Below are positions 1-64,000 of a stretch of 64,000 bases of DNA, in pieces. The DNA is taken from contig JAFRJK010000002.1 of the NCBI GenBank assembly GCA_017432305.1, forward strand, positions 1 through 64,000, written 5' to 3'. Position 1 is the first letter of the stretch. Each line of letters opens with the position of its first letter. The stretch is from Candidatus Saccharimonadota bacterium (GTDB lineage Bacteria; Patescibacteriota; Saccharimonadia; Saccharimonadales; Saccharimonadaceae). The notes beneath the pieces were generated by a model. The model was not told the origin of the DNA. It ran no database searches and saw only the letters and a program-made list of their open reading frames with translations. The position numbers were made by a program, and so were the translations under genes.

Positions 1-19
1 ATAGCATAAGTGGTATGAC

Positions 20-190
20 AAAACCAACCAACACCTAACTATTCTTCCATACCGCTCACGTCAAGAAAATCTCTTTTTCTATCCAGGACTGCGCCCAGAT
101 CTTCGTCCGGTACTCGTCGTGGTATAGAAAAAGAGTTTTTCATTGGCTCGCTTTTTTCAATGGAAGAAGTAGTTAGGGTTGGTTGGTTTT
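20..190 (-). ncRNA. Long foldback element A (candidate structured RNA or ssDNA site)
   Basis: The two ends (20-50 and 160-190) are near-perfect inverted repeats forming a stem of about 30 bp. A second stem pairs 65-82 with 124-141. Between them lie unpaired CGCTCACGTCA (53-63) and GGCTCGCTTTTTT (145-157). Exactly these two loop motifs recur in the element at 8276-8444, whose stems have different sequence, so structure rather than sequence appears conserved. It lies just beyond the tail of the cassette at 204-404. Strand is a guess from the cassette direction. It could be a non-coding RNA, a recombination site acting as folded single strand, or a degenerate mobile element. Confidence 0.45.
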
Positions 191-203
191 CTAATCTCCC
201 TGC

Positions 204-404
204 TACGCAACGGATAGAATACCCACGACCGCGAAATTGATTCGCATCGTAAACAATCAGACCGGTATTATTGTCCAAATTAGAGAACATTACGTATGCA
301 CCATCTTTGCCAATCGATGTATTGGAACGATAATAGGTATATTTTGACCGCTCCCAGATACTTCCGCTTGGACCATGCATCCACCCACCCCTCCAAAAAT
401 CCAA
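204..404 (-). repeat. Silent FISUMP-like cassette 1
   Basis: The head codes LDFWRGG (404 downwards) and the tail codes GYSIRCV. The variable middle includes a YYRSNTSIG stretch. There is no ribosome binding site or ATG. It is head-to-head with cassette 2. Past the tail the frame runs on into foldback element A. Confidence 0.85.
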
Positions 405-445
405 TCGGAACAGAATTACTATAATATCCTAATAATGCTCTGTAG
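401..445. repeat. Head-to-head cassette spacer (type-1/type-2)
   Basis: This asymmetric spacer separates the heads of cassettes 1 and 2. Together with the head edges it is the exact reverse complement of the spacer at 51087-51127, some 50 kb away, and nearly that of 31055-31095. Conserved non-coding sequence between hypervariable cassettes suggests a role in transcription or recombination. Confidence 0.75.
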
Positions 446-643
446 TATTTTTGGAGGGGTGGGTATTATCAGCCTAATAACGGCAACGTCGGCTCTCGCA
501 CAACTAATGGTTATGGCATCGCCGGCTTCGCCTCTGATACCTCTGGCATGGTGGCTATTGCCACTATTGTTAGAGTTGATGGTGCCTACGCCTACCCTTA
601 TGCTACCGCTTCTAGATCCCAGGGGTGGGCTATCCGTTGCGTA
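446..643 (+). repeat. Silent FISUMP-like cassette 2
   Basis: Type-2 head: a TAG stop directly precedes TATTTTTGG, coding YFWRGG. The tail GWAIRCV ends at 643, 1 nt before the stop codon of the convergent leuS gene. The middle is rich in Gly, Ala and Ser. Confidence 0.85.
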
Positions 644-644
644 G

Positions 645-3044
645 TTATGCGACGATGTTGATTAATTTCGCTCGTGGAGGAATGATGACTTTTTTCGGCT
701 CGCCCGAAACGTATTTTTTCACATTTTCTTCGGCAAGAGCGAGTTTTGTTAGTTTTTCAGTATCTTCGAGTTCGTCGACAGATACGGAAAGTTTTGCGCG
801 AAGTTTACCGTTAACTTGGACAACAACTTCAACAACATCAGAAACGAGGGCTTTTTCATCCCAAGTCGGCCATTCGTCGTCGGAATCTAGTTTCTCAAGC
901 ATTTCGGACGCTAGATGTGGTGCAAAAGGCTTTAAAAGTTTAGCTAAAACCACTAAATCTAGGGTGGAAGCGCCATTTTTATAAAGTTCGTTCACAAATT
1001 CCATCAGGCTCGCGACTGCGGTGTTAAAACCAGCACGACGCATATCTTCGGTGACTTTTTTCGCGGTTTTGTTGCGAATTACGATATTAGCCTTCTCGTC
1101 TGTCTCTTTTTCAGGGTTAAAGACAAGATTAAAACAACGATTCAAGAAGCGGTAAACTCCACCAATCGCTTTTGTGCTCCAAGCTGCATCCTCATTATAT
1201 GGCCCAATAAAGAGTTCGTAGGCGCGAAGGGTATCGGCACCATAGCCAGAATTAATCACATCGAGTGGATCAATCACATTCCCTTTCGATTTACTCATCT
1301 TCTTGCCGTCTGGGGCGTTAATATAGCCGTTATAAAGAAGTTTTTTAATTGGTTCTCTAAATGGGAGGTAGCCCTCATCGGCAAAGAATTTGCACCAAAA
1401 ACGAACGTATAATAGATGCGCAACAGCGTGGTCGCCGCCACAATAAATGTCGGTCGGAGCCCAATATTTAATCTCTTCAGGATCCCAAGCGGCGTCGTCG
1501 CAATCTGGCGAAACGTAGCGCCAAAGATACCAGGATGAACAAGCGTAACCATCGAGAGTATCGGTTTCACGCGTCATTTCTTCCCCGTTAATTTCAACTT
1601 TTAGCCAATCAGTGGCTTTCGCGAGCGCACTGCGACCGGTCGAATCTGGGGCGTAATCTTCGACCTTTGGATGGATGACTGGAAGTTGGTCTTCTGGAAT
1701 AGCGTGCGGATTTCCATCCTTATCATAGGCAATTGGAATTGGGCAACCCCAATAACGTTGACGAGAAATAAGCCAATCGCGCATTTTATAAGTTACACGA
1801 GCTTTTCCAAGCTTCATCTCTTCAAGCCAAGAGATAATTCCATCTCTCGCATCAGTCGATTCTACACCGTTAAAGCGGTCGGAATTAATTAATTTTCCTT
1901 CGCCATGGTAACATTTTTCAGCTTCACCATCTGGTTTTTCGATTACTTCAATAACTGGAAGGTCGAATTTATTCGCAAACTCAAAATCGCGTTCATCGTG
2001 TGCTGGGACGGCCATAATTGCACCTTCGCCATAACCCATTAAAACGTAATCGGAAACCCAAATCGGAATTTTCTTGCCGGTCGCTGGGTTAATCGCGTAA
2101 GAGCCAGTAAAGACGCCGGTTTTTTCCTTATTTTCTTGGCGTTCGATTTCAGATTTTTTAATCGCGGTCTTGCAATATTCAAGCACCTTTTCTTTTGCAT
2201 TTTCGGTCATGATTTTAGGAATCGACGGATGTTCAGGAGCGAGAACGAGGAAAGTTGCACCAAAAAGCGTATCTGGGCGAGTAGTGAAGACTTTAATAAA
2301 TTGGTTTTTACCACCTTCAACCTCAAAAGAGATTTCCGCACCTTCGCTACGCCCAATCCAATTCTTTTGAGCGGTTTTAATCTTTTCTGGCCAATCAAGC
2401 GCGTCGATTTCATCAAGGAGTTCATCAGCATAGGCGGTAATCTTAAAGAACCATTGTTTCATTTTCTTCTTTTCGACTTCGGTTCCACAACGCCAACAAT
2501 GACCATTCTCAACCTGTTCATTCGCGAGGACGGTTTGGTCAACCGGACACCACCATTGGTAAGATTCTTTTTGGTAGGCGAGACCTTTTTCGAAGAGTTT
2601 TAAGAAACACCATTGAGTCCATTTGTAGTATTTTGGATCAGAAGTGTTAATTTCACGAGACCAATCAATCGCAAATCCGAGACGTTTGGCTTGTTTTCTA
2701 AAGTTATCGATGTTTTGTTTGGTTGCAACTTCAGGAGAAATTCCAGTTTTAATCGCATAATTTTCAGCCGGGAGACCGAAAGTATCATAACCAAACGGAC
2801 GAAGGACTTCTAACCTTTGTTGGGTATAAAAACGGGTTAAGGCGTCAACTATTGAAAAATTTCGGACGTGCCCAACGTGAAGCCCAGCCCCAGAAGGATA
2901 CGGGAACATCTCGGCGAGATACATTTTTTGGACTTTTTCGCCAGATTTTTTCGCTTCTTTCGCGCTTTTAGCCTTAAATTCTTCTTTTTCTTCCCAAATT
3001 TTCTGCCACTTCTCTTCAATCTTAATCGGATCGTACTTTTGCAT
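645..3044 (-). CDS. leuS: Leucyl-tRNA synthetase
   Basis: Charges tRNA-Leu with leucine in the cytoplasm. At 799 aa it has the usual bacterial length. The class I signature HVGH lies at residues 56-59 within PYPSGAGLHVGHV, and KMSKS at about residue 580 within GKKMSKSKGN. The editing domain contains TTRPDTLFGAT, and zinc-like pairs are seen in WWCPVDQ and HCWRCGTEV. The start is preceded by a GAGGAG ribosome binding site. It follows the RNA methyltransferase gene by about 30 bp on the same strand, so the two are probably cotranscribed. Its stop codon almost touches the tail of a silent cassette. Identification is secure. Confidence 0.97.
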   Translation of the reverse strand: MQKYDPIKIEEKWQKIWEEKEEFKAKSAKEAKKSGEKVQKMYLAEMFPYPSGAGLHVGHVRNFSIVDALTRFYTQQRLEVLRPFGYDTFGLPAENYAIKTGISPEVATKQNIDNFRKQAKRLGFAIDWSREINTSDPKYYKWTQWCFLKLFEKGLAYQKESYQWWCPVDQTVLANEQVENGHCWRCGTEVEKKKMKQWFFKITAYADELLDEIDALDWPEKIKTAQKNWIGRSEGAEISFEVEGGKNQFIKVFTTRPDTLFGATFLVLAPEHPSIPKIMTENAKEKVLEYCKTAIKKSEIERQENKEKTGVFTGSYAINPATGKKIPIWVSDYVLMGYGEGAIMAVPAHDERDFEFANKFDLPVIEVIEKPDGEAEKCYHGEGKLINSDRFNGVESTDARDGIISWLEEMKLGKARVTYKMRDWLISRQRYWGCPIPIAYDKDGNPHAIPEDQLPVIHPKVEDYAPDSTGRSALAKATDWLKVEINGEEMTRETDTLDGYACSSWYLWRYVSPDCDDAAWDPEEIKYWAPTDIYCGGDHAVAHLLYVRFWCKFFADEGYLPFREPIKKLLYNGYINAPDGKKMSKSKGNVIDPLDVINSGYGADTLRAYELFIGPYNEDAAWSTKAIGGVYRFLNRCFNLVFNPEKETDEKANIVIRNKTAKKVTEDMRRAGFNTAVASLMEFVNELYKNGASTLDLVVLAKLLKPFAPHLASEMLEKLDSDDEWPTWDEKALVSDVVEVVVQVNGKLRAKLSVSVDELEDTEKLTKLALAEENVKKYVSGEPKKVIIPPRAKLINIVA

Positions 3045-3075
3045 ATTTTTCTCCTCGCAGTTTTAAAAAGTATTT

Positions 3076-3603
3076 TTATTCTTCACAAAGTAGTTTATAG
3101 AGCATAATTCCGGTTGCAACGGAGACATTAAAGCTCTCTTTTCGGCCCTTCATCGGAATTTCGATAAAGAGGTCGATTGAATCGTAAAGTTCTTTCGGGA
3201 TGCCGTCGACTTCCTCGCCAAGAACAAGCACATTTTTACTACCAAAGGCCGCAGCGCGACCAAGTGGACTCTGTAAAGTTTGGCTATTTAGCATTTTGAT
3301 ATTTCGATTATCAAGATTATTCTCAAGGCCAATAATACGATATTTATCTTTTTTTAGTTTTCCTAAAGTTTCGATAATATTCGGGCTATATTCAGTTTTG
3401 ACCATTTCTTCCGCACCAAGCGCAGTTTTATGAATCGATTCTTTAATTTTCTCAGAGATATGCGGGAGGTAAGTCGGATTCCCAGCATAAGGGGTGTAGC
3501 CAGAAAAAATCACTTTCTCAACACCAAAGCCTTCGGCGGTACGTAAAATTGAGCCGACGTTGTAGAGTGACCTAATATTATGCACAACAACAATAGTTTT
3601 CAT
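3076..3603 (-). CDS. SpoU/TrmH-family RNA 2'-O-methyltransferase
   Basis: A 175-aa SPOUT methylase that transfers methyl groups from SAM to ribose in tRNA or rRNA. All three SpoU motifs are visible: NVGSILRTAEGFG near the start, LVLGEEVDGIP in the middle, and IPMKGRKESFNVSVATGI near the end. There is no extra N-terminal RNA-binding domain, so it resembles short TrmL/TrmH types; the exact target base cannot be told. It is first in an operon with leuS. An extended -10 (TGTTATAAT) ends 9 nt before the ATG, so the mRNA has at most a few nucleotides of leader. The LOG-family gene diverges from the same intergenic gap. Confidence 0.9.
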   Translation of the reverse strand: MKTIVVVHNIRSLYNVGSILRTAEGFGVEKVIFSGYTPYAGNPTYLPHISEKIKESIHKTALGAEEMVKTEYSPNIIETLGKLKKDKYRIIGLENNLDNRNIKMLNSQTLQSPLGRAAAFGSKNVLVLGEEVDGIPKELYDSIDLFIEIPMKGRKESFNVSVATGIMLYKLLCEE

Positions 3604-3653
3604 TTATCTGTTATTATAACACAAATTTTAGTATCGTGCGAGGAAAAATGTGA

Positions 3654-3659
3654 TACAAT
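3654..3659 (+). promoter_or_regulatory. Extended -10 of a leaderless promoter
   Basis: TACAAT with an upstream TG (TGATACAAT) ends 6 nt before the ATG at 3666. Transcription would start at the start codon itself. This selects 3666 over the ATG at 3660, which lies inside the promoter. Confidence 0.75.
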
Positions 3660-3665
3660 ATGCTT

Positions 3666-4382
3666 ATGGATATAAACTTCAAAAAATTAGCGGACGATTT
3701 TAAAAAATACGACCTCAATGATGATGATTTAGACCGCTCGGTTAAATATGCGAGTGATCTCGGCAAAGGGTTAAAACTCCTTCGAACTTTCTCTCAAGGG
3801 GTGACGATTTTTGGATCGGCGAGAGTTTCAGAAGACGACAAACTCTATAAAAAAGCGCGCGAGCTCGGAAAATTACTTGCCGAAAACGGACACGCAGTAG
3901 TGACTGGTGGCGGACCGGGAGTGATGGAAGCATCGAACCGTGGAGCTTTCGAATATGGCGGTAGATCGGTTGGATTAAATATTACGCTCGACCACGAGCA
4001 ATTCCCGAATCCTTACCTTACAGATACGCTTGAGTTCCATTATTTCTTCGCGAGAAAAGTGATGTTAGTGATGGCATCGAAAGCTTATGTTTTCTTCCCT
4101 GGTGGGTTTGGAACTTTAGATGAACTTTCCGAGGTGATGATTTTAATGCAAGAGAAAAAAATGCCAAAAATGCCGGTTTTCCTAATTGGAAAGAGTTATT
4201 GGCGACCGCTTATCCGTTTTTGGGAGAAAAAGTTACTCGGAAACGGAATGATTAGTCCTAATGATTTGAAATTAGTGAAAGTCACAGATGACATTAATGA
4301 CGTTGTAAGAGCAGCAAATAAGCTCGGGCACGTTAAAATTGACGAAAATATTTACGATTACGACGGAAGATATCAAGTTTAG
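3666..4382 (+). CDS. LOG/TIGR00730-family nucleoside-5'-monophosphate phosphoribohydrolase
   Basis: A 238-aa Rossmann-fold protein of the LOG (lonely guy)/YvdD family. Members cleave nucleotide 5'-monophosphates to base and ribose 5-phosphate. The diagnostic motifs GGGPGVMEASNRGA (about residues 80-93) and PGGFGTLDE (about 147-155) are present, the latter with the catalytic Glu. The start at 3666 is chosen because a -10 box ends 6 nt upstream; an alternative in-frame ATG at 3660 adds two residues. Substrate is not evident. Release of ribose phosphate would suit the pentose-phosphate enzymes encoded nearby, but that is inference. Confidence 0.9.
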   Translation: MDINFKKLADDFKKYDLNDDDLDRSVKYASDLGKGLKLLRTFSQGVTIFGSARVSEDDKLYKKARELGKLLAENGHAVVTGGGPGVMEASNRGAFEYGGRSVGLNITLDHEQFPNPYLTDTLEFHYFFARKVMLVMASKAYVFFPGGFGTLDELSEVMILMQEKKMPKMPVFLIGKSYWRPLIRFWEKKLLGNGMISPNDLKLVKVTDDINDVVRAANKLGHVKIDENIYDYDGRYQV

Positions 4383-4415
4383 AATCTTAACTAGAAGTTG
4401 GCTTAAAACGAAAAT

Positions 4416-4443
4416 CCCCCGGGCTATAGGGTTGCCCGGGGGG
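4416..4443. terminator. GC-rich bidirectional terminator
   Basis: CCCCCGGGC pairs with GCCCGGGGG around a 9-nt loop. The minus-strand side runs into ATTTTCGTTTT. It ends the minus-strand unit beginning at 4943 and may also stop the LOG gene. Confidence 0.7.
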
Positions 4444-4543
4444 TTTCATTTGCGAGTTTCCTCGCCATTATGAAGTTGTGCTTGCGCTTTTGCGCATTGG
4501 TTTGTGGTCCCGATATTCAGTTTTTCTTCTCAGGATATTTTTT

Positions 4544-4633
4544 TTAGTTCGTACGCGACTTTACCACCTTCGATCTAGGTGGAATATCCTTAAATCCGCT
4601 ACTGTCCGCTTGGAATTCGTGGAACGTAGCCAT
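4544..4633 (-). CDS. Possible 29-aa peptide
   Basis: An ATG-to-TAA frame downstream of the 92-aa gene on the same strand. It is preceded by a weak TAGGTG ribosome binding site 5 nt from the ATG. Product begins MATFHEFQADSSGF, with no membrane segment or known motif. It lies inside a transcript with a clear promoter and terminator but could be untranslated trailer. The rest of 4384-4664 shows no other gene. Confidence 0.25.
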   Translation of the reverse strand: MATFHEFQADSSGFKDIPPRSKVVKSRTN

Positions 4634-4664
4634 TTTCACCTATGGGTTAACGCGAAAGTCCCCT

Positions 4665-4943
4665 TCATTTTCTCGCGTCGATGAATTTTGCTGACGTATG
4701 CCAGCGGGCCTGTTCGTACAGGTCCTTTAGGTCTTTAGACTTTCTGAGGTCTCGGAGTTTCTTTTCCTCCGCCATCAGTCGGTCCTGCTCTGCTCTTAGC
4801 TGCCTCTGGAACTCCGGAACGCCAGTCGTTTCAGGATTTTCATCCTTGAAATATGGGGTTCCTCCATGAGTGCCGACGATGCCCTCAACAGGCCTCGTTT
4901 CCCCTTCTAGGAGATTAATTATTTGTGTAGTGCCTTGTAACAT
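4665..4943 (-). CDS. Small unknown protein, coiled-coil-like
   Basis: A 92-aa protein I do not recognise. Its middle (QRQLRAEQDRLMAEEKKLRD) is strongly charged and would form an alpha-helical coiled coil. No signal peptide or membrane segment. Support for being real: a promoter with TTGACT, a 17-bp gap and TATAAT at 5065-5093; a leader of about 115 nt; a strong ribosome binding site (AAGGGGGG) 7 nt before the ATG; and a GC-rich terminator downstream. It belongs to the set of separately transcribed SD-led genes in this window. The G6 run in the ribosome binding site could vary in length. Confidence 0.6.
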   Translation of the reverse strand: MLQGTTQIINLLEGETRPVEGIVGTHGGTPYFKDENPETTGVPEFQRQLRAEQDRLMAEEKKLRDLRKSKDLKDLYEQARWHTSAKFIDARK

Positions 4944-5064
4944 CTCGGCACCCCCCTTCCCTTATTAATCTGAGCAAGCTTTTGACCACAAACCTTTCTT
5001 AAAGTACATGATGAGTTATCTCAGGATGAAAATAAAAAATCACCTAGTATAACCACCTCTTTTT

Positions 5065-5093
5065 ATTATAGCACAAGTTCTTTAAAAAGTCAA
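5065..5093 (-). promoter_or_regulatory. Sigma-70-type promoter of the 92-aa gene
   Basis: Minus strand: TTGACT (5093-5088), 17-bp gap, TATAAT (5070-5065) with an extended TGC. It lies immediately downstream of the pfkB-type gene. Confidence 0.75.
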
Positions 5094-5103
5094 TCTTTTC
5101 TTA

Positions 5104-6066
5104 TTATACTTTTTGGATTGTCATCGGATGGAGCTCTTCGGAGCCGTCTAAAATCCCGTTTTTCGCGCCAAGTTTCGTAATTACAGAGGTGGAGTTCGCT
5201 GCACCGAAAATAAGTGAGTCTTTAAAACTATTCCCAGCAGCAAAATGCGCCAAGAAGCCGGAGCCGAAACTGTCGCCAGCGCCAGTTGTATCTTTTACCT
5301 CTACGTCTTCATAAATTCCAAAGCGGTAAGTCTCTTCGCCGTTTGTTGCGATTGCACCCATCGGACCGACCGTGATAATTACCGTTTTAACGTAAGAATT
5401 AAGGTGAGAAATCAGTTCTTCAAGAATTTTTCCAGGGACGATTTCAGAAGCCTCGACTTTATTCACGAGCAAAACGTCAACAAGATCAAGCAACCCGAGA
5501 AGCTTTTTATTCTCTTTTAATTCGAGTTTTCCAGGATTAAACATGACTTTACAGCCAATTTCTTTAGCTTTCTCAAAGAAACGCAAAATAGTTTCCATGT
5601 CGCCACGGAGAGTCGTCATATAGAGCCAATCTGGCTTGATTAGGTCAAGGTCGTTTTCGTCGAGGTTATCAAATTTTGCCGAGGCGCCACGACAAGTTAA
5701 AATCGTTCTTTCACCAGATTTAGAATCGAGTAATATGATCGAAACGCCGGTTTTTGCTTTTTCTGAATGAATAATGTAACTAGTATCGATTCCCTCGTCG
5801 TCGAGAAGTCGCTCAATCGCTTGGCCAGCTGGGTCAGTGCCAATATTGCCGATAAAAATCGTTTCATGGCCGTGACGTGCAAAAGAAACTGCGGAGTTCG
5901 TCCCGCCACCGCCAACCTCAAAAGAGACGCTATCGATGTCGACTTTTGAACCGATATTAATCTGCTCAAGTTTAGATTCTTCGCCTTTTTTTGTCCCAAT
6001 AAAATCATCGTGATCGATTAGGTAGATGTCTTGGAGAGCTGAGCCAACGCTAACGATTCGAGCCAT
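5104..6066 (-). CDS. PfkB-family carbohydrate/nucleoside kinase
   Basis: A 320-aa ribokinase-fold ATP-dependent kinase. The N-terminal substrate signature FEVGGGGTNSAVSFARHG and the C-terminal signature DTTGAGDSFGSGFLAHF, with the catalytic Asp and anion hole, are both intact. Family members phosphorylate ribose, adenosine or fructose 6-phosphate; the substrate cannot be settled from sequence. It is last in a four-gene operon, and its ATG overlaps the stop of the epimerase gene. Neighbouring rpiB, rpe and gap suggest it feeds ribose- or nucleoside-derived sugar phosphates into lower glycolysis. Confidence 0.88.
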   Translation of the reverse strand: MARIVSVGSALQDIYLIDHDDFIGTKKGEESKLEQINIGSKVDIDSVSFEVGGGGTNSAVSFARHGHETIFIGNIGTDPAGQAIERLLDDEGIDTSYIIHSEKAKTGVSIILLDSKSGERTILTCRGASAKFDNLDENDLDLIKPDWLYMTTLRGDMETILRFFEKAKEIGCKVMFNPGKLELKENKKLLGLLDLVDVLLVNKVEASEIVPGKILEELISHLNSYVKTVIITVGPMGAIATNGEETYRFGIYEDVEVKDTTGAGDSFGSGFLAHFAAGNSFKDSLIFGAANSTSVITKLGAKNGILDGSEELHPMTIQKV

Positions 6067-6743
6067 TAGATTAAAACTCCTCGCTCAGTCGCCTCAGCAA
6101 CAAGACCTTCATAGGCGGCTTTTGGGTCATCAGCTTTAAAGATGTAAGAACCGACGTTTAGAACATGGATGTTTGAGTGAGCGAGAGTGCGGACATTATC
6201 TTTCCCAATCCCACCATCCCAACCGATTTCAGCGTTCGGGTTTATTCCACGGATTAATTTCACTTTTTCAACTTGCAATAAATCAGCGGTTCCACCATTT
6301 TTGCCAAGTGCACCAGCAAAAACGAGGACGTGGTCAGCGGCTTTAATGTATTGTTCGACAGTTCCAGGATAAGTGCGTTGGAGCAGAGCGACTCCAGCTT
6401 TAATTCCCGCTTGTTTTAATTGAGCGAAAATTGGAAGGAGATCCTCGGTTGCTTCAGCATGAAAAATACAAACGTTTGGTTTTAAGCGAAGAATGTGCGG
6501 GAGATGCTCGGATGGGTGAACGACCATCATATGGAGATCAACCGGGATATTATTCGGGAGAGCAGTGATTGCGGCTTCGGAGATAGTCGTTGTATTAACA
6601 AAACTACCGTCGGCAATATCAATTTGAATGCGTTTTGCAAAAGTTGGATAAAGACCGACATATTTCGCAAATTCGTTTGGATCTGCGGTCAAAATGGTCG
6701 GTGAGATTACAACATCACTTGGGTCAACTGCTGGGGCTTCCAT
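6066..6743 (-). CDS. rpe: Ribulose-phosphate 3-epimerase
   Basis: Interconverts ribulose 5-phosphate and xylulose 5-phosphate in a TIM barrel. At 225 aa it has the family length. Features seen: SPTILTADPNEFAKYV near the N-terminus, IDIADGSFV, the metal-site motif VDLHMMVVHPSEH, and the phosphate-binding GWDGGIGKDNV near the C-terminus. The motif usually read as DxHLMV is present in slightly altered form. It lies 9 bp downstream of rpiB and overlaps the kinase gene, so translation is probably coupled. Confidence 0.9.
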   Translation of the reverse strand: MEAPAVDPSDVVISPTILTADPNEFAKYVGLYPTFAKRIQIDIADGSFVNTTTISEAAITALPNNIPVDLHMMVVHPSEHLPHILRLKPNVCIFHAEATEDLLPIFAQLKQAGIKAGVALLQRTYPGTVEQYIKAADHVLVFAGALGKNGGTADLLQVEKVKLIRGINPNAEIGWDGGIGKDNVRTLAHSNIHVLNVGSYIFKADDPKAAYEGLVAEATERGVLI

Positions 6744-6751
6744 TTTCCTCC

Positions 6752-7213
6752 TTAATAGATATTATCCTCGTCTAAGCGAGCATTTCTTCTAATGTAGCGT
6801 TCTTCAGGTAAGAAACGGCAAGATAAGAACATCGAGACCGCGCTGTCGATTGTTGCATCGTCCATAAAATCAGATGAGAGGCAAAGCACGTTTGCATCGT
6901 TATGAAGACGGCCGAGATGGACAAGTTCCGGAGTATAACCACAGATTGCGCGAATGCCTTTAAAGCGGTTCGCCTGAATCGAGATGCCATGCGCCGAGCC
7001 ACAGATTAAAATCCCGCGACTACCAGCATTTTCACGCACTTTTCTTGCGACGTTGATTGCGGCGTCATTAAAATCATCTTCTGGCTTTAAAGTAGTTGGT
7101 CCGAGGTCAATAATTTCGTAAGACTCTTTCACATTTGAATCATTCAAAACGCTAAGTAGGCGCTGTTTTTCAGTGAACCCACGATGATCTGAGGCAATGA
7201 AGAGTCTTGGCAT
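6752..7213 (-). CDS. rpiB: Ribose-5-phosphate isomerase B (RpiB/LacAB family)
   Basis: Isomerises ribose 5-phosphate to ribulose 5-phosphate. The 153-aa protein has the family's ASDHRGF opening, the catalytic-Cys motif CGSAHGISIQANRFKGIRA (usually CGTGIGMSIAANK) and HNDANVL. The change from GTGIG to GSAHG at the active-site loop is unusual and could alter substrate preference. It is second in the operon, 4 bp after gap. Confidence 0.88.
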   Translation of the reverse strand: MPRLFIASDHRGFTEKQRLLSVLNDSNVKESYEIIDLGPTTLKPEDDFNDAAINVARKVRENAGSRGILICGSAHGISIQANRFKGIRAICGYTPELVHLGRLHNDANVLCLSSDFMDDATIDSAVSMFLSCRFLPEERYIRRNARLDEDNIY

Positions 7214-7216
7214 TTT

Positions 7217-8221
7217 CTATTTTCTCTTTCCAAAGTCAACGGTTAGTTCGACGAGGCGATTAGAATAGCCCCACTCGTTATCGTACCAAGCGACAACTTT
7301 AATTAAGTTTCCACCAACAACGTCGGTGAGCGGTAAATCAACAATACAAGAGTGTGAATTCCCCTTAAAGTCACAAGAGACAAGCTCTTCGTTCGTCACA
7401 CCGAGAATCCCCTCGTAATATGGCTCTTTCGCGGCTTTTTCGAAGACTTCATTAATTTCTTCCTTCGTTACGTCTTTTTTCACGACAGCCGTAATATCAG
7501 AAAGCGAAACAACTGGGGTCGGAACGCGAACCGAAAGGCCATTAAATTTATCTTTAAGGCTTGGAATTGCGAGTGCAGCAGCTTTCGAAGCGCCAGTAGT
7601 CGTTGGAACGATATTTTCAGCAGCAGCACGAGCTTCACGAAGATCCTTTGCCGGAGCATCTTGGAGACGTTGCGATGCGGTATAAGAGTGGACTGTCGTC
7701 ATCATTGCTTTTTCGATCCCGAAATTATCTTCAAGAACGCGCATCACCGGAGCAATACAGTTCGTCGTGCAAGAGGCATTAGATAAAATCTCATCACTAT
7801 CATCGATAATTTCTTCATTCACACCGAGGACAATCGTCTTTGCGCCGTCGCCTTTTGCTGGAGCGGAAATCACAACCTTTTTTGCGCCAGCTTCAATATG
7901 GGCACGAGCTTTAGCTGGATCAGTAAAGAGACCAGTCGATTCAATCACAGCATCGATTTTTAGGTCTTTCCAAGGAAGAGCTTTTGGATCTTTTTCAGAT
8001 AGGACGCGGATTTTTGTTCCGTCAACAATAATATTTTCATCATCGAATTTCACATCTCGATCATAAGTTCCATAACTCGAATCATATTTTAGAAGATGGG
8101 CGAGAGTCTTTGTGTCAGTTAAGTCGTTTACAGCAACAATTTCGACGTCGCGACGCTCAAAAGCGATTTTAAACGCGTTGCGGCCGATGCGCCCGAAACC
8201 GTTAATTGCTATTTTTATCAT
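7217..8221 (-). CDS. gap: Glyceraldehyde-3-phosphate dehydrogenase
   Basis: A 334-aa NAD(P)-dependent enzyme oxidising glyceraldehyde 3-phosphate in glycolysis. It opens with the dinucleotide-binding INGFGRIGRNAFK. The catalytic Cys is in SNASCTTNC (about residue 150), and WYDNEWGYSNR is at the C-terminus. First gene of the operon, with an AGGAGG ribosome binding site 5 nt before the ATG and an extended -10 (TATGGTAAAAT) about 25 nt upstream. Secure. Confidence 0.97.
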   Translation of the reverse strand: MIKIAINGFGRIGRNAFKIAFERRDVEIVAVNDLTDTKTLAHLLKYDSSYGTYDRDVKFDDENIIVDGTKIRVLSEKDPKALPWKDLKIDAVIESTGLFTDPAKARAHIEAGAKKVVISAPAKGDGAKTIVLGVNEEIIDDSDEILSNASCTTNCIAPVMRVLEDNFGIEKAMMTTVHSYTASQRLQDAPAKDLREARAAAENIVPTTTGASKAAALAIPSLKDKFNGLSVRVPTPVVSLSDITAVVKKDVTKEEINEVFEKAAKEPYYEGILGVTNEELVSCDFKGNSHSCIVDLPLTDVVGGNLIKVVAWYDNEWGYSNRLVELTVDFGKRK

Positions 8222-8275
8222 TTTGCCTCCTAATTATTGCCTATATTTTACCATAAACGTAATGAAAATAAAATA

Positions 8276-8444
8276 GGAAAATCCCCAAACACCCAATTTG
8301 TCTTGTATGACGCTCACGTCAGGAATTTTTCGAAATTCTTCCCAGGCTTGCGCCAGGAAACCTGTGCTCGCGTGGGAATAATTTCGAATAAATTCCGGTT
8401 CGCTTTTTTAATACAAGACGAAATTGGGGTTTGGGAGATTTTCC
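8276..8444 (-). ncRNA. Long foldback element B (homologue of 20-190)
   Basis: The outer stem pairs 8276-8308 with 8411-8444; an inner stem pairs 8322-8343 with 8374-8396. Unpaired CGCTCACGTCA (8311-8321) and GGTTCGCTTTTTT (8397-8409) match element A, as does the apical pattern CGAGYAC...GCGCA. Stem sequences differ completely from element A while pairing is kept, which is covariation. It lies between the gap promoter and the tail of cassette 3. Confidence 0.5.
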
Positions 8445-8493
8445 CTTCCTTTCTATCTAGTTCTATGTAAAATGTTGTAAAAAAATACAACAC

Positions 8494-8715
8494 TACGCAA
8501 CGAATAAACATTCCAAATCCTCTATTATGGTTAGCAGTAGGGTAGACAGCTACTTCAAGCGGTACAGTAAACGCCCAGGTTATTAGCCCGCGGCCCATAC
8601 CGACAATATTACTAGTGCTAGTCCACCAAAGACCATTAGTAAGACGACGATTAGGACTGCCAACCAAGTTATCACTTGCAACTGAACCATATCTCCCACC
8701 CCTCCAAAAATCCAA
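8494..8715 (-). repeat. Silent FISUMP-like cassette 3
   Basis: Head codes LDFWRGG, middle has NGLWWTSTS, tail codes FGMFIRCV. A small AT-rich hairpin (GTTGTA/TACAAC) lies just past the tail, followed by foldback element B. Head-to-head with cassette 4. Confidence 0.85.
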
Positions 8716-8760
8716 CGGAGCTTATTTTAATATAGGATTACTTTATTTATTAGTGTTCTA

Positions 8761-8967
8761 TTGGATTTTTGGAGGGGTGGGAGATATTCGTCTGATACTA
8801 GCCAGCCAGGAGGGCTAAAAGGTCGTATCTTAGAGGCCGCTTTCTTTACTAATCACACGACGACAAGTAATAGGGTTATGAGCGCATATATTTTTGCGGT
8901 TAGTGGTACGGGTAATATACTATACACTGATACTCGACAGGCGAATGGGTATAGTCTCCGTTGCGCA
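8761..8967 (+). repeat. Silent FISUMP-like cassette 4
   Basis: Head LDFWRGG, tail GYSLRCATD. Its tail shares the palindrome CCGTTGCGCAACGG (8958-8971) with cassette 5 on the opposite strand. Confidence 0.85.
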
Positions 8968-9171
8968 ACGGATGTAAAAACCAAAACCTCTTGAATCTGG
9001 ATCATTAGGGCCAACATATCCTACCGATATACTAGCGGGTGTACGAGTAGCTGTATTTAGATAAAAAGCAGAATTGATGCTTGAAGATACTCTAGTTCGC
9101 CAATAACCATCTTTCAAAATTCCGCGTACATTACCGTCACTACGGCTATAGTACCCACCCCTCCAAAAATA
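8962..9171 (-). repeat. Silent FISUMP-like cassette 5
   Basis: Type-2 head (TAG then YFWRGG), middle has DGYWRTRVSSS, tail FGFYIRCATE. Tail-to-tail overlap with cassette 4. Confidence 0.85.
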
Positions 9172-9293
9172 CTACAGAGCATAATTACAATGTAATACTG
9201 GAATTAATTTTGAATCGTCTAGCTTCGCTATAGACGGACCTGCGTCGCTTCTAAAAAGTAAGTAAACTTACTTTTTATCAGCTTCTTGCTCCG
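9172..9293. other. Long cassette spacer with two hairpins
   Basis: This head-to-head spacer is longer than the others. It holds a hairpin CGTCTA/TAGACG near 9219-9239 and a near-perfect palindrome AAAAAGTAAGT/ACTTACTTTTT (9253-9276) that resembles a bidirectional terminator. No gene seen. Confidence 0.5.
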
Positions 9294-9491
9294 TTGGATT
9301 TTTGGAGGGGCGGGTACTATAGCTTCAGCGGTGGTGCACAGTTTCGCACTAGTTATGGCCTTTGGTGGGGACGGAGTACGGCATCGGCTAGTCATGGGCG
9401 CGGTATCCATACGTATATCAACGGCAGTACTAGCGCCGTATATATACAAGGCGCCAACGTCATGGGTTATGGATATTTCATTCGTTGCGTA
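9294..9491 (+). repeat. Silent FISUMP-like cassette 6
   Basis: Head LDFWRGG, middle YGLWWGRST, tail GYGYFIRCV. The frame stops at 9518, just before the promoter of the next gene. Confidence 0.85.
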
Positions 9492-9548
9492 ACAGGGGTA
9501 GAATTCGAAAGAGCATAACATAAGCTTTACTTTTTTGAGAAAATGTGG

Positions 9549-9605
9549 TATAATAAAAGAATAGGGCAAAGCGCCCGTTGCACACAGATAGGGGCAAAAC
9601 GCCCC
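9549..9605 (+). promoter_or_regulatory. Promoter and double-hairpin leader
   Basis: Extended -10 TGGTATAAT ends at 9554. The leader carries two similar GC hairpins, GGGCAAAGCGCCC (9564-9576) and GGGGCAAAACGCCCC (9591-9605), the second ending about 13 nt before the AGGAGG. They could modulate translation or RNA stability. Confidence 0.55.
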
Positions 9606-9631
9606 GTAGCACATTAAAAAGGAGGTTAAGT

Positions 9632-10372
9632 ATGAAGTTCAATTTAACAGGAATTGATGTAAGGCAGCTGATAATTCCGGCGGTCTTCCAGACACCTTTT
9701 CCGAAACCTCAGGCAGTTCTTGAGGCGGAAAAAGGCTTAATGTATGTCGAGCAAGCAGTGGAATTGCTGCTCGAACATGGGTTTTCCCCGGAGGCAATTC
9801 GACTTGATGATATCGCCGATTTGATGGGCTCGACCGCGAAAAAAACTATGCGGAGAGAAATCAATAAGCTTCAAAAAATAGCCTATGAAGCTTATGACGG
9901 CGAATATTATCCGCCGCAGATTCTTCCGGCCGAGAGTCTTCTCATCTATAAGATAGCCGCCAACACAATTTATGAGTGCGGCAGATTATCGACGGATCTT
10001 GTAGAATATACTGTCAAGACACACTTTGACAGTATGTTTGACACGGAAGCAATAGAAACCGAGAGCGATATCGCTTGCTGGGTTTTCCTTATCGAGTATT
10101 TCGAGGATAATCTCAGGCACGGCGGGTATCGTTCCTTCTCTACTGCTTTAACACAGAGTGGAAGCAGGTTCGTGTCGAAACCGAGAATGGAAACCTTTAT
10201 CAAGAAGAATTGTTGGTACGGGATTCCGGAAGATATCTGGGACATCTTCCAGCTCGACAAGGAAGAACCTTCGGTAACCGATGTCGCCATCGCTGGAACA
10301 AAGGTATTGGAAAGCTATCTCTTTAAGGTAGCAGAAGACAATCCCGACATCGACGTCAAGAGACGCGCTTAA
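9632..10372 (+). CDS. Unknown 246-aa protein
   Basis: I do not recognise this protein. It is soluble, with no signal or membrane segment, and mixed alpha-helical in character. The start is fixed by AAGGAGG 8 nt upstream of the ATG; a longer frame from 9578 would start inside the leader hairpins. A helix-turn-helix-like stretch (IRLDDIADLMGSTAKKTMRR, about residues 60-79) could bind nucleic acid, but this is weak. Codon use is richer in G/C third positions than in neighbouring housekeeping genes. Own promoter, double-hairpin leader and terminator: an isolated transcription unit between a cassette cluster and the ribosomal protein genes. Confidence 0.8.
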   Translation: MKFNLTGIDVRQLIIPAVFQTPFPKPQAVLEAEKGLMYVEQAVELLLEHGFSPEAIRLDDIADLMGSTAKKTMRREINKLQKIAYEAYDGEYYPPQILPAESLLIYKIAANTIYECGRLSTDLVEYTVKTHFDSMFDTEAIETESDIACWVFLIEYFEDNLRHGGYRSFSTALTQSGSRFVSKPRMETFIKKNCWYGIPEDIWDIFQLDKEEPSVTDVAIAGTKVLESYLFKVAEDNPDIDVKRRA

Positions 10373-10393
10373 TACTAACTAACCTAGCACACT

Positions 10394-10428
10394 AAAAAAC
10401 CACCCCCTGAACTTTGAGGTGGTTTTTT
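10394..10428. terminator. Bidirectional terminator
   Basis: AAAAAACCACC pairs with GGTGGTTTTTT. It serves both the 246-aa gene and the convergent rpsL-rpsG operon. Confidence 0.85.
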
Positions 10429-10442
10429 CATGATTTCTCGTT

Positions 10443-10922
10443 TTAGGCTCTTGCAAAGTGTGCGAAGGCACGGTTTGCTTCTGCCATACGGTGACAATCT
10501 TCCTTCTTCTTAAAGGCAGCACCAGTTTCGTTATAAGCATCAATGATTTCAGCTTCAAGACGCTTTGAATATGGCATTCCACCACGAGCGCGAGCCGACT
10601 GGACTAGCCAAGAAAAGGCAAAGTGGAGTTGGCGATGGCCCGAGATTGGGAATGGGATTTGATAGTTAGCACCACCGACGCGGCGGGATTTAACTTCGAA
10701 ATCTGGTGAAACATTTGCGATAGCTTTTTCGAGCACCTCAACTGGGTTTTCGCTCTTAAGCTCTTTTGCGGCGCCTTCAATCGCAGCATAGACTGCACGC
10801 TCAGCAGCTTGTTTCTTTCCATCAAGCATCGATTTATTGATCAATCTTTGAACCATGATCGATTGGTATTTACGATCTGGGCTAACTTTTCGAACGAGTG
10901 AGGTAGTAGTTTTTCTAGGCAT
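10443..10922 (-). CDS. rpsG: 30S ribosomal protein S7
   Basis: Binds the 3' domain of 16S rRNA and nucleates assembly of the small subunit head. 159 aa. Recognised by SLVRKVSPDRKYQS at the N-terminus, VLEKAIANVSPDFEVKSRRVGGANYQIP in the centre (with only part quoted here as motif: RRVGGANYQIP) and the C-terminal HRMAEANRAFAHFARA. The ATG overlaps the rpsL stop in TAATG, a typical coupled pair. fusA and tuf are not adjacent, so the usual str operon is split. Confidence 0.97.
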   Translation of the reverse strand: MPRKTTTSLVRKVSPDRKYQSIMVQRLINKSMLDGKKQAAERAVYAAIEGAAKELKSENPVEVLEKAIANVSPDFEVKSRRVGGANYQIPFPISGHRQLHFAFSWLVQSARARGGMPYSKRLEAEIIDAYNETGAAFKKKEDCHRMAEANRAFAHFARA

Positions 10923-11335
10923 TACTTATCCTCCTTTTTAGCACCGTATTTCGAACGGCCTTGTTTGCGACCTTGGACACCTTGAAGATCAAGCGTACCA
11001 CGGACAATGTGATAGCGGACACCCGGAAGATCAGGGACACGACCGCCACGAACGAGCACAACAGCGTGCTCTTGGAGATTATGACCTTCACCACCGATAT
11101 AGGCCCAAACTTCCTGGCCGTTTGTTAAACGGACACGAGCAACTTTACGAAGAGCTGAGTTTGGTTTCTTCGGAGTCTTAGTTGTAACTTTAATACAAAC
11201 ACCACGCTTTAATGGAGCTGGTTGGTCATAATATTTCGTCTTTAAAGTGTTGACGATTGAGCCAAGAGCTGGAGCTTTTGACTTTTTCATAGCCTTTTTA
11301 CGAGGCTTTCGAATCAACTGATTAATAGTTGGCAT
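10922..11335 (-). CDS. rpsL: 30S ribosomal protein S12
   Basis: Decoding-centre protein. 137 aa with [20 protein letters not shown] and [19 protein letters not shown], the conserved loops where streptomycin-resistance changes arise in other bacteria; the Lys residues there are the usual ones. Lys-rich C-terminus. The leader of about 130 nt upstream (to about 11470) contains hairpin-prone sequence and a TAGAAT -10, and may hold an autoregulatory site. Confidence 0.97.
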
Positions 11336-11513
11336 TAAAATTCCTCTTAAATTAACTTATTAGATTGCGGTCGATTCAGATTAAATCTTCCGCCCGTTCG
11401 GCAAATGGTAGGTTTGCCTTTTTCTGATTTTTGTACAGCAATAAAAACCAGATGAAACTCTTACCTGTTATTCTAGCACAAAAAATATAAAAACGCAAGT
11501 GAAAAACATGCTT

Positions 11514-12794
11514 CTACTTGCTGTTTACTTCAACGAGATAATCTAGAGTTTTTTCGATTGTTAAGCGGTTCTTAATATCTTGACGGACATTTGGATCCTT
11601 GAGATTTTTAAGTGCTTCTTTCGATTTTTTATAAATTTCGCGGAGTTCATTCACTTTTGCGTCAACAACTTCGTCAGAGACGGTGATTTTTTCGTCACGA
11701 GCGAGGATTTGAAGACAAAGCGAAGCTTTAACACGTTTTTCAGCAATCTCTCTAGCAGTCTTTTCCCAATCTTCTTCAGTTTGACCAGTTTGCTTTAGGT
11801 AATCTTCGAACGCAAGCCCTTGGCGAGCAGCATTTGCAGAAATATCATTTTTAATAGCGTTTAATTGGTCTTTTACCATAATTTCTGGAGCGGAGACTTT
11901 CGACTTTTCGACGAGTTTATTCACTAAATCATCTTTAAATTTCTCATTAGCTTTTGCCTCGTTTTGAGCTTCAACATTTTTCTTAATGTCAGCTTTTAAG
12001 TCATCAATCGTCTTAAACGGTCCACATTTTTTCGCGAATTCGTTATTAAGTTCTGGGAGAACCAACTCGCTGACTTGTTTTAAGAGAACGTTAAAGACAG
12101 TCTTCTTTCCAGCTAATTTTTCAGCATGGTAATCTTTTGGAAAAGTAAGTTCTAAATCGAAGCGGTCACCAGATTCGTGGCCGACAATCCCCTCTTCAAA
12201 ACCAGGGATAAATTGTTTCGAGCCAAGGCCGAGCGTGAAATCCTTCGCAGCACCACCTTCGAATTTTTCACCGTTCAAAGAGCCTTCAAAATCAATTACA
12301 ACTTCGTCGCCCATCGCAGCTTTTTTCTTCGCGACTTTTTTCTCAGCGTAAGCTTTTCTAACACTTTCAAGCACGTCGTTTACGTCTTTTTCTGAAACTT
12401 TAACAGCTTCTTTTTTCACGCCAAGTTTCTTGAAATCGCCAAGTTTCACCTCTGGTAGAACATCAGCTTTTGCGGTATATTCAGCAGTTTCCCCAGGGAC
12501 AAATTTCGTCACTTCAACTTGCGGAATCATGAGTGGAGCAGATTTGCTCTCTTCAAACGCTTTTGGAACGGAAGTGCGGACTGCAATATCGAGCGCAACC
12601 GATGCGAGATTGTTTGGATTAATATTTTTCTTTGCAATATCAAGTGGAGCTTTCCCTTTTCTGAAACCTTCAACTTTTACATCTTTAGCAAGCCTATTTA
12701 CGGCTTTTTCCTCGGCAATCTCAAGATCTTTTTTATCAAGTACAACCTTAAGTTCAACCGAAGTGTCGGATAATTTCTTTGTAGTAACTTTCAT
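11514..12794 (-). CDS. tig: Trigger factor (ribosome-associated chaperone/PPIase)
   Basis: Binds nascent chains at the ribosome exit. 426 aa: N-terminal ribosome-binding domain with the signature VEGFRKGKAP (about residues 40-50), an FKBP-type PPIase domain around MGDEVVIDFEG...GLGSKQFIPGFEEGIVG, then the helical C-terminal arms. The start is placed at 12794 (MKVTTKKL) because a -10 box (TGTTAAAAT) ends 7 nt upstream, making the mRNA leaderless. An upstream ATG at 12830 would lie in the neighbouring terminator. Confidence 0.95.
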   Translation of the reverse strand: MKVTTKKLSDTSVELKVVLDKKDLEIAEEKAVNRLAKDVKVEGFRKGKAPLDIAKKNINPNNLASVALDIAVRTSVPKAFEESKSAPLMIPQVEVTKFVPGETAEYTAKADVLPEVKLGDFKKLGVKKEAVKVSEKDVNDVLESVRKAYAEKKVAKKKAAMGDEVVIDFEGSLNGEKFEGGAAKDFTLGLGSKQFIPGFEEGIVGHESGDRFDLELTFPKDYHAEKLAGKKTVFNVLLKQVSELVLPELNNEFAKKCGPFKTIDDLKADIKKNVEAQNEAKANEKFKDDLVNKLVEKSKVSAPEIMVKDQLNAIKNDISANAARQGLAFEDYLKQTGQTEEDWEKTAREIAEKRVKASLCLQILARDEKITVSDEVVDAKVNELREIYKKSKEALKNLKDPNVRQDIKNRLTIEKTLDYLVEVNSK

Positions 12795-12801
12795 GCCCTT
12801 A

Positions 12802-12807
12802 ATTTTA
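12802..12807 (-). promoter_or_regulatory. Leaderless tig promoter overlapping a terminator
   Basis: TAAAAT with extended TGT. A TTGAAC -35 lies 17 bp upstream, inside the loop of the 12812-12844 terminator hairpin. Termination of the upstream gene and tig initiation therefore share sequence. Confidence 0.65.
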
Positions 12808-12811
12808 ACAC

Positions 12812-12844
12812 AAAAAAGCCCCAGGTTCAAACACTAGGGCTTTT
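12812..12844 (-). terminator. Terminator of the FAD oxidase gene
   Basis: AAAAGCCCTAG pairs with CTGGGGCTTTTTT just after the oxidase stop codon. Confidence 0.8.
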
Positions 12845-12846
12845 AA

Positions 12847-14442
12847 TTAATCTTGTTTAATGCCCTCATTTTCCGAGGTGCGGAGATGCCTTACGACGTC
12901 AGCAAAGCTAGCGCCAAGTTTTGTTTCTGGGTTTAAGAAGCCGTTTGGATCGAAGATTTTTCGAACATAATCATAAAGTGCGCGTTCGCGAGTAGTGAGT
13001 TCAGGGGTAGAAACGAGACCTTTTACACGGCCTTCACTACGCCCGCCGGTAAACGAACCACCACATTCTTTCACGACCTTACTAAAGTAACGCAAAAATT
13101 GCATTGCTTGTTTTCGTTCAGCGATGTTTGACAAATCAAAATCCGGACGAACGGTATAAATCGAGGTTGCAAACGAGCCGAAAATTGGGAGTTCTTGACC
13201 GAGAACACGCTCGATCGTCTTTAATCTTTGTTCAAATCTTAAGAGCCCTTCGCCGCTGATATAGAAATCGTCGACAAGACTTGGGCGTTCCATCGAATTT
13301 TCATCGTTTAAGTAACAATCAACGAGGGTATAAATCTCTTTAAAGTCGTCAGCGTTAATATTATTCTCAATCGTAATCGAAATAGCATTCGCGCCGATTC
13401 CAAGAGTTTGACGCATCTTCTTCACGGCAGAAAGGAAGCTGTCGTTAAAGGTTGTGAGGACGTAATACCCTTTATCAATCAGAGGCTCAAGTAACCCCAA
13501 GCTCTTACCGTGTTTTGCAGCTATTTGGAAAATTCGAGCATCGAAAACATCGAGCGTTGCTGGATTTAAGTTTGAAACTCGCCTCATATATTCTTCGGCT
13601 CCGGTAAGATTCGGGAAGGCAGCGAGGACGTGTTTTGATGGGCGTGGAATTGGCTCAACTTTAAGAATTACCTCCGTAATGACTCCGAGCGTCCCTTCTG
13701 CGCCAAAGAAGAGTGGCATTAAATCAAAAGTGTGACTTTCCTCTTTTTTGACATGTGTAATCATGCTATAACCAGCACGTGAGCGACTAGATAATCCGAT
13801 ATTTCTCATAATATCGACATTATTGCTAATTAAGTGGTCCATTTCACGGTAGATTTGGCCCTCGAAAGTTTGAGCTAGCTCGGCATTTTTTAGACCATGC
13901 GGAGTATAGCTAATTGTCTGAACAAGGTCGCCATTAGCGAGTACTACTTCTAGACGATCGACGAAATAGAAGATGCTACCATATTTTTTCGCATAAGGGT
14001 CGGTCGGGAAAGTGGAGATGAGCCCACCGATAGTTTCTTTTTCATTTGCTTTAATCGGCAAGCAAAGATTATAAGCCGCGAGTACAGCATTTAATTTTTC
14101 AAGAGTGACACCAGCTTGGACGCGGACTAATTTACTATATTCATCGACTTCTTCAACTTTATTCAACTTCTCCATCGAGATAATCATACCTTCGCCAAGA
14201 CAGGCACCATTTTTTCCTTGGCCGGCGCCACGAACTGTGACCGGAAGACGGAAGTTTTTTGATGCAATATCATTCGAGAATTTCAATAAGAATTGGATGT
14301 CGTCAGTATCGTAGGGGATAGCAACAAGACGCGGAGTAACCTCAATCACGCTTTTATCACGCGAATAAGCATTCAAAATCGAAGGGCGATCAAAAACCTG
14401 ACCGTTGATGTGTTGATTCAGATATTTTGTTATTTTATTCAA
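12847..14442 (-). CDS. FAD-linked oxidase (GlcD/VAO-type)
   Basis: A 531-aa flavoprotein of the vanillyl-alcohol-oxidase/GlcD superfamily, which oxidises 2-hydroxy acids or related substrates. The PCMH-type FAD-binding domain is clear: VTVRGAGQGKNGACLGEGMI, then VRVQAGVTLEKLN and ETIGGLISTFP; FGAEGTLGVITEVIL follows, and the C-terminal cap ends with FDPNGFLNPETKLG. Substrate not identifiable. The start is a TTG preceded by GGGTGG; a TAAAAT -10 lies about 50 nt upstream. An oxidase of this size is notable in a genome otherwise poor in metabolism. Confidence 0.85.
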   Translation of the reverse strand: MNKITKYLNQHINGQVFDRPSILNAYSRDKSVIEVTPRLVAIPYDTDDIQFLLKFSNDIASKNFRLPVTVRGAGQGKNGACLGEGMIISMEKLNKVEEVDEYSKLVRVQAGVTLEKLNAVLAAYNLCLPIKANEKETIGGLISTFPTDPYAKKYGSIFYFVDRLEVVLANGDLVQTISYTPHGLKNAELAQTFEGQIYREMDHLISNNVDIMRNIGLSSRSRAGYSMITHVKKEESHTFDLMPLFFGAEGTLGVITEVILKVEPIPRPSKHVLAAFPNLTGAEEYMRRVSNLNPATLDVFDARIFQIAAKHGKSLGLLEPLIDKGYYVLTTFNDSFLSAVKKMRQTLGIGANAISITIENNINADDFKEIYTLVDCYLNDENSMERPSLVDDFYISGEGLLRFEQRLKTIERVLGQELPIFGSFATSIYTVRPDFDLSNIAERKQAMQFLRYFSKVVKECGGSFTGGRSEGRVKGLVSTPELTTRERALYDYVRKIFDPNGFLNPETKLGASFADVVRHLRTSENEGIKQD

Positions 14443-14519
14443 AATCCACCCTTTAGGTTACTTTTTCACCCTTTATTACTCTTATAATTTTACCATAACC
14501 ATTTCAAGTTTGGCAAGAG

Positions 14520-17500
14520 TTATTTAAGAACTACGGCGTTATCGCCAACAATTTTCTTTAAACCGTCAAGAAGTTCATCGTTCGCTTCAATTCTAAATGG
14601 CATTCTCAACGGCTTTTTCCCGCTTTCATCTTTTAAGACGAGAATAACTTCGGAAAGCCCAATATTTAAGTCGCAAAGTTTTTTAATTTCAGTCAATTTT
14701 TCAGTATTTTCAGGATCAGTAATAAGAATATAAAGTTTTTTAGAACGCGGGTTAAGCGGGTTCCCGACAGTTGGAGCTTCTGGCTCTTCTTCGACTTTTT
14801 TCGGCGCTTTTGAAACATTTTCAGCAACAGTCCTCGGTTTAAAATTCCGTCTTTTTGGACCATCTTCCGGCTCTTTTAATTTTTCGCCGGTCGATTCGTA
14901 ATTCTCGAGCGTTTCGTCAGAAATAATGATAATATCATCTGCGATAACTTTTATGTCGCTCGTTAAATTCCCATTTTTATCTTTAGCATTAATTTGGCCT
15001 GGGACTTTTATGATATTATCAACAGCGAGTTTATCGCTATTTTCTTGGTACAGATTTGGGAAAATTAAAAGTTCACAACTCCCAGCCTTATTTTCAATCG
15101 TTACGAATGCCATTTTCGTGTTCGATTTTGTTAAAATAGTTTTTACGTCGGTAATAATTCCCCCGACTACAACTTTTTTCCCATCATTCTCAGTTTTAAT
15201 ATAGGCCATCGGGTGGGTTTGTTCATTAAAATAGGTGTCATATTTATCAAGCGGATGTGCCGAGAGATAAAGCCCCATTAAATCACGTTCCCAAAGTAGT
15301 TGTTCTTTTTCGGAAGCTTTCGCTGGAGCAGGTTTAATTTCTGGTTCTGGGACTTCGCCAACAGCCCCCATCATTCCGAAGAGGTCGGTTTGACCAGCTT
15401 TTTGATCTTTTTGAATTTTTGCGCCGTAAGCCTGGATATTTTCGAGATTAAAGAGGAGGTCTGAACGGTCATTAAAGGAGTCGAAAGCACCGGTTTTTAT
15501 CGCAGATTCCCAAGATTTCTTATTAAATTTTGTGTTGTCGACGCGTCTTGCAAAATCGCAAACAGATTTAAACTCGCCATTTTTATCGCGTTCCGGGATC
15601 ACAACGTCCTCGACTAGAGATTTTCCCATCCCCTTAATCGCAGCAAGCCCGAAACGGATTGTATTCTCGCCACCAACAATCGCGAAATCGGCGTAAGACT
15701 GATTAATGTCTGGGCCGAGGACTTTTATTCCAAGATTTTTACATTCGTTCATCTCGATTGCAAGACGATCAGTCCAGCGCATATCCGAAGTCATGAGCGC
15801 CGCCATAAAAGCATCTGGGTAATGGGCTTTAAGATAAGCCGTCCAATAAGCAATCAGGGCGTAACACGCAGCGTGGGACTTATTAAAGCAGTAATTCGCA
15901 AATTCGAGGAGTTGGTTCCAAAAAGTTTCGGCGACTTCTTTTGTTGCGCCACCGACTTCGATTGCGCCTTTAATAAATTTCGGCTTCATCTCATTCATTA
16001 AAGCAACTTTTTTCTTACCGACGGCTTTACGTAAAGTGTCCGATTCACCGCCAGTAAAGCCACACCACTCTCTAGAAATCTGCATGAACTGCTCCTGGTA
16101 AATCATGATTCCGTAGGTCGATTTTAGAGCATTCTCAAGCCCCGGGTGGAGATAGGTGATTGGTTCTTCGCCATGTTTTCGCTTAATAAAGCTGTCGATA
16201 AATTGCATCGGTCCAGGACGATAGAGTGCGACCATAGCGATAATATCTTCAAAGCTCGAAGCTCTCAAGTCTTTAAGATAACGCTTCATTCCGGCAGATT
16301 CAAGCTGGAAAACGCCGGTAGTTTTTGCGGCCTGGAGAAGTTCGAAAGTTTTCTTATCATCAAGCGGGACAGAATAAAGATCAATATCATCTTTATAAAC
16401 TTTTCGAATCATCCGAAGAGCGTTATTAATCACAGAAAGGTTTGACAGGCCGAGAAAGTCCATCTTAAGAAGTCCTAATTCCTCAACCTGAGTTGATGGG
16501 AATTGAGTTGCGAGCGGGCCCTTTGCCGAAACCTCAAGCGGGAGGAATTTTACAAGATCGTCTGGAGCAATCACAACACCACAAGCATGAACACCGTGAC
16601 TTCTAACTGTTCCCTCGAGTTTAATTGCAAAATCTAAAACCTCTTTCGCAGTTGGATTATGCTCGTATTCATTTCTTAAATCTGGAACTTCTTTGATTGC
16701 GCGGGCAAGTGGAACGTGGTGGCCCATTTCTGGGTCTGGAACCATTTTTGCGAGACGGTCGGCATCAGCATAAGGGACTTCGAGCACGCGCGCAACGTCA
16801 CGTACTGCCATTTTCCCCATCATTTTACCAAAAGTACAGATATTTGAGACGCGACCTTTGCCATATTTTTCAGTACAATATTCAATTACCTCGTCACGAC
16901 GAGTATCTTGGATGTCGGTATCGATATCAGGCATCGAAATACGGTCTGGGTTTAAGAAACGTTCGAAGAGAAGGTCATATTTCAGAGGATCAAGCTCGGT
17001 AATACGGAGCGCATAGGCGAGGATTGAACCGGCAGCGGAGCCACGGCCCGGACCATAGACAATACGTTGGCTTTTACCCCAGTTAATAAAGTCTTGAACG
17101 ATTAAGAAATAGCCGTTATAGCCCATTTTATCAACTACCGACAATTCGTAATCAATACGAGGTAGAATTTGGTGTTTTTCATCGTATTTTTTATCAACTT
17201 CGGTAAGAATTTTACGGCACTCTGCGATAGTTAGGTCAGTAACCTCTTCAGCTTTTTTGCCAGCATAACGAAATACTAGACCACGAAAAACGAGTTTGTC
17301 AAGATAAGACTTTTCAGTTTCGCCTTTCGGGACTTCATATTTCGGGATTAAGATTCGGTCAAGCTCGAGCTCGGTTTGGCAACGGTCCGCAATTACTTTC
17401 GTGTTTTTAATTGCTTCAGGGCATTCGTCCTTCCAGCGTTCAATTAGTTCTTTCGGCGGGATAACGTGGAGTTGAAAATCTTTCAAAGTCATACGGTTTT

Positions 17501-18272
17501 CGTCGGAAAGATTCGAAGCTGTACCAATACAAAGTAGAACTTCGTGCGCATCTTGGTCTTCATGTTTTAGATAGTGGCCATCACAGGTTACAACGAGCGG
17601 AAGTCCAGTTTCTTTTGCAATTTTCTTTAGGCCTTCGTTAATCTCATTCTGGGTTTCCCAATGGGTTGGAGATTTTGGATGACCGTGATCTTGCATCTCG
17701 AGGTAAAAGCGGTCGCCATAAACTTTGTGGTACCATTTTACAAGCTTCATCGCGCCGTCATAATCGCCATTTTTAAGACAGACTGAAATTTCGGAGCTTG
17801 CACAACCAGAGAGACAAATAATCCCCTCGCTATATTTTTCCATAATTTCATGGTCAATACGAGGCTTATAATATTTACCGTTCACTTCAGCTTCCGTTGC
17901 GAGGCGACAAAGATTTTCAAACCCGACGTTATTCATCGCAAGGAGCGTAATGTGAAAACGTTCTTTATCGTGTGCTGGATCCTTGTCCATTCTACCGCGA
18001 GCAGCAACATAAGCTTCACAACCTAGAATTGGTTTGATTTTTACAGCGGTGGCTTCTTTATAGAATTCGACAAGTCCAGACATTGTGCCGTGATCTGTCA
18101 CAGCAACAGCTTCCATCCCCTGCTCTTTTACATAATTGACTAAATCCGGGATTTTCGTTAACCCGTCAAGAAGCGAGTAGTGGGTGTGGTTATGGAGGTG
18201 TGCAAAATCAGATGGCGACAATTTAGATGCGTCAACATCCTCACGCTTTAGATATACAACCTCCTTTGACAT
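14520..18272 (-). CDS. dnaE: DNA polymerase III alpha subunit
   Basis: Replicative polymerase, 1250 aa. The N-terminal PHP domain starts FAHLHNHTHYSLLDGLTKI; the polymerase core has GPGRGSAAGS and PDIDTDIQDTRRDEVIEY with catalytic Asp residues; the finger/HhH regions have GVFQLESAGM and MVALYRPGPM; a C-terminal OB fold follows. The start is set at 18272 (MSKEVVYL) because an extended -10 (TGCTATAAT) ends 6 nt upstream; the frame to 18314 would begin before the promoter. Proofreading by the PHP domain is possible because its metal-ligand His residues are present. Confidence 0.97.
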   Translation of the reverse strand: MSKEVVYLKREDVDASKLSPSDFAHLHNHTHYSLLDGLTKIPDLVNYVKEQGMEAVAVTDHGTMSGLVEFYKEATAVKIKPILGCEAYVAARGRMDKDPAHDKERFHITLLAMNNVGFENLCRLATEAEVNGKYYKPRIDHEIMEKYSEGIICLSGCASSEISVCLKNGDYDGAMKLVKWYHKVYGDRFYLEMQDHGHPKSPTHWETQNEINEGLKKIAKETGLPLVVTCDGHYLKHEDQDAHEVLLCIGTASNLSDENRMTLKDFQLHVIPPKELIERWKDECPEAIKNTKVIADRCQTELELDRILIPKYEVPKGETEKSYLDKLVFRGLVFRYAGKKAEEVTDLTIAECRKILTEVDKKYDEKHQILPRIDYELSVVDKMGYNGYFLIVQDFINWGKSQRIVYGPGRGSAAGSILAYALRITELDPLKYDLLFERFLNPDRISMPDIDTDIQDTRRDEVIEYCTEKYGKGRVSNICTFGKMMGKMAVRDVARVLEVPYADADRLAKMVPDPEMGHHVPLARAIKEVPDLRNEYEHNPTAKEVLDFAIKLEGTVRSHGVHACGVVIAPDDLVKFLPLEVSAKGPLATQFPSTQVEELGLLKMDFLGLSNLSVINNALRMIRKVYKDDIDLYSVPLDDKKTFELLQAAKTTGVFQLESAGMKRYLKDLRASSFEDIIAMVALYRPGPMQFIDSFIKRKHGEEPITYLHPGLENALKSTYGIMIYQEQFMQISREWCGFTGGESDTLRKAVGKKKVALMNEMKPKFIKGAIEVGGATKEVAETFWNQLLEFANYCFNKSHAACYALIAYWTAYLKAHYPDAFMAALMTSDMRWTDRLAIEMNECKNLGIKVLGPDINQSYADFAIVGGENTIRFGLAAIKGMGKSLVEDVVIPERDKNGEFKSVCDFARRVDNTKFNKKSWESAIKTGAFDSFNDRSDLLFNLENIQAYGAKIQKDQKAGQTDLFGMMGAVGEVPEPEIKPAPAKASEKEQLLWERDLMGLYLSAHPLDKYDTYFNEQTHPMAYIKTENDGKKVVVGGIITDVKTILTKSNTKMAFVTIENKAGSCELLIFPNLYQENSDKLAVDNIIKVPGQINAKDKNGNLTSDIKVIADDIIIISDETLENYESTGEKLKEPEDGPKRRNFKPRTVAENVSKAPKKVEEEPEAPTVGNPLNPRSKKLYILITDPENTEKLTEIKKLCDLNIGLSEVILVLKDESGKKPLRMPFRIEANDELLDGLKKIVGDNAVVLK

Positions 18273-18278
18273 AAAATA

Positions 18279-18284
18279 ATTATA
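18279..18284 (-). promoter_or_regulatory. Leaderless dnaE promoter
   Basis: TATAAT with TGC upstream, 6 nt from the ATG. The -35 region runs toward the tail flank of cassette 7, so cassette changes could affect it. Confidence 0.75.
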
Positions 18285-18333
18285 GCATAAAGGGGTAAAA
18301 ACCGCCAAACCCAACTATTCTTCCATGGCGCGC

Positions 18334-18543
18334 TACGCAACGGATGTAGAACCCAAGCGCTTTGTAGTGGCTACCAACGGTATTTACGTTAGCCTCATTA
18401 TGCCCATCAGACATATATAGAGAGGTATATAACAGAGAGGAGCTATCTGTAGAATTTGAGACTTTTCCGCGCCACCCGCCGTTCATGGTTCGATAGCTTA
18501 CCGCGCCTTGAGAGTTACGATAGTCCCCACCCCTCCAAAAATC
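18334..18543 (-). repeat. Silent FISUMP-like cassette 7
   Basis: Head codes DFWRGGDY, middle NGGWRGKVSNS, tail GFYIRCVAR. The tail ends about 50 bp upstream of the dnaE promoter and points into it. Head-to-head with cassette 8. Confidence 0.85.
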
Positions 18544-18590
18544 TGATAGAGCATAATTAGTTCTCTAATATTATAGTAATATTGTTCCGA

Positions 18591-18797
18591 TTGGATTTTT
18601 GGAGGGGTGGGAATTATACTTCTAGTCTAGGTAGAATCGTATCGTACCAAACTCAAGGGAACTGGTGGACGAAAATAGTTCATGTAGGCGCAAATAGTGG
18701 ATATCATCTTAATTCTTGGTCGAATATTACTGATAATGGTGGCATATATCCTGCTAATACTAATCCTAGGGGGTATGGATTCTTCCTCCGTTGCGTA
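18591..18797 (+). repeat. Silent FISUMP-like cassette 8
   Basis: Head LDFWRGGNY, middle QGNWWTKIVH, tail GYGFFLRCV. The middle codes NWW with ACTGGTGG, the same octamer where cassette 23 is fused to rpsJ. Confidence 0.85.
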
Positions 18798-18850
18798 GGA
18801 AAATCAGCAAAAACCAATTTTACGCGAATTAAGACTTGGCCAAGCGACCT

Positions 18851-18896
18851 ATAAAAAAGTATTTTTCACAATTTATTGTAAAAAATACTTTTTTAT
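18851..18896. terminator. Symmetrical hairpin, probable bidirectional terminator
   Basis: ATAAAAAAGTATTTTT pairs perfectly with AAAAATACTTTTTTAT around a 14-nt loop. It lies between cassette 8 and the convergent basic-protein gene, nested in a weaker outer inverted repeat (AATTTTACGCG at about 18814, CGCGTAAAATT at 18905). Confidence 0.6.
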
Positions 18897-18905
18897 GGAG
18901 CGGTC

Positions 18906-18935
18906 GCGTAAAATTGAGTTTTTGTGATTTTCTAC
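18906..18935 (+). repeat. Relic of a cassette tail flank
   Basis: GCGTAAAATTGAGTTTTTG and the following bases closely match, in inverse orientation, the sequence after the tail of cassette 24 (49971-50000). There it directly continues the CCGTTGCG tail; here the upstream bases are GGTCGCG. It may be the leftover edge of a lost cassette. Confidence 0.45.
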
Positions 18936-19315
18936 TTACGTTTTGTGACGCGTTTTGCCGATCTCTTCGCAGCCGAGGCGGTTCTTTTTGCGCGAGCGGA
19001 AGCAGCTTTTGCTTCACGTTTTGCGGAGCTAGCGACGCGCTTTGCGCCAGCCTTTGCTTTTCTTCCGTCAGCTTTCACGCGAGTCGAGATTCTCTTTCCT
19101 TCAACTTTAGCTCTTTTTCCGGTCGAGGAAGCTTTTCTTTTCGCCTTCCCTGCAACAACGGTAGCTTTTTTATAAACTTTTTCGCCTTCAGTTTTTGCTT
19201 TTTTCGCTAATTTCTTTCCTTCGCGAGCAACTTTTTCGCGATTTTTCTTATTTGAGAAGAATACTGCTCCAGCACCGACAAGTGCCCCGAGTAAAAATCT
19301 ACCTTTTTTAGCCAT
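18932..19315 (-). CDS. One-TM protein with histone H1-like tail
   Basis: 127 aa. Residues about 5-22 (GRFLLGALVGAGAVFFS) form one membrane helix resembling YtxH proteins. The remaining 100 residues are almost only Lys, Ala, Arg, Ser and Thr in short helical repeats, like histone H1 or bacterial H1-like proteins. This would place a strongly cationic, nucleic-acid- or teichoic-acid-binding tail at the membrane. It probably forms a unit with the upstream membrane protein, 14 bp away, which also has a Lys-rich tail. Confidence 0.7.
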   Translation of the reverse strand: MAKKGRFLLGALVGAGAVFFSNKKNREKVAREGKKLAKKAKTEGEKVYKKATVVAGKAKRKASSTGKRAKVEGKRISTRVKADGRKAKAGAKRVASSAKREAKAASARAKRTASAAKRSAKRVTKRK

Positions 19316-19329
19316 TTTATTCCTTTCTC

Positions 19330-20004
19330 TTATTTCTTTCTAGTTGTTTTCTTTTTGGTGTTTTTACGAGGAGCGGCCTTTTTAGCAGTTTGAGTTTTTA
19401 GCGTTTTTACAGCTTTTTTCGCTGCGACCGAACGTTCAGCTTTTAAGTCGGTTTCTTGGTCATGGTTATGAACACCATAGATTAAGTTTGCAAGACCATA
19501 GAGCGCCATGTAGGCACCGAAGGCTTTAATAAATGCCGGGGCGTTTTGTTCGATAGCAAGTTCGCCAGAATTAAGAATTACAAAACCCATCACAGCGCCA
19601 CAAATCCCAATCACAACCCAGATGAATTTATCGGTTTTATCATCAATCGATCTAAGACCAATCATAATTTCGAGCACACCACGAGCGACGGTGTATCCCG
19701 CGATTAAAGCGAGATGCCAAACTGCGTTTTGGTTTGAAGTGAAAAGTAAGAGAAAAGCGACCACGATTTCGACAAGTGCCGAAACAAGCGTGAATCCCCA
19801 AGTTTCATTTAGATGAGCGCGACGGAGAAGATTGAATAGCTCAATAATCCCAAGGCCGAGAAGCAAACTTCCGACGACCGAAACTAAGGCACTCGTATCA
19901 CTTAAATTAGTAAATAGTGCGAACCAGCCAAAAAGTAAGGCCACTGCCCCTTCGAATGCGAAGACTAACCAATGGCTGTCGACATATTTTCTTTTAATAG
20001 ACAT
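19330..20004 (-). CDS. HdeD/DUF308-like membrane protein with basic tail
   Basis: 224 aa. Six hydrophobic helices between residues about 12 and 175, arranged in pairs as in HdeD/DUF308 proteins (for example FAFEGAVALLFGWFALF and ALIAGYTVARGVLEIMIGL). A cytoplasmic C-terminal tail of about 35 residues is rich in Lys, Ala and Thr. Function of the family is unclear (acid stress in E. coli HdeD). Shared basic tails suggest that it works with the next gene. Confidence 0.7.
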   Translation of the reverse strand: MSIKRKYVDSHWLVFAFEGAVALLFGWFALFTNLSDTSALVSVVGSLLLGLGIIELFNLLRRAHLNETWGFTLVSALVEIVVAFLLLFTSNQNAVWHLALIAGYTVARGVLEIMIGLRSIDDKTDKFIWVVIGICGAVMGFVILNSGELAIEQNAPAFIKAFGAYMALYGLANLIYGVHNHDQETDLKAERSVAAKKAVKTLKTQTAKKAAPRKNTKKKTTRKK

Positions 20005-20071
20005 ATAACTCCTTTAATGTCTTTAATTAATAATGCTTATGTTTATTCTAGCATAACGGGTGAAAAAATGC

Positions 20072-20098
20072 AAAAAGGCTGACAAATGTCAGCCTTTT
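20072..20098 (-). terminator. Terminator of the 484-aa gene
   Basis: AAAAGGCTGACA pairs with TGTCAGCCTTTTT just after the stop codon at 20106. Confidence 0.85.
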
Positions 20099-20105
20099 AT
20101 GATGG

Positions 20106-21560
20106 TTAATCTTCGTAAGAAGTTGCTTCAAGATCGTCGTAGGGGTCATCGTAAGGATTATATGTCGGGTCATATTTCCTATATGCGGCGAGCTCCTGCT
20201 TTATACGTCTGTCCCAGTTAAACGTTCCGCCATTATAGTAGCGTATACCGGTGACAAGCTGCATATTTCCAACGTCTGCGATAACTATTCCGCAACATCT
20301 ATGGTGAGTCGGACGACAAGTAATGACGTTAAACATTACGATGAGATTTTCTGCCTCTCCCGTCCAGGTGTTGTACATAGATTCAACCGGAATATTAAAA
20401 TGCTTATTTAAACAAACTACCGCATAACCGATAGTAGTCTTCGTTTTCGCATATTCCGTTGCGAGTTGCCAGACTCTCTTCTGATCATAAGCATGGCCGT
20501 CATCCTCATCAATCTCAATATCGCTATCTCGAACAAATGAGATGCTACGAGGCGTATAGAAATCGCCGTAAGCATCAAGATTCGCGACAAACCCCTTCGT
20601 TGTCCCGTAGGCGCTATGTGTATAAGGAATGTCAATCCAGATGACGTCACCTTCGTGGTAGATTTCGCCGTTATACCAATACTCGCATAAATCTTCGTAG
20701 TAACCATTTTCACGTTTTTCGTACGGGGCCACATCCAAGATATTCGCGAGTTTTTCCGCGAACGGCTGGACTTCCTCGGGGTTAAACGCCTGGTTGTCGC
20801 ATTGCCCGCAATAAACCATGATGTCAGTGTATTCATCATAAGTCTCGTTATCGATCAAATGAAAATAGTCATCCGCAAAGACACTCTGGGAACCAGCTAT
20901 CAAGTACGGATCTGCTTCAACTTCTTCCATCGAAACCTTCTTCAGATACGGGACGAAAATTCGAACAAGCACATTGTTCTCTTCGGCGAGCTTGTTCCCC
21001 GAAATCGGGAGTTCTAAAGCAAGCCAATTCGGCCAACTCTCCGCCTTGCAACCAAACGGCGGATCGATTTGGAAATTCTCGAAAACGAGACTGCCGTTTT
21101 CTTCCGGCGTAAGATTCTCGAGATCCTCTTCTGTGAATTCGATTCTTTCCTGATTTTCGGAGGGCATTACAACACCCCCCCCCGTAACGTTTTCAGGCTC
21201 AGTTTCGATCCCACCCGCGAGCATTTCGCTACTAGGCGATTCTTCGCTGATCCTCAAAAGCTGCTCGGCGAGGCTGTTCAGAAGTTCCTGCGGGATATCT
21301 TCCTCTTCAGGAATCCCGTGAATCTCCCGAAGCTGTCTAACGGCGTCACCGAGAAATTCGGCAAACTCCGGCGGAAAGTCGATCGATTCCAAAACATCTT
21401 CCGGAACGATATCGAGATCTCCGTTCTCATCAACCATCACATCATGAGATGGTTCGTTGAGCTTTAATACTTCGGGCTTTTTCTCCTTTTCTTTCTCTTT
21501 TTCCGGCTCATTAACGAGTCGAATTTGGAACTGAAATTGTTGAGCTCCGTTGTTACTCAT
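20106..21560 (-). CDS. Unknown acidic 484-aa protein with G9 tract
   Basis: Not recognised. The N-terminal 160 residues are very acidic and proline-rich, probably disordered. The C-terminal 300 residues look globular, with aromatic and cysteine content (CRPTHHRCCG, MVYCGQCDNQAF) that could bind metal. No signal peptide. The start has AGGAGG 8 nt upstream, and a TGGTATAAT promoter lies about 85 nt upstream. A run of nine G (21175-21183 on the plus strand as C9) codes GGG in the acidic region near residue 127. Length change by one base would truncate the protein, so this looks phase-variable. Codon use differs from neighbouring core genes. Confidence 0.8.
   Translation of the reverse strand: MSNNGAQQFQFQIRLVNEPEKEKEKEKKPEVLKLNEPSHDVMVDENGDLDIVPEDVLESIDFPPEFAEFLGDAVRQLREIHGIPEEEDIPQELLNSLAEQLLRISEESPSSEMLAGGIETEPENVTGGGVVMPSENQERIEFTEEDLENLTPEENGSLVFENFQIDPPFGCKAESWPNWLALELPISGNKLAEENNVLVRIFVPYLKKVSMEEVEADPYLIAGSQSVFADDYFHLIDNETYDEYTDIMVYCGQCDNQAFNPEEVQPFAEKLANILDVAPYEKRENGYYEDLCEYWYNGEIYHEGDVIWIDIPYTHSAYGTTKGFVANLDAYGDFYTPRSISFVRDSDIEIDEDDGHAYDQKRVWQLATEYAKTKTTIGYAVVCLNKHFNIPVESMYNTWTGEAENLIVMFNVITCRPTHHRCCGIVIADVGNMQLVTGIRYYNGGTFNWDRRIKQELAAYRKYDPTYNPYDDPYDDLEATSYED
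21175..21183 (-). repeat. G9 homopolymer tract inside a coding region
   Basis: Nine consecutive G on the coding strand in an AT-rich genome; synonymous codons could have broken the run. With nine G the frame is open. Confidence 0.8.
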
Positions 21561-21732
21561 AAAACCACCTCCTATTTAATGTTCTATTTCGAAAGTTTAT
21601 AAACTATTTAAAACAACCTACTCTTATCTTTATTATACCATATTTTCCACTTTTAGCACGTCCTGAACGGGGTCGAAAGGATGTTGCAACTCGTAGTCCT
21701 CGTATGATATAATAAAGTCTCAAGGAGAACTT

Positions 21733-22611
21733 ATGAATTATAAACGACCTACAAAGGCTATCATTACCGATGCTGGATTTGCTAGCCGTTATTTACCGAT
21801 TACAAAAACTATTCCGAAAGCGATGCTACCGCTTGGGAACCGACCGATTATGCAGCTTGTGGTCGAGGAATGTGTGAGAGCTGGAATTACTGATATTATT
21901 ATTGTCGCGACACCTGAGGGGAAGGCAATTTACGAAGATTATTTCCACAATCCAGTCGAAAAAATCGAAAAACAACTTCATTCCCAGGGTAAAGACGATC
22001 GTTTCGCCCCGGTAAAAGATGTTCTAAGTATGGCAAATATCACCGTGATTGAACAGGATCAAAGTCTCCCTTATGGGAACGGTTCTCCAATTGCTTCGGC
22101 TCGAAAGTTTATTGACGACGACGAAGCATTCTTAGTCGCGTATTCGGATGATGTCGTTTTCGGCGACTCGGACATGAAGACTTTAATCGAGAGTTACGAG
22201 GCACATCCGGACGCAAAAGCAATTATCATCTCTCAAGAGATGCCACGCGAAGTTTTGAATAAATACGGAATCATTAAGCTTGCTGACGAAGAGAAAATGA
22301 CGCTGAAAAATATCGTCGAAAAACCGGCGATCGAAGATGCACCGTCGAACTTAACTTCTTATGGACGCTATCTCTTAACTCCGGAAGTTTTCGAGCATCT
22401 AGATCCGAAGAATACTGGACTCGACGGAGAGCTTTGGACGGTTGATGCGATTACAAAGATGGCTGAAGAAGGAAATGTTTACGTCGAAAAAACGCGCGGA
22501 AATTGGATGACGACTGGCGATCCGAAGAATTATATGTTCGCTTTAATGCGTTATACTTTCGATAATGAAGATTTTGGTGACGAAATAAAAGAGTTTGTTA
22601 AAAACGCTTAA
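21733..22611 (+). CDS. galU: UTP-glucose-1-phosphate uridylyltransferase-like nucleotidyltransferase
   Basis: 292 aa, making UDP-glucose for surface glycans. The GalU pattern is clear: KAIITDAGFASRYLPITKTIPKAMLPLGNRPI (read as the PxxGxGTRxLPxTKxxPKEMLP motif with changes), VVEECVRAGITDIIIV, VAYSDDVVFG for the nucleotide/metal site, and KYGIIKL with VEKP. The usual AGLGTR is here DAGFASR, so the nucleotide loop is unusual. AAGGAG lies 6 nt before the ATG and a TATAAT about 20 nt upstream. The following one-TM gene is cotranscribed. Confidence 0.85.
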   Translation: MNYKRPTKAIITDAGFASRYLPITKTIPKAMLPLGNRPIMQLVVEECVRAGITDIIIVATPEGKAIYEDYFHNPVEKIEKQLHSQGKDDRFAPVKDVLSMANITVIEQDQSLPYGNGSPIASARKFIDDDEAFLVAYSDDVVFGDSDMKTLIESYEAHPDAKAIIISQEMPREVLNKYGIIKLADEEKMTLKNIVEKPAIEDAPSNLTSYGRYLLTPEVFEHLDPKNTGLDGELWTVDAITKMAEEGNVYVEKTRGNWMTTGDPKNYMFALMRYTFDNEDFGDEIKEFVKNA

Positions 22612-22625
22612 AATAGGAGGTAAAA

Positions 22626-22949
22626 ATGAATAATTTAAACGTAGCAGAGTGGATTATTGTGGGGATTTTAAGCTTTATGCTTTTCCTATTTTTACTCCTT
22701 GGATGCATTTTGCTCGTAAAACTAATTAAGATTTCAAAAAAGGCTCAAAAAGTTGTCGAAACTGGTCAAGCTGTCGCGAATAAGGCGGATGATATTGCGG
22801 ATAATATAAAAGATATGACATCAGTAGGCGGGCTCGCGAAAGGTTATGTCCGTGAATATATCGGACGAAAATTGTTCGGAAGAGACGGCGAGAAGAAGGT
22901 ATACAAGAAACGCAAAGTTAAAACCTCGGATGACGACGAGGAAGAATAA
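22626..22949 (+). CDS. One-TM small protein
   Basis: 107 aa. One strong N-terminal membrane helix (residues about 9-34), then an amphipathic helix with coiled-coil character (KKAQKVVETGQAVANKADDI) and a charged tail ending in DDDEEE. AGGAGG lies 5 nt before the ATG. It resembles DUF948/YtxH-type small membrane proteins, but I cannot name it. Fifteen bp after galU, so part of that transcript. Confidence 0.7.
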   Translation: MNNLNVAEWIIVGILSFMLFLFLLLGCILLVKLIKISKKAQKVVETGQAVANKADDIADNIKDMTSVGGLAKGYVREYIGRKLFGRDGEKKVYKKRKVKTSDDDEEE

Positions 22950-22984
22950 AAAAAGCTGATGTATTGTTGTAAAAATCACAACAA

Positions 22985-23194
22985 TACGCAACGGATACGA
23001 ATTCCGAGTCCTCTCATATTGGCAGCTGGCAACCAGATGCTACCAGTATTATTAATTACATTTGAATCGAGTAAAGTTCCAGTTAATCCAACGGACGGAT
23101 TATTCATTGCTTCGTTACCCCACCAATAGCCTGATAACAGGCGTCCAATAATAACTCCATCGCTACGGAAATACATCCCACCCCTCCAAAAATA
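22985..23194 (-). repeat. Silent FISUMP-like cassette 9
   Basis: Type-2 head YFWRGG, middle SGYWWGNEA, tail GIRIRCVLL followed by a TGA stop. An AT-rich hairpin (ATTGTTGT/ACAACAAT) sits directly on the stop. Confidence 0.85.
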
Positions 23195-23242
23195 CTACAG
23201 AGCATAATTAGTTTTACTTTATATTATAGTAATTTTGTTCCG

Positions 23243-23450
23243 ATTGGATTTTTGGAGGGGTGGGAATTATACTCGTGCCGGTGGCGGTGTTGCTAACCGA
23301 TTACTCAGCAACTATGATTGGTCTAATAACGCAAGAAGCAGCGATGACGCATATTTTATAGATGTGTTTGTAGATGTAGAAAGCGGCACTGGGAGGTTCT
23401 ATCCAATATCTAATTATCGTCGAGGTGCGGGGTATTTCATCCGTTGCGCA
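23243..23450 (+). repeat. Silent FISUMP-like cassette 10
   Basis: Head LDFWRGGNY, tail AGYFIRCAR. The tail junction with cassette 11 is CCGTTGCGCACGG (23441-23453), one base short of the usual palindrome. Confidence 0.85.
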
Positions 23451-23653
23451 CGGATAGAAAAACCAAATCGTGTTGGATGATACGTGTTCGTATATACACC
23501 GCCATTGGCGCTATTTGGATAAGCCCATGAGCCTAGTATTCGCGCCGCATCATTTCCGGTGTATTCGTTTGTGTACCAATATGCGTGGCCGGTTCGGTTG
23601 AAGACGTTTCCTTTTCCGTTAACGTTATCATAAATCCCACCCCTCCAAAAATA
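23441..23653 (-). repeat. Silent FISUMP-like cassette 11 (frameshifted tail)
   Basis: Type-2 head YFWRGG, middle HAYWYTNEY. Because of the missing base in the shared palindrome, the tail reads IRAQR instead of IRCA. Confidence 0.8.
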
Positions 23654-23699
23654 CTACAGAGCATAATTAGATTCTAATATTAGACTTAACTTTTCTCCG

Positions 23700-23897
23700 T
23701 TGGATTTTTGGAGGGGTGGGTGGTATATCCTCAATGGGAGTCCTAATAGCCGAACCTATGGCGGTTGGTGGCGTACGCGGCATGGGTTTACTTCTGGTAA
23801 TAGTGCGAATCTTGAAACTCGCCATTATGGTGACTTTACCTATGTATATGCGCCAGGTAGCAATCTTCGAGGGCATGGGACGCTAATCCGTTGCGTA
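23700..23897 (+). repeat. Silent FISUMP-like cassette 12
   Basis: Head LDFWRGGWY, middle YGGWWRTRHG, tail GTLIRCVAR. The frame ends in a TAA that overlaps the stop codon of the convergent FemAB gene. Confidence 0.85.
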
Positions 23898-23908
23898 GCG
23901 CGTTTATT

Positions 23909-24970
23909 TTAAACGTGGCGGACTTTTTTACGGACAGTTTCAATCAACCAAGTTTTTGTATAATATTCAAACGGTTTTAAAATTAAATCTTGAGCCGGGA
24001 GATATTTTAGCTCGGTCACACCGAACCCGCGTTTAAAAACTGAAACGCCATAAAAACGGTGTTTCGTCTCGTTTTCGCCGACGATTCCCCAGAAATTATA
24101 GCGCTTTATTCCCCGCCCCCGAGCATCTTTCATAGCTTCCATATGAAGAAGTGGTGCGCCAGAAAGCTTTGTCCCGAGTTCAGAAGAAACGCCATAGTGA
24201 TAGCTTGCTTCATTCCCATAGAAAATCATGAAGTTCTGCGCTAAGATATTACTTTCATTCTCAGCGCCGAGTTCTTTTTTCTTCTCATCGCTGATTTTCG
24301 CAGTATAAAGGACAGCCTCGCCGTTCGGTGCGAAGGCCTCAAATTGTTTCGTTAGAAAATCTTCCGAGAAGGCGTAAAAATCGTGACGTTTCGCGGTTTG
24401 GAGTTGGATTTCGTAGAAAGTATGGATATCTTTTGGATCGGTCGACTTTTCGACGATGATATTATTTTTCGCGGCTTTCCGGAGAGCTCGACGAAGTCTT
24501 TGCCTCATTCCGACCATAATTTCTTCTTCAGATTTATTTAAATCCAAAATTCCAGCATATTCAACCGAAAGATACATCGGCGCTTTTTTAAACCCATTTT
24601 TACGGAAAATTTCAATGTTTTCAGGAGTATTTTCACATTGTGGGCGGACGCGAACAAAGACGCAATTTAGTTTCTCACCCTGGTCTTTTATATCTTTAAA
24701 AATTGCTTCGCGGACATTTTTATCTTTCCAATCGAGAATTGGCCCGCCAGCAATCGCCATATGGCGACCGCGTTTCGCGTGTTCGACTTCGCCGGCATAA
24801 GCTCCGACGATTTTCCCGTTTTTTAAGGCAATACGACGAACAATTTCTTCGCCACGGTTTTTATGAAATTCATAAAAATCCCAGGATTGGAGGAAGTTCG
24901 ATTCCGGGCGATTAGCGACAAAATCATCCCACTCTCTCTTATTTTCCGCGTCTCTTAATTCTAAACTCAT
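23909..24970 (-). CDS. FemAB-family peptidyltransferase (second copy)
   Basis: 353 aa with the two GNAT-like domains of FemAB/FmhB enzymes, which add amino acids from aminoacyl-tRNA to peptidoglycan precursors. Seen: NFLQSWDFYEFHKN near the start, IAGGPILDW, the coiled-coil-like MRQRLRRALRKAAKN, and SGAPLLHMEAMKDARGRGIKRYNFWGIVGE (key part: YNFWGI). Overlaps the upstream FemAB gene by 4 bp. Together they would build an interpeptide bridge of two additions. Last gene of the envelope operon. Confidence 0.88.
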   Translation of the reverse strand: MSLELRDAENKREWDDFVANRPESNFLQSWDFYEFHKNRGEEIVRRIALKNGKIVGAYAGEVEHAKRGRHMAIAGGPILDWKDKNVREAIFKDIKDQGEKLNCVFVRVRPQCENTPENIEIFRKNGFKKAPMYLSVEYAGILDLNKSEEEIMVGMRQRLRRALRKAAKNNIIVEKSTDPKDIHTFYEIQLQTAKRHDFYAFSEDFLTKQFEAFAPNGEAVLYTAKISDEKKKELGAENESNILAQNFMIFYGNEASYHYGVSSELGTKLSGAPLLHMEAMKDARGRGIKRYNFWGIVGENETKHRFYGVSVFKRGFGVTELKYLPAQDLILKPFEYYTKTWLIETVRKKVRHV

Positions 24971-26004
24971 GATAAGTGCCTCTTTTTCTTTCTTGCTTCC
25001 TCAATGATTTTTGTTGCTAAATATTTCACTTTATTTATCACAATATCTTGGGCGTGGATAAATTCAACTTGTTCGCCCCCGAAGCCGGTTTTAAAGGTCG
25101 TGACCCGAGCATAGCGGTGATTCGGCTGGTTCGGAGGAGCAATTCCCCAGAGGTTAAAGCGTTTCAAACCTTTTTTCTTATAGTCTTTCATCGCCTCAAA
25201 GAGCATAACATAAGCCCCCGGGACGAGGTGGCCATATTCAGTACTCGCCGCTTCAAAATATTCAACCTCAACACCATAATCAATAAAGAGCCCATAGCAA
25301 ATTTTTGTGCCGGCTGGGAGATATTCACCTTCTGGCTCGCCCTCAATAACTTTCTTTCCATCCATCGAAAGATTTTTCGTGGTTTTTACAACGTAGATGC
25401 TTGCGTGGTCTTTAAAAATCTCACGGTAGGCCTCGAGCTCATCCATTGATGGTGGAATAAAGTTCTGGCGTTTCGCGGTTTCGACTTGGACTGCGTGGAA
25501 CTCTTCAAAAAGTTCCTTCGAATTTCCTTTTTCAACCGTTAACTCGAGTTTTAATCCACGACGCACTTCATAGCGAGTTTGGCGACGCATAGAAGCTAAG
25601 AGTTCTTCTGGATCTTTTTCGAGATTTAAAATCACGGTATTTTGGGCATGGAGATGGAACGGTGCAGGCTTCGAGCCGGTTGTTTTTATAATTTCACGAT
25701 TTTCAGGAGTGTTTAAAAGTTGCGGACGAAAACGAATAAAGACACATTTTTCAGATTTTGCAACTTCTTTAATTTTTCTGAAAGCCTCTTCTACTACCTT
25801 CTTTTTGTCCCAATCAATTAGCGGTCCGCCCGGGATTTCAAGATAACGGCCACGACGAGCATTTTTCACAAGCATTAAAACTGAATCGCCGTTTTCTAAA
25901 TCCATTATAATTGGTTTATGATGGCATTTTTCGGCCACTTTTCCCCACTCTTCCGATTGGAGGAAGTTTGCTTCTTCATGTTTTAGGAAAGAATATTTAG
26001 TCAT
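24967..26004 (-). CDS. FemAB-family peptidyltransferase (first copy)
   Basis: 345 aa, paralogous to the next gene. NFLQSEEWGKVAEK, EIPGGPLIDW, MRRQTRYEVRRGLK and RFNLWGIAPP correspond position by position. Family members act in the cytoplasm on lipid II or its precursors. Its start overlaps the aminotransferase stop, indicating translational coupling. Confidence 0.88.
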   Translation of the reverse strand: MTKYSFLKHEEANFLQSEEWGKVAEKCHHKPIIMDLENGDSVLMLVKNARRGRYLEIPGGPLIDWDKKKVVEEAFRKIKEVAKSEKCVFIRFRPQLLNTPENREIIKTTGSKPAPFHLHAQNTVILNLEKDPEELLASMRRQTRYEVRRGLKLELTVEKGNSKELFEEFHAVQVETAKRQNFIPPSMDELEAYREIFKDHASIYVVKTTKNLSMDGKKVIEGEPEGEYLPAGTKICYGLFIDYGVEVEYFEAASTEYGHLVPGAYVMLFEAMKDYKKKGLKRFNLWGIAPPNQPNHRYARVTTFKTGFGGEQVEFIHAQDIVINKVKYLATKIIEEARKKKRHLS

Positions 26005-27163
26005 TTTCCGCCCCTTTTAAAAGATGTTTCTCAATAATTTTTCGTGCTGGCTGAAGTTCTGGACGTGGGTAGTGAGTCGGGAGATTTACGATGTGTTTCG
26101 AGAGTTTAACGGCAACCGGGCATTCATCTTCATTATATCCAGATTTTTCATAGTAGCGTGCTGGCGAAACTGGAATATCATACCAAATATCATTCATAAC
26201 AAAACCATTTCTTTCAAGTTCATTTAGGACGAGGTCACGTTCACGAACTAGGAAGAATTCGCGAAGTGGTGGGCGATTTTTCGGAAGATTTTCAAATTGT
26301 TTTAAGGCGAGCTTTGCTTGCCAATAAGTTAAACGGACATTTGTATCTAGGTCGGCATCAGCAGAACGTTTAATTTGGTGGGTTTTTAGAAGGAAACTCG
26401 TGAAAAGTTTTCCGAGACGGACGTGATAAAAACCGCGAATCATTGCGCCAAAAAGCGGATAGAAGCGGTCGCGAAAACGATCGCCGAATTTCGGTTTTTT
26501 CGATGGTTCGTTTGGCATTTTAATCGCACAAGTTTTAAAGCGACCTTTTTCGACATAAGTATTTTCTCTTATACGAATAACAAGTGCGCCACCAGAAATT
26601 GTGTCGATTGATTTCCCTTTTCCAAAGCTTAAAGCAACAATATCACCAACCATCCCGGCTTCAGTCCCGTCCGCATAAGAAATTCCGGCACAGTGTGCAA
26701 GATCCTCAATTAGGACGAGGTGATGTTTTTTCGCGCATTTCTTAATCTCTTTGATTTCACAAGGGTTTCCGAGGTTATTCTGGACAATAACAGCTTTAAC
26801 ATCTTTATGCTTTCTTAGAGCATCTTCCATTGTTTTTCCGTTAAAATGGAGGGTTTTTTCTTCAATATCAGCGAAAACAGGGGTAAAGCCAGCGCCTCTT
26901 ACCGCTTCAACTACCGCATAACAGGTTAAAGAGGTGACGAGAATGCCCGGATGTTCACTACTTTCCCTTGGAATTGCTATTTTAAGCCCCTCAGAGAGCG
27001 CAGAACGGCCGTTATGATATAAATAGACACTATTACTGCTTACGTTATAACGCTTTGCTAAGTGGGCTCTTAATGCCTCAAAATCCCGTTTTAAACCTAC
27101 CGAAAAGGTATGTTTTAAGATATTCTTAGCCCGATAATTCGAGGCCTGACCAAGAAAATACAT
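25997..27163 (-). CDS. DegT/DnrJ/EryC1-type PLP enzyme
   Basis: 388 aa. Fold type I PLP-dependent aminotransferase of the sugar aminotransferase family: NGRSALSEGLKIA near the PLP phosphate site, LIEDLAHCAG with the Asp that pairs with the pyridine nitrogen, and LSFGKGKSIDTISGGAL with the Schiff-base Lys region. Typical substrates are nucleotide-linked keto sugars, so an amino sugar for the envelope is likely. Overlaps the hydrolase gene by 1 bp. Confidence 0.85.
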   Translation of the reverse strand: MYFLGQASNYRAKNILKHTFSVGLKRDFEALRAHLAKRYNVSSNSVYLYHNGRSALSEGLKIAIPRESSEHPGILVTSLTCYAVVEAVRGAGFTPVFADIEEKTLHFNGKTMEDALRKHKDVKAVIVQNNLGNPCEIKEIKKCAKKHHLVLIEDLAHCAGISYADGTEAGMVGDIVALSFGKGKSIDTISGGALVIRIRENTYVEKGRFKTCAIKMPNEPSKKPKFGDRFRDRFYPLFGAMIRGFYHVRLGKLFTSFLLKTHQIKRSADADLDTNVRLTYWQAKLALKQFENLPKNRPPLREFFLVRERDLVLNELERNGFVMNDIWYDIPVSPARYYEKSGYNEDECPVAVKLSKHIVNLPTHYPRPELQPARKIIEKHLLKGAEND

Positions 27164-27843
27164 TAGTTTTCCCCCTCCAGAGTCTTATTAATTGCGCGCG
27201 CAAGGCCACTCGGGTCAACAATATAAGGGGCGTGGGTCCAATTCTTATAGGTAACTAGCTCCGAATTTTCGATTAGTTCGTGCATTTTTTCACCCTGGCG
27301 AAGTGGAGTAATTGTATCTTTTTCACCCCAAAGAATCGTAGTTTTAGTTTTAACCTTCGAGATGTCGAGATTTTTATCGGATTCAAGCATATTTGAGAGA
27401 GTTTTCTTCATATTTTCCGGAGCACGTTCATAATCCGAGGCGCCGAGAATTTTATGGAAAATTTTTCGAAGAAGCGCGGACTTTTTTAGGGGTGCAAAAA
27501 TTTTACTAACTTTTCTCGAAACGTCGCGTTTTTTGTTTTCTTCATAAACTCCAGCTGCGTCGAGCAAGACTAAGTGTTCGAGTTTTTCCGGTTTAGTTGA
27601 GCAAAGGTTCAAGAGAATACGTCCACCATTAGAGTGGCCGAGAGCAACCGCACCGTCTGGGATGTTTCTATCAGCCCAATTCACATATTCTTCGATTGTC
27701 CAGACTTTTTTCGAGTTCGCAGTCAAACCTGGCACGTTCAACATCTCGACTTTTATATCATATTCGTTTCTTAAAATTTCGAGAGTTTTATTCCAAGGTT
27801 CGGTCGTATAAGTCCATCCGTGAATAATATAAAGTTTTTTCAT
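27163..27843 (-). CDS. Alpha/beta hydrolase
   Basis: 226 aa. Complete triad: nucleophile Ser in GHSNGGR, Asp in WGEKDTITP and His in NWTHAPYI. HGWTYTTEPW supplies the oxyanion hole. No signal peptide. Position inside a peptidoglycan operon suggests an ester or amide hydrolase acting on an envelope precursor; substrate unknown. Confidence 0.85.
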   Translation of the reverse strand: MKKLYIIHGWTYTTEPWNKTLEILRNEYDIKVEMLNVPGLTANSKKVWTIEEYVNWADRNIPDGAVALGHSNGGRILLNLCSTKPEKLEHLVLLDAAGVYEENKKRDVSRKVSKIFAPLKKSALLRKIFHKILGASDYERAPENMKKTLSNMLESDKNLDISKVKTKTTILWGEKDTITPLRQGEKMHELIENSELVTYKNWTHAPYIVDPSGLARAINKTLEGEN

Positions 27844-27845
27844 TT

Positions 27846-29138
27846 TTACGAATCTAATCCTCTGTTTTTTCGTCTTTTGATTGCGGCTTTTTCACGACGT
27901 GGGAGATATTTTTTATCGGACTCATTTTTCAGTAACTTCTCGATAATCCATTCTAAATATTGTGAACCCTTAAAGACAATCGTTTCTTCGCCAGTCGTGT
28001 TTTCTTCAATAAATTTCAGAGCCTCGCGCGGTTCTAAAGTTGTAAAGACATTAATTTTCTTTTTCTTTAAGATTGGTGCGGTGTATTTTTTAGTTCTTCG
28101 CCCGATTAAAATAACCTGTTCTGGGTTCACTTTAAGAAGGGCGGCCGCTAACTTCTCGTGCTCCTCGCCTTCAATTTCGCCTTGTTCGACCATATCGCCG
28201 ATCACCAGCCATTTATGGTCCTCTTTCATCTTCGAGACCATGTCCATAATCGATTCCATCGAAATAAGATGAGCGTTATAGGAGCTGTCGATTAGTTTTA
28301 GGCCCTTCTTCCCCTCGAAATAGGAGTTTCGTCCTGGCGGAAGCGGCATTTTCTTAAAGTCAGTTTTTAGCTCAACCCCGAGGTATTCACAGAGTTTTTC
28401 GAGTTGGACGAGTTGGATTGTTAAATCTTCCGGCATCGGATTATAAAAGTGGAATTTATTCTTTCGAATCGTAAAGTCAGTATGATCCGGGTGGACAGAA
28501 TAGCGTTCACATTCGGACTTATAACATTCGATAACTTCGGCAGTGATATGGTGGTGGAGTTTTACCTTTTCACAAGCACGCACCATGAGTGGAACGTCGC
28601 CATCGATATAAATCCTTTCTTCGGTGTATTGTGGGAGCATCGCAAATTCGTGGGTAATCGCCTTATCAATATTTTCAAACATTCCATCTTTAACTTGGGC
28701 TTCGAATTGGACAGCGTGGGAACGGCCGAGCGCAACCCAAAGTGTCACTTCTGGATGTAGCCACTTTGCGAGAAATTCAGTTTCATGCGGGCGCTCGCCA
28801 TCAATTTCAACGACATAAAAATCTTCGGTGTGTTTATAAAAAATTGATTTAATCGGGACGGCAAAAAAGAGATAAATCCAGCGAAGTTTACTTCCGGTAA
28901 TTCCGCGAAGGCCGACTAAATCAAAAGCGATCCCGAAAGCCGAGTTCGCGTTATGAGAATAGTGCGCCTTTTTCCCGAGTTCTTGCTCAACAAGGTGGAG
29001 CATCGTCGTTTTCCCGACTGAGCCAGTGATTGCGATAACTCGCGGATGCCAGCGTTTAAACGCACGGTTCGCGAAGAAACGGAAATATCCCGCTGCAACG
29101 AAATAGAAACGTTTTTTTGTGCGCATGATAAACGTCAT
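27846..29138 (-). CDS. Mur ligase homologue (MurF-like)
   Basis: 430 aa ATP-dependent amide ligase. P-loop AITGSVGKTTMLH, then NANSAFGIAFDL, a central-domain acidic stretch VVEIDGERPHETEFLAKWLHPEV, and the C-terminal-domain motifs PPGRNSYFEGKKGLKLIDSSYNAH (key part: IDSSYNAH, normally DxYNANP). It lacks most of the MurF N-terminal UDP-substrate domain, beginning close to the ATPase domain, so it may use an unusual substrate. First gene of a five-gene operon. Leaderless: the -10 ends 6 nt before ATG. Confidence 0.82.
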   Translation of the reverse strand: MTFIMRTKKRFYFVAAGYFRFFANRAFKRWHPRVIAITGSVGKTTMLHLVEQELGKKAHYSHNANSAFGIAFDLVGLRGITGSKLRWIYLFFAVPIKSIFYKHTEDFYVVEIDGERPHETEFLAKWLHPEVTLWVALGRSHAVQFEAQVKDGMFENIDKAITHEFAMLPQYTEERIYIDGDVPLMVRACEKVKLHHHITAEVIECYKSECERYSVHPDHTDFTIRKNKFHFYNPMPEDLTIQLVQLEKLCEYLGVELKTDFKKMPLPPGRNSYFEGKKGLKLIDSSYNAHLISMESIMDMVSKMKEDHKWLVIGDMVEQGEIEGEEHEKLAAALLKVNPEQVILIGRRTKKYTAPILKKKKINVFTTLEPREALKFIEENTTGEETIVFKGSQYLEWIIEKLLKNESDKKYLPRREKAAIKRRKNRGLDS

Positions 29139-29144
29139 ACTATT

Positions 29145-29150
29145 ATTATA
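29145..29150 (-). promoter_or_regulatory. Leaderless promoter of the envelope operon
   Basis: TATAAT with TGA upstream, 6 nt from the ATG at 29138. Its upstream side abuts the head of cassette 13, so the -35 region lies inside the cassette head. Confidence 0.75.
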
Positions 29151-29161
29151 TCATACTCTCG

Positions 29162-29368
29162 TTGGATTTTTGGAGGGGTGGGGCATATCGTTTTGGCGGT
29201 ACACCTGTGATAACTTGGCGGGCAACAAATGGCTATTATATTATCAATCAAGCATCTTCTGATTCTCGTAATTTTCGTACAGATTTTGGGATTGGGACTA
29301 GCTCTGCTGTCGTTAGGGCTGATAGTGATAGTGCTCAAAGAGGGTTCGGAATATTTATCCGTTGCGCA
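29162..29368 (+). repeat. Silent FISUMP-like cassette 13
   Basis: Head LDFWRGG, middle NGYYIINQASS, tail GFGIFIRCATDK. Tail-to-tail with cassette 14 across an intact CCGTTGCGCAACGG (29359-29372). Confidence 0.85.
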
Positions 29369-29563
29369 ACGGATAAGTAATCCCCGCCCTCTATAAAAAG
29401 AGCTAACAGCCCATACAGTGGAACTATCACCAGCACTGAACGTCTCAAAATCACGAGCAGAGTTGGCGCTAGCGGTGAATGGTATCCACCAAAATCCGTA
29501 GACCATGCGAGCATAGACTTTACCATAATTCCAATCATATTGCCCACCCCTCCAAAAATCCAA
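29363..29563 (-). repeat. Silent FISUMP-like cassette 14
   Basis: Head LDFWRGG, middle YGFWWIPFTAS, tail GLLIRCATDK. Its head lies 8 bp past the acyltransferase stop, so it is read through by that transcript. The pre-head TACTCTCTTGG is shared with cassette 18. Confidence 0.85.
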
Positions 29564-29570
29564 GAGAGTA

Positions 29571-30614
29571 CTATTTAGCTTTTTTACGGTTTTTAAAGAA
29601 ATTAATTATTCCATAGAAAAGAATAAAGAGAGCAAGATCAAGTAGTAATCTAAGAGCAACGCTCGCCCACATCATTTTTTTCGTGCCATCGCGAACTTCC
29701 CAGAGATGATAGAAAATACTATCATCAAGACAATGAATCATTAGAAAAAGCAAGAGATTTTTTCCGACAATCGAAAGAGCTTCGACGGACTTTTTAAAGA
29801 ATTTCCCAGCTTTTTTTGTTGCATCCTCAATCGCCATTGCAAAATTCGAAATGATAAAAGTCCCAGCAATCGCAACGAGAATGCTTTGTTCTAAACCGCC
29901 GTAAAAACGGAGCCAAAGTTCGAGGAAAGTTCCCCGCATCACGCCGCTAAACCAAAAAACGAGTGCAATCAAAAGGATTGGAGTCGAATATTTTTTAATA
30001 AATTCTTCGTGTTTTCGCCATAAAATCCCAATCTCGATAAACATAGTTCCGACAAAAGCAAGGTCAAGATAAAATGGTAGACGTTTTTCAAAAACACCGA
30101 GACAAATTCCGAGAATCCCAAGAAAGAAAAAGATAAGCCAATTTTTCTCGGATTTTAGAGTAACATTTATAAAATCCATAATTGTTTTTGCGAAGAAAAG
30201 CGCAACTAAAAACCAAACTGCGGCGGCATTTCCAAAACCTTCGGGATAGAGGTTAAGGAAGAATTTCGAGAAAACGAGTTTAAGATTTGGGAGAATCGAC
30301 GAAAAACCGTCTTTAGCGCCAAATTCGACCATACTATCAGTAAACGAAATCGCAATCGCAAAGATTACTAGGACGATAAATGCTGGAACGATAAGATGGA
30401 GGAAATTCTTTTTTAAACGGGCTCTAAAAGTTTTCCAATCGGTCGCGAGCTTTGTCGTGAAACCAGAAAGGATGAAAAAGAGAGGCATATGAAATGAAAA
30501 GAACATCGTTCGAAGCGTCATTTCAATTTCTAAAGTATGGGAAATCGGGACGCTCAAAATCGTCAGCGCCTTTGCGATATCCACCCAAAGGATACGTTTT
30601 TTTACCTCCTTCAT
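29571..30614 (-). CDS. Acyltransferase 3 family membrane protein
   Basis: 347 aa with about ten membrane helices. The N-terminal WVDIAKALTILSVPISHT contains the family's essential His. FFSFHMPLFFILSGF is the conserved second segment. Such enzymes O-acetylate or succinylate surface polysaccharides or peptidoglycan. Leaderless start: extended -10 (TGCTATAAT) ends 7 nt before ATG. Monocistronic, flanked on both sides by cassettes. Confidence 0.88.
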   Translation of the reverse strand: MKEVKKRILWVDIAKALTILSVPISHTLEIEMTLRTMFFSFHMPLFFILSGFTTKLATDWKTFRARLKKNFLHLIVPAFIVLVIFAIAISFTDSMVEFGAKDGFSSILPNLKLVFSKFFLNLYPEGFGNAAAVWFLVALFFAKTIMDFINVTLKSEKNWLIFFFLGILGICLGVFEKRLPFYLDLAFVGTMFIEIGILWRKHEEFIKKYSTPILLIALVFWFSGVMRGTFLELWLRFYGGLEQSILVAIAGTFIISNFAMAIEDATKKAGKFFKKSVEALSIVGKNLLLFLMIHCLDDSIFYHLWEVRDGTKKMMWASVALRLLLDLALFILFYGIINFFKNRKKAK

Positions 30615-30621
30615 ATAGGTA

Positions 30622-30627
30622 ATTATA
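30622..30627 (-). promoter_or_regulatory. Leaderless acyltransferase promoter
   Basis: TATAAT with TGC, 7 nt from the ATG. The region further upstream is the head of cassette 15. Confidence 0.7.
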
Positions 30628-30644
30628 GCATAATTCTGCTCGTG

Positions 30645-30848
30645 TTGGATTTTTGGAGGGGTGGGAGATATGAAAGTAATCTTGGGGAGATTCGTCTTCG
30701 CGATTCATCTGGGTATAGTTGGACTTCATGCACAAAGCATTCAGGCAAGGCTAGTAATACAAACACTATTAGCGCCTATGAAAATACTTCTTATATTTGG
30801 CTTCCAGGTGACAATTACAGAGGGTATGGATTCCCAATTCAGTGCGTA
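30645..30848 (+). repeat. Silent FISUMP-like cassette 15
   Basis: Head LDFWRGGRY, middle SGYSWTSCTKH, tail GYGFPIQCVA, with Gln replacing the invariant Arg. Tail shared with cassette 16 in GTGCGTAGCGCAACGGAT. Confidence 0.85.
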
Positions 30849-31054
30849 GCGCAACGGATGATAAATCCAAACCCTGGTACATCGCCACCGGCTGGACGTA
30901 CGGATGCGGAACCACCAGCCCAAGAGCCACTATAATTTGCCCAAATTACTGACGTAACAGACAAGAAAGTTATTCTTATCCATAGAAATGCAAAATCATC
31001 TCTGTGGCCGATAGTTCCAGCGCCATAGTTATAGTACCCACCCCTCCAAAAATA
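30848..31054 (-). repeat. Silent FISUMP-like cassette 16
   Basis: Type-2 head YFWRGG, middle FAFLWIRITF, tail GFGFIIRCATH then stop. Head-to-head with cassette 17. Confidence 0.85.
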
Positions 31055-31095
31055 CTACAGAGCATTATTAGGGCATTATAGTAATTCTGTTCCGA

Positions 31096-31296
31096 TTGGA
31101 TTTTTGGAGGGGTGGGATGTATTCTTTTGAACGCGGTAGTGTCCAACATCGTTTAATTCTCGCTATCTGGATTCAACTAGAAGCGTCTACTGCCGATCGC
31201 GCGCGCCTCTTGAATACATACTCTTCTGATGGCAGTGGCTATGTTTGGCCATCCGGTACTGATGTCAGGGGACACGGGTTTAATATCCGTTACGCA
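31096..31296 (+). repeat. Silent FISUMP-like cassette 17
   Basis: Head LDFWRGG, tail GHGFNIRYAT, with the conserved Cys changed to Tyr by a point change in the shared palindrome. Confidence 0.85.
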
Positions 31297-31500
31297 ACGA
31301 AGACGAAATCCGAAGCCTCTGCTATTATAGGCGTCTGCTGGCCAAAATGCTCCCTTTTGACTATCGCCAACAGATGAATTCATATATAACGCATGGCTAG
31401 AATAGGATAAAACATTAGTCCATAAGCGTGCACTAGCTACCCTGGTTACAGGTATCATACCAAACGAGTCTTCATAAAGTCCACCCCTCCAAAAATCCAA
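31291..31500 (-). repeat. Silent FISUMP-like cassette 18
   Basis: Head LDFWRGG, middle SARLWTNVLSY, tail GFGFRLRCVTD. Head-to-head with cassette 19. Confidence 0.85.
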
Positions 31501-31532
31501 GAGAGTACTAATGCTATAATAATGCTCTGTAG

Positions 31533-31742
31533 TATTTTTGGAGGGGTGGACAATATGGTGGTGAATATGGTTCTGTTGCCGTTAGAACGGCGCGTGGACA
31601 TTGGCTCCCAGGATATGCAAATGGCAATGGTGGGCACCGTTATCTTGATTCTAACTTAGTAAACGGCGATTCTACTTTAGTAGGCATGGTAAAACCCTCT
31701 GTTGATGGCGCTCGTGGATTTGGAAGGTCTATCCGTTGCGTA
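31533..31742 (+). repeat. Silent FISUMP-like cassette 19
   Basis: Type-2 head YFWRGGQY (one base differs from the consensus after GGGGTGG), tail GFGRSIRCVT then stop at 31748. Runs into the terminator shared with rpsJ. Confidence 0.85.
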
Positions 31743-31748
31743 ACATAA

Positions 31749-31779
31749 CAAAAAACGAGCCCTTTCGGACTCGCTTTTT
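31749..31779. terminator. Bidirectional terminator after rpsJ
   Basis: AAAAAACGAGCCC pairs with GGACTCGCTTTTT. It starts right after the cassette 19 stop and ends just before the rpsJ stop. Confidence 0.8.
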
Positions 31780-31780
31780 A

Positions 31781-32107
31781 TTACATCTTGATTTCTGCGT
31801 CAACACCGCTTGGAAGACTAAGGTTCTGGAGTGAATCGATTGTCTTTGGAGTTGCGTTAGAAATGTCGATAAGGCGTTTGTGAACTTTCATTTCGAAAGC
31901 TTCGCCACCAGTCTTATAGACGTGTGGGGATTTAACAACTGTAAAAGTCGAGCGCTTAGTTGGAAGAGGAACTGGACCGCTGACGGTTGCGCCGGTGCGA
32001 ATTGCTGTGTCGACGATTTGTTTTGCGCTTTGGTCAATAACGCGGTGATCGTAAGCCTTGAGGCGGATACGAATTTTAAGACCTTCAGCTTTTTTAGCTT
32101 CTGCCAT
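31781..32107 (-). CDS. rpsJ: 30S ribosomal protein S10
   Basis: 108 aa, head of the small subunit and NusE in antitermination. Motifs [39 protein letters not shown] and [12 protein letters not shown] are typical. It stands alone, unlike the usual first position in the S10 operon, with a -10 (TATAGT) about 85 nt upstream. A 135-bp copy of its 3' end lies in inverse orientation at 32868-33002. Confidence 0.97.
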
Positions 32108-32253
32108 GTTTTATATGCCTTTCTTGTCTGATAACCTCGAAAGAATGGAGTTTTTCAGACTTAATTTAATTTATTTATGTCAGTACTATATCATACTTTT
32201 TAAGAAAAATCAACCGAAGCCTTACCTTTTTCTAAAAGGTAAGGACGAGGTGC

Positions 32254-32300
32254 TACGCAACGGATAGATAGCCCATGCCCTCTGTCGGCACTAGACGGAG
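32254..32300 (-). repeat. Cassette 20, truncated (tail only)
   Basis: Only the last 15-20 codons remain: RGHGLSIRCVA. A hairpin (CCTTACCTTTT/AAAAGGTAAGG) lies just past the tail at about 32220-32244. The head side is replaced by AT-rich sequence. Confidence 0.75.
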
Positions 32301-32341
32301 CAAGGATTAACTCAATTTTAATTTACTATTATGGTGTTCTA

Positions 32342-32560
32342 TTGGATTTTTGGAGGGGTGGGTTTTATCAACGTAGTAGCGGAGGCTTTCAGGTACATCG
32401 CCGATTATTAGACGCGGATTTTTGGTATAATACTTATACTAATAACTGGTTTTTCAATACTTCAACTTTTGTTGCTTCTGGAAGTACTATCGAAAAGGGC
32501 GCTGTGTGGTTTAATGATACTGCGTCTTATAGAGGAAATGGATTTCTTGTCCGTTGCGCA
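32342..32560 (+). repeat. Silent FISUMP-like cassette 21
   Basis: Head LDFWRGG, middle ADFWYNTYTN, tail GNGFLVRCATE. Palindrome at 32551-32564 shared with cassette 22. Confidence 0.85.
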
Positions 32561-32752
32561 ACGGAGAGTTCTCCCATTACCACGTATGTAACTAGTCGAT
32601 GGATTGACCCATATGGAATCTTGGTATAAATAAGTTGCAAGATAATAGGCATTATCGCTGGAGCCGGCTCGTCTATTGTACCAGTAGCTATATAATAGGC
32701 GTGACCACAAACCTCCGCTCGGGTGATAATACCCACCCCTCCAAAAATCCAA
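32555..32752 (-). repeat. Silent FISUMP-like cassette 22
   Basis: Head LDFWRGGYY, middle YSYWYNRRAGSS with SDNAYYL typical of FISUMP domains, tail GNGRTLRCATD. Confidence 0.85.
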
Positions 32753-32800
32753 TCGGAACAATATTACTATAATATTAAAAGAACTAATTATGCTCCATTA

Positions 32801-32875
32801 TATTTTTGGAGGGGTGGGAATTATGTCTTCTCGACTGGTGGAGTCTATATTCGCATAAAGAATGGAAACTGGTGG
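32801..32875 (+). repeat. Cassette 23, truncated and fused to an rpsJ fragment
   Basis: Type-2-like head LYFWRGGNY, then NGNWW, where the sequence switches to rpsJ within ACTGGTGG (32868-32875). The cassette tail is missing. Confidence 0.85.
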
Positions 32876-33002
32876 CGAAGCTTTCGAAATGAAAGTTCAC
32901 AAACGCCTTATCGACATTTCTAACGCAACTCCAAAGACAATCGATTCACTCCAGAACCTTAGTCTTCCAAGCGGTGTTGACGCAGAAATCAAGATGTAAT
33001 AA
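32868..33002 (+). pseudogene. Duplicated 3' end of rpsJ
   Basis: By eye this is base-for-base identical to the last 135 bp region of rpsJ (31778-31912, minus strand), including the stop codon. It has no start and is in inverse orientation to the true gene. The 5' edge coincides with ACTGGTGG, common to rpsJ and to cassette NWW codons. Identity implies a recent event or ongoing homogenisation. Confidence 0.9.
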
Positions 33003-33008
33003 CAGATA

Positions 33009-33037
33009 AGGCCGGGTTTTATACCTGGTCTTTTTTG
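33009..33037 (+). terminator. Terminator after the rpsJ copy
   Basis: AGGCCGGGT pairs with ACCTGGTCT (two G-U pairs), followed by TTTTTT. Confidence 0.65.
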
Positions 33038-33048
33038 TGTTCAGACTA

Positions 33049-33077
33049 TTGACATTTCGCTTATGCTGTGATATAAT
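33049..33077 (+). promoter_or_regulatory. Consensus promoter of the 24-aa peptide gene
   Basis: TTGACA, 17-bp gap and TATAAT (33072-33077) with a TGA extension: one of the strongest promoters in the window. Confidence 0.85.
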
Positions 33078-33123
33078 AGTTTGTATAACCGTTATTGTTC
33101 TTCTATTTTTAGGAGGTGTTTGC

Positions 33124-33198
33124 ATGGATTTTTTAGTTATCGCTATCTTAATGCTTCTCCCTATTTTAATTATCTGCCTTGCTTTTCCCGTTAATTAG
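33124..33198 (+). CDS. 24-aa hydrophobic membrane peptide
   Basis: Reads MDFLVIAILMLLPILIICLA then FPVN and stop: one short membrane helix with almost no charge. Support: a perfect promoter at 33049-33077, a leader of about 40 nt, AGGAGG 8 nt before the ATG, and a strong terminator 20 bp after the stop. Size and composition resemble type I toxin peptides or small membrane regulators. I see no obvious antisense RNA gene, so the role is open. Confidence 0.7.
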   Translation: MDFLVIAILMLLPILIICLAFPVN

Positions 33199-33218
33199 AT
33201 CTCCATTCCTCAGTACAT

Positions 33219-33249
33219 TAAAAAAGTCCCCAAAGGGGACTTTTTTATT
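33219..33249. terminator. Bidirectional terminator
   Basis: AAAAAAGTCCCC pairs with GGGGACTTTTTT, serving the peptide gene and the convergent tuf gene. Confidence 0.9.
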
Positions 33250-33261
33250 TTCTGACCGAAA

Positions 33262-34446
33262 TTATTTTACGATCTTAGTGATAACACCAGAACCGACAGT
33301 ACGACCACCTTCACGGATAGCGAAACGGTCGTTGTTGTTCATAGCGATTGGAGCAAGGAGTTTAACCTTGAAGGTTACGGTATCGCCAGGCATGACGATT
33401 TCCTTGTCTGCTGGAAGTTCAACTTCACCAGTAACATCCGTAGTACGGAAGTAGAATTGTGGTTTGTAACCCTTTGAGAATGGGGTGTGGCGTCCGCCTT
33501 CCTCTTTCTTAAGGATGTAAACTTCGCCTTCAAATTCTGTGTGTGGGGTAATCGAACCTGGTTTTGCGATAACTTGACCACGTTCAATTTGGTCGCGCTC
33601 AATACCACGGAGGAGAAGACCAGCGTTATCACCAGCTTGTCCTTGGTCGAGAGTCTTGTGGAAGGCTTCGATACCAGTAACAACTGATTTTTGGGTGTCA
33701 CGAAGACCAACGATTTCAACTTCGTCGTTAATCTTTACAACACCTTGTTCGATACGACCAGTTGCGACAGTACCACGGCCTTTAATCGAGAAGACATCTT
33801 CGATTGGCATAAGGAATGGTTTGTCGAGATCGTGTTCAGGAATATCAAAGTATTCGTCCATAGCTTTGACGAGATCCATGATAGCTTGTTCGTTTTCTGG
33901 ATCGCCTTCGAGAGCTTTAGTAGCCGAACCCTTGATGATTGGAGCGTTGTCGCCATCGAAGCCGTACTTGTTAAGAAGTTCACGGACATCCATTTCAACG
34001 AGCTCAACGAGTTCAGGGTCAGCAAGGTCCATCTTGTTTAAGAAGACGATGATTTTTGGAACGTTCACCTGGTGAGCGAGAAGAACGTGCTCACGAGTTT
34101 GTGGAAGCGGACCATCGTTTGCTGCGACGACGAGGATAGCACCATCGATTTGTGCAGCACCGGTAATCATGTTCTTAATGTAATCTGCGTGGCCTGGCAT
34201 ATCAACGTGTGCGTAGTGGCGTTTCTCAGATTCATACTCTTGGTGGGAAGTTGCGATAGTAATACCGCGAGCTTTTTCCTCAGGAGCGTTATCAATTTGG
34301 TCGTAAGCGACAGCTTTGTTAACTTCTGAAGGAAGTTTCTTTGCGAGAACGTTTGTAATCGCAGCGGTAAGAGTAGTCTTACCATGGTCAACGTGGCCCA
34401 TAGTACCAACGTTAATGTGAGGTTTGGAACGGTCAAAATCTGCCAT
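33262..34446 (-). CDS. tuf: Elongation factor Tu
   Basis: Delivers aminoacyl-tRNA to the ribosome. 394 aa. GTPase motifs [21 protein letters not shown] and NKMD; domain III ends [21 protein letters not shown] ribosome binding site. Promoter TTTACA-17-TAAAAT (34546-34518) with a hairpin (GGAGCTGG...TGCTCC) in the leader. Monocistronic here. Confidence 0.98.
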
Positions 34447-34555
34447 TCTTTATTATCTCCTTTTGTTATTAATTTGTCTGGAGCACTAATAAAAACCAGC
34501 TCCGGACACTTAATATTATTTTAAACGATTTTTTCGCTGTTGTAAAGAGGGATTT

Positions 34556-34584
34556 TTGACATTATAAGACATATATCATATAAT
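34556..34584 (+). promoter_or_regulatory. Consensus promoter of the leucine-rich-repeat gene
   Basis: TTGACA, 17-bp gap, TATAAT. It starts about 10 bp beyond the divergent tuf -35 box. Confidence 0.85.
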
Positions 34585-34644
34585 TTTGGTGTTGCTATAA
34601 ATTCGTGGGCTAAAAAGTCAAAGTACTTTAAAGGAGGTGATGAC

Positions 34645-35337
34645 ATGCCATCGAATTTATTCTTAACTGACGACGGATTTGTCGTAAAAAACGACCGTTT
34701 AGTTGGATATTTCGGCGATTTCAGGGGCGATTCAGTCACTCTCCCGAATGTCGCACGGATTATCACAAACCAGGCATTAGCGCCGTTTTCTTTAGTGAAG
34801 AAAGTAGTTATTCCGGAAGGAGTCGAGGAAATCGGACAGAGCTGTTTTACGCATTTTTGCGCGCTTTCCGAGATTGTCTTGCCGACGAGCTTGAGAAAAA
34901 TTTGCGATAGTGCGTTTTACGATTGTCGAAACTTAAAACAACTCAAGCTACCGGATTCAGTAACAGAGATAGGCGGGGCTTTTATCTGTTGTACAGGAAT
35001 TGAGATATTCGAAGTTCCACCGAATGTGGAGCGATTAACGGGGTTTATGTTCGACAAAGCAAATCAGCTGAAGACGGTCGTTTTATCCGAAAAGCAGTTC
35101 GAGATGATAATCGACAGTTATTGTTCTCGGAAGAAGTCTCAAGGCTCCGATAGCACAGATGGTTATTGTGTTTTCGGAAATAGCGGGATAAGGCGACTGA
35201 TCGTTTCGGGAGAAGAGTTGACGGCGGAGAATATTATGCGCTGGTTAAGAAAACGGGGTTATAAGGATCCGAGGATTATTAGTACACTCTTTTGGAAGAC
35301 TCCGCTCGAGGCGGCATTATCCTCAAATAAAAAGTGA
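34645..35337 (+). CDS. BspA-type leucine-rich-repeat protein
   Basis: 230 aa. At least four LRR_5/BspA-like repeats between residues about 45 and 150: VKKVVIPEGVEEIGQSCF, LSEIVLPTSLRKICDSAF, LKQLKLPDSVTEIG and IEIFEVPPNVERL. No signal peptide, so cytoplasmic or exported by an unseen route. Repeats of this type mediate protein binding in many host-associated bacteria. AAGGAGGTGAT sits 5 nt before the ATG. Own consensus promoter and terminator; the TGA stop lies in the terminator stem. Confidence 0.85.
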   Translation: MPSNLFLTDDGFVVKNDRLVGYFGDFRGDSVTLPNVARIITNQALAPFSLVKKVVIPEGVEEIGQSCFTHFCALSEIVLPTSLRKICDSAFYDCRNLKQLKLPDSVTEIGGAFICCTGIEIFEVPPNVERLTGFMFDKANQLKTVVLSEKQFEMIIDSYCSRKKSQGSDSTDGYCVFGNSGIRRLIVSGEELTAENIMRWLRKRGYKDPRIISTLFWKTPLEAALSSNKK

Positions 35338-35360
35338 GCCGGACTTTTGGCTCACTTTTT
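35329..35360. terminator. Bidirectional terminator
   Basis: AAAAGTGAGCC pairs with GGCTCACTTTTT, between the LRR gene and the convergent fusA. Confidence 0.9.
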
Positions 35361-35372
35361 CATTTTCGAGAT

Positions 35373-37475
35373 TTAAGCTTCTTTTGAAGCGCGTTTTTCG
35401 ATAATCTCTTGCGCGACGTTTGGTGGTACTTCTTCGTAACCAAAGAGCTCCATCGTCGAAGCAGCACGACCTTGGGTCATACCACGGAGATCGCCAGTAT
35501 AACCGAAGAGGTTTGCGAGCGGGCAGAAGGCTTTAATAAGCTTTGCGCCACCTTGTAGATCTTCCATTTCATCGATACGACCACGACGAGAGTTGATATC
35601 GCCGATTACGTCACCCATGAAGTCTTCCGGAGTGGTGATTTCAAGTTTCATCACAGGTTCGAGAAGAACTGGGTTTGCTTTCTTAATACCTTCGCGAGTT
35701 GCTAAGCTACCTGCAAGTGTGAAGGCAAGCTCGGAGGAGTCGACATCGTGGTAAGAACCGTCGTAAAGCGTTGCTTTAACATCAACAACTGGGTAGCCAG
35801 CGATAACACCACCAGCCAACGTGTCTTCGACACCTTTTTGGACTGGTTTACGATATTCCTGTGGAACGACACCACCTTTAATTTGGTCGATAAATTCGAA
35901 GCCTTTTCCAGGTTCGTTCGGTTCAAATTTAATCCAGACGTCACCATATTGACCACGACCACCGGATTGTTTGATGTGTTTACCTTGGGCCTCGGCAGTG
36001 CCACGAATAGTTTCGCGGTAAGCAACTTGTGGTGCGCCAGTGTTAGCTTCGACACCATGTTCACGTTTCAAACGGTCGATAATAATCTCGAGGTGAAGCT
36101 CACCCATACCGGAAATAATCGTTTGTCCGGTTTCTTCGTCGGTGTGGACGCGGAAAGTTGGGTCTTCTTCAGCCATTTTCGAGAGGCCAATACCCATCTT
36201 CTCTTGGTCAGCTTTAGTCTTTGGCTCAACAGCAATAGATACAGGTGGTTCTGGGAATTCGATCGACTCAAGGTGAATCGGGTGAGCTGGGTCACAAAGA
36301 GTTGTACCAGTCACAGTATCTTTAAGACCAACAACTGCGGCAATATCACCAGCGGTCACCTCGTCAATATCATCACGTTTATCAGCGAACATACGGACGA
36401 TACGACCAACACGTTCTTTATTTCCAGTAGTTGCGTTAAGAACGTATGAGCCAGATTTAAGGACACCTGCGTAAACGCGGATGAAGATGAGTTTTCCAAC
36501 AAATGGGTCAGTTGCAATCTTAAACGCGAGAGCGGTTAGAGGTTCTTTATTATCAGCTTTTCGAACGACATTATCACCAGTTTTTGGATCAGTACCAACG
36601 GTTTGGCCCTGGTCACGGTCGAGTGGGGATGGGAGATAGTCGGTCATAAGGTCGAGGACCTTTTCAACAATCACACCACGGCCATCACCACCGGTGACGA
36701 GGAAGAAATCGCCATCAAGCACGCGTTTTCGAAGTGCAGCTTTAAGTTCATCAACAGAGATAGATTCTTCGCCTTCGCTGAAGTATTTCTCCATGAGAGC
36801 TTCGTCAGCTTGGACTGCTTCTTCAACAAGCATCGAGCGATAGTTTTTAGCTTTCTCGGCCATATCAGCCGGGATTTCACTGACAGTAAGCTCGTGGTCA
36901 GCGTAGTCTTTATAGGTGTAGGCCTTCATATCGATGAGGTCGACAACACCACAGATGTCTTTCTCAAAGCCAATTGGGAGATGGATTGCAAAAGCGTTTT
37001 TCGAGAGACGCTTATGAATCGACTCGAGGGATTTATAGAAATCACCACCAATTTGGTTGATTTTGTTGACGAAACAGATGCGAGGGACGCCATATTTAGT
37101 AGCTTGGCGCCAAACAGTTTCAGATTGTGCCTCGACGCCCATCTTCCCATCGAAGACAACTACTGCGCCATCTAGAACACGAAGTGAACGTTCGACCTCA
37201 GCAGTGAAATCGATGTGACCTGGGGTGTCGATGATGTTAATTTGGTGGCCCTTCCAATAGGCAGTAACAGCAGCGGAAGTAATCGTAATACCACGTTCCT
37301 TCTCCTGTTCCATCCAGTCGGTCGTAGCACCACCAGTATCGCCTTTAACAAGGTCGATTTTATGTTTTAGGCCGGTACGATAAAGAATCGCCTCAGAAGT
37401 CGTCGTTTTTCCAGCGTCGATGTGAGCGATAATACCGATATTACGGAACTTTGCAAGATCCTTAACTTCAGACAT
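35373..37475 (-). CDS. fusA: Elongation factor G
   Basis: Translocation GTPase, 700 aa. AHIDAGKTTTSEAILYRTG, DTPGHIDFTAEVERSLRVLDGA (key part DTPGHIDF) and FVNKINQIGGDF; domain IV has YGDVWIKFEPNEPG; the C-terminus contains the conserved GYTGDLRGMTQGRA. Promoter TTGAAA-17-TAAAAT (37610-37582), leader of about 100 nt with a hairpin (TGGGT/ACCCA). Confidence 0.98.
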   Translation of the reverse strand: MSEVKDLAKFRNIGIIAHIDAGKTTTSEAILYRTGLKHKIDLVKGDTGGATTDWMEQEKERGITITSAAVTAYWKGHQINIIDTPGHIDFTAEVERSLRVLDGAVVVFDGKMGVEAQSETVWRQATKYGVPRICFVNKINQIGGDFYKSLESIHKRLSKNAFAIHLPIGFEKDICGVVDLIDMKAYTYKDYADHELTVSEIPADMAEKAKNYRSMLVEEAVQADEALMEKYFSEGEESISVDELKAALRKRVLDGDFFLVTGGDGRGVIVEKVLDLMTDYLPSPLDRDQGQTVGTDPKTGDNVVRKADNKEPLTALAFKIATDPFVGKLIFIRVYAGVLKSGSYVLNATTGNKERVGRIVRMFADKRDDIDEVTAGDIAAVVGLKDTVTGTTLCDPAHPIHLESIEFPEPPVSIAVEPKTKADQEKMGIGLSKMAEEDPTFRVHTDEETGQTIISGMGELHLEIIIDRLKREHGVEANTGAPQVAYRETIRGTAEAQGKHIKQSGGRGQYGDVWIKFEPNEPGKGFEFIDQIKGGVVPQEYRKPVQKGVEDTLAGGVIAGYPVVDVKATLYDGSYHDVDSSELAFTLAGSLATREGIKKANPVLLEPVMKLEITTPEDFMGDVIGDINSRRGRIDEMEDLQGGAKLIKAFCPLANLFGYTGDLRGMTQGRAASTMELFGYEEVPPNVAQEIIEKRASKEA

Positions 37476-37581
37476 ATTTATCCTTCTTTAATTAATATTA
37501 TTTGTCTTTTTAATTCCTGGGTTTAGCTATTACCCATGAACCGCCTTTTGTTCCACACAAAAAGATTAAGACCTTGAGACG

Positions 37582-37610
37582 ATTTTAGCATATTTTAGAT
37601 TCACTTTCAA
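37582..37610 (-). promoter_or_regulatory. fusA promoter
   Basis: TTGAAA, 17-bp gap, TAAAAT with an extended TGC. Confidence 0.75.
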
Positions 37611-37642
37611 GGGGTTAAAACGTTATTCTAGGATAAAAAATA

Positions 37643-37667
37643 CCCCAGCCTAAATTGCAGGCTGGGG
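37643..37667 (-). terminator. Terminator of the 141-aa gene
   Basis: CCCCAGCC pairs with GGCTGGGG, followed on the minus strand by TATTTTTT. Confidence 0.85.
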
Positions 37668-37686
37668 CGCACTGAGAGGGGGGACT

Positions 37687-38112
37687 TCATGCTCTTATAT
37701 TGACTTGTGGTTGTGATGATTCTGCTATGATCGTATACAGCTTCTTATTCTTATCGATTTTTTTATAACTCGAGACATTACTCGGGAATATCCTAACCGG
37801 CGTGTTACCGACTTTTTCTCTATATGGTTCGAGCGATGAAACTTTTAAATTGTTCCTACCCGTAGAGGTAATCCCTATATGGACGTACTCGTTAGACCTC
37901 TTTTCGTGATAGTCTAATTTTTCCCATCTGTCGTCATTTATTAAAAATGCGACTTTTCCTTCATTTGGAAAAATTGGGATATCGTCCTCTTTTGTAGGTA
38001 AAAGTCGGATCAACTCACCTTCATCATTATAAGTCACGATGGGCTTATTCGTTAAGTTGACGACGATCATCGACCGTTCGATTACTCTTCTCCCATTAGC
38101 AAATCTCACCAT
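37687..38112 (-). CDS. Unknown 141-aa protein
   Basis: Not recognised. Soluble, beta-rich, no signal peptide or membrane segment; contains VNLTNKPIVTYNDEGELIRL and EGKVAFLINDD. AAGGAGG lies 8 nt upstream of the ATG. A promoter with TTGCTT, 17-bp gap and TATAAT (38261-38233) gives a leader of about 115 nt. Terminator directly downstream. Another member of the SD-led accessory set. Confidence 0.7.
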   Translation of the reverse strand: MVRFANGRRVIERSMIVVNLTNKPIVTYNDEGELIRLLPTKEDDIPIFPNEGKVAFLINDDRWEKLDYHEKRSNEYVHIGITSTGRNNLKVSSLEPYREKVGNTPVRIFPSNVSSYKKIDKNKKLYTIIAESSQPQVNIRA

Positions 38113-38232
38113 AAAACATCCCTCCTTCTGTTTTACAATTCCCCTCTGTGCTTTTAAAGTGTGCGATAGGGTAATAAAAAAGATTGTTAAATCTTTCTTA
38201 ATCTTCCTTTTTAATTACAACCCTATCTTTTA

Positions 38233-38261
38233 ATTATATCACGGATTCTAGAAAAAAGCAA
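38233..38261 (-). promoter_or_regulatory. Promoter of the 141-aa gene
   Basis: TTGCTT, 17-bp gap and TATAAT with TGA extension. A long leader (38113-38226) with no gene seen follows. Confidence 0.7.
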
Positions 38262-38310
38262 GAGCAATTTAAAAATCGGGTAAAAGTCCTAAATATGGGG
38301 TTATCTAAGA

Positions 38311-39717
38311 TTAAGCGAGCTTTTTACGAAGAATTTCTTGAGCAGAGGAAGGATTTGCCTTGCCTTTCGAAGCTTTCATGACCTGTCCGACAAGAAAGCC
38401 AATTACTTTTTCTTGGCCATTCTTAAAGTCCTCTTGAGCCTGTTTTGTCGCCGGGTTAGCTAAAACCTCATCAACAATTTTCTCGAGTTCGCCTAGGTCA
38501 TTTTCCTGGATTACATTCAGCTCTTTCGCAATCACCTTCGTTTCACGCTTCCCCATTTCTGGGTCGAAGAATTTTAAGAATACCTCTTTCGCACCAGTCG
38601 AAGAGAGTTCGCCTTTCTTGGTCATTTCGGAGAGGTCGTCAAGCTGTTTCGCGGTCGGGAGATCGTTTAAGTATTCCGCCGATTTTTCTTCTGCAAGGAG
38701 AACAGACGCAAACCAGTTCGAAACACGTTTTACGTCTTTTGTCTCAGCAAGTTTTTTCATTAAAGCTGGGTAATCAAGAAGGACTTCAAGCGTATCGTCG
38801 GCAATTTTTCCAGTAAATTTTTCTTTATAATCTTTCGGCATAAGCGGAAGTTTCTTCGATTCTTCCTCGATAAATTCACTCGACAAGTTAATTGGTGGAA
38901 GGTCCGGCTCCGGCATATAGCGGTAGTCTTTTGCTTCCTCTTTCGAGCGTTGGCCAGTGGTTTCGCCAGTTGCGTCGTTCCAACCACGAGTTTCTTGGAT
39001 AATTTTTTCTCCTTTTTCGAGGAGTTTCGTTTGTCGCTTAATCTCATATTCAACTGCGCGTTCAACGCTCTTAAATGAGTTCAAGTTTTTCACTTCGGCA
39101 CGAGTTCCGAGCTCGGCTGCACCCTCTTCTGCGAGCGAAACGTTTACGTCAAAGCGCATATTCCCATTATAGAGGTCACCGTTTGTCACTTCGGCGTAGC
39201 ACATTAAGCGCCAAAGGGCTTTTGCATAATCATGTGCATCTTTTGCGGAGTGCATATCTGGCATTGAAACGATTTCGATGAGTGGAGTATCAACACGGTT
39301 CAAATCAACGAGTGAGTAGGTATCAAAGTGAGTGAGTTTTCCGGCATCACCTTCGAGATGGGCATGTTCGATGCGGATTTTCTTTCCGTCAGGAAGTTCG
39401 ACATAGCCTTCGCCAATAATCGGATGATAAAATTGGGTGATTTGATAGCCTTTCGGAGAATCTGGATAGAAATAGTGTTTGCGATCAAAACGCGAAGAAG
39501 CGTTAATTTCACAATTCATCGCACGGCCAGCACGAATTGCAAATTTAATTGCCTCGCCATTTAAGCGCGGGAGCATGCCAGGAAGAGCATAGTCGACTGG
39601 CGAAACACAGGAGTTCGGTTCTTTCCCTCTAGCATCATTATCAACCTCAGAAAAGAGCTTCGTTTTTGTCGAAAGTTGGACGTGACATTCAATACCGATA
39701 GTTGGGATATATTTCAT
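38311..39717 (-). CDS. gatB: Asp/Glu-tRNA amidotransferase subunit B
   Basis: 468 aa. Kinase-type subunit that activates Glu-tRNA-Gln/Asp-tRNA-Asn for amidation. IGIECHVQLSTKTKLF at the start, the metal-site MNCEINASSRFDRKHYFYPDSPKGYQITQF (key part KHYFYPDSPKGYQ), LEGDAGKLTH, and the C-terminal YqeY-like tail. Last of the gatC-gatA-orf-gatB operon; its start overlaps the stop of the 138-aa gene. Confidence 0.97.
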   Translation of the reverse strand: MKYIPTIGIECHVQLSTKTKLFSEVDNDARGKEPNSCVSPVDYALPGMLPRLNGEAIKFAIRAGRAMNCEINASSRFDRKHYFYPDSPKGYQITQFYHPIIGEGYVELPDGKKIRIEHAHLEGDAGKLTHFDTYSLVDLNRVDTPLIEIVSMPDMHSAKDAHDYAKALWRLMCYAEVTNGDLYNGNMRFDVNVSLAEEGAAELGTRAEVKNLNSFKSVERAVEYEIKRQTKLLEKGEKIIQETRGWNDATGETTGQRSKEEAKDYRYMPEPDLPPINLSSEFIEEESKKLPLMPKDYKEKFTGKIADDTLEVLLDYPALMKKLAETKDVKRVSNWFASVLLAEEKSAEYLNDLPTAKQLDDLSEMTKKGELSSTGAKEVFLKFFDPEMGKRETKVIAKELNVIQENDLGELEKIVDEVLANPATKQAQEDFKNGQEKVIGFLVGQVMKASKGKANPSSAQEILRKKLA

Positions 39718-40133
39718 TAGATTGCTCCTAAATCTTTAAGTGCTTGGCGATAGGCCGCGAGAGCGTGTTTTGCTTTATTATAATCAATCTTAAAATTTCT
39801 CTCATGTGCGATTTGATTTCGCATTTTATGAGCATACCAAATCGAGTTGTTCGAGGAAAATCTATTACTTGCGGACTTCATACGTTCACCCATGGTTTTC
39901 CCAGGAAGTCCCATTTCCATTAAGGCTTTATCAAGTAATTTATCAGCCTCAATTACACTAACATTAAAGCTCATTTCATTATCGCGTGTTAAGCCATTTT
40001 CGATACTTAGAAAGTCGGTCTGGTATTCCTCTTTATCAAATTCATAAGGTTTCGAACCAGTAACGGAAATCGCAATAAAAACGAGGATGCCAATAATTAA
40101 AATCGAAACCACAAGGAGTACAACACTAGGCAT
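39717..40133 (-). CDS. One-TM protein inside the gat operon
   Basis: 138 aa. N-terminal membrane helix VVLLVVSILIIGILVFIAIS, then a helical cytoplasmic domain (LLDKALMEMGLPGKTMGERM and YAHKMRNQIAHERNF). The latter resembles HEPN-like or DUF4145-like helical domains with an RNxxxH-type motif (RNQIAH), which in HEPN proteins is an RNase site; this is a suggestion only. Overlaps both gatA and gatB, so translationally coupled to them. Confidence 0.7.
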   Translation of the reverse strand: MPSVVLLVVSILIIGILVFIAISVTGSKPYEFDKEEYQTDFLSIENGLTRDNEMSFNVSVIEADKLLDKALMEMGLPGKTMGERMKSASNRFSSNNSIWYAHKMRNQIAHERNFKIDYNKAKHALAAYRQALKDLGAI

Positions 40134-41511
40134 CGCTTTCCTCCTTTAATTCATTTGCGAATTTCAAAAGAGCCTTATCACTTCGGCGCGGACCAACAAT
40201 TTGAAGACCTAAGGAAAGTCCCTCTTTAGTTTTTCCAGCTGGGATAGCAAGAGATGGGACACCAGCAAGGTTAATCGGAACGCTCATCACGTCTTCAAGA
40301 TACATTGAAACTGGATCATTCACTTTCTCGCCAATTTTAAAGGCTGGGTTCGGAGAAACTGGAGTTATAATAAAGTCAACTTGCTTAAAGGCATTTTCAT
40401 ATTCTTCAATAATCTTTGTGCGAGCTTTTTCAGCCTTGAGATAATAAGCATCATAGAAACCACTCGATAAAACGAAGTTTCCGATCATAATACGGCGTTT
40501 ATTCTCAGTCATAAAACCTTCGTTTCGAGTTTTTGAATAAATTTCGTCGAGATCTTTCGCCTCGGAAGAACGGAAACCATAACGAATCCCGTCATAACGG
40601 CTAAGGTTCGACGCAACTTCGGCCGGGACGATAATGTAGTAGACTGCAAGAGCGTATTTTAAAGTCGGCATATTAAGTTCGACGATTTCGACGCCTTTTT
40701 TCTTTAAGAACTCAACTTTTTCCTTAAGGGCGTTTTTAATATTTTCGTCAACTTTATCGTTGTCAAAATCTTTAATAATACCAACTTTTTTAGCAGGTTT
40801 AATTTTCGAATCGAGATAATAATCTGGTAATGTTGTAAGATCATTCTCATCTTGCCCAGAGCAGATTTCCATTAGGAGATCCATATCTTCGGTGGATTTA
40901 GTGAAGAAACCAATACAATCGGTAGAAGACGCCATCGCGACTACGCCATAACGAGAAATTGTTCCATAAGTTGGCTTAAAACCGTAAACGCCATTAAACG
41001 AAGCCGGCTGACGAATCGAACCACCAGTATCGGTACCAGTCGCAAATTCAACAATATCGAGTGCAACTGCGACCGCCGAACCACCAGATGATCCACCAGC
41101 AACACGTTCATCGCTTCTCGCGTTTTTTGTTACACCAAAATAGGAGTTTTCAGTCGAGGAGCCATGCGCGAAGGAATCAAGGTTTGTACGACCGATCATA
41201 ATCGCGCCTTCACTTTCAAGTTTTTTCACAGTCGTAGAGTCGATTGGAGATTCAAAAGGCTCAAGAATATGAGAGCTGGCAGTCGTCATCCCTTCTTTAC
41301 TTAAAAAGTTGTCTTTAAGTGCATAAGGCACGCCGGCAAGACGTCCAACTTTTTCACCACGAGCAATTTTTTCATCAATTTCTTTCGCTTTTCTTAGGGC
41401 ATTTTCCTCGTTTAGAGAAACAAAAATATTCTTATCTTCGTATTTTTTTGCTTTTCCTAAAGCTTCTTTTACGAGTGAAACAGCGCTAATTTCTTTACTT
41501 GCAATTCTCAT
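40126..41511 (-). CDS. gatA: Asp/Glu-tRNA amidotransferase subunit A
   Basis: 461 aa amidase-signature enzyme releasing ammonia from glutamine. GVPYALKDNFLSKEG carries the catalytic Lys; GGSSGGSAVAVA and the GTDTGGSIRQPASF motif carry the cis-Ser and nucleophilic Ser. Follows gatC by 13 bp. Confidence 0.97.
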   Translation of the reverse strand: MRIASKEISAVSLVKEALGKAKKYEDKNIFVSLNEENALRKAKEIDEKIARGEKVGRLAGVPYALKDNFLSKEGMTTASSHILEPFESPIDSTTVKKLESEGAIMIGRTNLDSFAHGSSTENSYFGVTKNARSDERVAGGSSGGSAVAVALDIVEFATGTDTGGSIRQPASFNGVYGFKPTYGTISRYGVVAMASSTDCIGFFTKSTEDMDLLMEICSGQDENDLTTLPDYYLDSKIKPAKKVGIIKDFDNDKVDENIKNALKEKVEFLKKKGVEIVELNMPTLKYALAVYYIIVPAEVASNLSRYDGIRYGFRSSEAKDLDEIYSKTRNEGFMTENKRRIMIGNFVLSSGFYDAYYLKAEKARTKIIEEYENAFKQVDFIITPVSPNPAFKIGEKVNDPVSMYLEDVMSVPINLAGVPSLAIPAGKTKEGLSLGLQIVGPRRSDKALLKFANELKEESDA

Positions 41512-41524
41512 CTTCTAATTCCCC

Positions 41525-41812
41525 CTATAAAACCTTTGGTACTTTAATTTGATCCTGGGCCGATTCAGTCGTTAAATTAAGCAGATCTTCTCTTGAGGCT
41601 TCTTGTTCTTTTATTTCATCATCACGCCAGACATTTTCCATTTCAAAAACCTGATAAGTCGGTTCGACGCCTTCCGTGTCTAGTTCGTTTAACTCAGAAA
41701 TATAGCCAATAATATTTTCTAGATCAGTTCCCAAACTCTTTATTTCGTCTTCGGAAAGAGAAAAATTACTTAATTTTGCTAAATGCAAAATATCCTCGCG
41801 TGTGATTTTCAT
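41525..41812 (-). CDS. gatC: Asp/Glu-tRNA amidotransferase subunit C
   Basis: 95 aa, the stabilising belt of GatCAB. HLAKLSNFSLSEDEI at the start and LDTEGVEPTYQ in the centre fit the family. First gene of the operon. Leaderless: the -10 ends 7 nt before ATG. Confidence 0.93.
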   Translation of the reverse strand: MKITREDILHLAKLSNFSLSEDEIKSLGTDLENIIGYISELNELDTEGVEPTYQVFEMENVWRDDEIKEQEASREDLLNLTTESAQDQIKVPKVL

Positions 41813-41819
41813 AACTTAT

Positions 41820-41825
41820 ATTATA
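41820..41825 (-). promoter_or_regulatory. Leaderless gat operon promoter
   Basis: TATAAT with TGT upstream, 7 nt from the gatC ATG. Confidence 0.75.
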
Positions 41826-41921
41826 ACACAAATAATCCTCTGTAGCGCTTAAATTCGTGATACAATAAAAAATATAGAAAGTTGGTGGTGGACTTTTGTA
41901 CATTGAAGGTGAGGTGATTTT

Positions 41922-43136
41922 ATGTTTAGACCAGGAGATTGCGGTTCTAATCCTGCTGGAGCGTGGCGGACTAACCCTGCGGATGAGTTTGCTCTATCGA
42001 AAGATCGGGCCCTAGAGCTTTATATTCCAAAGGCAAGACAGTTTTTAGAACGTGGGTTAGCTAATGGCGCCGATGAAAGCCGGGTTAGAGGTTGTTTTTA
42101 TAACACATGCGAATATGTAAAACGGCGAGATTTTTTAGGTGAGGACCGGACCCAAGTAGCGGAGTTTTATCGACACCGTGGGAAAATGCTCGGGATTGAT
42201 ACGAGTTTTATTACTCCTGACGCGCCTTGTTCGATTATTATGATTGATTGGATGAGTGCTTTTTGGGAGAAAATAAAACCGTTTGCATTTAACCCGGCCT
42301 TAAATAAGTTTTTGTTCGAATCAAAGGTAATTAGATCAAGACTGATTTGGTGCTTTCTCGCTAATCCGCACGGGTATCTCGGAAACGAATTGATTTATCG
42401 TAACGGTTTTGATCCATTAGGACTTTGGATTGAAAGGGATACCGAGGAAAATACGTCTGCTTGGCCGTATCATAACGGGCTTTACGCTTATCGTGGACTC
42501 CGAGATTGGCAGATTGCGCAGGTAATTTTAAATGCGGATAATATCTTAGTTTTTAATGGAAGTAGTATGCCGGAGCTAAGATTAACTGGGTATATTGGCA
42601 GTCATTTCGATCGGTTTTTAGAGCAGACTTTCTATGTCGCGGATTCTGATCCTTGTCTTGATTTTGACTTTCTTATGCTGGAATATCCCGAGAAAGTTAA
42701 GTCGCGAATAAAATATCATCATATGAGTAATTCCGAGATGATTGTCGAGATGTTAAACCAGAACAAACGGTTCGATTTAATCTACGCAAAGGATATTCTA
42801 TTCTCTGCACCAAAGTCAATCAAATCGCTTGTCCAAGCAGCAATGGGCTTGCTCGAGCCGGGCGGATTCTTCCTCTTCGATTTACCTTTAAATCATTTTG
42901 CAGTAGTTCGAGATGCATATCTCTTTAGCTCAAGTGAGAAGGATCTTGAAATCTGTAAATATCTTGAGGATTTAACGGGCCAAGAAGTTATTAAACTGCT
43001 ATCAGATATAACAAGTAGGCTCGACATCAGCCTTTCTCAAGTTGAGACGGATTTCGCGATTGATGAAGGAACCGGTGAGAAATATGGTGTAGGCGTCATC
43101 ATTAAGAAGGAAGGCTCAAAAGTTAAAAAGATATAA
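41922..43136 (+). CDS. Unknown 404-aa protein, possible methyltransferase fold
   Basis: Not firmly recognised. The C-terminal half has DLIYAKDILF followed by AMGLLEPGGFFLFDLP, which is like motifs IV-V of class I SAM-dependent methyltransferases (acidic strand, then LxPGGxxxF). The glycine-rich SAM loop is not clear; SVFADDY-like sequences are absent. The N-terminal half is novel. Extended -10 (TGATACAAT) about 60 nt upstream and a GGTGAGGTGAT ribosome binding site. Own terminator. Codon use differs from the gat genes. Confidence 0.65.
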   Translation: MFRPGDCGSNPAGAWRTNPADEFALSKDRALELYIPKARQFLERGLANGADESRVRGCFYNTCEYVKRRDFLGEDRTQVAEFYRHRGKMLGIDTSFITPDAPCSIIMIDWMSAFWEKIKPFAFNPALNKFLFESKVIRSRLIWCFLANPHGYLGNELIYRNGFDPLGLWIERDTEENTSAWPYHNGLYAYRGLRDWQIAQVILNADNILVFNGSSMPELRLTGYIGSHFDRFLEQTFYVADSDPCLDFDFLMLEYPEKVKSRIKYHHMSNSEMIVEMLNQNKRFDLIYAKDILFSAPKSIKSLVQAAMGLLEPGGFFLFDLPLNHFAVVRDAYLFSSSEKDLEICKYLEDLTGQEVIKLLSDITSRLDISLSQVETDFAIDEGTGEKYGVGVIIKKEGSKVKKI

Positions 43137-43165
43137 GTCACCACCAATGGCTTAAAAAGCCAGAG

Positions 43166-43198
43166 GCCTCGCAGCTTTATTGCGAGGTCTTTTCTTTT
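43166..43198. terminator. Bidirectional terminator
   Basis: GGCCTCGCA pairs with TGCGAGGTC, followed by TTTTCTTTTT; a poly-A side serves the convergent gene. Confidence 0.8.
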
Positions 43199-44274
43199 TA
43201 TTGTTTCTTTATTTCGACTGGAATATTCGTGATTGAGATCGACGAGGCTGGTTTCGGAGCTTCAACTGAAGCTGGTTGCGGAGCTGGGTTTGGCATAGGT
43301 GCTGGGGCTGGGGTTGGGATTGGCGTAGGAGCTGGAGTAGGGGCAACTGGTTTTGGCTGAACTGGATTAGGTACCGGGGTAGGAGCTGGAGCTGGTTGCG
43401 GAGCAGGGTTTTGGTTTAGTGGTGGAGTTTTTGGAAGAGCCGGAGCGGCAATCCTAAAGGCACCGTTTCCGCTCGATTTTGGAGCGGATTGAAAACGCCC
43501 ATTCATCATCTTGAAATCAATGTTGAGGTTCGAGGATTCTGGACCAATGTCTTTATCTTCTTCGCTGAAAATATCGTAATTAAATTCGTCTGGATTTTGT
43601 TTCGCGGCTTTCTTTTTTGCCTCTTCTTCAGCTTTTCTTTTTGCTTCTTCCTCGGCGATACGTTCTTGTTCTTTGATAATCATTTCAGTTTGTTCTGCAG
43701 CAGCGGAAGCAGCACGCGAAATTGCCGATTCTTTTGCACCAATACCAGTAACAGCAGCGCCGTTTACTGCCATAGACGGCATCATTGTATCGGAAGCTAA
43801 ATCTTCCGGCATCACAGTCTTAAATTCATTTTTAAAGGCAACGTTTTTCCCTTTTACATATTGAAATTCGTATTTCTCGTCAAAACCAAGCATATTATAA
43901 ATCACATACGGGAAGAAGATTGCGAGGATTTGAAATTCAGTTTTAGCCCCAAAAGCTTTCGGGAGGAAGAAACTAAAAATTCCAAGCGGAATTAAACCTA
44001 AAATTGGGACGTAAATCGCAATCGAAAGATAGGGGTTTAGATCAACCGACTTAAAGAGTTGGAAGAAACCGTAAAACGGAATAATTGCTTTCCAGCCTTT
44101 ATTTTTTCCGAAAATTTTTTCACCAATTGCGTATTTCCCAACTTCAATCGCAACAAAAGTAATGCCTAGGAAAATGAAGAGTGGTAAATTTTGGCCCACC
44201 ATATCGGAGAACGTCGGTTTTTTCCCAGCATATTCGCCACCAAAGATGAAACTGATAATTAAATTCAAGTTCAT
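43198..44274 (-). CDS. DUF5684-like membrane protein with proline-rich tail
   Basis: 358 aa from the start at 44274 (MNLNLIISF). The N-terminal half has four to five membrane helices with the family-like NKGWKAIIPFYGFFQLFKSV. This region resembles DUF5684 proteins, which are common in CPR genomes and related to signal-peptidase-associated membrane proteins. Next comes a charged coiled coil (IAEEEAKRKAEEEAKKKA) and a long tail of Pro-Ala and Pro-Thr repeats. Start chosen because a TAAAAT box ends 8 nt upstream. Confidence 0.75.
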   Translation of the reverse strand: MNLNLIISFIFGGEYAGKKPTFSDMVGQNLPLFIFLGITFVAIEVGKYAIGEKIFGKNKGWKAIIPFYGFFQLFKSVDLNPYLSIAIYVPILGLIPLGIFSFFLPKAFGAKTEFQILAIFFPYVIYNMLGFDEKYEFQYVKGKNVAFKNEFKTVMPEDLASDTMMPSMAVNGAAVTGIGAKESAISRAASAAAEQTEMIIKEQERIAEEEAKRKAEEEAKKKAAKQNPDEFNYDIFSEEDKDIGPESSNLNIDFKMMNGRFQSAPKSSGNGAFRIAAPALPKTPPLNQNPAPQPAPAPTPVPNPVQPKPVAPTPAPTPIPTPAPAPMPNPAPQPASVEAPKPASSISITNIPVEIKKQ

Positions 44275-44371
44275 ACAACATAATTTTAGCACAACCATTT
44301 TAAAAAAGCGAGAGGCGAAAAGAAAAACGCGCCGGTTTCGACGCGTTTTGTAATTTTTGTTTTAGACGGAG

Positions 44372-44836
44372 TTAACGATTTGCTTTTCTAAGTTCGAGAT
44401 TGTAACCAAGAAGAGTTACAACTACTCCGACCATGATAGCAGAAAGTAAGACTTCGGTTGGTCCAGTAGTTGGGATGTCGTTGTCCGAAATGATTGGAGC
44501 CGGAAGATTAGATTGTTCCGGGGTTGCAGTAGTTTCAGTAGTAGTGTTTTCGGCAGGTTGAGTATTTTCGTTAGCGGCCTCGGTAGCCGAATATTGGTTT
44601 GCTGGAGAATTCTCGCTTGCGTTCGAGGAAAGCGTGTTTTCTTCAGTTTTTCCTTCTTTATTCTCAGTGGTTTGAGCAGTTTCAGCCTTTTGCTCTTTAT
44701 CTGAATTCTTTTTCGAGCCACTTAAAGCAGTCGAGAAAGCCCAAATTCCGACGAAAAATATAATCATCACAGCGATTGCAGAAAAAACCACAATCTTCAT
44801 TCTGCGACTTTTAGTTGCATCTTTAATATCGTTCAT
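44372..44836 (-). CDS. Surface protein with LPXTG-like sorting signal
   Basis: 154 aa. N-terminal membrane helix (residues about 14-35), then a low-complexity Glu/Thr/Asn/Ala-rich segment. The C-terminal signal has IPTTG, a hydrophobic helix (LLSAIMVGVVVTLLG) and a basic end (ELRKANR). This matches the sortase pattern [LI]PxTG, so it may be anchored to the wall or to pili. No sortase gene in the window. SD present (CGGAG) and a TATAAT about 65 nt upstream. Confidence 0.7.
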   Translation of the reverse strand: MNDIKDATKSRRMKIVVFSAIAVMIIFFVGIWAFSTALSGSKKNSDKEQKAETAQTTENKEGKTEENTLSSNASENSPANQYSATEAANENTQPAENTTTETTATPEQSNLPAPIISDNDIPTTGPTEVLLSAIMVGVVVTLLGYNLELRKANR

Positions 44837-44907
44837 AAAAAACTCCGTTTAACGGTCGAAACCCACCAATAGACCTTAGTTATTACTTTAATTATAGCAC
44901 AAAAACA

Positions 44908-45462
44908 CTAAAAAGTAAAGGTTGATAGGCGTGCAGCGGCGTATTTTTTAGTCGAGAGAAGTTTCCCCTCTATAAAATCGAGGTTAAAATTCTCCGGATG
45001 ACTTAAAATAAAGAGTTTTTTAGAGAGTTTTAAGAGGTCGTTAAAAGTTTCTTTTCTGATTTCTTCGATTTTGTCATATGGTGGATCAGCAATTACAAAG
45101 TCAAATTCGTCCCCAGAAAGGTTCTCAAACGAAGATTTTTCGACTTTTTCTACCATTATTTCTGCTTTTTCTTTAAGGCCGAGATTTTCGAGGTTTTGGT
45201 TTAAAATTTCGGCGGTTTTTCGGTCTTTTTCAATAAAAACGACTTTTTTCGCGCCACGAGATAGAGCTTCGATACCGATTGCGCCAGTTCCAGCGAAAGC
45301 GTCGAGAATAGTTGCGTCTTCTACTGCTGGGCCAATCATATTAAGAAGTGCTAGGCGCTCACGGGAACCCATTGGGTGTGTTTTTTCGTCTTTCGGAGCA
45401 AGAATTTCGCGCCCTTTCAAAGAGCCCGAAACAATTCTTAAATTAGTGAAATTATTTTTCAT
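44908..45462 (-). CDS. rsmD: 16S rRNA (guanine-N2)-methyltransferase RsmD
   Basis: Methylates G966 of 16S rRNA. LRIVSGSLKGREI at the start, SAM loop LDAFAGTGAIGIEALSRGA, catalytic DPPY in FVIADPPYDK. 184 aa from the ATG at 45462 (MKNNFTNLR), which has AAAGGA upstream and overlaps the preceding gene by 11 bp. Confidence 0.92.
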   Translation of the reverse strand: MKNNFTNLRIVSGSLKGREILAPKDEKTHPMGSRERLALLNMIGPAVEDATILDAFAGTGAIGIEALSRGAKKVVFIEKDRKTAEILNQNLENLGLKEKAEIMVEKVEKSSFENLSGDEFDFVIADPPYDKIEEIRKETFNDLLKLSKKLFILSHPENFNLDFIEGKLLSTKKYAAARLSTFTF

Positions 45463-46270
45463 TTTTCCTTTTCGGGATGCTAGCAAGCCAACAGAGAGCG
45501 ATTGCTTTAATTATTTCTGGGAGGAGAATATCTTTCGTTTCGAACGCAAGATCAGTCGTCCAACCACTGTGTCTAAATCTTGTATACATATCAAGTGCGG
45601 TAATTTTCTCGAGTGCACTATAAAAAGCTTCGCGAATTTCAGCATTTTTTATTTCTTTCTCCGTAATTTTCGGCATGACGCGACGTGGTGGAAGAGCGGT
45701 CATAGTCACAGCGACACCATATTCAAAAGCGATATGTTTACTCATATAACCGTTTGAGCCCCAATAGAGCCAATTATTTCGAAGAGTTTCTTTTCTATTA
45801 CTTCCGCGCATAATTCCCTTGATTGGGGTACCAAAAACTTTAAAGAATTCTTTTTCAGTCATCAACTCTTCTTGAGCCTCAACAAGTGGAAAATGATGCG
45901 CCGGGGTGAGGCCGTCGGTAACTGCGTGTGCCATCCAAGCAGCTTCAAAAGCGGCACGGACCTCGTCGCCTTTTTCAAGTGCTTTTCTCAAATTATACTG
46001 ATGATCCTCAATCATTTTAAAGAGTTTTCCGTCGTCAGCATTCGGAATAATAAAATGCATCGGTTCGTCTTTTCCGGGAGATTTTCGTTTCAAGCCGTCT
46101 GGCCCACCAGTCCCCTCGAAATTTAGAATCATTTTTATATCTGGGAATTTTACGTTACTTTTTAGATTTTTTGTAACAATTTTATAGGCGATTTTATCAA
46201 GCTTCTGGTGTGTGCCAATAATGCGCCCAGATTGCTTCGAATTAGTTTTTATCGCTAGAGTTGAATACAT
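45452..46270 (-). CDS. Zinc-dependent phospholipase C-like protein
   Basis: 272 aa, helical. The motif HAVTDGLTPAHH (about residues 121-132) corresponds to the HxxxDxxxPxH zinc site of phospholipase C/P1 nuclease-type proteins. The rest does not match well-known members, and no signal peptide is visible, so an intracellular hydrolase is likely. It lies between recG and rsmD in one operon (1-2 bp from recG). Confidence 0.6.
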   Translation of the reverse strand: MYSTLAIKTNSKQSGRIIGTHQKLDKIAYKIVTKNLKSNVKFPDIKMILNFEGTGGPDGLKRKSPGKDEPMHFIIPNADDGKLFKMIEDHQYNLRKALEKGDEVRAAFEAAWMAHAVTDGLTPAHHFPLVEAQEELMTEKEFFKVFGTPIKGIMRGSNRKETLRNNWLYWGSNGYMSKHIAFEYGVAVTMTALPPRRVMPKITEKEIKNAEIREAFYSALEKITALDMYTRFRHSGWTTDLAFETKDILLPEIIKAIALCWLASIPKRKNEK

Positions 46271-46271
46271 T

Positions 46272-48308
46272 TTAGTTCAGAGTGGTTAATTGTTGATATT
46301 TTTTGATTTCACAATTTAACTCTTCATATTTTACCATATTTTCCGGGTTTTCAGCAACTTTTTCAGCATCTTTTTGGGCGCGCGCAATAACCTTCGTATC
46401 GGTTAATTTTGCAATTTTTAGGTTCATTTCGCCATGTTGAAGTTTTCCATAGATTTCACCTGGACCACGAAGCTTTAAATCAATTTCAGCAAGATAAAAG
46501 CCATCCGTCGAATGTTGAAGTTCGGCAAGACGTTTATTTGGTTCGCCACTTTTTGTCGTAATCAAATAACATTCACTCGGCTTTGTTCCACGGCCAACAC
46601 GACCGCGAAGCTGATGAAGTTGAGCAAGGCCAAAATCTTCGGCATCACGAATCACAATTTCGGTCGCATTCGGGACATCAACCCCGACTTCAACCACAGT
46701 TGTTGAAACGAGAATATCAATTTCACCATTAGAAAAACGTCGCATAATGTCATCTTTTTCTTCCGGTTTCATTCGACCGTGGAGATATTCGATATTCGCA
46801 GTCGGAAAAATCATTTTTAATTTCGTTGCCTCTTCTTTTACGTTTGTCGAGACACTACGGCCGGTTTCCTCAATTAGCCGACAAATCCAATAAATCTGTT
46901 CTTTCTTCTTGATTTTTTCAGCGAGAACTGGATAGAGTTTCTCTTTCATCTCGAGCTCGCACATAATTTTCGTGTCGATTGGCGTACGGCCTTTTGGAAG
47001 TTCAGAAATTGTCGAAACATCAAGGTCGCCAAAAATCGTAAGTTGGAGCGAACGTGGGATTGGAGTGGCGGTCATTGCGAGAAGATGTGGCGAGGTTTCT
47101 TTATCGCCAGTTTTTAGAAGCAATTTTTGACGTTGCATCACACCAAAACGATGCTGTTCGTCAATTACCGCAAAGGCGAGATTGTGAAATTGCGTATCGT
47201 CCGTAATAATAGCATGGGTACCGATGATTAAATCAACTTTTCCTTTAACGATTTGATTTTTTATTAAAGTCTTATTTTTTGTTGCACCGATAAGTAATGC
47301 GATTTTAACTCCTAGTGGACCAAGCATTTTTTGAAGATTTTTTGCGTGTTGGGAGGCAAGGACGGCAGTCGGAGCGAGAATTGCGGATTGTTTTCCAGCC
47401 TTATAAGCTTGATAAATTGCGGCGGCAGCCACGACCGTTTTACCAGAACCAACATCGCCTTGTAAAAGTCGGTTCATCGGAACTGGTTCGCCAAGATCTT
47501 TTAAAATATCCCAAGTCGCAACGCGTTGGGCGTCGGTTAGCTTAAAGGGGAGTGAATTCACAAATCTTTTCGTATTTTCAGCCTTGAACGGACAAATTTC
47601 GGCTCTTAATTTTGAGTTTTCGTTGCGATTTAATTTTGCAGCAAGAATCAGCTCGAAAAGCTCTTCGTAACCGAGATATTTTTTTGCTTCCTCGACGTCC
47701 TCGGCCTTTTCTGGAAAATGGATGTTATAGAGCGCGTCAGCCCGAGCACCAGGTTCGGCGGTTGGAAGAAGATCTGGGGCGAGTGCGATTTCATTTCGGA
47801 GTTTATTAAAGAAACGGTTAAACCAAGCGGAATCATAAGAACCTTTCGAGGAATAAATCGGCTGAAAACCATTCGTGCCTTTTTCCTCGCTCATATCATC
47901 AATATCGTCCGCAACAACAGCAGATGGAGTGGCAATTTGGTAGCGATTAAAACGAAAACCGTATTCGCCGGTGAAATAGTATTCCTTATTTTCATCAAAA
48001 GCTTTCGCGCGGTAGGGCTGATTATACCAAACCGCTTTCACACTGCCAGTTTCATCGTAAACTTCACCAATTGTGACATTGAAATTGCGTCGTTTTGTAT
48101 ATTGGACATGAAGATTTCGAATTTTCCCGCGAATCATTACCTTTCCAGGAACAATGTCGGCAATTTTTGTTGTCTTTTTGTAGTCTTCGTAGGCGCGTGG
48201 AAAATAGTAGATGAGGTCTTTTACGGTTTTAAAGCCATGACGATTCAAGGCAGCCGCAGTTTTTGGGCCAATACCTTTAATCTCCTCCAACGGGCTAAAA
48301 AAATTCAT
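46272..48308 (-). CDS. recG: ATP-dependent DNA helicase RecG
   Basis: 678 aa. Remodels stalled forks and Holliday junctions. The wedge domain begins EEIKGIGPKTAAALNRHGFKTV; helicase motifs are LLQGDVGSGKTVVAAAA, DEQHRFGVMQR, LAMTATPIPRSL and the C-terminal QLRGRVGRG. Start set at 48308 (MNFFSPLEE): the -10 ends 6 nt upstream, so the mRNA is leaderless. First gene of the recG-plc-rsmD operon. Confidence 0.96.
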   Translation of the reverse strand: MNFFSPLEEIKGIGPKTAAALNRHGFKTVKDLIYYFPRAYEDYKKTTKIADIVPGKVMIRGKIRNLHVQYTKRRNFNVTIGEVYDETGSVKAVWYNQPYRAKAFDENKEYYFTGEYGFRFNRYQIATPSAVVADDIDDMSEEKGTNGFQPIYSSKGSYDSAWFNRFFNKLRNEIALAPDLLPTAEPGARADALYNIHFPEKAEDVEEAKKYLGYEELFELILAAKLNRNENSKLRAEICPFKAENTKRFVNSLPFKLTDAQRVATWDILKDLGEPVPMNRLLQGDVGSGKTVVAAAAIYQAYKAGKQSAILAPTAVLASQHAKNLQKMLGPLGVKIALLIGATKNKTLIKNQIVKGKVDLIIGTHAIITDDTQFHNLAFAVIDEQHRFGVMQRQKLLLKTGDKETSPHLLAMTATPIPRSLQLTIFGDLDVSTISELPKGRTPIDTKIMCELEMKEKLYPVLAEKIKKKEQIYWICRLIEETGRSVSTNVKEEATKLKMIFPTANIEYLHGRMKPEEKDDIMRRFSNGEIDILVSTTVVEVGVDVPNATEIVIRDAEDFGLAQLHQLRGRVGRGTKPSECYLITTKSGEPNKRLAELQHSTDGFYLAEIDLKLRGPGEIYGKLQHGEMNLKIAKLTDTKVIARAQKDAEKVAENPENMVKYEELNCEIKKYQQLTTLN

Positions 48309-48314
48309 GAGTCT

Positions 48315-48320
48315 ATTATA
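48315..48320 (-). promoter_or_regulatory. Leaderless recG promoter
   Basis: TATAAT, 6 nt from the ATG at 48308. Confidence 0.75.
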
Positions 48321-48349
48321 TAACAATTTTTAAATTCGAGTTTTGACGG

Positions 48350-49060
48350 CTATTTCGAGTGGGACTCGCGCCACTTATCGATCTCGCCGTGGTTACCAGA
48401 AAGAAGAACGTCCGGAACCTTCATCCCGCGAAAATCGGCTGGTTTTGTGTATTGTGGGAATTCGATATTGTCTTCGTCCGAAAAACTTTCGATTTCGGCG
48501 GACATTTCACCGCCAAGAACGCCCGGGATAAGGCGAACGATGGAATCGATTAAGATTAGAGCTGGGAGTTCCCCGCCGGTGAGGACGTATTTTCCAATAC
48601 AGAATTTTCTATCAACAAGAGTTAAGATTCGCTCATCATATCCTTCATAATGCGGGCAGAGGATGATGATATGGAGCGGTTTTCTCGGATTTTTCGTTTT
48701 ATTTTCGAAAAGTTCTGAAATGTCGCGGTCTCCGGTCGCGACGTCAGCCAGGGCTTTCGCGTCTTTTTGTTCCCAGATTTTTCCAGCTGGAGTTGGGAGA
48801 TAAACTAGTGCGTCTTCATCTTCTTTTTTCACAGATTCGATTGCATTAAAAACTGGTTCACACATCAAAAGCATTCCGTCGCCGCCACCATAAATTGTGT
48901 CGTCAACTTTTTTATGTGGACCAAGACCAAAATTTCTTAAATCAACAAAATTAAACTCCGCGATACCGTTCTCTTTTGCCTTCCACATCATTGAGGCATT
49001 AAGATAGGGCTCAAGCGTTTCTTTAAAAAGTGTAATAATCGTGAATTTAATCTTTGGCAT
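48350..49060 (-). CDS. trmD: tRNA (guanine-N1)-methyltransferase TrmD
   Basis: 236 aa SPOUT enzyme making m1G37. VDDTIYGGGDGMLLMCEP is the central motif, LCPHYEGYDERI and VLTGGELPALILIDSIVRLIPGVLG (key: LTGGELPALILID) form the knot, and the C-terminal ADFRGMKVPDVLLSGNH binds tRNA. Extended -10 (TGGTATAAT) ends 10 nt before ATG. Confidence 0.96.
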   Translation of the reverse strand: MPKIKFTIITLFKETLEPYLNASMMWKAKENGIAEFNFVDLRNFGLGPHKKVDDTIYGGGDGMLLMCEPVFNAIESVKKEDEDALVYLPTPAGKIWEQKDAKALADVATGDRDISELFENKTKNPRKPLHIIILCPHYEGYDERILTLVDRKFCIGKYVLTGGELPALILIDSIVRLIPGVLGGEMSAEIESFSDEDNIEFPQYTKPADFRGMKVPDVLLSGNHGEIDKWRESHSK

Positions 49061-49082
49061 ATTCTCTGTAATTATACCATAC

Positions 49083-49111
49083 TTGAAAAAAGTTGTAAAA
49101 TATGGTATAAT
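49083..49111 (+). promoter_or_regulatory. Promoter of the cysteine-cluster gene
   Basis: TTGAAA, 17-bp gap and TATAAT with TGG. A T8 run lies in the leader just before the ribosome binding site. Confidence 0.75.
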
Positions 49112-49162
49112 AAGAAGAGTAGCATCTTATACACTTTTTTATTTTTTTTGGGAGGGCAAAAG

Positions 49163-49735
49163 ATGAGAACATTTGAGGAAATGCTGAAAGATGGGTTCTT
49201 AGATAGGATAATCTATAACGACAGCGGAGCTCGACATTATAAAAAGGATGATAACGAGGCAAAAAATTGCGACTACGAGCTTTGTAAAAAATGCGGCGGG
49301 AAGTGCTGTAGGCTCTGTGGATGCGAATTCTCGCCGGATGATTTCTCCGATTTATCCTTCGAGGGGTTACTCAAGGAAATTGAGAAAGGCTACATCACGC
49401 TCGAGCTCGTCGATGGTGATCAGTTTTACATCGCAGGATGGATTTGGCACGTTCGGATGAGAAATGCCGATCAGCCGATAGTAGTAATGCCGGGCACACC
49501 TAATAGCAAAAAAGGGTGCATTGCCTTAAAAGAGGACGGTTGTGTATTTGACTATAAACACCGTCCAGCCAGTGGGAGATTGCTTATTCCGGCTAGGGAT
49601 GAAAGATATTTTCACTGGGAGTGTCATACGGATTATGGGACTAGAGAAGCGCTCTTGGAGTGGAAGGCGCACCAGAAAGTTTTACATGATCTTGCAAAGT
49701 TTGTCGGAGATAAGAATTATCCGTGTACCATTTAA
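49163..49735 (+). CDS. YkgJ-like cysteine-cluster protein
   Basis: 190 aa. CKKCGGKCCRLCGC (about residues 39-52), with later Cys in GCIALKEDGCVFDY, matches the zinc/iron-binding cluster of YkgJ (CxxCCxxx) proteins. Function of the family is unknown; metal binding is likely. Start at 49163 has GGGAGG upstream; an earlier in-frame codon lies in the ribosome binding site. Own promoter and terminator. Confidence 0.75.
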   Translation: MRTFEEMLKDGFLDRIIYNDSGARHYKKDDNEAKNCDYELCKKCGGKCCRLCGCEFSPDDFSDLSFEGLLKEIEKGYITLELVDGDQFYIAGWIWHVRMRNADQPIVVMPGTPNSKKGCIALKEDGCVFDYKHRPASGRLLIPARDERYFHWECHTDYGTREALLEWKAHQKVLHDLAKFVGDKNYPCTI

Positions 49736-49756
49736 TTGAATCGGATTTCGCACATT

Positions 49757-49784
49757 AAAAAGGACCCCTTTCGGGGCCCTTTTT
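49757..49784. terminator. Bidirectional terminator
   Basis: AAAAAGGACCCC pairs with GGGGCCCTTTTT. It serves the cysteine-cluster gene and the candidate minus-strand RNA. Confidence 0.9.
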
Positions 49785-49902
49785 CGCGCTGAAGCGCGCC
49801 CACCCGCGGGCACAATGTATTTTTGTTTTAATCCGCTGTTTGTTTTTTAAAGTCTCCACACTCCACTAACGCTCAGTGGAACCCGTGTGAAGCGTTTCAG
49901 CT
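49757..49902 (-). ncRNA. Candidate small RNA
   Basis: Minus-strand promoter TTGACA (49939-49934), 18-bp gap, TAAAAT (49915-49910). The predicted transcript of about 145 nt has no open frame of note. It contains a double stem CACAC(…)CCACT/AGTGG(…)GTGTG, a pairing of GCTGAA with TTCAGC that closes a multi-branch, a GCCC/GGGC hairpin and a terminator. I do not recognise an Rfam family; it is not an obvious tmRNA, SRP RNA or RNase P RNA. Confidence 0.5.
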
Positions 49903-49995
49903 TATGTTTATTTTAATATAATCAAGACAGAATTGTCAAGTGGTATCGAGAAAAATCACAAACGCTATAGGTAGAAAAGCACAAAAACTCAATTT

Positions 49996-50196
49996 TACGC
50001 AACGGATATAGAACCCAAAGCCCATATCATTTCCGCCTGGCACCCATACACGGCCAGCGCCTGACCCGACGAGGATGTGTAAATTACCAGCAAGGTAATT
50101 AGAGGAAGCCAGAAGTTCCCACCAGGCACCGAATATATCACGGTTCCAAATACTTCCTTCTGATTTGTAATATTCCCCACCCCTCCAAAAATCCAA
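49996..50196 (-). repeat. Silent FISUMP-like cassette 24
   Basis: Head LDFWRGGEY, middle FGAWWELLASS, tail GFGFYIRCV. The tail continues into GCGTAAAATTGAGTTTTTG, a flank found again at 18906. Confidence 0.85.
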
Positions 50197-50239
50197 GAGA
50201 ACACCAAAGCTCTAATATTCTATATATATTGCTCTGTAG

Positions 50240-50430
50240 TATTTTTGGAGGGGTGGGTATTATGCTCGTAGTATTGGTGAGATTAGAAACCGTGGAAGTG
50301 ACGGTCATTGGTGGGCATTAAGCACTATCTCTAACCAAGGCGCAAATTTTCTCAGTTCATCTATTTCCAATAATGCCTTTATTGCTCCTCAGGATGGATA
50401 TTATAGAGGATATGGAAGATTTATCCGTGC
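50240..50430 (+). repeat. Silent FISUMP-like cassette 25 (frameshifted tail)
   Basis: Type-2 head YFWRGGYY, middle DGHWWALSTIS. The palindrome lacks one T (CCGTGCGCAACGG, 50425-50437), so the tail reads IRAQR. Confidence 0.8.
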
Positions 50431-50625
50431 GCAACGGAGCATATGCCCATATCCCCTATAATAATGTCCGTCTGTAACTCGTGCGATACTAGAGGGGGTT
50501 ATATCGGTATGAAGATAAGCCGCATAGGACGCTGATCCAGCATAATTCTTATACCAATCTCCATTAGAAAGACGATATATAACAACGCCAGATGACAAAT
50601 TATAAATCCCACCCCTCCAAAAATA
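50428..50625 (-). repeat. Silent FISUMP-like cassette 26
   Basis: Type-2-like head LYFWRGG, middle NGDWYKNYAGSAS, tail GYGHMLRCAR, then a stop a few codons later. Confidence 0.85.
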
Positions 50626-50672
50626 TAACAGAGCATAATTAGTTCTCTAATATTATAGTAATACTGTTCCGA

Positions 50673-50885
50673 TTGGATTTTTGGAGGGGTGGGGTATATC
50701 AGAATTATCAAGGCGCTGGCAATGGAATAAAATGGCGCACTGGAAATTCCGCTTGGTGGTATCCGTCTGTGTTAGCTATATCAGATCGCGCTGCTGCTTT
50801 CTATACGGACATTCGCGACGGTGCTGGTACTGCGTTTCTACCAGGTTCGGTATCCCGAGGGTATGGAATGTCTATCCGTTGCGCA
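50673..50885 (+). repeat. Silent FISUMP-like cassette 27
   Basis: Head LDFWRGG, middle NSAWWYPSVLAIS, tail GYGMSIRCAT. Palindrome variant CCGTTGCGCAACGA at 50876-50889. Confidence 0.85.
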
Positions 50886-51086
50886 ACGAATATAGAACCC
50901 CGCACCCCTAGCATCAGAGCTTCCAGGATAAACGTAACCGTTAATAGATTGGCTTATGTGGATGGGGAAATTACTTCCAGCATTAGCTGAAGTAGCCTTA
51001 TAGGTCCAATAGATACCTAGGCTCAAGCGAGAGCTATTAAAAATTCCGCCATTATTGCGTGAATAATTCCCACCCCTCCAAAAATA
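50880..51086 (-). repeat. Silent FISUMP-like cassette 28
   Basis: Type-2 head YFWRGGNY, middle LGIYWTYKATSA, tail GAGFYIRCATD. Head-to-head with cassette 29. Confidence 0.85.
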
Positions 51087-51127
51087 CTACAGAGCATTAT
51101 TAGGATATTATAGTAATTCTGTTCCGA

Positions 51128-51328
51128 TTGGATTTTTGGAGGGGTGGGGTTATATACTATGGCACTGGAGCGATTAGTCTTCGCACCTCGGAGGCTCGTT
51201 GGTGGACACGCAAGATGATTGAAAATTGGGCTAGCTACAGCCTTGGCACATTTATTTATCAGAATAAAGGTCATGCCCATCCTGGATATATCTATTATAT
51301 ATCAAACGGGTATTCTATCCGTTACGTA
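51128..51328 (+). repeat. Silent FISUMP-like cassette 29
   Basis: Head LDFWRGG, middle EARWWTRKMI, tail GYSIRYV with Cys changed to Tyr. The tail ends 4 bp before the stop codon of the convergent obgE. Confidence 0.85.
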
Positions 51329-51332
51329 AAGC

Positions 51333-52760
<1,428 letters not shown>

Positions 52761-52822
52761 CTATTACCACCCTATCCTTATATTATACCACAAAATGCTT
52801 ATTTTTACAAGTTTAACAGGGG

Positions 52823-53920
52823 TTAGCGACGATGGATAAAGTTCCAAGAACGCCACTCGCCACTATCAACATTACGGACAGTAACGCGTCCCCAGCGACC
52901 ATTATAGTTCATATCTGAAACGGTAATTGTGCCGTCACCATTAACCGATTCGACATAACCGACGTGGCCATAATAACCAGAGCCAGTTTGGAAGACATCG
53001 CCAGCGCGCGGGCTCTTATCAACTGGGAAGCCAGCATTTCTTGCGTTATTTGCCCAGGAGCGAGCGTTACCCATGTTACCTGGAAGATCCGGACGACGAC
53101 TCCAAGCATACCAAGTACACCAACCATAAGCATAACGGTTTCCAGCCGAATACTGCGCGCGATACGAGTACGAAACGCCACCGCCACCACCTCTACGAGT
53201 AGCTGGTGCGACATAATCTGGACGTTCATAATCTGGAAGTTCACCGTTTGGAATCAAAATTTTCATCCCACCAACTAAATTACTATCTAGCTCGAGCGAG
53301 TTCGCAGCCACAATGTCTTCGATGGAAGATTTATATTTTTGAGCGATAGTATTAACGGTCTCGCCATTTTTAACGGTATAGACGAAGCCAGCGCGTCCAG
53401 GAACATAGATTTTTTGGCCAGGAGAGACTTGGACGTTCGCTTTAAAGCCGTTTGACCAACGAATCATCGTTTCGTCGACGCCGGAAGCAGAATATTTTTG
53501 AGCAATTGAGGCAATTGTTTCACCAGGGGAAACAATATATTCAACCACACCAACTGCGAGATGAGAAGTATCGACAATATTTGGCTTATCAATTTTCTCA
53601 CTTTTAACTGAAACGACTGCCGAAGCTGAGGTGATAGAATCGTAGTTCGTCGCAATAACCGCCGCTGTTGGGCTATTCATTGATTTTGCGACCTCCGAAA
53701 TAATGTACATTTCAGCGGTCTGGTCAGCAGACGCAGCAAAGTTATTAGCCGCGAGAACGCGCATATCGATACTAGTTTCTTTATCTTCAAATTTATCTTT
53801 CGAGCCAAAGAAAGCCACACTAATAATAGCGGCCGAAATTAGGACGTATGGAAAAGCACGGCGGATTGTCTTAAAATGCGCCTTTTTAGTGGTTTTCTCT
53901 TTCTTTTCTTTCTTCGTCAT
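52823..53920 (-). CDS. Secreted LysM-CHAP peptidoglycan hydrolase
   Basis: 365 aa. A membrane helix after a Lys-rich start (residues about 25-42) anchors or exports it. Two LysM repeats follow (YIVSPGETIASIAQKYSAS and YTVKNGETVNTIAQKYKSS). A C-terminal CHAP amidase/endopeptidase domain contains the catalytic Cys in YGWCTWYAW and His in GHVGYVESV. It probably acts in cell separation or host-wall contact. Downstream member of the ruvX-mltG operon. Confidence 0.9.
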   Translation of the reverse strand: MTKKEKKEKTTKKAHFKTIRRAFPYVLISAAIISVAFFGSKDKFEDKETSIDMRVLAANNFAASADQTAEMYIISEVAKSMNSPTAAVIATNYDSITSASAVVSVKSEKIDKPNIVDTSHLAVGVVEYIVSPGETIASIAQKYSASGVDETMIRWSNGFKANVQVSPGQKIYVPGRAGFVYTVKNGETVNTIAQKYKSSIEDIVAANSLELDSNLVGGMKILIPNGELPDYERPDYVAPATRRGGGGGVSYSYRAQYSAGNRYAYGWCTWYAWSRRPDLPGNMGNARSWANNARNAGFPVDKSPRAGDVFQTGSGYYGHVGYVESVNGDGTITVSDMNYNGRWGRVTVRNVDSGEWRSWNFIHRR

Positions 53921-53946
53921 ATTTAGCTGAGGTTTTCTCTCCCCTC

Positions 53947-55593
53947 TTATAGAGCGGCGTTACAGAGTTTCTGACAATAGTCACGGATGTTCTGGATATG
54001 ACCGGCCTCAGTGCTACTATAATACATCTTTCCGTCGTCTCCTGTCAAGAAGAAGTACATCGAAGACTTCGATTCATCAGGGGTAGCAACAGCAAGCAAA
54101 GCGGCGATTCCAGGGTTAGAAATTGGCCCAGGGGTAAGCCCAGTATGGACGCGAGTGTTATAGAGAGAATCGTGAGTTAGAACATCATGATTTGAAATTA
54201 AAACAGTGCGAGCTGGGTCATCGAGATCTGCGGCATAAGTTGCTGTTACATCACTACCGAGCGACATACCGATGCGGAGACGATTTAAGAAAACTTGTGC
54301 AACTCCAGCCATATCATCCGATTTTGCCTCTTTTTGAACGATAGAGGCGAGAATAATTCCCTCACGAAGACTCAAGCCTTTCGCAGCATATTTCTCGGTG
54401 AGATTATTTCCGATTACAACTTCGTTTAGACTATTTAGAGTTGTTTCGATGATTTTTTCAACCGATTCACCATTATAAAATTGGTAAGTGTCGCCATAGA
54501 TATAACCTTCAAGTTGGACGGCGCGTGGTTGAGCAGAATTAGAAAGGTTTCCATTTACGTCATAAAGTCCAGCGAGAACGTCATTCTTATAATATTTTTC
54601 AAAAGCAGAATTAATATCTTCGTCACGATAACCGTATTTTTTAAGTTTTGCTTTTATGTCAGCAATCGTTTCGCCAGGGAGAATTGTCAAATTAAAGACA
54701 TTGGTGTCGGCGGTGCCTTTTTTCATTAATTCGATAATTTCGTCGACACTCATCGTTGGTCTAAGGCGATAAACTCCAGATTTCAAGACAGCTCCGTCTA
54801 GCTTTGCTTTAATTCGAAAAGCTAAATCCGAGCGGATTAATCCAGCGTCCTTAAGATTTTTCGCAATGACCGCTGCGGTTTCACTATCTTTTACTTCAAA
54901 TTTACTAAAGGCACAGTCGCCAGTTGCATTTTCATCATTAGCGGACTCGCAATTAGCATTTTCGACTACAGCTTTTAAATTATTCGTATACCAAAACCAT
55001 GCGCCAGTCCCAGCAAGTGCGAGAACTAAAACAATTACGCCAACGACAATTCCAACAACTTTTCCAGTTTTATGCTTTTTCATATCCTTTTTCACCACTT
55101 TTTTTTCAGTATTATTATCACTCTTCACTTCAGCATCATTTTCAGCTTTAGCTTGTTTTGCAGTATAGGCAGTTGCGGTGATTTTTCCAGCTGATGCGAG
55201 ATGCTCGAGGAAATCTTGGAGAATAATCGCAGCAGATTCGGAATCAATTTCACCTTTTTCATATTTTTTCTTACGACTTTTTAATCGCTTTTCAGCTTCA
55301 ACACTTGTTAAGCTTTCATCTTCGAAATAAATTCGAGCATTCGGAATACTCATCGCAAGTTGTCTGGCGAAATTTCGAACGTAGGCAGATTGTTTTGTTT
55401 CCTCACCACTATTATTTCGTGGGAGTCCAACAATAAAAGTCGAGGTATTATACATTCTTGCAAGACGTGCAATCTCAGCAAATTCTTGGCCATTGACGTT
55501 AATAAATCCATCTGGGACGGCAATCTTAGTCGAAGAATCAGCTTTGGAAACACCGATTCGCTTTGTGCCAACATCAAGACCAATTAACTTCAT
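53947..55593 (-). CDS. RuvX (YqgF)-MltG fusion protein
   Basis: 548 aa with two normally separate proteins. Residues 1 to about 135 form a YqgF/RuvX nuclease: GLDVGTKRIGVS, FIVGLPRN, YFEDESLTSVEAE and DSESAAIILQDFLE with all acidic residues. After a Lys-rich linker and a membrane helix (about 180-203) comes an MltG endolytic transglycosylase: LPGETIADIKAKL, LEGYIYGDTYQF, ASIVQKEA (catalytic Glu) and TGLTPGPISNPG. The nuclease would be cytoplasmic and the transglycosylase outside. No frameshift or internal start separates them clearly. Confidence 0.92.
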   Translation of the reverse strand: MKLIGLDVGTKRIGVSKADSSTKIAVPDGFINVNGQEFAEIARLARMYNTSTFIVGLPRNNSGEETKQSAYVRNFARQLAMSIPNARIYFEDESLTSVEAEKRLKSRKKKYEKGEIDSESAAIILQDFLEHLASAGKITATAYTAKQAKAENDAEVKSDNNTEKKVVKKDMKKHKTGKVVGIVVGVIVLVLALAGTGAWFWYTNNLKAVVENANCESANDENATGDCAFSKFEVKDSETAAVIAKNLKDAGLIRSDLAFRIKAKLDGAVLKSGVYRLRPTMSVDEIIELMKKGTADTNVFNLTILPGETIADIKAKLKKYGYRDEDINSAFEKYYKNDVLAGLYDVNGNLSNSAQPRAVQLEGYIYGDTYQFYNGESVEKIIETTLNSLNEVVIGNNLTEKYAAKGLSLREGIILASIVQKEAKSDDMAGVAQVFLNRLRIGMSLGSDVTATYAADLDDPARTVLISNHDVLTHDSLYNTRVHTGLTPGPISNPGIAALLAVATPDESKSSMYFFLTGDDGKMYYSSTEAGHIQNIRDYCQKLCNAAL

Positions 55594-57269
55594 TACTCCT
55601 CCACTGTCATTTTAATGGTTACTTTATTTGGATCGTTTGGAATACCGCGAACCCATGGGAAGTTAACGTTAACAGTTACATCGGTAATGTTATGAGAGAT
55701 GTCTTTAATTACTGCCTTAACTTCACCAACTTTCTTACCTTTTGCGCGTTCTAAGATTGTTGTTTCGGAAATTTCCGGACCAACTTTTATTGTTGTCTTA
55801 AATTTTGCAGTATAGGTTCCTTTATCACCATCAGTGAATCTTTCAAAGAATGGAGAACCAGTGCTATAAATGCGGTCGCTTTCGGAAATTTTACCAGTTT
55901 CGTAAGCCTTAATATATTCATCAATCGCCGTGCGGTCAACAACATAAATCGTATAGATAGTTTTTGCGGTTAATTTCGCTTTCTTCCCATCTTCAACTAC
56001 TTCGCCTTTTTTCGGAGATGAAACTGGATCTTGGGCTTCAGCTTTATAGCTCGATTCAATCTTCACGACACCATCACCGATTTGGGAGAGGAGTTTTTCC
56101 TTTGCTTCGGAGTTATTACTGAGTTGATTCTTTGCATCGTTAATATCAGATTCGGAAACAACTTTCACATTCTTATCGGTTCCACCAGCCATCGCGGAGC
56201 TAGAAGCCACATTCACGCCAGACACACTCGAAGTACCGGAGTTTTGCGCGCCAATGTTATAGCTTGTTCCAGGTTCGGAAGCAGTTACAGCGACGGTACC
56301 CTTTACGGTACAATTAATTTTACCAGCTGAAACACTTGGGTTAGAACAAGTTGAGGCTTTTCCATCCCAAGAAACGGATTTCTCTTCGTTTGCGGTATAT
56401 TTTTTACCACTAAGAGTAAAGGTCGTTCCGGCAGGGACTTTTTTAGTTCCACCATCCGCGCCAAACGTCACGGAGAAAGTAACGTTACCTTTTGCCTTTT
56501 CGCCATCATTTTTCGTTCCGGTCGCGTCAAATTCAACTTCGGATTCTTCTTCGTATTTAATTTGTTCTAGTAAGAATTTTCCAGAATTAACATCAACCGC
56601 GGATTGGTCCGTGACGAGAGTAACGTTTTCGGAGATATTAACGCCGTTCGTTTTAACGTTTACTAAGATTTCAGCTCTCGGAGCGATTCCGAATCCCCAA
56701 ATTAAGAAACCAATTAAGAGTACGCCAGCAACTCCGCCTAGAATAATCCATTTGCGATATTTATCGAAGTTAGGAATTTTTTGGAGGAGTCCATTTTTCT
56801 TCTTCTTTTTCTTTTTACCATCATCTTCAGCTTCAACCTCTTCGGAGTCGAGCTCAATATCTTCTTTTTTCTTTTCAATTTCTTTTGGTTCAGCTTCAGA
56901 ACCTTCTTCAGGCACATCCGTTCCCTCACCAGCTTCGCCAGCCTCGGCTTCTTCAAGTTCTTCGATTTCTTCTTTTTTCTTCTCGGTAAATTCGGACGGG
57001 AGCATCGGGCGAGAACTTAAAGTTTTCGCGACTGGAAGTCGACTCATCGCCGCAAGTTTCATTAAACTCGGGTCGGCCGTAACAATTACAGCAGCTTTAT
57101 CTTCCGTTTTCGCGGTCTTTGCAATTAGTTTTATATTCACGGCGCTACGCATCACACCAAGTTTCTTCGGCGGGACAAGCGCAACCACTTTTTGTTTCGA
57201 AGATTTTATACGGTTTATGATATCGGTAATATCATCCTCCGGCTCAATATAGATGACGTCTTTATTCAT
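55593..57269 (-). CDS. Large one-TM protein with coiled linker and external domain
   Basis: 558 aa, unnamed. The N-terminal domain (1-100; DITDIINRIKSSKQKVVALVPPKKLGVMRS) resembles a conserved CPR domain of unknown role. Next are a long Glu/Lys segment, a membrane helix (about 172-195: WIILGGVAGVLLIGFLIWGF) and an external beta-rich region similar to baseplate J-like domains. Leaderless: the -10 ends 6 nt upstream of ATG. First gene of the operon with ruvX-mltG and the LysM hydrolase. Confidence 0.75.
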   Translation of the reverse strand: MNKDVIYIEPEDDITDIINRIKSSKQKVVALVPPKKLGVMRSAVNIKLIAKTAKTEDKAAVIVTADPSLMKLAAMSRLPVAKTLSSRPMLPSEFTEKKKEEIEELEEAEAGEAGEGTDVPEEGSEAEPKEIEKKKEDIELDSEEVEAEDDGKKKKKKKNGLLQKIPNFDKYRKWIILGGVAGVLLIGFLIWGFGIAPRAEILVNVKTNGVNISENVTLVTDQSAVDVNSGKFLLEQIKYEEESEVEFDATGTKNDGEKAKGNVTFSVTFGADGGTKKVPAGTTFTLSGKKYTANEEKSVSWDGKASTCSNPSVSAGKINCTVKGTVAVTASEPGTSYNIGAQNSGTSSVSGVNVASSSAMAGGTDKNVKVVSESDINDAKNQLSNNSEAKEKLLSQIGDGVVKIESSYKAEAQDPVSSPKKGEVVEDGKKAKLTAKTIYTIYVVDRTAIDEYIKAYETGKISESDRIYSTGSPFFERFTDGDKGTYTAKFKTTIKVGPEISETTILERAKGKKVGEVKAVIKDISHNITDVTVNVNFPWVRGIPNDPNKVTIKMTVEE

Positions 57270-57275
57270 GACTTT

Positions 57276-57321
57276 ATTTTATCATATTTTTCTACAAAAT
57301 CTAAACTTTTTATGCTAAAAT
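57276..57321. promoter_or_regulatory. Divergent pair of leaderless promoters
   Basis: Minus: TGATAAAAT, -10 at 57281-57276, 6 nt from the ATG at 57269. Plus: TGCTAAAAT, -10 at 57316-57321, 7 nt from the ATG at 57329. The envelope operon and the sensor kinase are thus controlled from one 59-bp gap. Confidence 0.75.
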
Positions 57322-57328
57322 ATTTTTG

Positions 57329-58738
57329 ATGGGCATTTTTGATAAATTAAAAGCAGCAACCCCAAAGAAAAAACCGGCTCAAGTAGCTCCGGTTGATAGG
57401 ATGGCGCTTGCAAACATGATTGTCGAGTCGATTACGGATGGCGTGATTATTGTTGATGCAGGAAATTCTGTTCAAATGATCAACCCGGCAGCAGCAGCGA
57501 TGGTAGGGTATGCTACTCCTGATATGGCAACTGGCGTAAATGTTGCAGGAATCCTACGTTTTGAGAATGGTGAGGGCGTGAAAATTGAAGATTCCTCAAA
57601 CGAAGTTTTAGGTGCTCTTGCTCGAAATGAAAGCTTCTCAACAAGAAATTATGTTTTAGTTAATGCCCAAAATCAGCGAAAAGCAGTTGCTGTTACGGTC
57701 ACGCCGACAAAAACTGGTCATGGTGAGAAAGTCATTACTTTCCGCGATATTGCAAAAGAGCTCGAACAAGAAGGCGAGCAGACTGAATTTATCTCGACTG
57801 CATCACATGAGATGAGGACACCAGTGGCTTCGATTGAGGGGTATCTTGGACTGGCTTTAAACCCACAATGCGCGACGATTGACGATAGGGCAAGAAAATA
57901 TCTCGATGAAGCACACGCTTCAAGCCAGCATCTTGGACGACTTTTTAAAGATTTGCTCGATGTAACGAAGCTTGATGATAAAAAAGTAAGATTACACATG
58001 GTGCCGGTCGAGATGGTCGATTTAGTTAAACAAATCGTTGATGGTCAAGTTCCGGCGATGGGTGAAAAAAGATTAAAATACACTTTTGGCTCGACTAACG
58101 GGATGAACACGTCAGAAGGTGGCGGAAGAACAATCGCACAATCGGCTTATTCACTAGTTGACGTTGATTTCTTGCGCGAAATTTTAAATAACTTAATTGA
58201 AAATGCTATAAAATACACAAAGGAAAATGGTGCGATTTGGGTAAATGTTCGAGGCGACAGCGATCGTGTTTTAGTAAACGTGACTGATACTGGAATTGGG
58301 ATTTCGCCAGATGATTTAAAACATATTTTCCAAAAGTTTTACCGAGTCGATAACTCGCAAACGCGTGAAATTGGCGGAACTGGGCTTGGACTTTATATTG
58401 TAAAGATGCGCGCCGAAGCGATGGGTGGAAAAGTTTGGGCGGAAAGCTCGTTCGGCGAGGGCTCGACTTTCTATCTTAGTCTTCCGAGACTCACTTTTGA
58501 AGAATATGAGCGCCGAAAACAAATTCAAGCAAACACCGAGATGATGACAGCAGCACAACAACAACCGACAGCAAGTGCCATCCCAAGTAACGGAATGATG
58601 GCAGGTGCACCGGTTCAATCTCAAGCCATTTCTCAGCCAGTTATGGCTCCTCAACCAGTTCAACAACCAGCAATGCAGCCGCAAGTAGCTCCGACCGTGG
58701 CAACAAATCCGACGGCAGGTACGATAATATCATCATAA
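57329..58738 (+). CDS. Soluble PAS sensor histidine kinase
   Basis: 469 aa without membrane segments. PAS-like domain (about 20-145), HisKA with phospho-His in STASHEMRTPVASIEGYL, HATPase with NLIENAIKYT, DTGIGISPDDL, FYRVDNSQT and GGTGLGLYIV. A Gln/Pro-rich tail of about 60 residues follows. Paired with the response regulator 50 bp downstream. Start at 57329 because the -10 ends 7 nt upstream. Confidence 0.93.
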   Translation: MGIFDKLKAATPKKKPAQVAPVDRMALANMIVESITDGVIIVDAGNSVQMINPAAAAMVGYATPDMATGVNVAGILRFENGEGVKIEDSSNEVLGALARNESFSTRNYVLVNAQNQRKAVAVTVTPTKTGHGEKVITFRDIAKELEQEGEQTEFISTASHEMRTPVASIEGYLGLALNPQCATIDDRARKYLDEAHASSQHLGRLFKDLLDVTKLDDKKVRLHMVPVEMVDLVKQIVDGQVPAMGEKRLKYTFGSTNGMNTSEGGGRTIAQSAYSLVDVDFLREILNNLIENAIKYTKENGAIWVNVRGDSDRVLVNVTDTGIGISPDDLKHIFQKFYRVDNSQTREIGGTGLGLYIVKMRAEAMGGKVWAESSFGEGSTFYLSLPRLTFEEYERRKQIQANTEMMTAAQQQPTASAIPSNGMMAGAPVQSQAISQPVMAPQPVQQPAMQPQVAPTVATNPTAGTIISS

Positions 58739-58789
58739 AAGGTATTTTAAAATAACGATAAGTATTATAAAATAGAACTAAGAGGAAAT

Positions 58790-59404
58790 ATGGCAAAAAT
58801 TTTATTAGTTGAAGACGACCAAAGTTTAAGAGAAATTTATAGCATTCGTTTAACCGCCGAGGGATATGAAATTGTTTCGGCTGGCGATGGCGAGGAGGCC
58901 CTCGCTGCGGCGGTGCGCGAAAAACCTGATCTTGTACTTTCCGATGTGATGATGCCAAAGATTTCCGGGTTTGATATGCTCGATATTTTACGCCAAACCC
59001 CTGAGACTAAAGATATTAAGGTGATTATGATGACCGCTCTTTCGAGCGAAGATCAAAGAGAACGTGGAAATTCGCTCGGTGCGGATCGTTATCTCGTTAA
59101 GTCACAAGTTGGGATTGAAGATGTTGTTAATGCAGTCCACGAAGTTTTAGGAGATAGTAGCGCAGCTCCAGTTGCGGCGACGGCCCCAGAAAATCCGATT
59201 GCAACCCCAGCTCCGGCTCCAGCAGTAGAAACGACACCAGCAGCTACCGTGGTAGAACAACCAGCTCCGGCAACACCAACAGTTGAGGCTCCAACACCAA
59301 TGGCGGAAGCTCCGGCTCCAGCAGTAGAAACTCCAGCTCCGACCGAAACCCCTTCGATTGAGCCAATTCCAGCGCAAACCCCGATTAGTGGCTCTGACGT
59401 CTAA
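58790..59404 (+). CDS. Response regulator with REC domain and Pro/Ala tail
   Basis: 204 aa. REC domain: LLVEDDQSLREI (acidic pocket), phospho-Asp in LVLSDVMMPKISGFDML, Thr in MMTALSS, Lys in YLVKSQV. There is no DNA-binding domain; the last 85 residues are Pro/Ala/Thr/Glu repeats. GAGGAAA ribosome binding site. It likely acts by protein contact. Confidence 0.92.
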   Translation: MAKILLVEDDQSLREIYSIRLTAEGYEIVSAGDGEEALAAAVREKPDLVLSDVMMPKISGFDMLDILRQTPETKDIKVIMMTALSSEDQRERGNSLGADRYLVKSQVGIEDVVNAVHEVLGDSSAAPVAATAPENPIATPAPAPAVETTPAATVVEQPAPATPTVEAPTPMAEAPAPAVETPAPTETPSIEPIPAQTPISGSDV

Positions 59405-59428
59405 TCTTTACATTTTTAGAAATTATTG

Positions 59429-59434
59429 TATAAT
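59429..59434 (+). promoter_or_regulatory. Leaderless promoter
   Basis: TATAAT ending 6 nt before ATG at 59441. Confidence 0.7.
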
Positions 59435-59440
59435 ATAAAT

Positions 59441-60121
59441 ATGGAAATCCGTTTAAATAAGTTTCTCGCCGAGAAAACCGGTATTTCGCGCCGCGAGGCG
59501 GATAATTTTATTGCCGAAAAAAAGGTTTTAATAAACGGCAAAGTTGCGGAGCTCGGAGCAAGAATCAAAGAAAATGACGAGATTGTTTTAAACGGGAAAA
59601 AAGTTGATAATTCCCCAGTTTCTTATACTTATTTAATGCTAAACAAGCCGGAAAATTATGTCTCGTCACGAAAAGCCCAAGGTGATGTTCCGACACTTTA
59701 TGAACTTTTACCAGATGAATATAAAAAATTGAAAACCGTCGGGAGGCTTGATAAAAATTCTTCCGGCCTAATCCTTTTAACTGACGACGGTGATTTTGCT
59801 TTCTCGCATACTCACCCAAAGTTTTTCAAGATTAAGACTTATATTATTACACTCGATCGAGCGCTTGAACCACTTCACCAACAAGAAATTTCGGACTTCG
59901 GGATAAAGCTCGAAGATGGTCCTTCGAAACTTTTTCTTACAAAGCTAAACGACGAGCGAACAGTTTGGCAAGTTGAGATGAGCGAGGGGCGAAATCGCCA
60001 AATTCGACGAACTTTCTCGGCACTTGGGTATGAAGTTATAAAACTGCATAGGATTGAATTTGGAGAATATAGGCTCGGAGATTTAAAAGCCGGTGAATTT
60101 AAATTAGTTAATAAAAAATAG
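59441..60121 (+). CDS. RluB/RsuA-family rRNA pseudouridine synthase
   Basis: 226 aa. N-terminal S4 domain (RLNKFLAEKTGISRREADNFI), catalytic VGRLDKNSSGLILLTDDG with the Asp, and the C-terminal EGRNRQIRRTFSALG. Target U in 16S or 23S rRNA cannot be told. Confidence 0.92.
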   Translation: MEIRLNKFLAEKTGISRREADNFIAEKKVLINGKVAELGARIKENDEIVLNGKKVDNSPVSYTYLMLNKPENYVSSRKAQGDVPTLYELLPDEYKKLKTVGRLDKNSSGLILLTDDGDFAFSHTHPKFFKIKTYIITLDRALEPLHQQEISDFGIKLEDGPSKLFLTKLNDERTVWQVEMSEGRNRQIRRTFSALGYEVIKLHRIEFGEYRLGDLKAGEFKLVNKK

Positions 60122-60145
60122 ACCTCCGGTAAGAAGGTCTATTTT
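60115..60145. terminator. Bidirectional terminator
   Basis: AAAATAGACCT pairs with AGGTCTATTTT. Confidence 0.85.
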
Positions 60146-60154
60146 AATAGTGAA

Positions 60155-60877
60155 TTATTTATCAGCTTTTTCTTTTTTATCGCCACCTTTAAGCTCGTAG
60201 CCAGATTTAAAGACATAAACCATGATATAAGCGCCAAACATGGTTGCGACTGAAGTGATTTCGTAGCTGAAAGTCGAAGAGACACTAGTTGCAATTGTGA
60301 GAATAATATCAACCACGAATGATAGAATAAAGCCAACGAACATGTAGCTAAAGATTTTTTGAGCGTGAGTGATATTGTCTTTTGTAAATGGAATTTCTTC
60401 TTTCCCGATACTAAAGCAGAGTTTCGCGCCATGTGCGAGCGATAGTGCGAGGAAGATTAGAAGTACTACAACTACAACGAGTACGAATGGAATAACCGCA
60501 AGAGTTTTCGTCAAGTCATTCTCGATGAATTTTTCAACTTCCTCGATACTACTCTCCGAGATTTTTATGGAGAGGACTTCTTTGTCTTTTTGAAAAACTG
60601 TTACAGTGTTATTTTCGACTTTAACTTTGTCGTTTTCATCGCCGAACTCTAAAGTTCTATCTTTAATTTGATAGCTTGCGGTTCTATCAAAGAGTGAAAT
60701 CTCTTTTTGGTCGCTATTAACTTTTACGTTTGGCGCGATAATTGCTGATGCGATTGTGGCGATTACTACACCACCAACACCAACCCAGCAACAAATGTTG
60801 GCAATTCTTAAGATAACCCCTAAGATTTTGGCTACAAGTTTGTAGTCTTTCTTTTCTTTTTCTGAGAGTTTACTCAT
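60155..60877 (-). CDS. Four-TM membrane protein, DUF2975-like
   Basis: 240 aa. Four hydrophobic helices: about 20-48, 125-147, 175-198 and 205-225, with a beta-like extracellular segment between the first two. Loosely similar to DUF2975 proteins. Cotranscribed behind the FtsA-like gene, 9 bp apart. Function unknown. Confidence 0.65.
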   Translation of the reverse strand: MSKLSEKEKKDYKLVAKILGVILRIANICCWVGVGGVVIATIASAIIAPNVKVNSDQKEISLFDRTASYQIKDRTLEFGDENDKVKVENNTVTVFQKDKEVLSIKISESSIEEVEKFIENDLTKTLAVIPFVLVVVVVLLIFLALSLAHGAKLCFSIGKEEIPFTKDNITHAQKIFSYMFVGFILSFVVDIILTIATSVSSTFSYEITSVATMFGAYIMVYVFKSGYELKGGDKKEKADK

Positions 60878-60886
60878 TTAACCTCC

Positions 60887-62206
60887 TTAGTTTTGTAATA
60901 ATTTCGCGATTTTAGCGCGCAAACCCGTAGCTTCCTCGGCGCCCGACATAGTATCGAGGGCGACACGGAGGAGGCCAAAAGCAGTGATATAGGAATAATC
61001 TAGGTCAATATCAGTTGTATTTTCAATTCCAGGGATATCAATATCGTCGAGGAGATGGACGATTGGGCGACGTGAAAACGGTAAATCTTTCCACCATTCT
61101 TCGGTAGCGAGAGCTTCTTGGAGATGGACTAGGCCAGCCCCACCACCACAAAGAAGGATTTTATTTGGAAGCATTTCAATACTACTAAATTCATCAAGTG
61201 CGACTTCGACGCCAGAGAGCCAAACATCAATATTACTATCAATAGCTTCATCGATTTTTGCGCGTCGGTCGTCATTATTTAAGTATTCTTCAAGTTCGTT
61301 TGCACTTGAGGCGTCAGCGATAGTTGTGATTTCTGGATCGGAGAGGAGATCACGGTCGAGGTTAAGCTTTAAGCGTTCTGCAGTATCAAAATCAACGCCA
61401 AGTTTTGTTGCGATTTGGTGAGAAAAGCTCCGACCACCAATTCCAAACATCTTTGTTCCCTCGACTCCACCATCATCAACCACAGCAATATCGGTCGTTC
61501 CACCACCAATATCCATCACTATACCAGAGAAATTAGAGTCTAAATCGTCGCCAAGACAAGCCCGACAAACTGCAAATGGCTCAACTGCTACCGCGAGTAG
61601 ATCAAGATTTAATTCAGTACAGACTTTTTCAATCGCGGAAATATGGACGAGCGGCGCAAAGGCAGTATAAAACTGAATAACGAGTTCCGAACCTTTAAAA
61701 CCAATCGGATTCGAGACTTTATAGCCGTCGATTGTTAAGCTTACAATTGCGGAATTAATTAGGCGAACCTCGACATCCGGGTTATCGGTTTCGAGTGCGA
61801 CGTCTTTTCTTGCACGTTCACCAGCACTTTCTTGGACCTTCTTAATAATTAATTCCATTTCTGTTTCAGAAATCGGTTTATTATTATTTTTACGGCGATA
61901 ACGGACAGTATTCGTGTTTCCTTTAATTAGTTCACCAGCAATGCCAACCACCGCAGTCTTACACATTACGCCGGCTTGCTCTTCAGCTTTCGAGAGCGCC
62001 TTTTCACAAACCGAAATTACACCTGGAATATCCGCAATCGCGCCAGCATACATGTTCCCCATTGCTTGATGGGCTTTATTAGCGCCAATCACATCGAGCG
62101 AGTCGTCTTTATTTTTAACAGCAATAACGGCTTTTACAAACTCAGTACCAATATCCAGTCCTAAGATAATGTCGTTCTGGCTATACTTCTTCTTTTCGTT
62201 GTCCAT
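60887..62206 (-). CDS. ftsA: FtsA-like actin-family cell division protein
   Basis: 439 aa from the ATG at 62206 (MDNEKKKYSQN). Actin-type ATPase motifs: LGLDIGTEFVKAVIAV, MDIGGGTTDIAVVDDGG and LCGGGAGLVHLQEA. The C-terminus LRAKIAKLLQN fits the amphipathic membrane-binding helix of FtsA. PilM is the alternative. An extended -10 (TGATATAAT) lies 13 nt upstream of the ATG, so the frame upstream of 62206 is not translated. Confidence 0.8.
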   Translation of the reverse strand: MDNEKKKYSQNDIILGLDIGTEFVKAVIAVKNKDDSLDVIGANKAHQAMGNMYAGAIADIPGVISVCEKALSKAEEQAGVMCKTAVVGIAGELIKGNTNTVRYRRKNNNKPISETEMELIIKKVQESAGERARKDVALETDNPDVEVRLINSAIVSLTIDGYKVSNPIGFKGSELVIQFYTAFAPLVHISAIEKVCTELNLDLLAVAVEPFAVCRACLGDDLDSNFSGIVMDIGGGTTDIAVVDDGGVEGTKMFGIGGRSFSHQIATKLGVDFDTAERLKLNLDRDLLSDPEITTIADASSANELEEYLNNDDRRAKIDEAIDSNIDVWLSGVEVALDEFSSIEMLPNKILLCGGGAGLVHLQEALATEEWWKDLPFSRRPIVHLLDDIDIPGIENTTDIDLDYSYITAFGLLRVALDTMSGAEEATGLRAKIAKLLQN

Positions 62207-62261
62207 AATACTTACGGTTATTATATCATATTTATAATTTTTACCATAGATGAGTGAAATA

Positions 62262-62290
62262 TTGACAAAAATCACATTTTGGAGTATAAT
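62262..62290 (+). promoter_or_regulatory. nusA promoter
   Basis: TTGACA, 17-bp gap, TATAAT. A leader of about 70 nt contains a small hairpin (ATCCG/CGGAT). Confidence 0.85.
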
Positions 62291-62367
62291 GGAAGTATAG
62301 ACTTGAATCCGACCTGAAAGGGCCGGATAATTTTAACTAAAGAGGTAATTTATAAAGAAAGGATAAA

Positions 62368-63480
62368 ATGGAAGGACTTGATCTTAAAACGATGACCGCT
62401 ATGGTAAAAGTCATCGCTGAAGAAAAAAATCTCCCTGAAGACACCGTGCTTGATGTGATTCAAACTGCAATTGCAGCAGCATGGCGCAAAGAGGAAGGCG
62501 AAAAAGATATGAACGTTCGCGCAACCCTTAACCTTAAAAATGGTGAGGCATACGTCTTTATTGACCGCGAAGTAATCGAAGATGGACTCGCATATAACCC
62601 AGCGACTGAAATTCCTGAATCAGAAGCTAAAAAGATTGAAAAGAAAGCAAAACTTGGCGATATTGTTTCCGAGAAAAAAGAAGTAAAAAGCTTTGGGCGC
62701 GTTGCATCTCAAACTGCAAAACAAGTAATCGTTCAAAGGCTTCGTGAAGCTGAAAGAGACTCGGTTCTTGCAGCTTTTGAGGACAAGGTTGGAACAATTA
62801 TTACTGGTATGGTTTCACGCGTTGAACCAAAAATTGTCAGAATCGACCTCGGTAAAGCAACTGGAATTATGCCACGTAGCGAACAAATTGATGGCGAATT
62901 CTATTCTGTTGGCGATAGAATTAAAGTTCTCGTTAAAGAAATTGAGCGAAACGACAGAGGTGCACAACTAATCCTTTCTCGTGGAAGCGAAGAATTCATT
63001 AAACAACTCTTCATCCAAGAAGTTCCAGAAATCGAAAATGGTACCGTTAAAATTCATGCAATTGCACGCGAAGCTGGTCGCAGAACGAAAATTGCAGTCT
63101 CGAGCGATGTCCCAGGAATCGATCCGGTTGGTACGTTTGTTGGTGGACGTGGTGTTCGTGTCCAAGCTGTAATGAGCGAAATTGGTGAAAAAGAGAAAAT
63201 CGACATTATTAACTGGAGCGATAATGCTTCCGAATATATCCGCGAAGCACTTTCTCCAGCAGAGATTATGAAAGTCGAGATTGAAGATAAAAAAGCAAAA
63301 GTCTTCGTTTCAGAAGACCAACAATCAATTGCAATTGGTCGCCAAGGCCAAAACGTCCGTCTTGCTTCGAAACTTACTGGATTCGAACTTGATATCGAAC
63401 TTGCTGAAGCACCAAAGAAAAAGAAAAAGACTAACGTCGAGGATTCTCTCCTCTCCGCAATCGAAGAAGTTGAAGAATAA
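62368..63480 (+). CDS. nusA: Transcription termination/antitermination protein NusA
   Basis: 370 aa. N-terminal RNAP-binding domain (1-125), S1 domain (TIITGMVSRVEPKIVRIDLG region) and two KH domains (DPVGTFVGGRGVRVQAVMSE and SIAIGRQGQNVRLASKLTG). No C-terminal acidic repeats, as in most non-proteobacterial NusA. Separate from rimP/infB. Confidence 0.95.
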   Translation: MEGLDLKTMTAMVKVIAEEKNLPEDTVLDVIQTAIAAAWRKEEGEKDMNVRATLNLKNGEAYVFIDREVIEDGLAYNPATEIPESEAKKIEKKAKLGDIVSEKKEVKSFGRVASQTAKQVIVQRLREAERDSVLAAFEDKVGTIITGMVSRVEPKIVRIDLGKATGIMPRSEQIDGEFYSVGDRIKVLVKEIERNDRGAQLILSRGSEEFIKQLFIQEVPEIENGTVKIHAIAREAGRRTKIAVSSDVPGIDPVGTFVGGRGVRVQAVMSEIGEKEKIDIINWSDNASEYIREALSPAEIMKVEIEDKKAKVFVSEDQQSIAIGRQGQNVRLASKLTGFELDIELAEAPKKKKKTNVEDSLLSAIEEVEE

Positions 63481-63486
63481 TCTAAC

Positions 63487-63518
63487 AAAAATAGACCTCC
63501 TTAGAGGTCTATTTTTTA
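63487..63518. terminator. Bidirectional terminator
   Basis: AAAATAGACCTCC pairs with AGAGGTCTATTTTTT, between nusA and the convergent transporter gene. Confidence 0.85.
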
Positions 63519-64000
63519 TTTGCACTTTTCGTTTTCGGATTCGATTTCGATTGTAACTTCGTTTACGCCAGTTGTTTTTAGTTGCTTTCGAATCTCTTTC
63601 TTAATATTCATTGGATTTTCGACTGAATTTTCAATCAAAACTCCGTCAATCACTTTTCCATCAACGACAACGTGCATTGTTGCGCAGAGCTTTCTTCCAT
63701 CCATACTCCAAAGGTGGACTTTATGAACGTTAAGAACGTGTGGGATTGCGAGGACTTGATATTTTACAATATCGACCGAACTACCATCCGGGACTTTCTC
63801 GAGGAAAAGACTTAAGACTTTCTTAAATGAATTGAAGCTCGAACCGATAAGATAGACTGAAATTATAATCGACATTAGTGGATCAAGCCAAAGCCAGCCA
63901 GTATTTAACATAATAATTGAGCCGATAAGGACGGCAAACCAGCCGATGACGTCTTCTAAAATAATCCCGTTGACAGATTTTTCGGAAATTGCCCTGATGA
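63516..64000 (-). CDS. Cation diffusion facilitator, 3' part
   Basis: Partial: the reading frame is open to the window edge. Visible are two membrane helices (VIGWFAVLIGSIIMLN and LDPLMSIIISVYLIGSSF) with the metal-site pattern LDPLMS, and a cytoplasmic C-terminal domain (HVLNVHKVHLWSMDGRKLCATMHVVVD, key part HKVHLWS). Zn/Mn/Fe-efflux CDF family. The ATG at 63911 is internal. Confidence 0.9.
   Translation of the reverse strand, partial: IRAISEKSVNGIILEDVIGWFAVLIGSIIMLNTGWLWLDPLMSIIISVYLIGSSFNSFKKVLSLFLEKVPDGSSVDIVKYQVLAIPHVLNVHKVHLWSMDGRKLCATMHVVVDGKVIDGVLIENSVENPMNIKKEIRKQLKTTGVNEVTIEIESENEKCK

Follow-up and report, generated by a model that had tools for sequence, protein, structure and literature searches.

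Predicted silent copies of a retroelement variable region abut at palindromic tails in a Candidatus Saccharimonadota genome

Our analysis shows that the palindrome CCGTTGCGCAACGG consists of two opposed cassette tails, both IMH cores, which abut without a gap, and the sequence context indicates that these cassettes are silent copies of the variable region (VR) of a diversity-generating retroelement (DGR) and not genes. We propose that the cassettes probably form an archive of VR copies, which is fed by the DGR and in which each copy extends from a head to the IMH core, and that the palindrome is the junction of two such 3' ends. More tentatively, and with somewhat less than even confidence, we suggest a two-tier system, in which a reverse transcriptase (RT) would write variants, a library of more than 100 cassettes would hold them, and the 17-bp head and the palindromic tail would serve to return them; such a system would join DGR mutagenesis to a silent-cassette memory within one minimal genome and would recur independently in related Saccharibacteria.

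The palindrome was studied in a 64,000-nucleotide stretch of DNA, hereafter the window, and in the 748-kb genome. According to the original prediction, intact copies lie at 8958, 29359 and 32551 and variants in the 30840s and at 31288 and 50876; all three intact copies proved to be exact, and the variants were located at 30844 (2 mismatches), 31287 (2) and 50876 (1). Allowing up to 3 mismatches, the window contains 14 matches, compared to 1.8 expected from dinucleotide shuffles, and none of 100 shuffles reached 14. Confinement to cassettes held genome-wide, as 12 of the 12 exact copies lie inside tail-to-tail cassette pairs, and the 14-mer was not found to be common outside cassettes; a reversed control pattern had no copy in the genome, and CCGTTGCGCAACGG was absent from 59 relatives. 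The notion that the palindrome reads RCAT on either strand was likewise borne out: at the three exact sites, (I/L/V)RCAT is encoded on both strands, each time in the frame of the strand's own cassette, and the RC codons of the two partners terminate on neighbouring bases, as they also do at the imperfect sites at 31287 and 50876 (Table 1). The stretches read contain 34 tail-to-tail pairs, of which 24 have an offset of 0, with two CGTTGC hexamers abutting gaplessly, 8 have a 13-nt form and 2 do not overlap. In the 13-nt form, found in the window at junctions 23441 and 50425, one base is deleted and one partner cassette consequently reads IRAQ. The reuse of the same register, and the recurrence of an identical one-base deletion in eight pairs that are otherwise unrelated, indicates that the junction is inherited with the scaffold and does not stem from independent insertions. 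The palindrome is best explained by the abutting of two VR-type tails: a few bases serve as 3' homology for both cassettes of opposite direction, and the palindrome would be a by-product of this packing.

Table 1. Predicted silent VR cassettes, tail-to-tail junctions and recurrent head-to-head spacers in the window.
Position	Strand	Feature
207-400	-	Silent VR cassette
401-446		Head-to-head spacer, same 47-nt family as 31054-31099, inverted
447-640	+	Silent VR cassette, in-frame stop before head
8497-8711	-	Silent VR cassette, 3' half common to cassette C5:62321
8712-8764		Head-to-head spacer, identical to C7:32671 spacer
8765-8964	+	Silent VR cassette
8958-8971		Palindrome CCGTTGCGCAACGG, two tails abutting (RC codons end 8964/8965)
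8965-9170	-	Silent VR cassette
9298-9488	+	Silent VR cassette
18337-18542	-	Silent VR cassette
18595-18794	+	Silent VR cassette
22988-23193	-	Silent VR cassette
23194-23247		Head-to-head spacer, identical (inverted) to C4:17628 spacer
23248-23447	+	Silent VR cassette
23441-23453		13-nt tail-to-tail variant CCGTTGCGCACGG
23447-23652	-	Silent VR cassette, IRAQ tail
23704-23894	+	Silent VR cassette
29166-29365	+	Silent VR cassette
29359-29372		Palindrome CCGTTGCGCAACGG, perfect over 22 bp when TTAT..ATAA flanks are included (RC codons end 29365/29366)
29366-29559	-	Silent VR cassette, related to C1:77746
30649-30845	+	Silent VR cassette
30844-30857		Tail-to-tail junction, imperfect palindrome GCGTAGCGCAACGG
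30851-31053	-	Silent VR cassette
31054-31099		Head-to-head spacer of a recurrent 47-nt family (other loci 91-96% identical, in either orientation)
31100-31293	+	Silent VR cassette
31287-31300		Tail-to-tail junction, imperfect palindrome CCGTTACGCAACGA (RC codons end 31293/31294)
31294-31496	-	Silent VR cassette
31534-31739	+	Silent VR cassette, single unpaired tail
32346-32557	+	Silent VR cassette
32551-32564		Palindrome CCGTTGCGCAACGG (RC codons end 32557/32558)
32558-32748	-	Silent VR cassette
32802-32880	+	Truncated cassette fused to inverted partial copy of neighbour gene, end approximate
49999-50192	-	Silent VR cassette
50241-50431	+	Silent VR cassette, IRAQ tail
50425-50437		13-nt tail-to-tail variant CCGTGCGCAACGG
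50431-50624	-	Silent VR cassette
50677-50882	+	Silent VR cassette
50876-50889		Tail-to-tail junction, imperfect palindrome CCGTTGCGCAACGA (RC codons end 50882/50883)
50883-51085	-	Silent VR cassette
51086-51131		Head-to-head spacer, same 47-nt family as 31054-31099
51132-51325	+	Silent VR cassette

The cassettes, about 115 in total, are promoterless fragments of about 62-72 codons, which are composed of a head (ATTTTTGGAGGGGTGGG), a body and a tail (TCCGTTGCG) and span FWRGG to (I/L)RC at the protein level. Cassette heads were defined as matches to the 17-bp head with at most 2 mismatches in the stretches read, which yielded 115 cassettes, 28 of them in the window; 100 of the 115 heads are identical to the 17-mer, and a genome-wide search with the 12-mer TTTTTGGAGGGG returned 114 places. 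Codons and open frames were tested in the 102 complete cassettes, the remainder being truncated or located in a stretch read later. The Arg codon of the head is AGG in 102/102 and that of the tail is CGT in 100/102, compared to 42/449 and 146/449, respectively, of the Arg codons inside bodies; head and tail are conserved at the DNA level, at synonymous sites, beyond what the protein sequence requires. None of the 102 bodies contains a stop codon, whereas only 4.8% would be expected to be open per cassette under random substitution at the same divergence. The genome therefore holds many partial copies, in which the ends are conserved and the frames open, as is seen in silent-cassette systems, and they begin at the head instead of lying at the end of a complete gene. 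The open frames and conserved heads could partly reflect homogenisation instead of use.

It had been assumed that the palindrome ends two genes at once, which is not the case, as the cassettes possess neither a promoter nor an N-terminus. In 31/115 cassettes, an in-frame stop codon is located immediately 5' of the head, so that translation through the head is impossible and the sequence would only be meaningful when joined to VP inside the head. A TTG or ATG codon that directly precedes the head, present in 71/115 cassettes, could be taken as a sign of independent small genes with a stop region that is palindromic by chance. This is extremely improbable given these in-frame stops, the lack of any Pfam or NCBIfam match when four cassettes were analysed on their own, and the finding that the frames correspond to the C-terminal part of a longer domain, which is whole in VP.

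The connection between cassettes and a DGR was made by whole-genome searches with PF09603 and PF00078. The gene of the predicted secreted surface protein (VP) is located at the end of contig C8 and encodes 522 aa up to the contig edge, with an N-terminal hydrophobic segment and the end ...NGAPLDFWRGGLYSRSNGGIWSRTVNAYWWES. It contains a FISUMP-like domain (TIGR02145, E 8e-9, which is below the cut-off of that family), and cassette sequence is also present inside its ORF. Contig C5 starts with the same 72 bases, continues to ...GFYIRCVARQ* and then carries, in this order, an accessory ORF, the RT (RVT_1, E 2.8e-9; IGNLTSQL and YVDDF motifs) and an inverted template repeat (TR). TR and VR differ by 17 substitutions at TR adenines and by none at other bases of the mutable part, and their 3' ends show an IMH/IMH* difference (TCCGTTGCGTAGCGCGCC versus TTCGTTGTGTGGCGAGGC). 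The VR-type 3' end is TCCGTTGCGTAGCGC and the TR type TTCGTTGTGTGGCGA; the cassette tail is of the VR type. An inverted repeat, GCGCCA-GTAG-TGGCGC, follows 3' of the VR, with a fold no stronger than that of shuffles of the same GC-rich stretch (z -0.9). This hairpin sequence is absent beside the cassettes, its sole copies being located at VR-bearing contig ends and at the DGR locus. Judged by its components (RT, accessory ORF, TR/VR and IMH/IMH*), the locus is a DGR with predicted retrohoming activity.

As the assembly is interrupted at the VR (at the start of C5, the end of C6 and both ends of C8), the DGR locus was joined by the 72-base overlap and by analogy with the relative G027, in which VP, accessory ORF, RT and TR are found in the same order on one contig and the TR/VR differences are almost all at adenines. 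Another full copy of the VR is probably located between C6 and C8. For the C-terminal domain of VP, AlphaFold gave a model of insufficient quality for use (mean pLDDT 41), so the assignment as a putative C-type lectin draws on the FISUMP match together with published DGR proteins; a PDB sequence search gave no match. Further sequences of this kind were also seen: L030:1060-1199 (C6 end) and L025:1-103 (C8 start) hold two halves of a second VR, with flanks longer than those of silent cassettes, and at L029:2447-2530, between RT and TR, the 3' end of the VR is present for a third time (IMH, hairpin and ~60 bp), without a VR body. A 944-aa open frame with three FISUMP-domain matches is located amid cassette arrays (G000:C1:95805-97670; L005, L006, L008).

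The cassette tail is better explained as the 3' end, or IMH core, of a DGR variable region than as the target of a recombinase or nuclease, the function that the original prediction had considered for the palindrome. Single, non-palindromic tails occur in the same arrays, relatives possess the same kind of archive without the palindrome, and the only two Phage_integrase genes are distant from the cassettes, with the nearest (C4:2949-4085) ~13 kb away from the closest one. The same observations bear on a site-specific inversion as in shufflons, or on integron-like cassettes, in which a recombinase would act at the palindrome or at the inverted heads. The cassettes alternate near-strictly (40 head-to-head and 34 tail-to-tail arrangements in some 30 arrays), the heads form inverted repeats and the spacers recur in both orientations, all of which would agree with such a process. 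However, the arrays are dispersed across the genome with housekeeping genes between them, and inversion alone leaves the exchange of bodies unexplained; together with the distant integrase genes and the relatives that lack the palindrome, this makes the explanation highly improbable. In the window, the cassettes sit between longer ORFs. An integron/attC reading was given up when the cassettes were recognised as copies of the DGR VR.

The head-to-head spacers provide information on how cassette content changes. They belong to a few families, which recur at distant loci in both orientations, and 68 pairs of spacers reach an identity of 85% or more, 40 of them inverted and 28 in the same orientation. 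Bodies beside matching spacers have a median identity of 0.59, compared to 0.60 for random cassettes, and bodies beside the common 13-nt tail variant are equally unrelated. Matching spacers next to unrelated bodies indicate that the content between head and tail was swapped or rewritten while the scaffold was kept. An exchange of content between conserved ends is thus supported, although rewriting in place would give the same pattern. The idea of a crossover site stands in the sense that, in this comparison of scaffolds and bodies, the palindrome is one of the two boundaries of exchanged or rewritten content; its proposed use by a dedicated recombinase or nuclease is not supported.

Some arrays show additional features. 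Head-to-head spacers of ~130 nt (9171-9297, C5:61735 and C1:104746) all contain GTCTAGCTTCGCTATAGACGGACCTGCGTCGC..., and the contig ends L014 (C2:42-235) and L019 (C5:62771-63005) share one body, with 1 mismatch in 163 nt, between different heads and spacers. The 3' end of an S10-like ribosomal-protein gene is repeated in inverted orientation (31781-31905; about 32866-33005), bracketing ~1.1 kb, and the inverted 3' end is fused to the truncated cassette (head 32803), which might be due to an inversion or an assembly mixture.

With regard to the origin of the bodies, cassette C7:66328 is a copy of the TR, in which 19/52 A but only 9/143 C, G and T positions are changed, and its scaffold has a spacer 97% identical to one on C4 and the 13-nt tail variant. 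A recent TR-derived body in an old scaffold shows that DGR-derived sequence entered an existing slot between head and tail, and a flow from the DGR to the cassettes is supported. Only 2/102 cassettes still resemble the present TR as A-mutated copies, the other bodies being saturated, which suggests that most bodies are old or derived from other templates; for old bodies, DNA exchange and cDNA rewriting appear indistinguishable in the present sequences.

These data also bear on the idea that the cassettes are true VR targets of an active multi-target DGR, with the palindrome acting as IMH and stem-loop (stem TCCGTT, 4-nt loop) in both directions. The palindrome DNA can fold into a hairpin with a 6-9 bp stem and a 4-nt loop, and phage targets have a 7-10 bp stem with a 4-nt loop 4-34 bp after the VR (PMC3240598). 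However, such a hairpin in the palindrome would overlap the IMH and not follow it, it is missing from the cassettes of the relative G011, and the two TR-like cassettes differ in their tails, which is paired in one and single in the other. As nearly all bodies are saturated at non-A positions, which argues against rewriting from the present TR, we consider this reading very unlikely. Owing to its potential to fold, the palindrome may still function as a makeshift IMH plus stem-loop, but nothing in this analysis favours such a role.

A different view would be that the cassettes are a write-only sink, that is, relics or off-target products of DGR retrohoming into sites with the same head and IMH core, which never return to the expressed gene. 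Head and tail come near to the requirements of a DGR target, 5' identity over 8 bp or more together with an IMH (PMC3240598), a downstream stem-loop is important but not strictly required (PMC12875486), and T. denticola retains leftover targets after loss of its DGR (PMC4891356). A-mutated TR copies are also found, two here and most of the cassettes tested in G011. On the other hand, dead relics should decay, whereas all 102 strongly diverged bodies are open; moreover, the synonymous sites of head and tail are conserved and the cassettes lack the VR hairpin. We regard a mere sink as rather unlikely and favour an archive that is also read.

Relatives of the RT were retrieved with an RT alignment as query; a search of contigs with the single RT matched nothing. 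Almost all belong to Candidatus Saccharibacteria, many from the ruminant gut, including Ca. Nanosyncoccus alces. Of 80 named loci that carry a related RT, 58 contain a detectable A-biased TR/VR pair; since most mismatches in these 58 fall on TR adenines, retrohoming appears to have been the latest event at them. Archives with lineage-specific heads and tails are present in G022 (44 matches), G030 (82) and G011 (26), the counts being lower bounds since the profile was built from the cassettes of this genome. In G011, the RT contig of which is that of Ca. Saccharibacteria UBA1788, most cassettes tested are A-mutated TR copies (for example, A 28/59 and other bases 1/155) with a 5' flank of the VR type that is absent from the TR; they end at the stop codon, without downstream sequence common to TR and VR, and have no palindrome-type hairpin. 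The 82 matches in G030 (L052-L061) follow one NNC-type variability pattern. No RVT_1 protein was found in G030 (97% completeness), which is therefore an archive without a detectable writer. RTs of the same family with 48-51% identity are also encoded on L144, L146, L153, L154 and L155, labelled as Nomurabacteria, Clostridia, Bifidobacteriaceae and Deltaproteobacteria; these might be misbinned Saccharibacteria or a result of transfer.

We propose that the DGR writes new VR variants of one surface protein and that VR- or cDNA-derived sequence could be copied into cassette slots via the short common head and tail. By the same route, stored bodies could be returned to the expressed VR, thereby switching the exposed C-terminal domain. 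The flow from cassettes to the expressed VR is inferred from the open frames and conserved ends; the present VR of this genome is TR-derived, and a cassette body was seen in no expressed VR. The common tail homology of ~9-14 bp is short for RecA recombination. DGR homing completes with 8 bp of 5' identity (PMC3240598), and RecA makes no contribution to a reconstituted DGR (PMC12875486). With such a short head and tail, cDNA integration or another annealing-type process would fit better than classical RecA recombination.

DGRs are viewed as overwriting systems, in which each retrohoming event erases the previous variant. More than 100 stored, exchangeable variants would provide a DGR with a memory, and such an archive would explain how a 750-kb episymbiont genome could maintain a repertoire for binding different hosts. 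VR surveys restricted to the neighbourhood of the RT miss most of the variable sequence, and Roux et al. noted that their own search would not see remote targets (PMC8144416). The re-expression of stored variants now becomes a direct, checkable question. Both kinds of system, DGRs and silent cassettes, have been described before; a DGR that keeps an archive of silent cassettes, or one with ~115 dispersed gene-less VR cassettes, was not found in the openly accessible papers searched.

Shufflons consist of C-terminal coding segments in opposite orientations, which are bounded by short inverted repeats. The cassettes are similar in that they are C-terminal coding segments in opposite orientations with short inverted repeats, but housekeeping genes lie between their dispersed arrays, and no recombinase gene was found next to them. 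The locus itself resembles BPP-1-type DGRs and those of CPR (Patescibacteria), with an RT, an accessory ORF, an adenine-specific TR/VR pair, IMH/IMH*, a hairpin after the VR and a C-terminal variable domain ending in RC. For cellular DGRs, few targets have been reported, such as the 2-7 whole genes per genome in T. denticola (PMC4891356), unlike the ~115 dispersed gene-less VR fragments described here. Variable-domain copies dispersed away from the RT are also known as the remote variable proteins or CLec paralogs of cyanobacteria (PMC7517822); these are, however, complete proteins, whereas the cassettes are head-to-tail fragments without a start or promoter in alternating arrays. The vls silent cassettes are ~90% identical to the expressed gene (PMC11499132), unlike most bodies here, which are near saturation and share only common ends of 17 and ~9-14 bp. 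As in Borrelia vlsE, Neisseria pilE/pilS and Treponema tprK, the latter with 53 donor cassettes (PMC10063172), one expression locus is accompanied by many silent partial copies with conserved ends and varying content; in contrast to vlsE, pilE and tprK, the source of diversity here would be a reverse transcriptase, and we infer a conversion of its stored products into the expressed gene.
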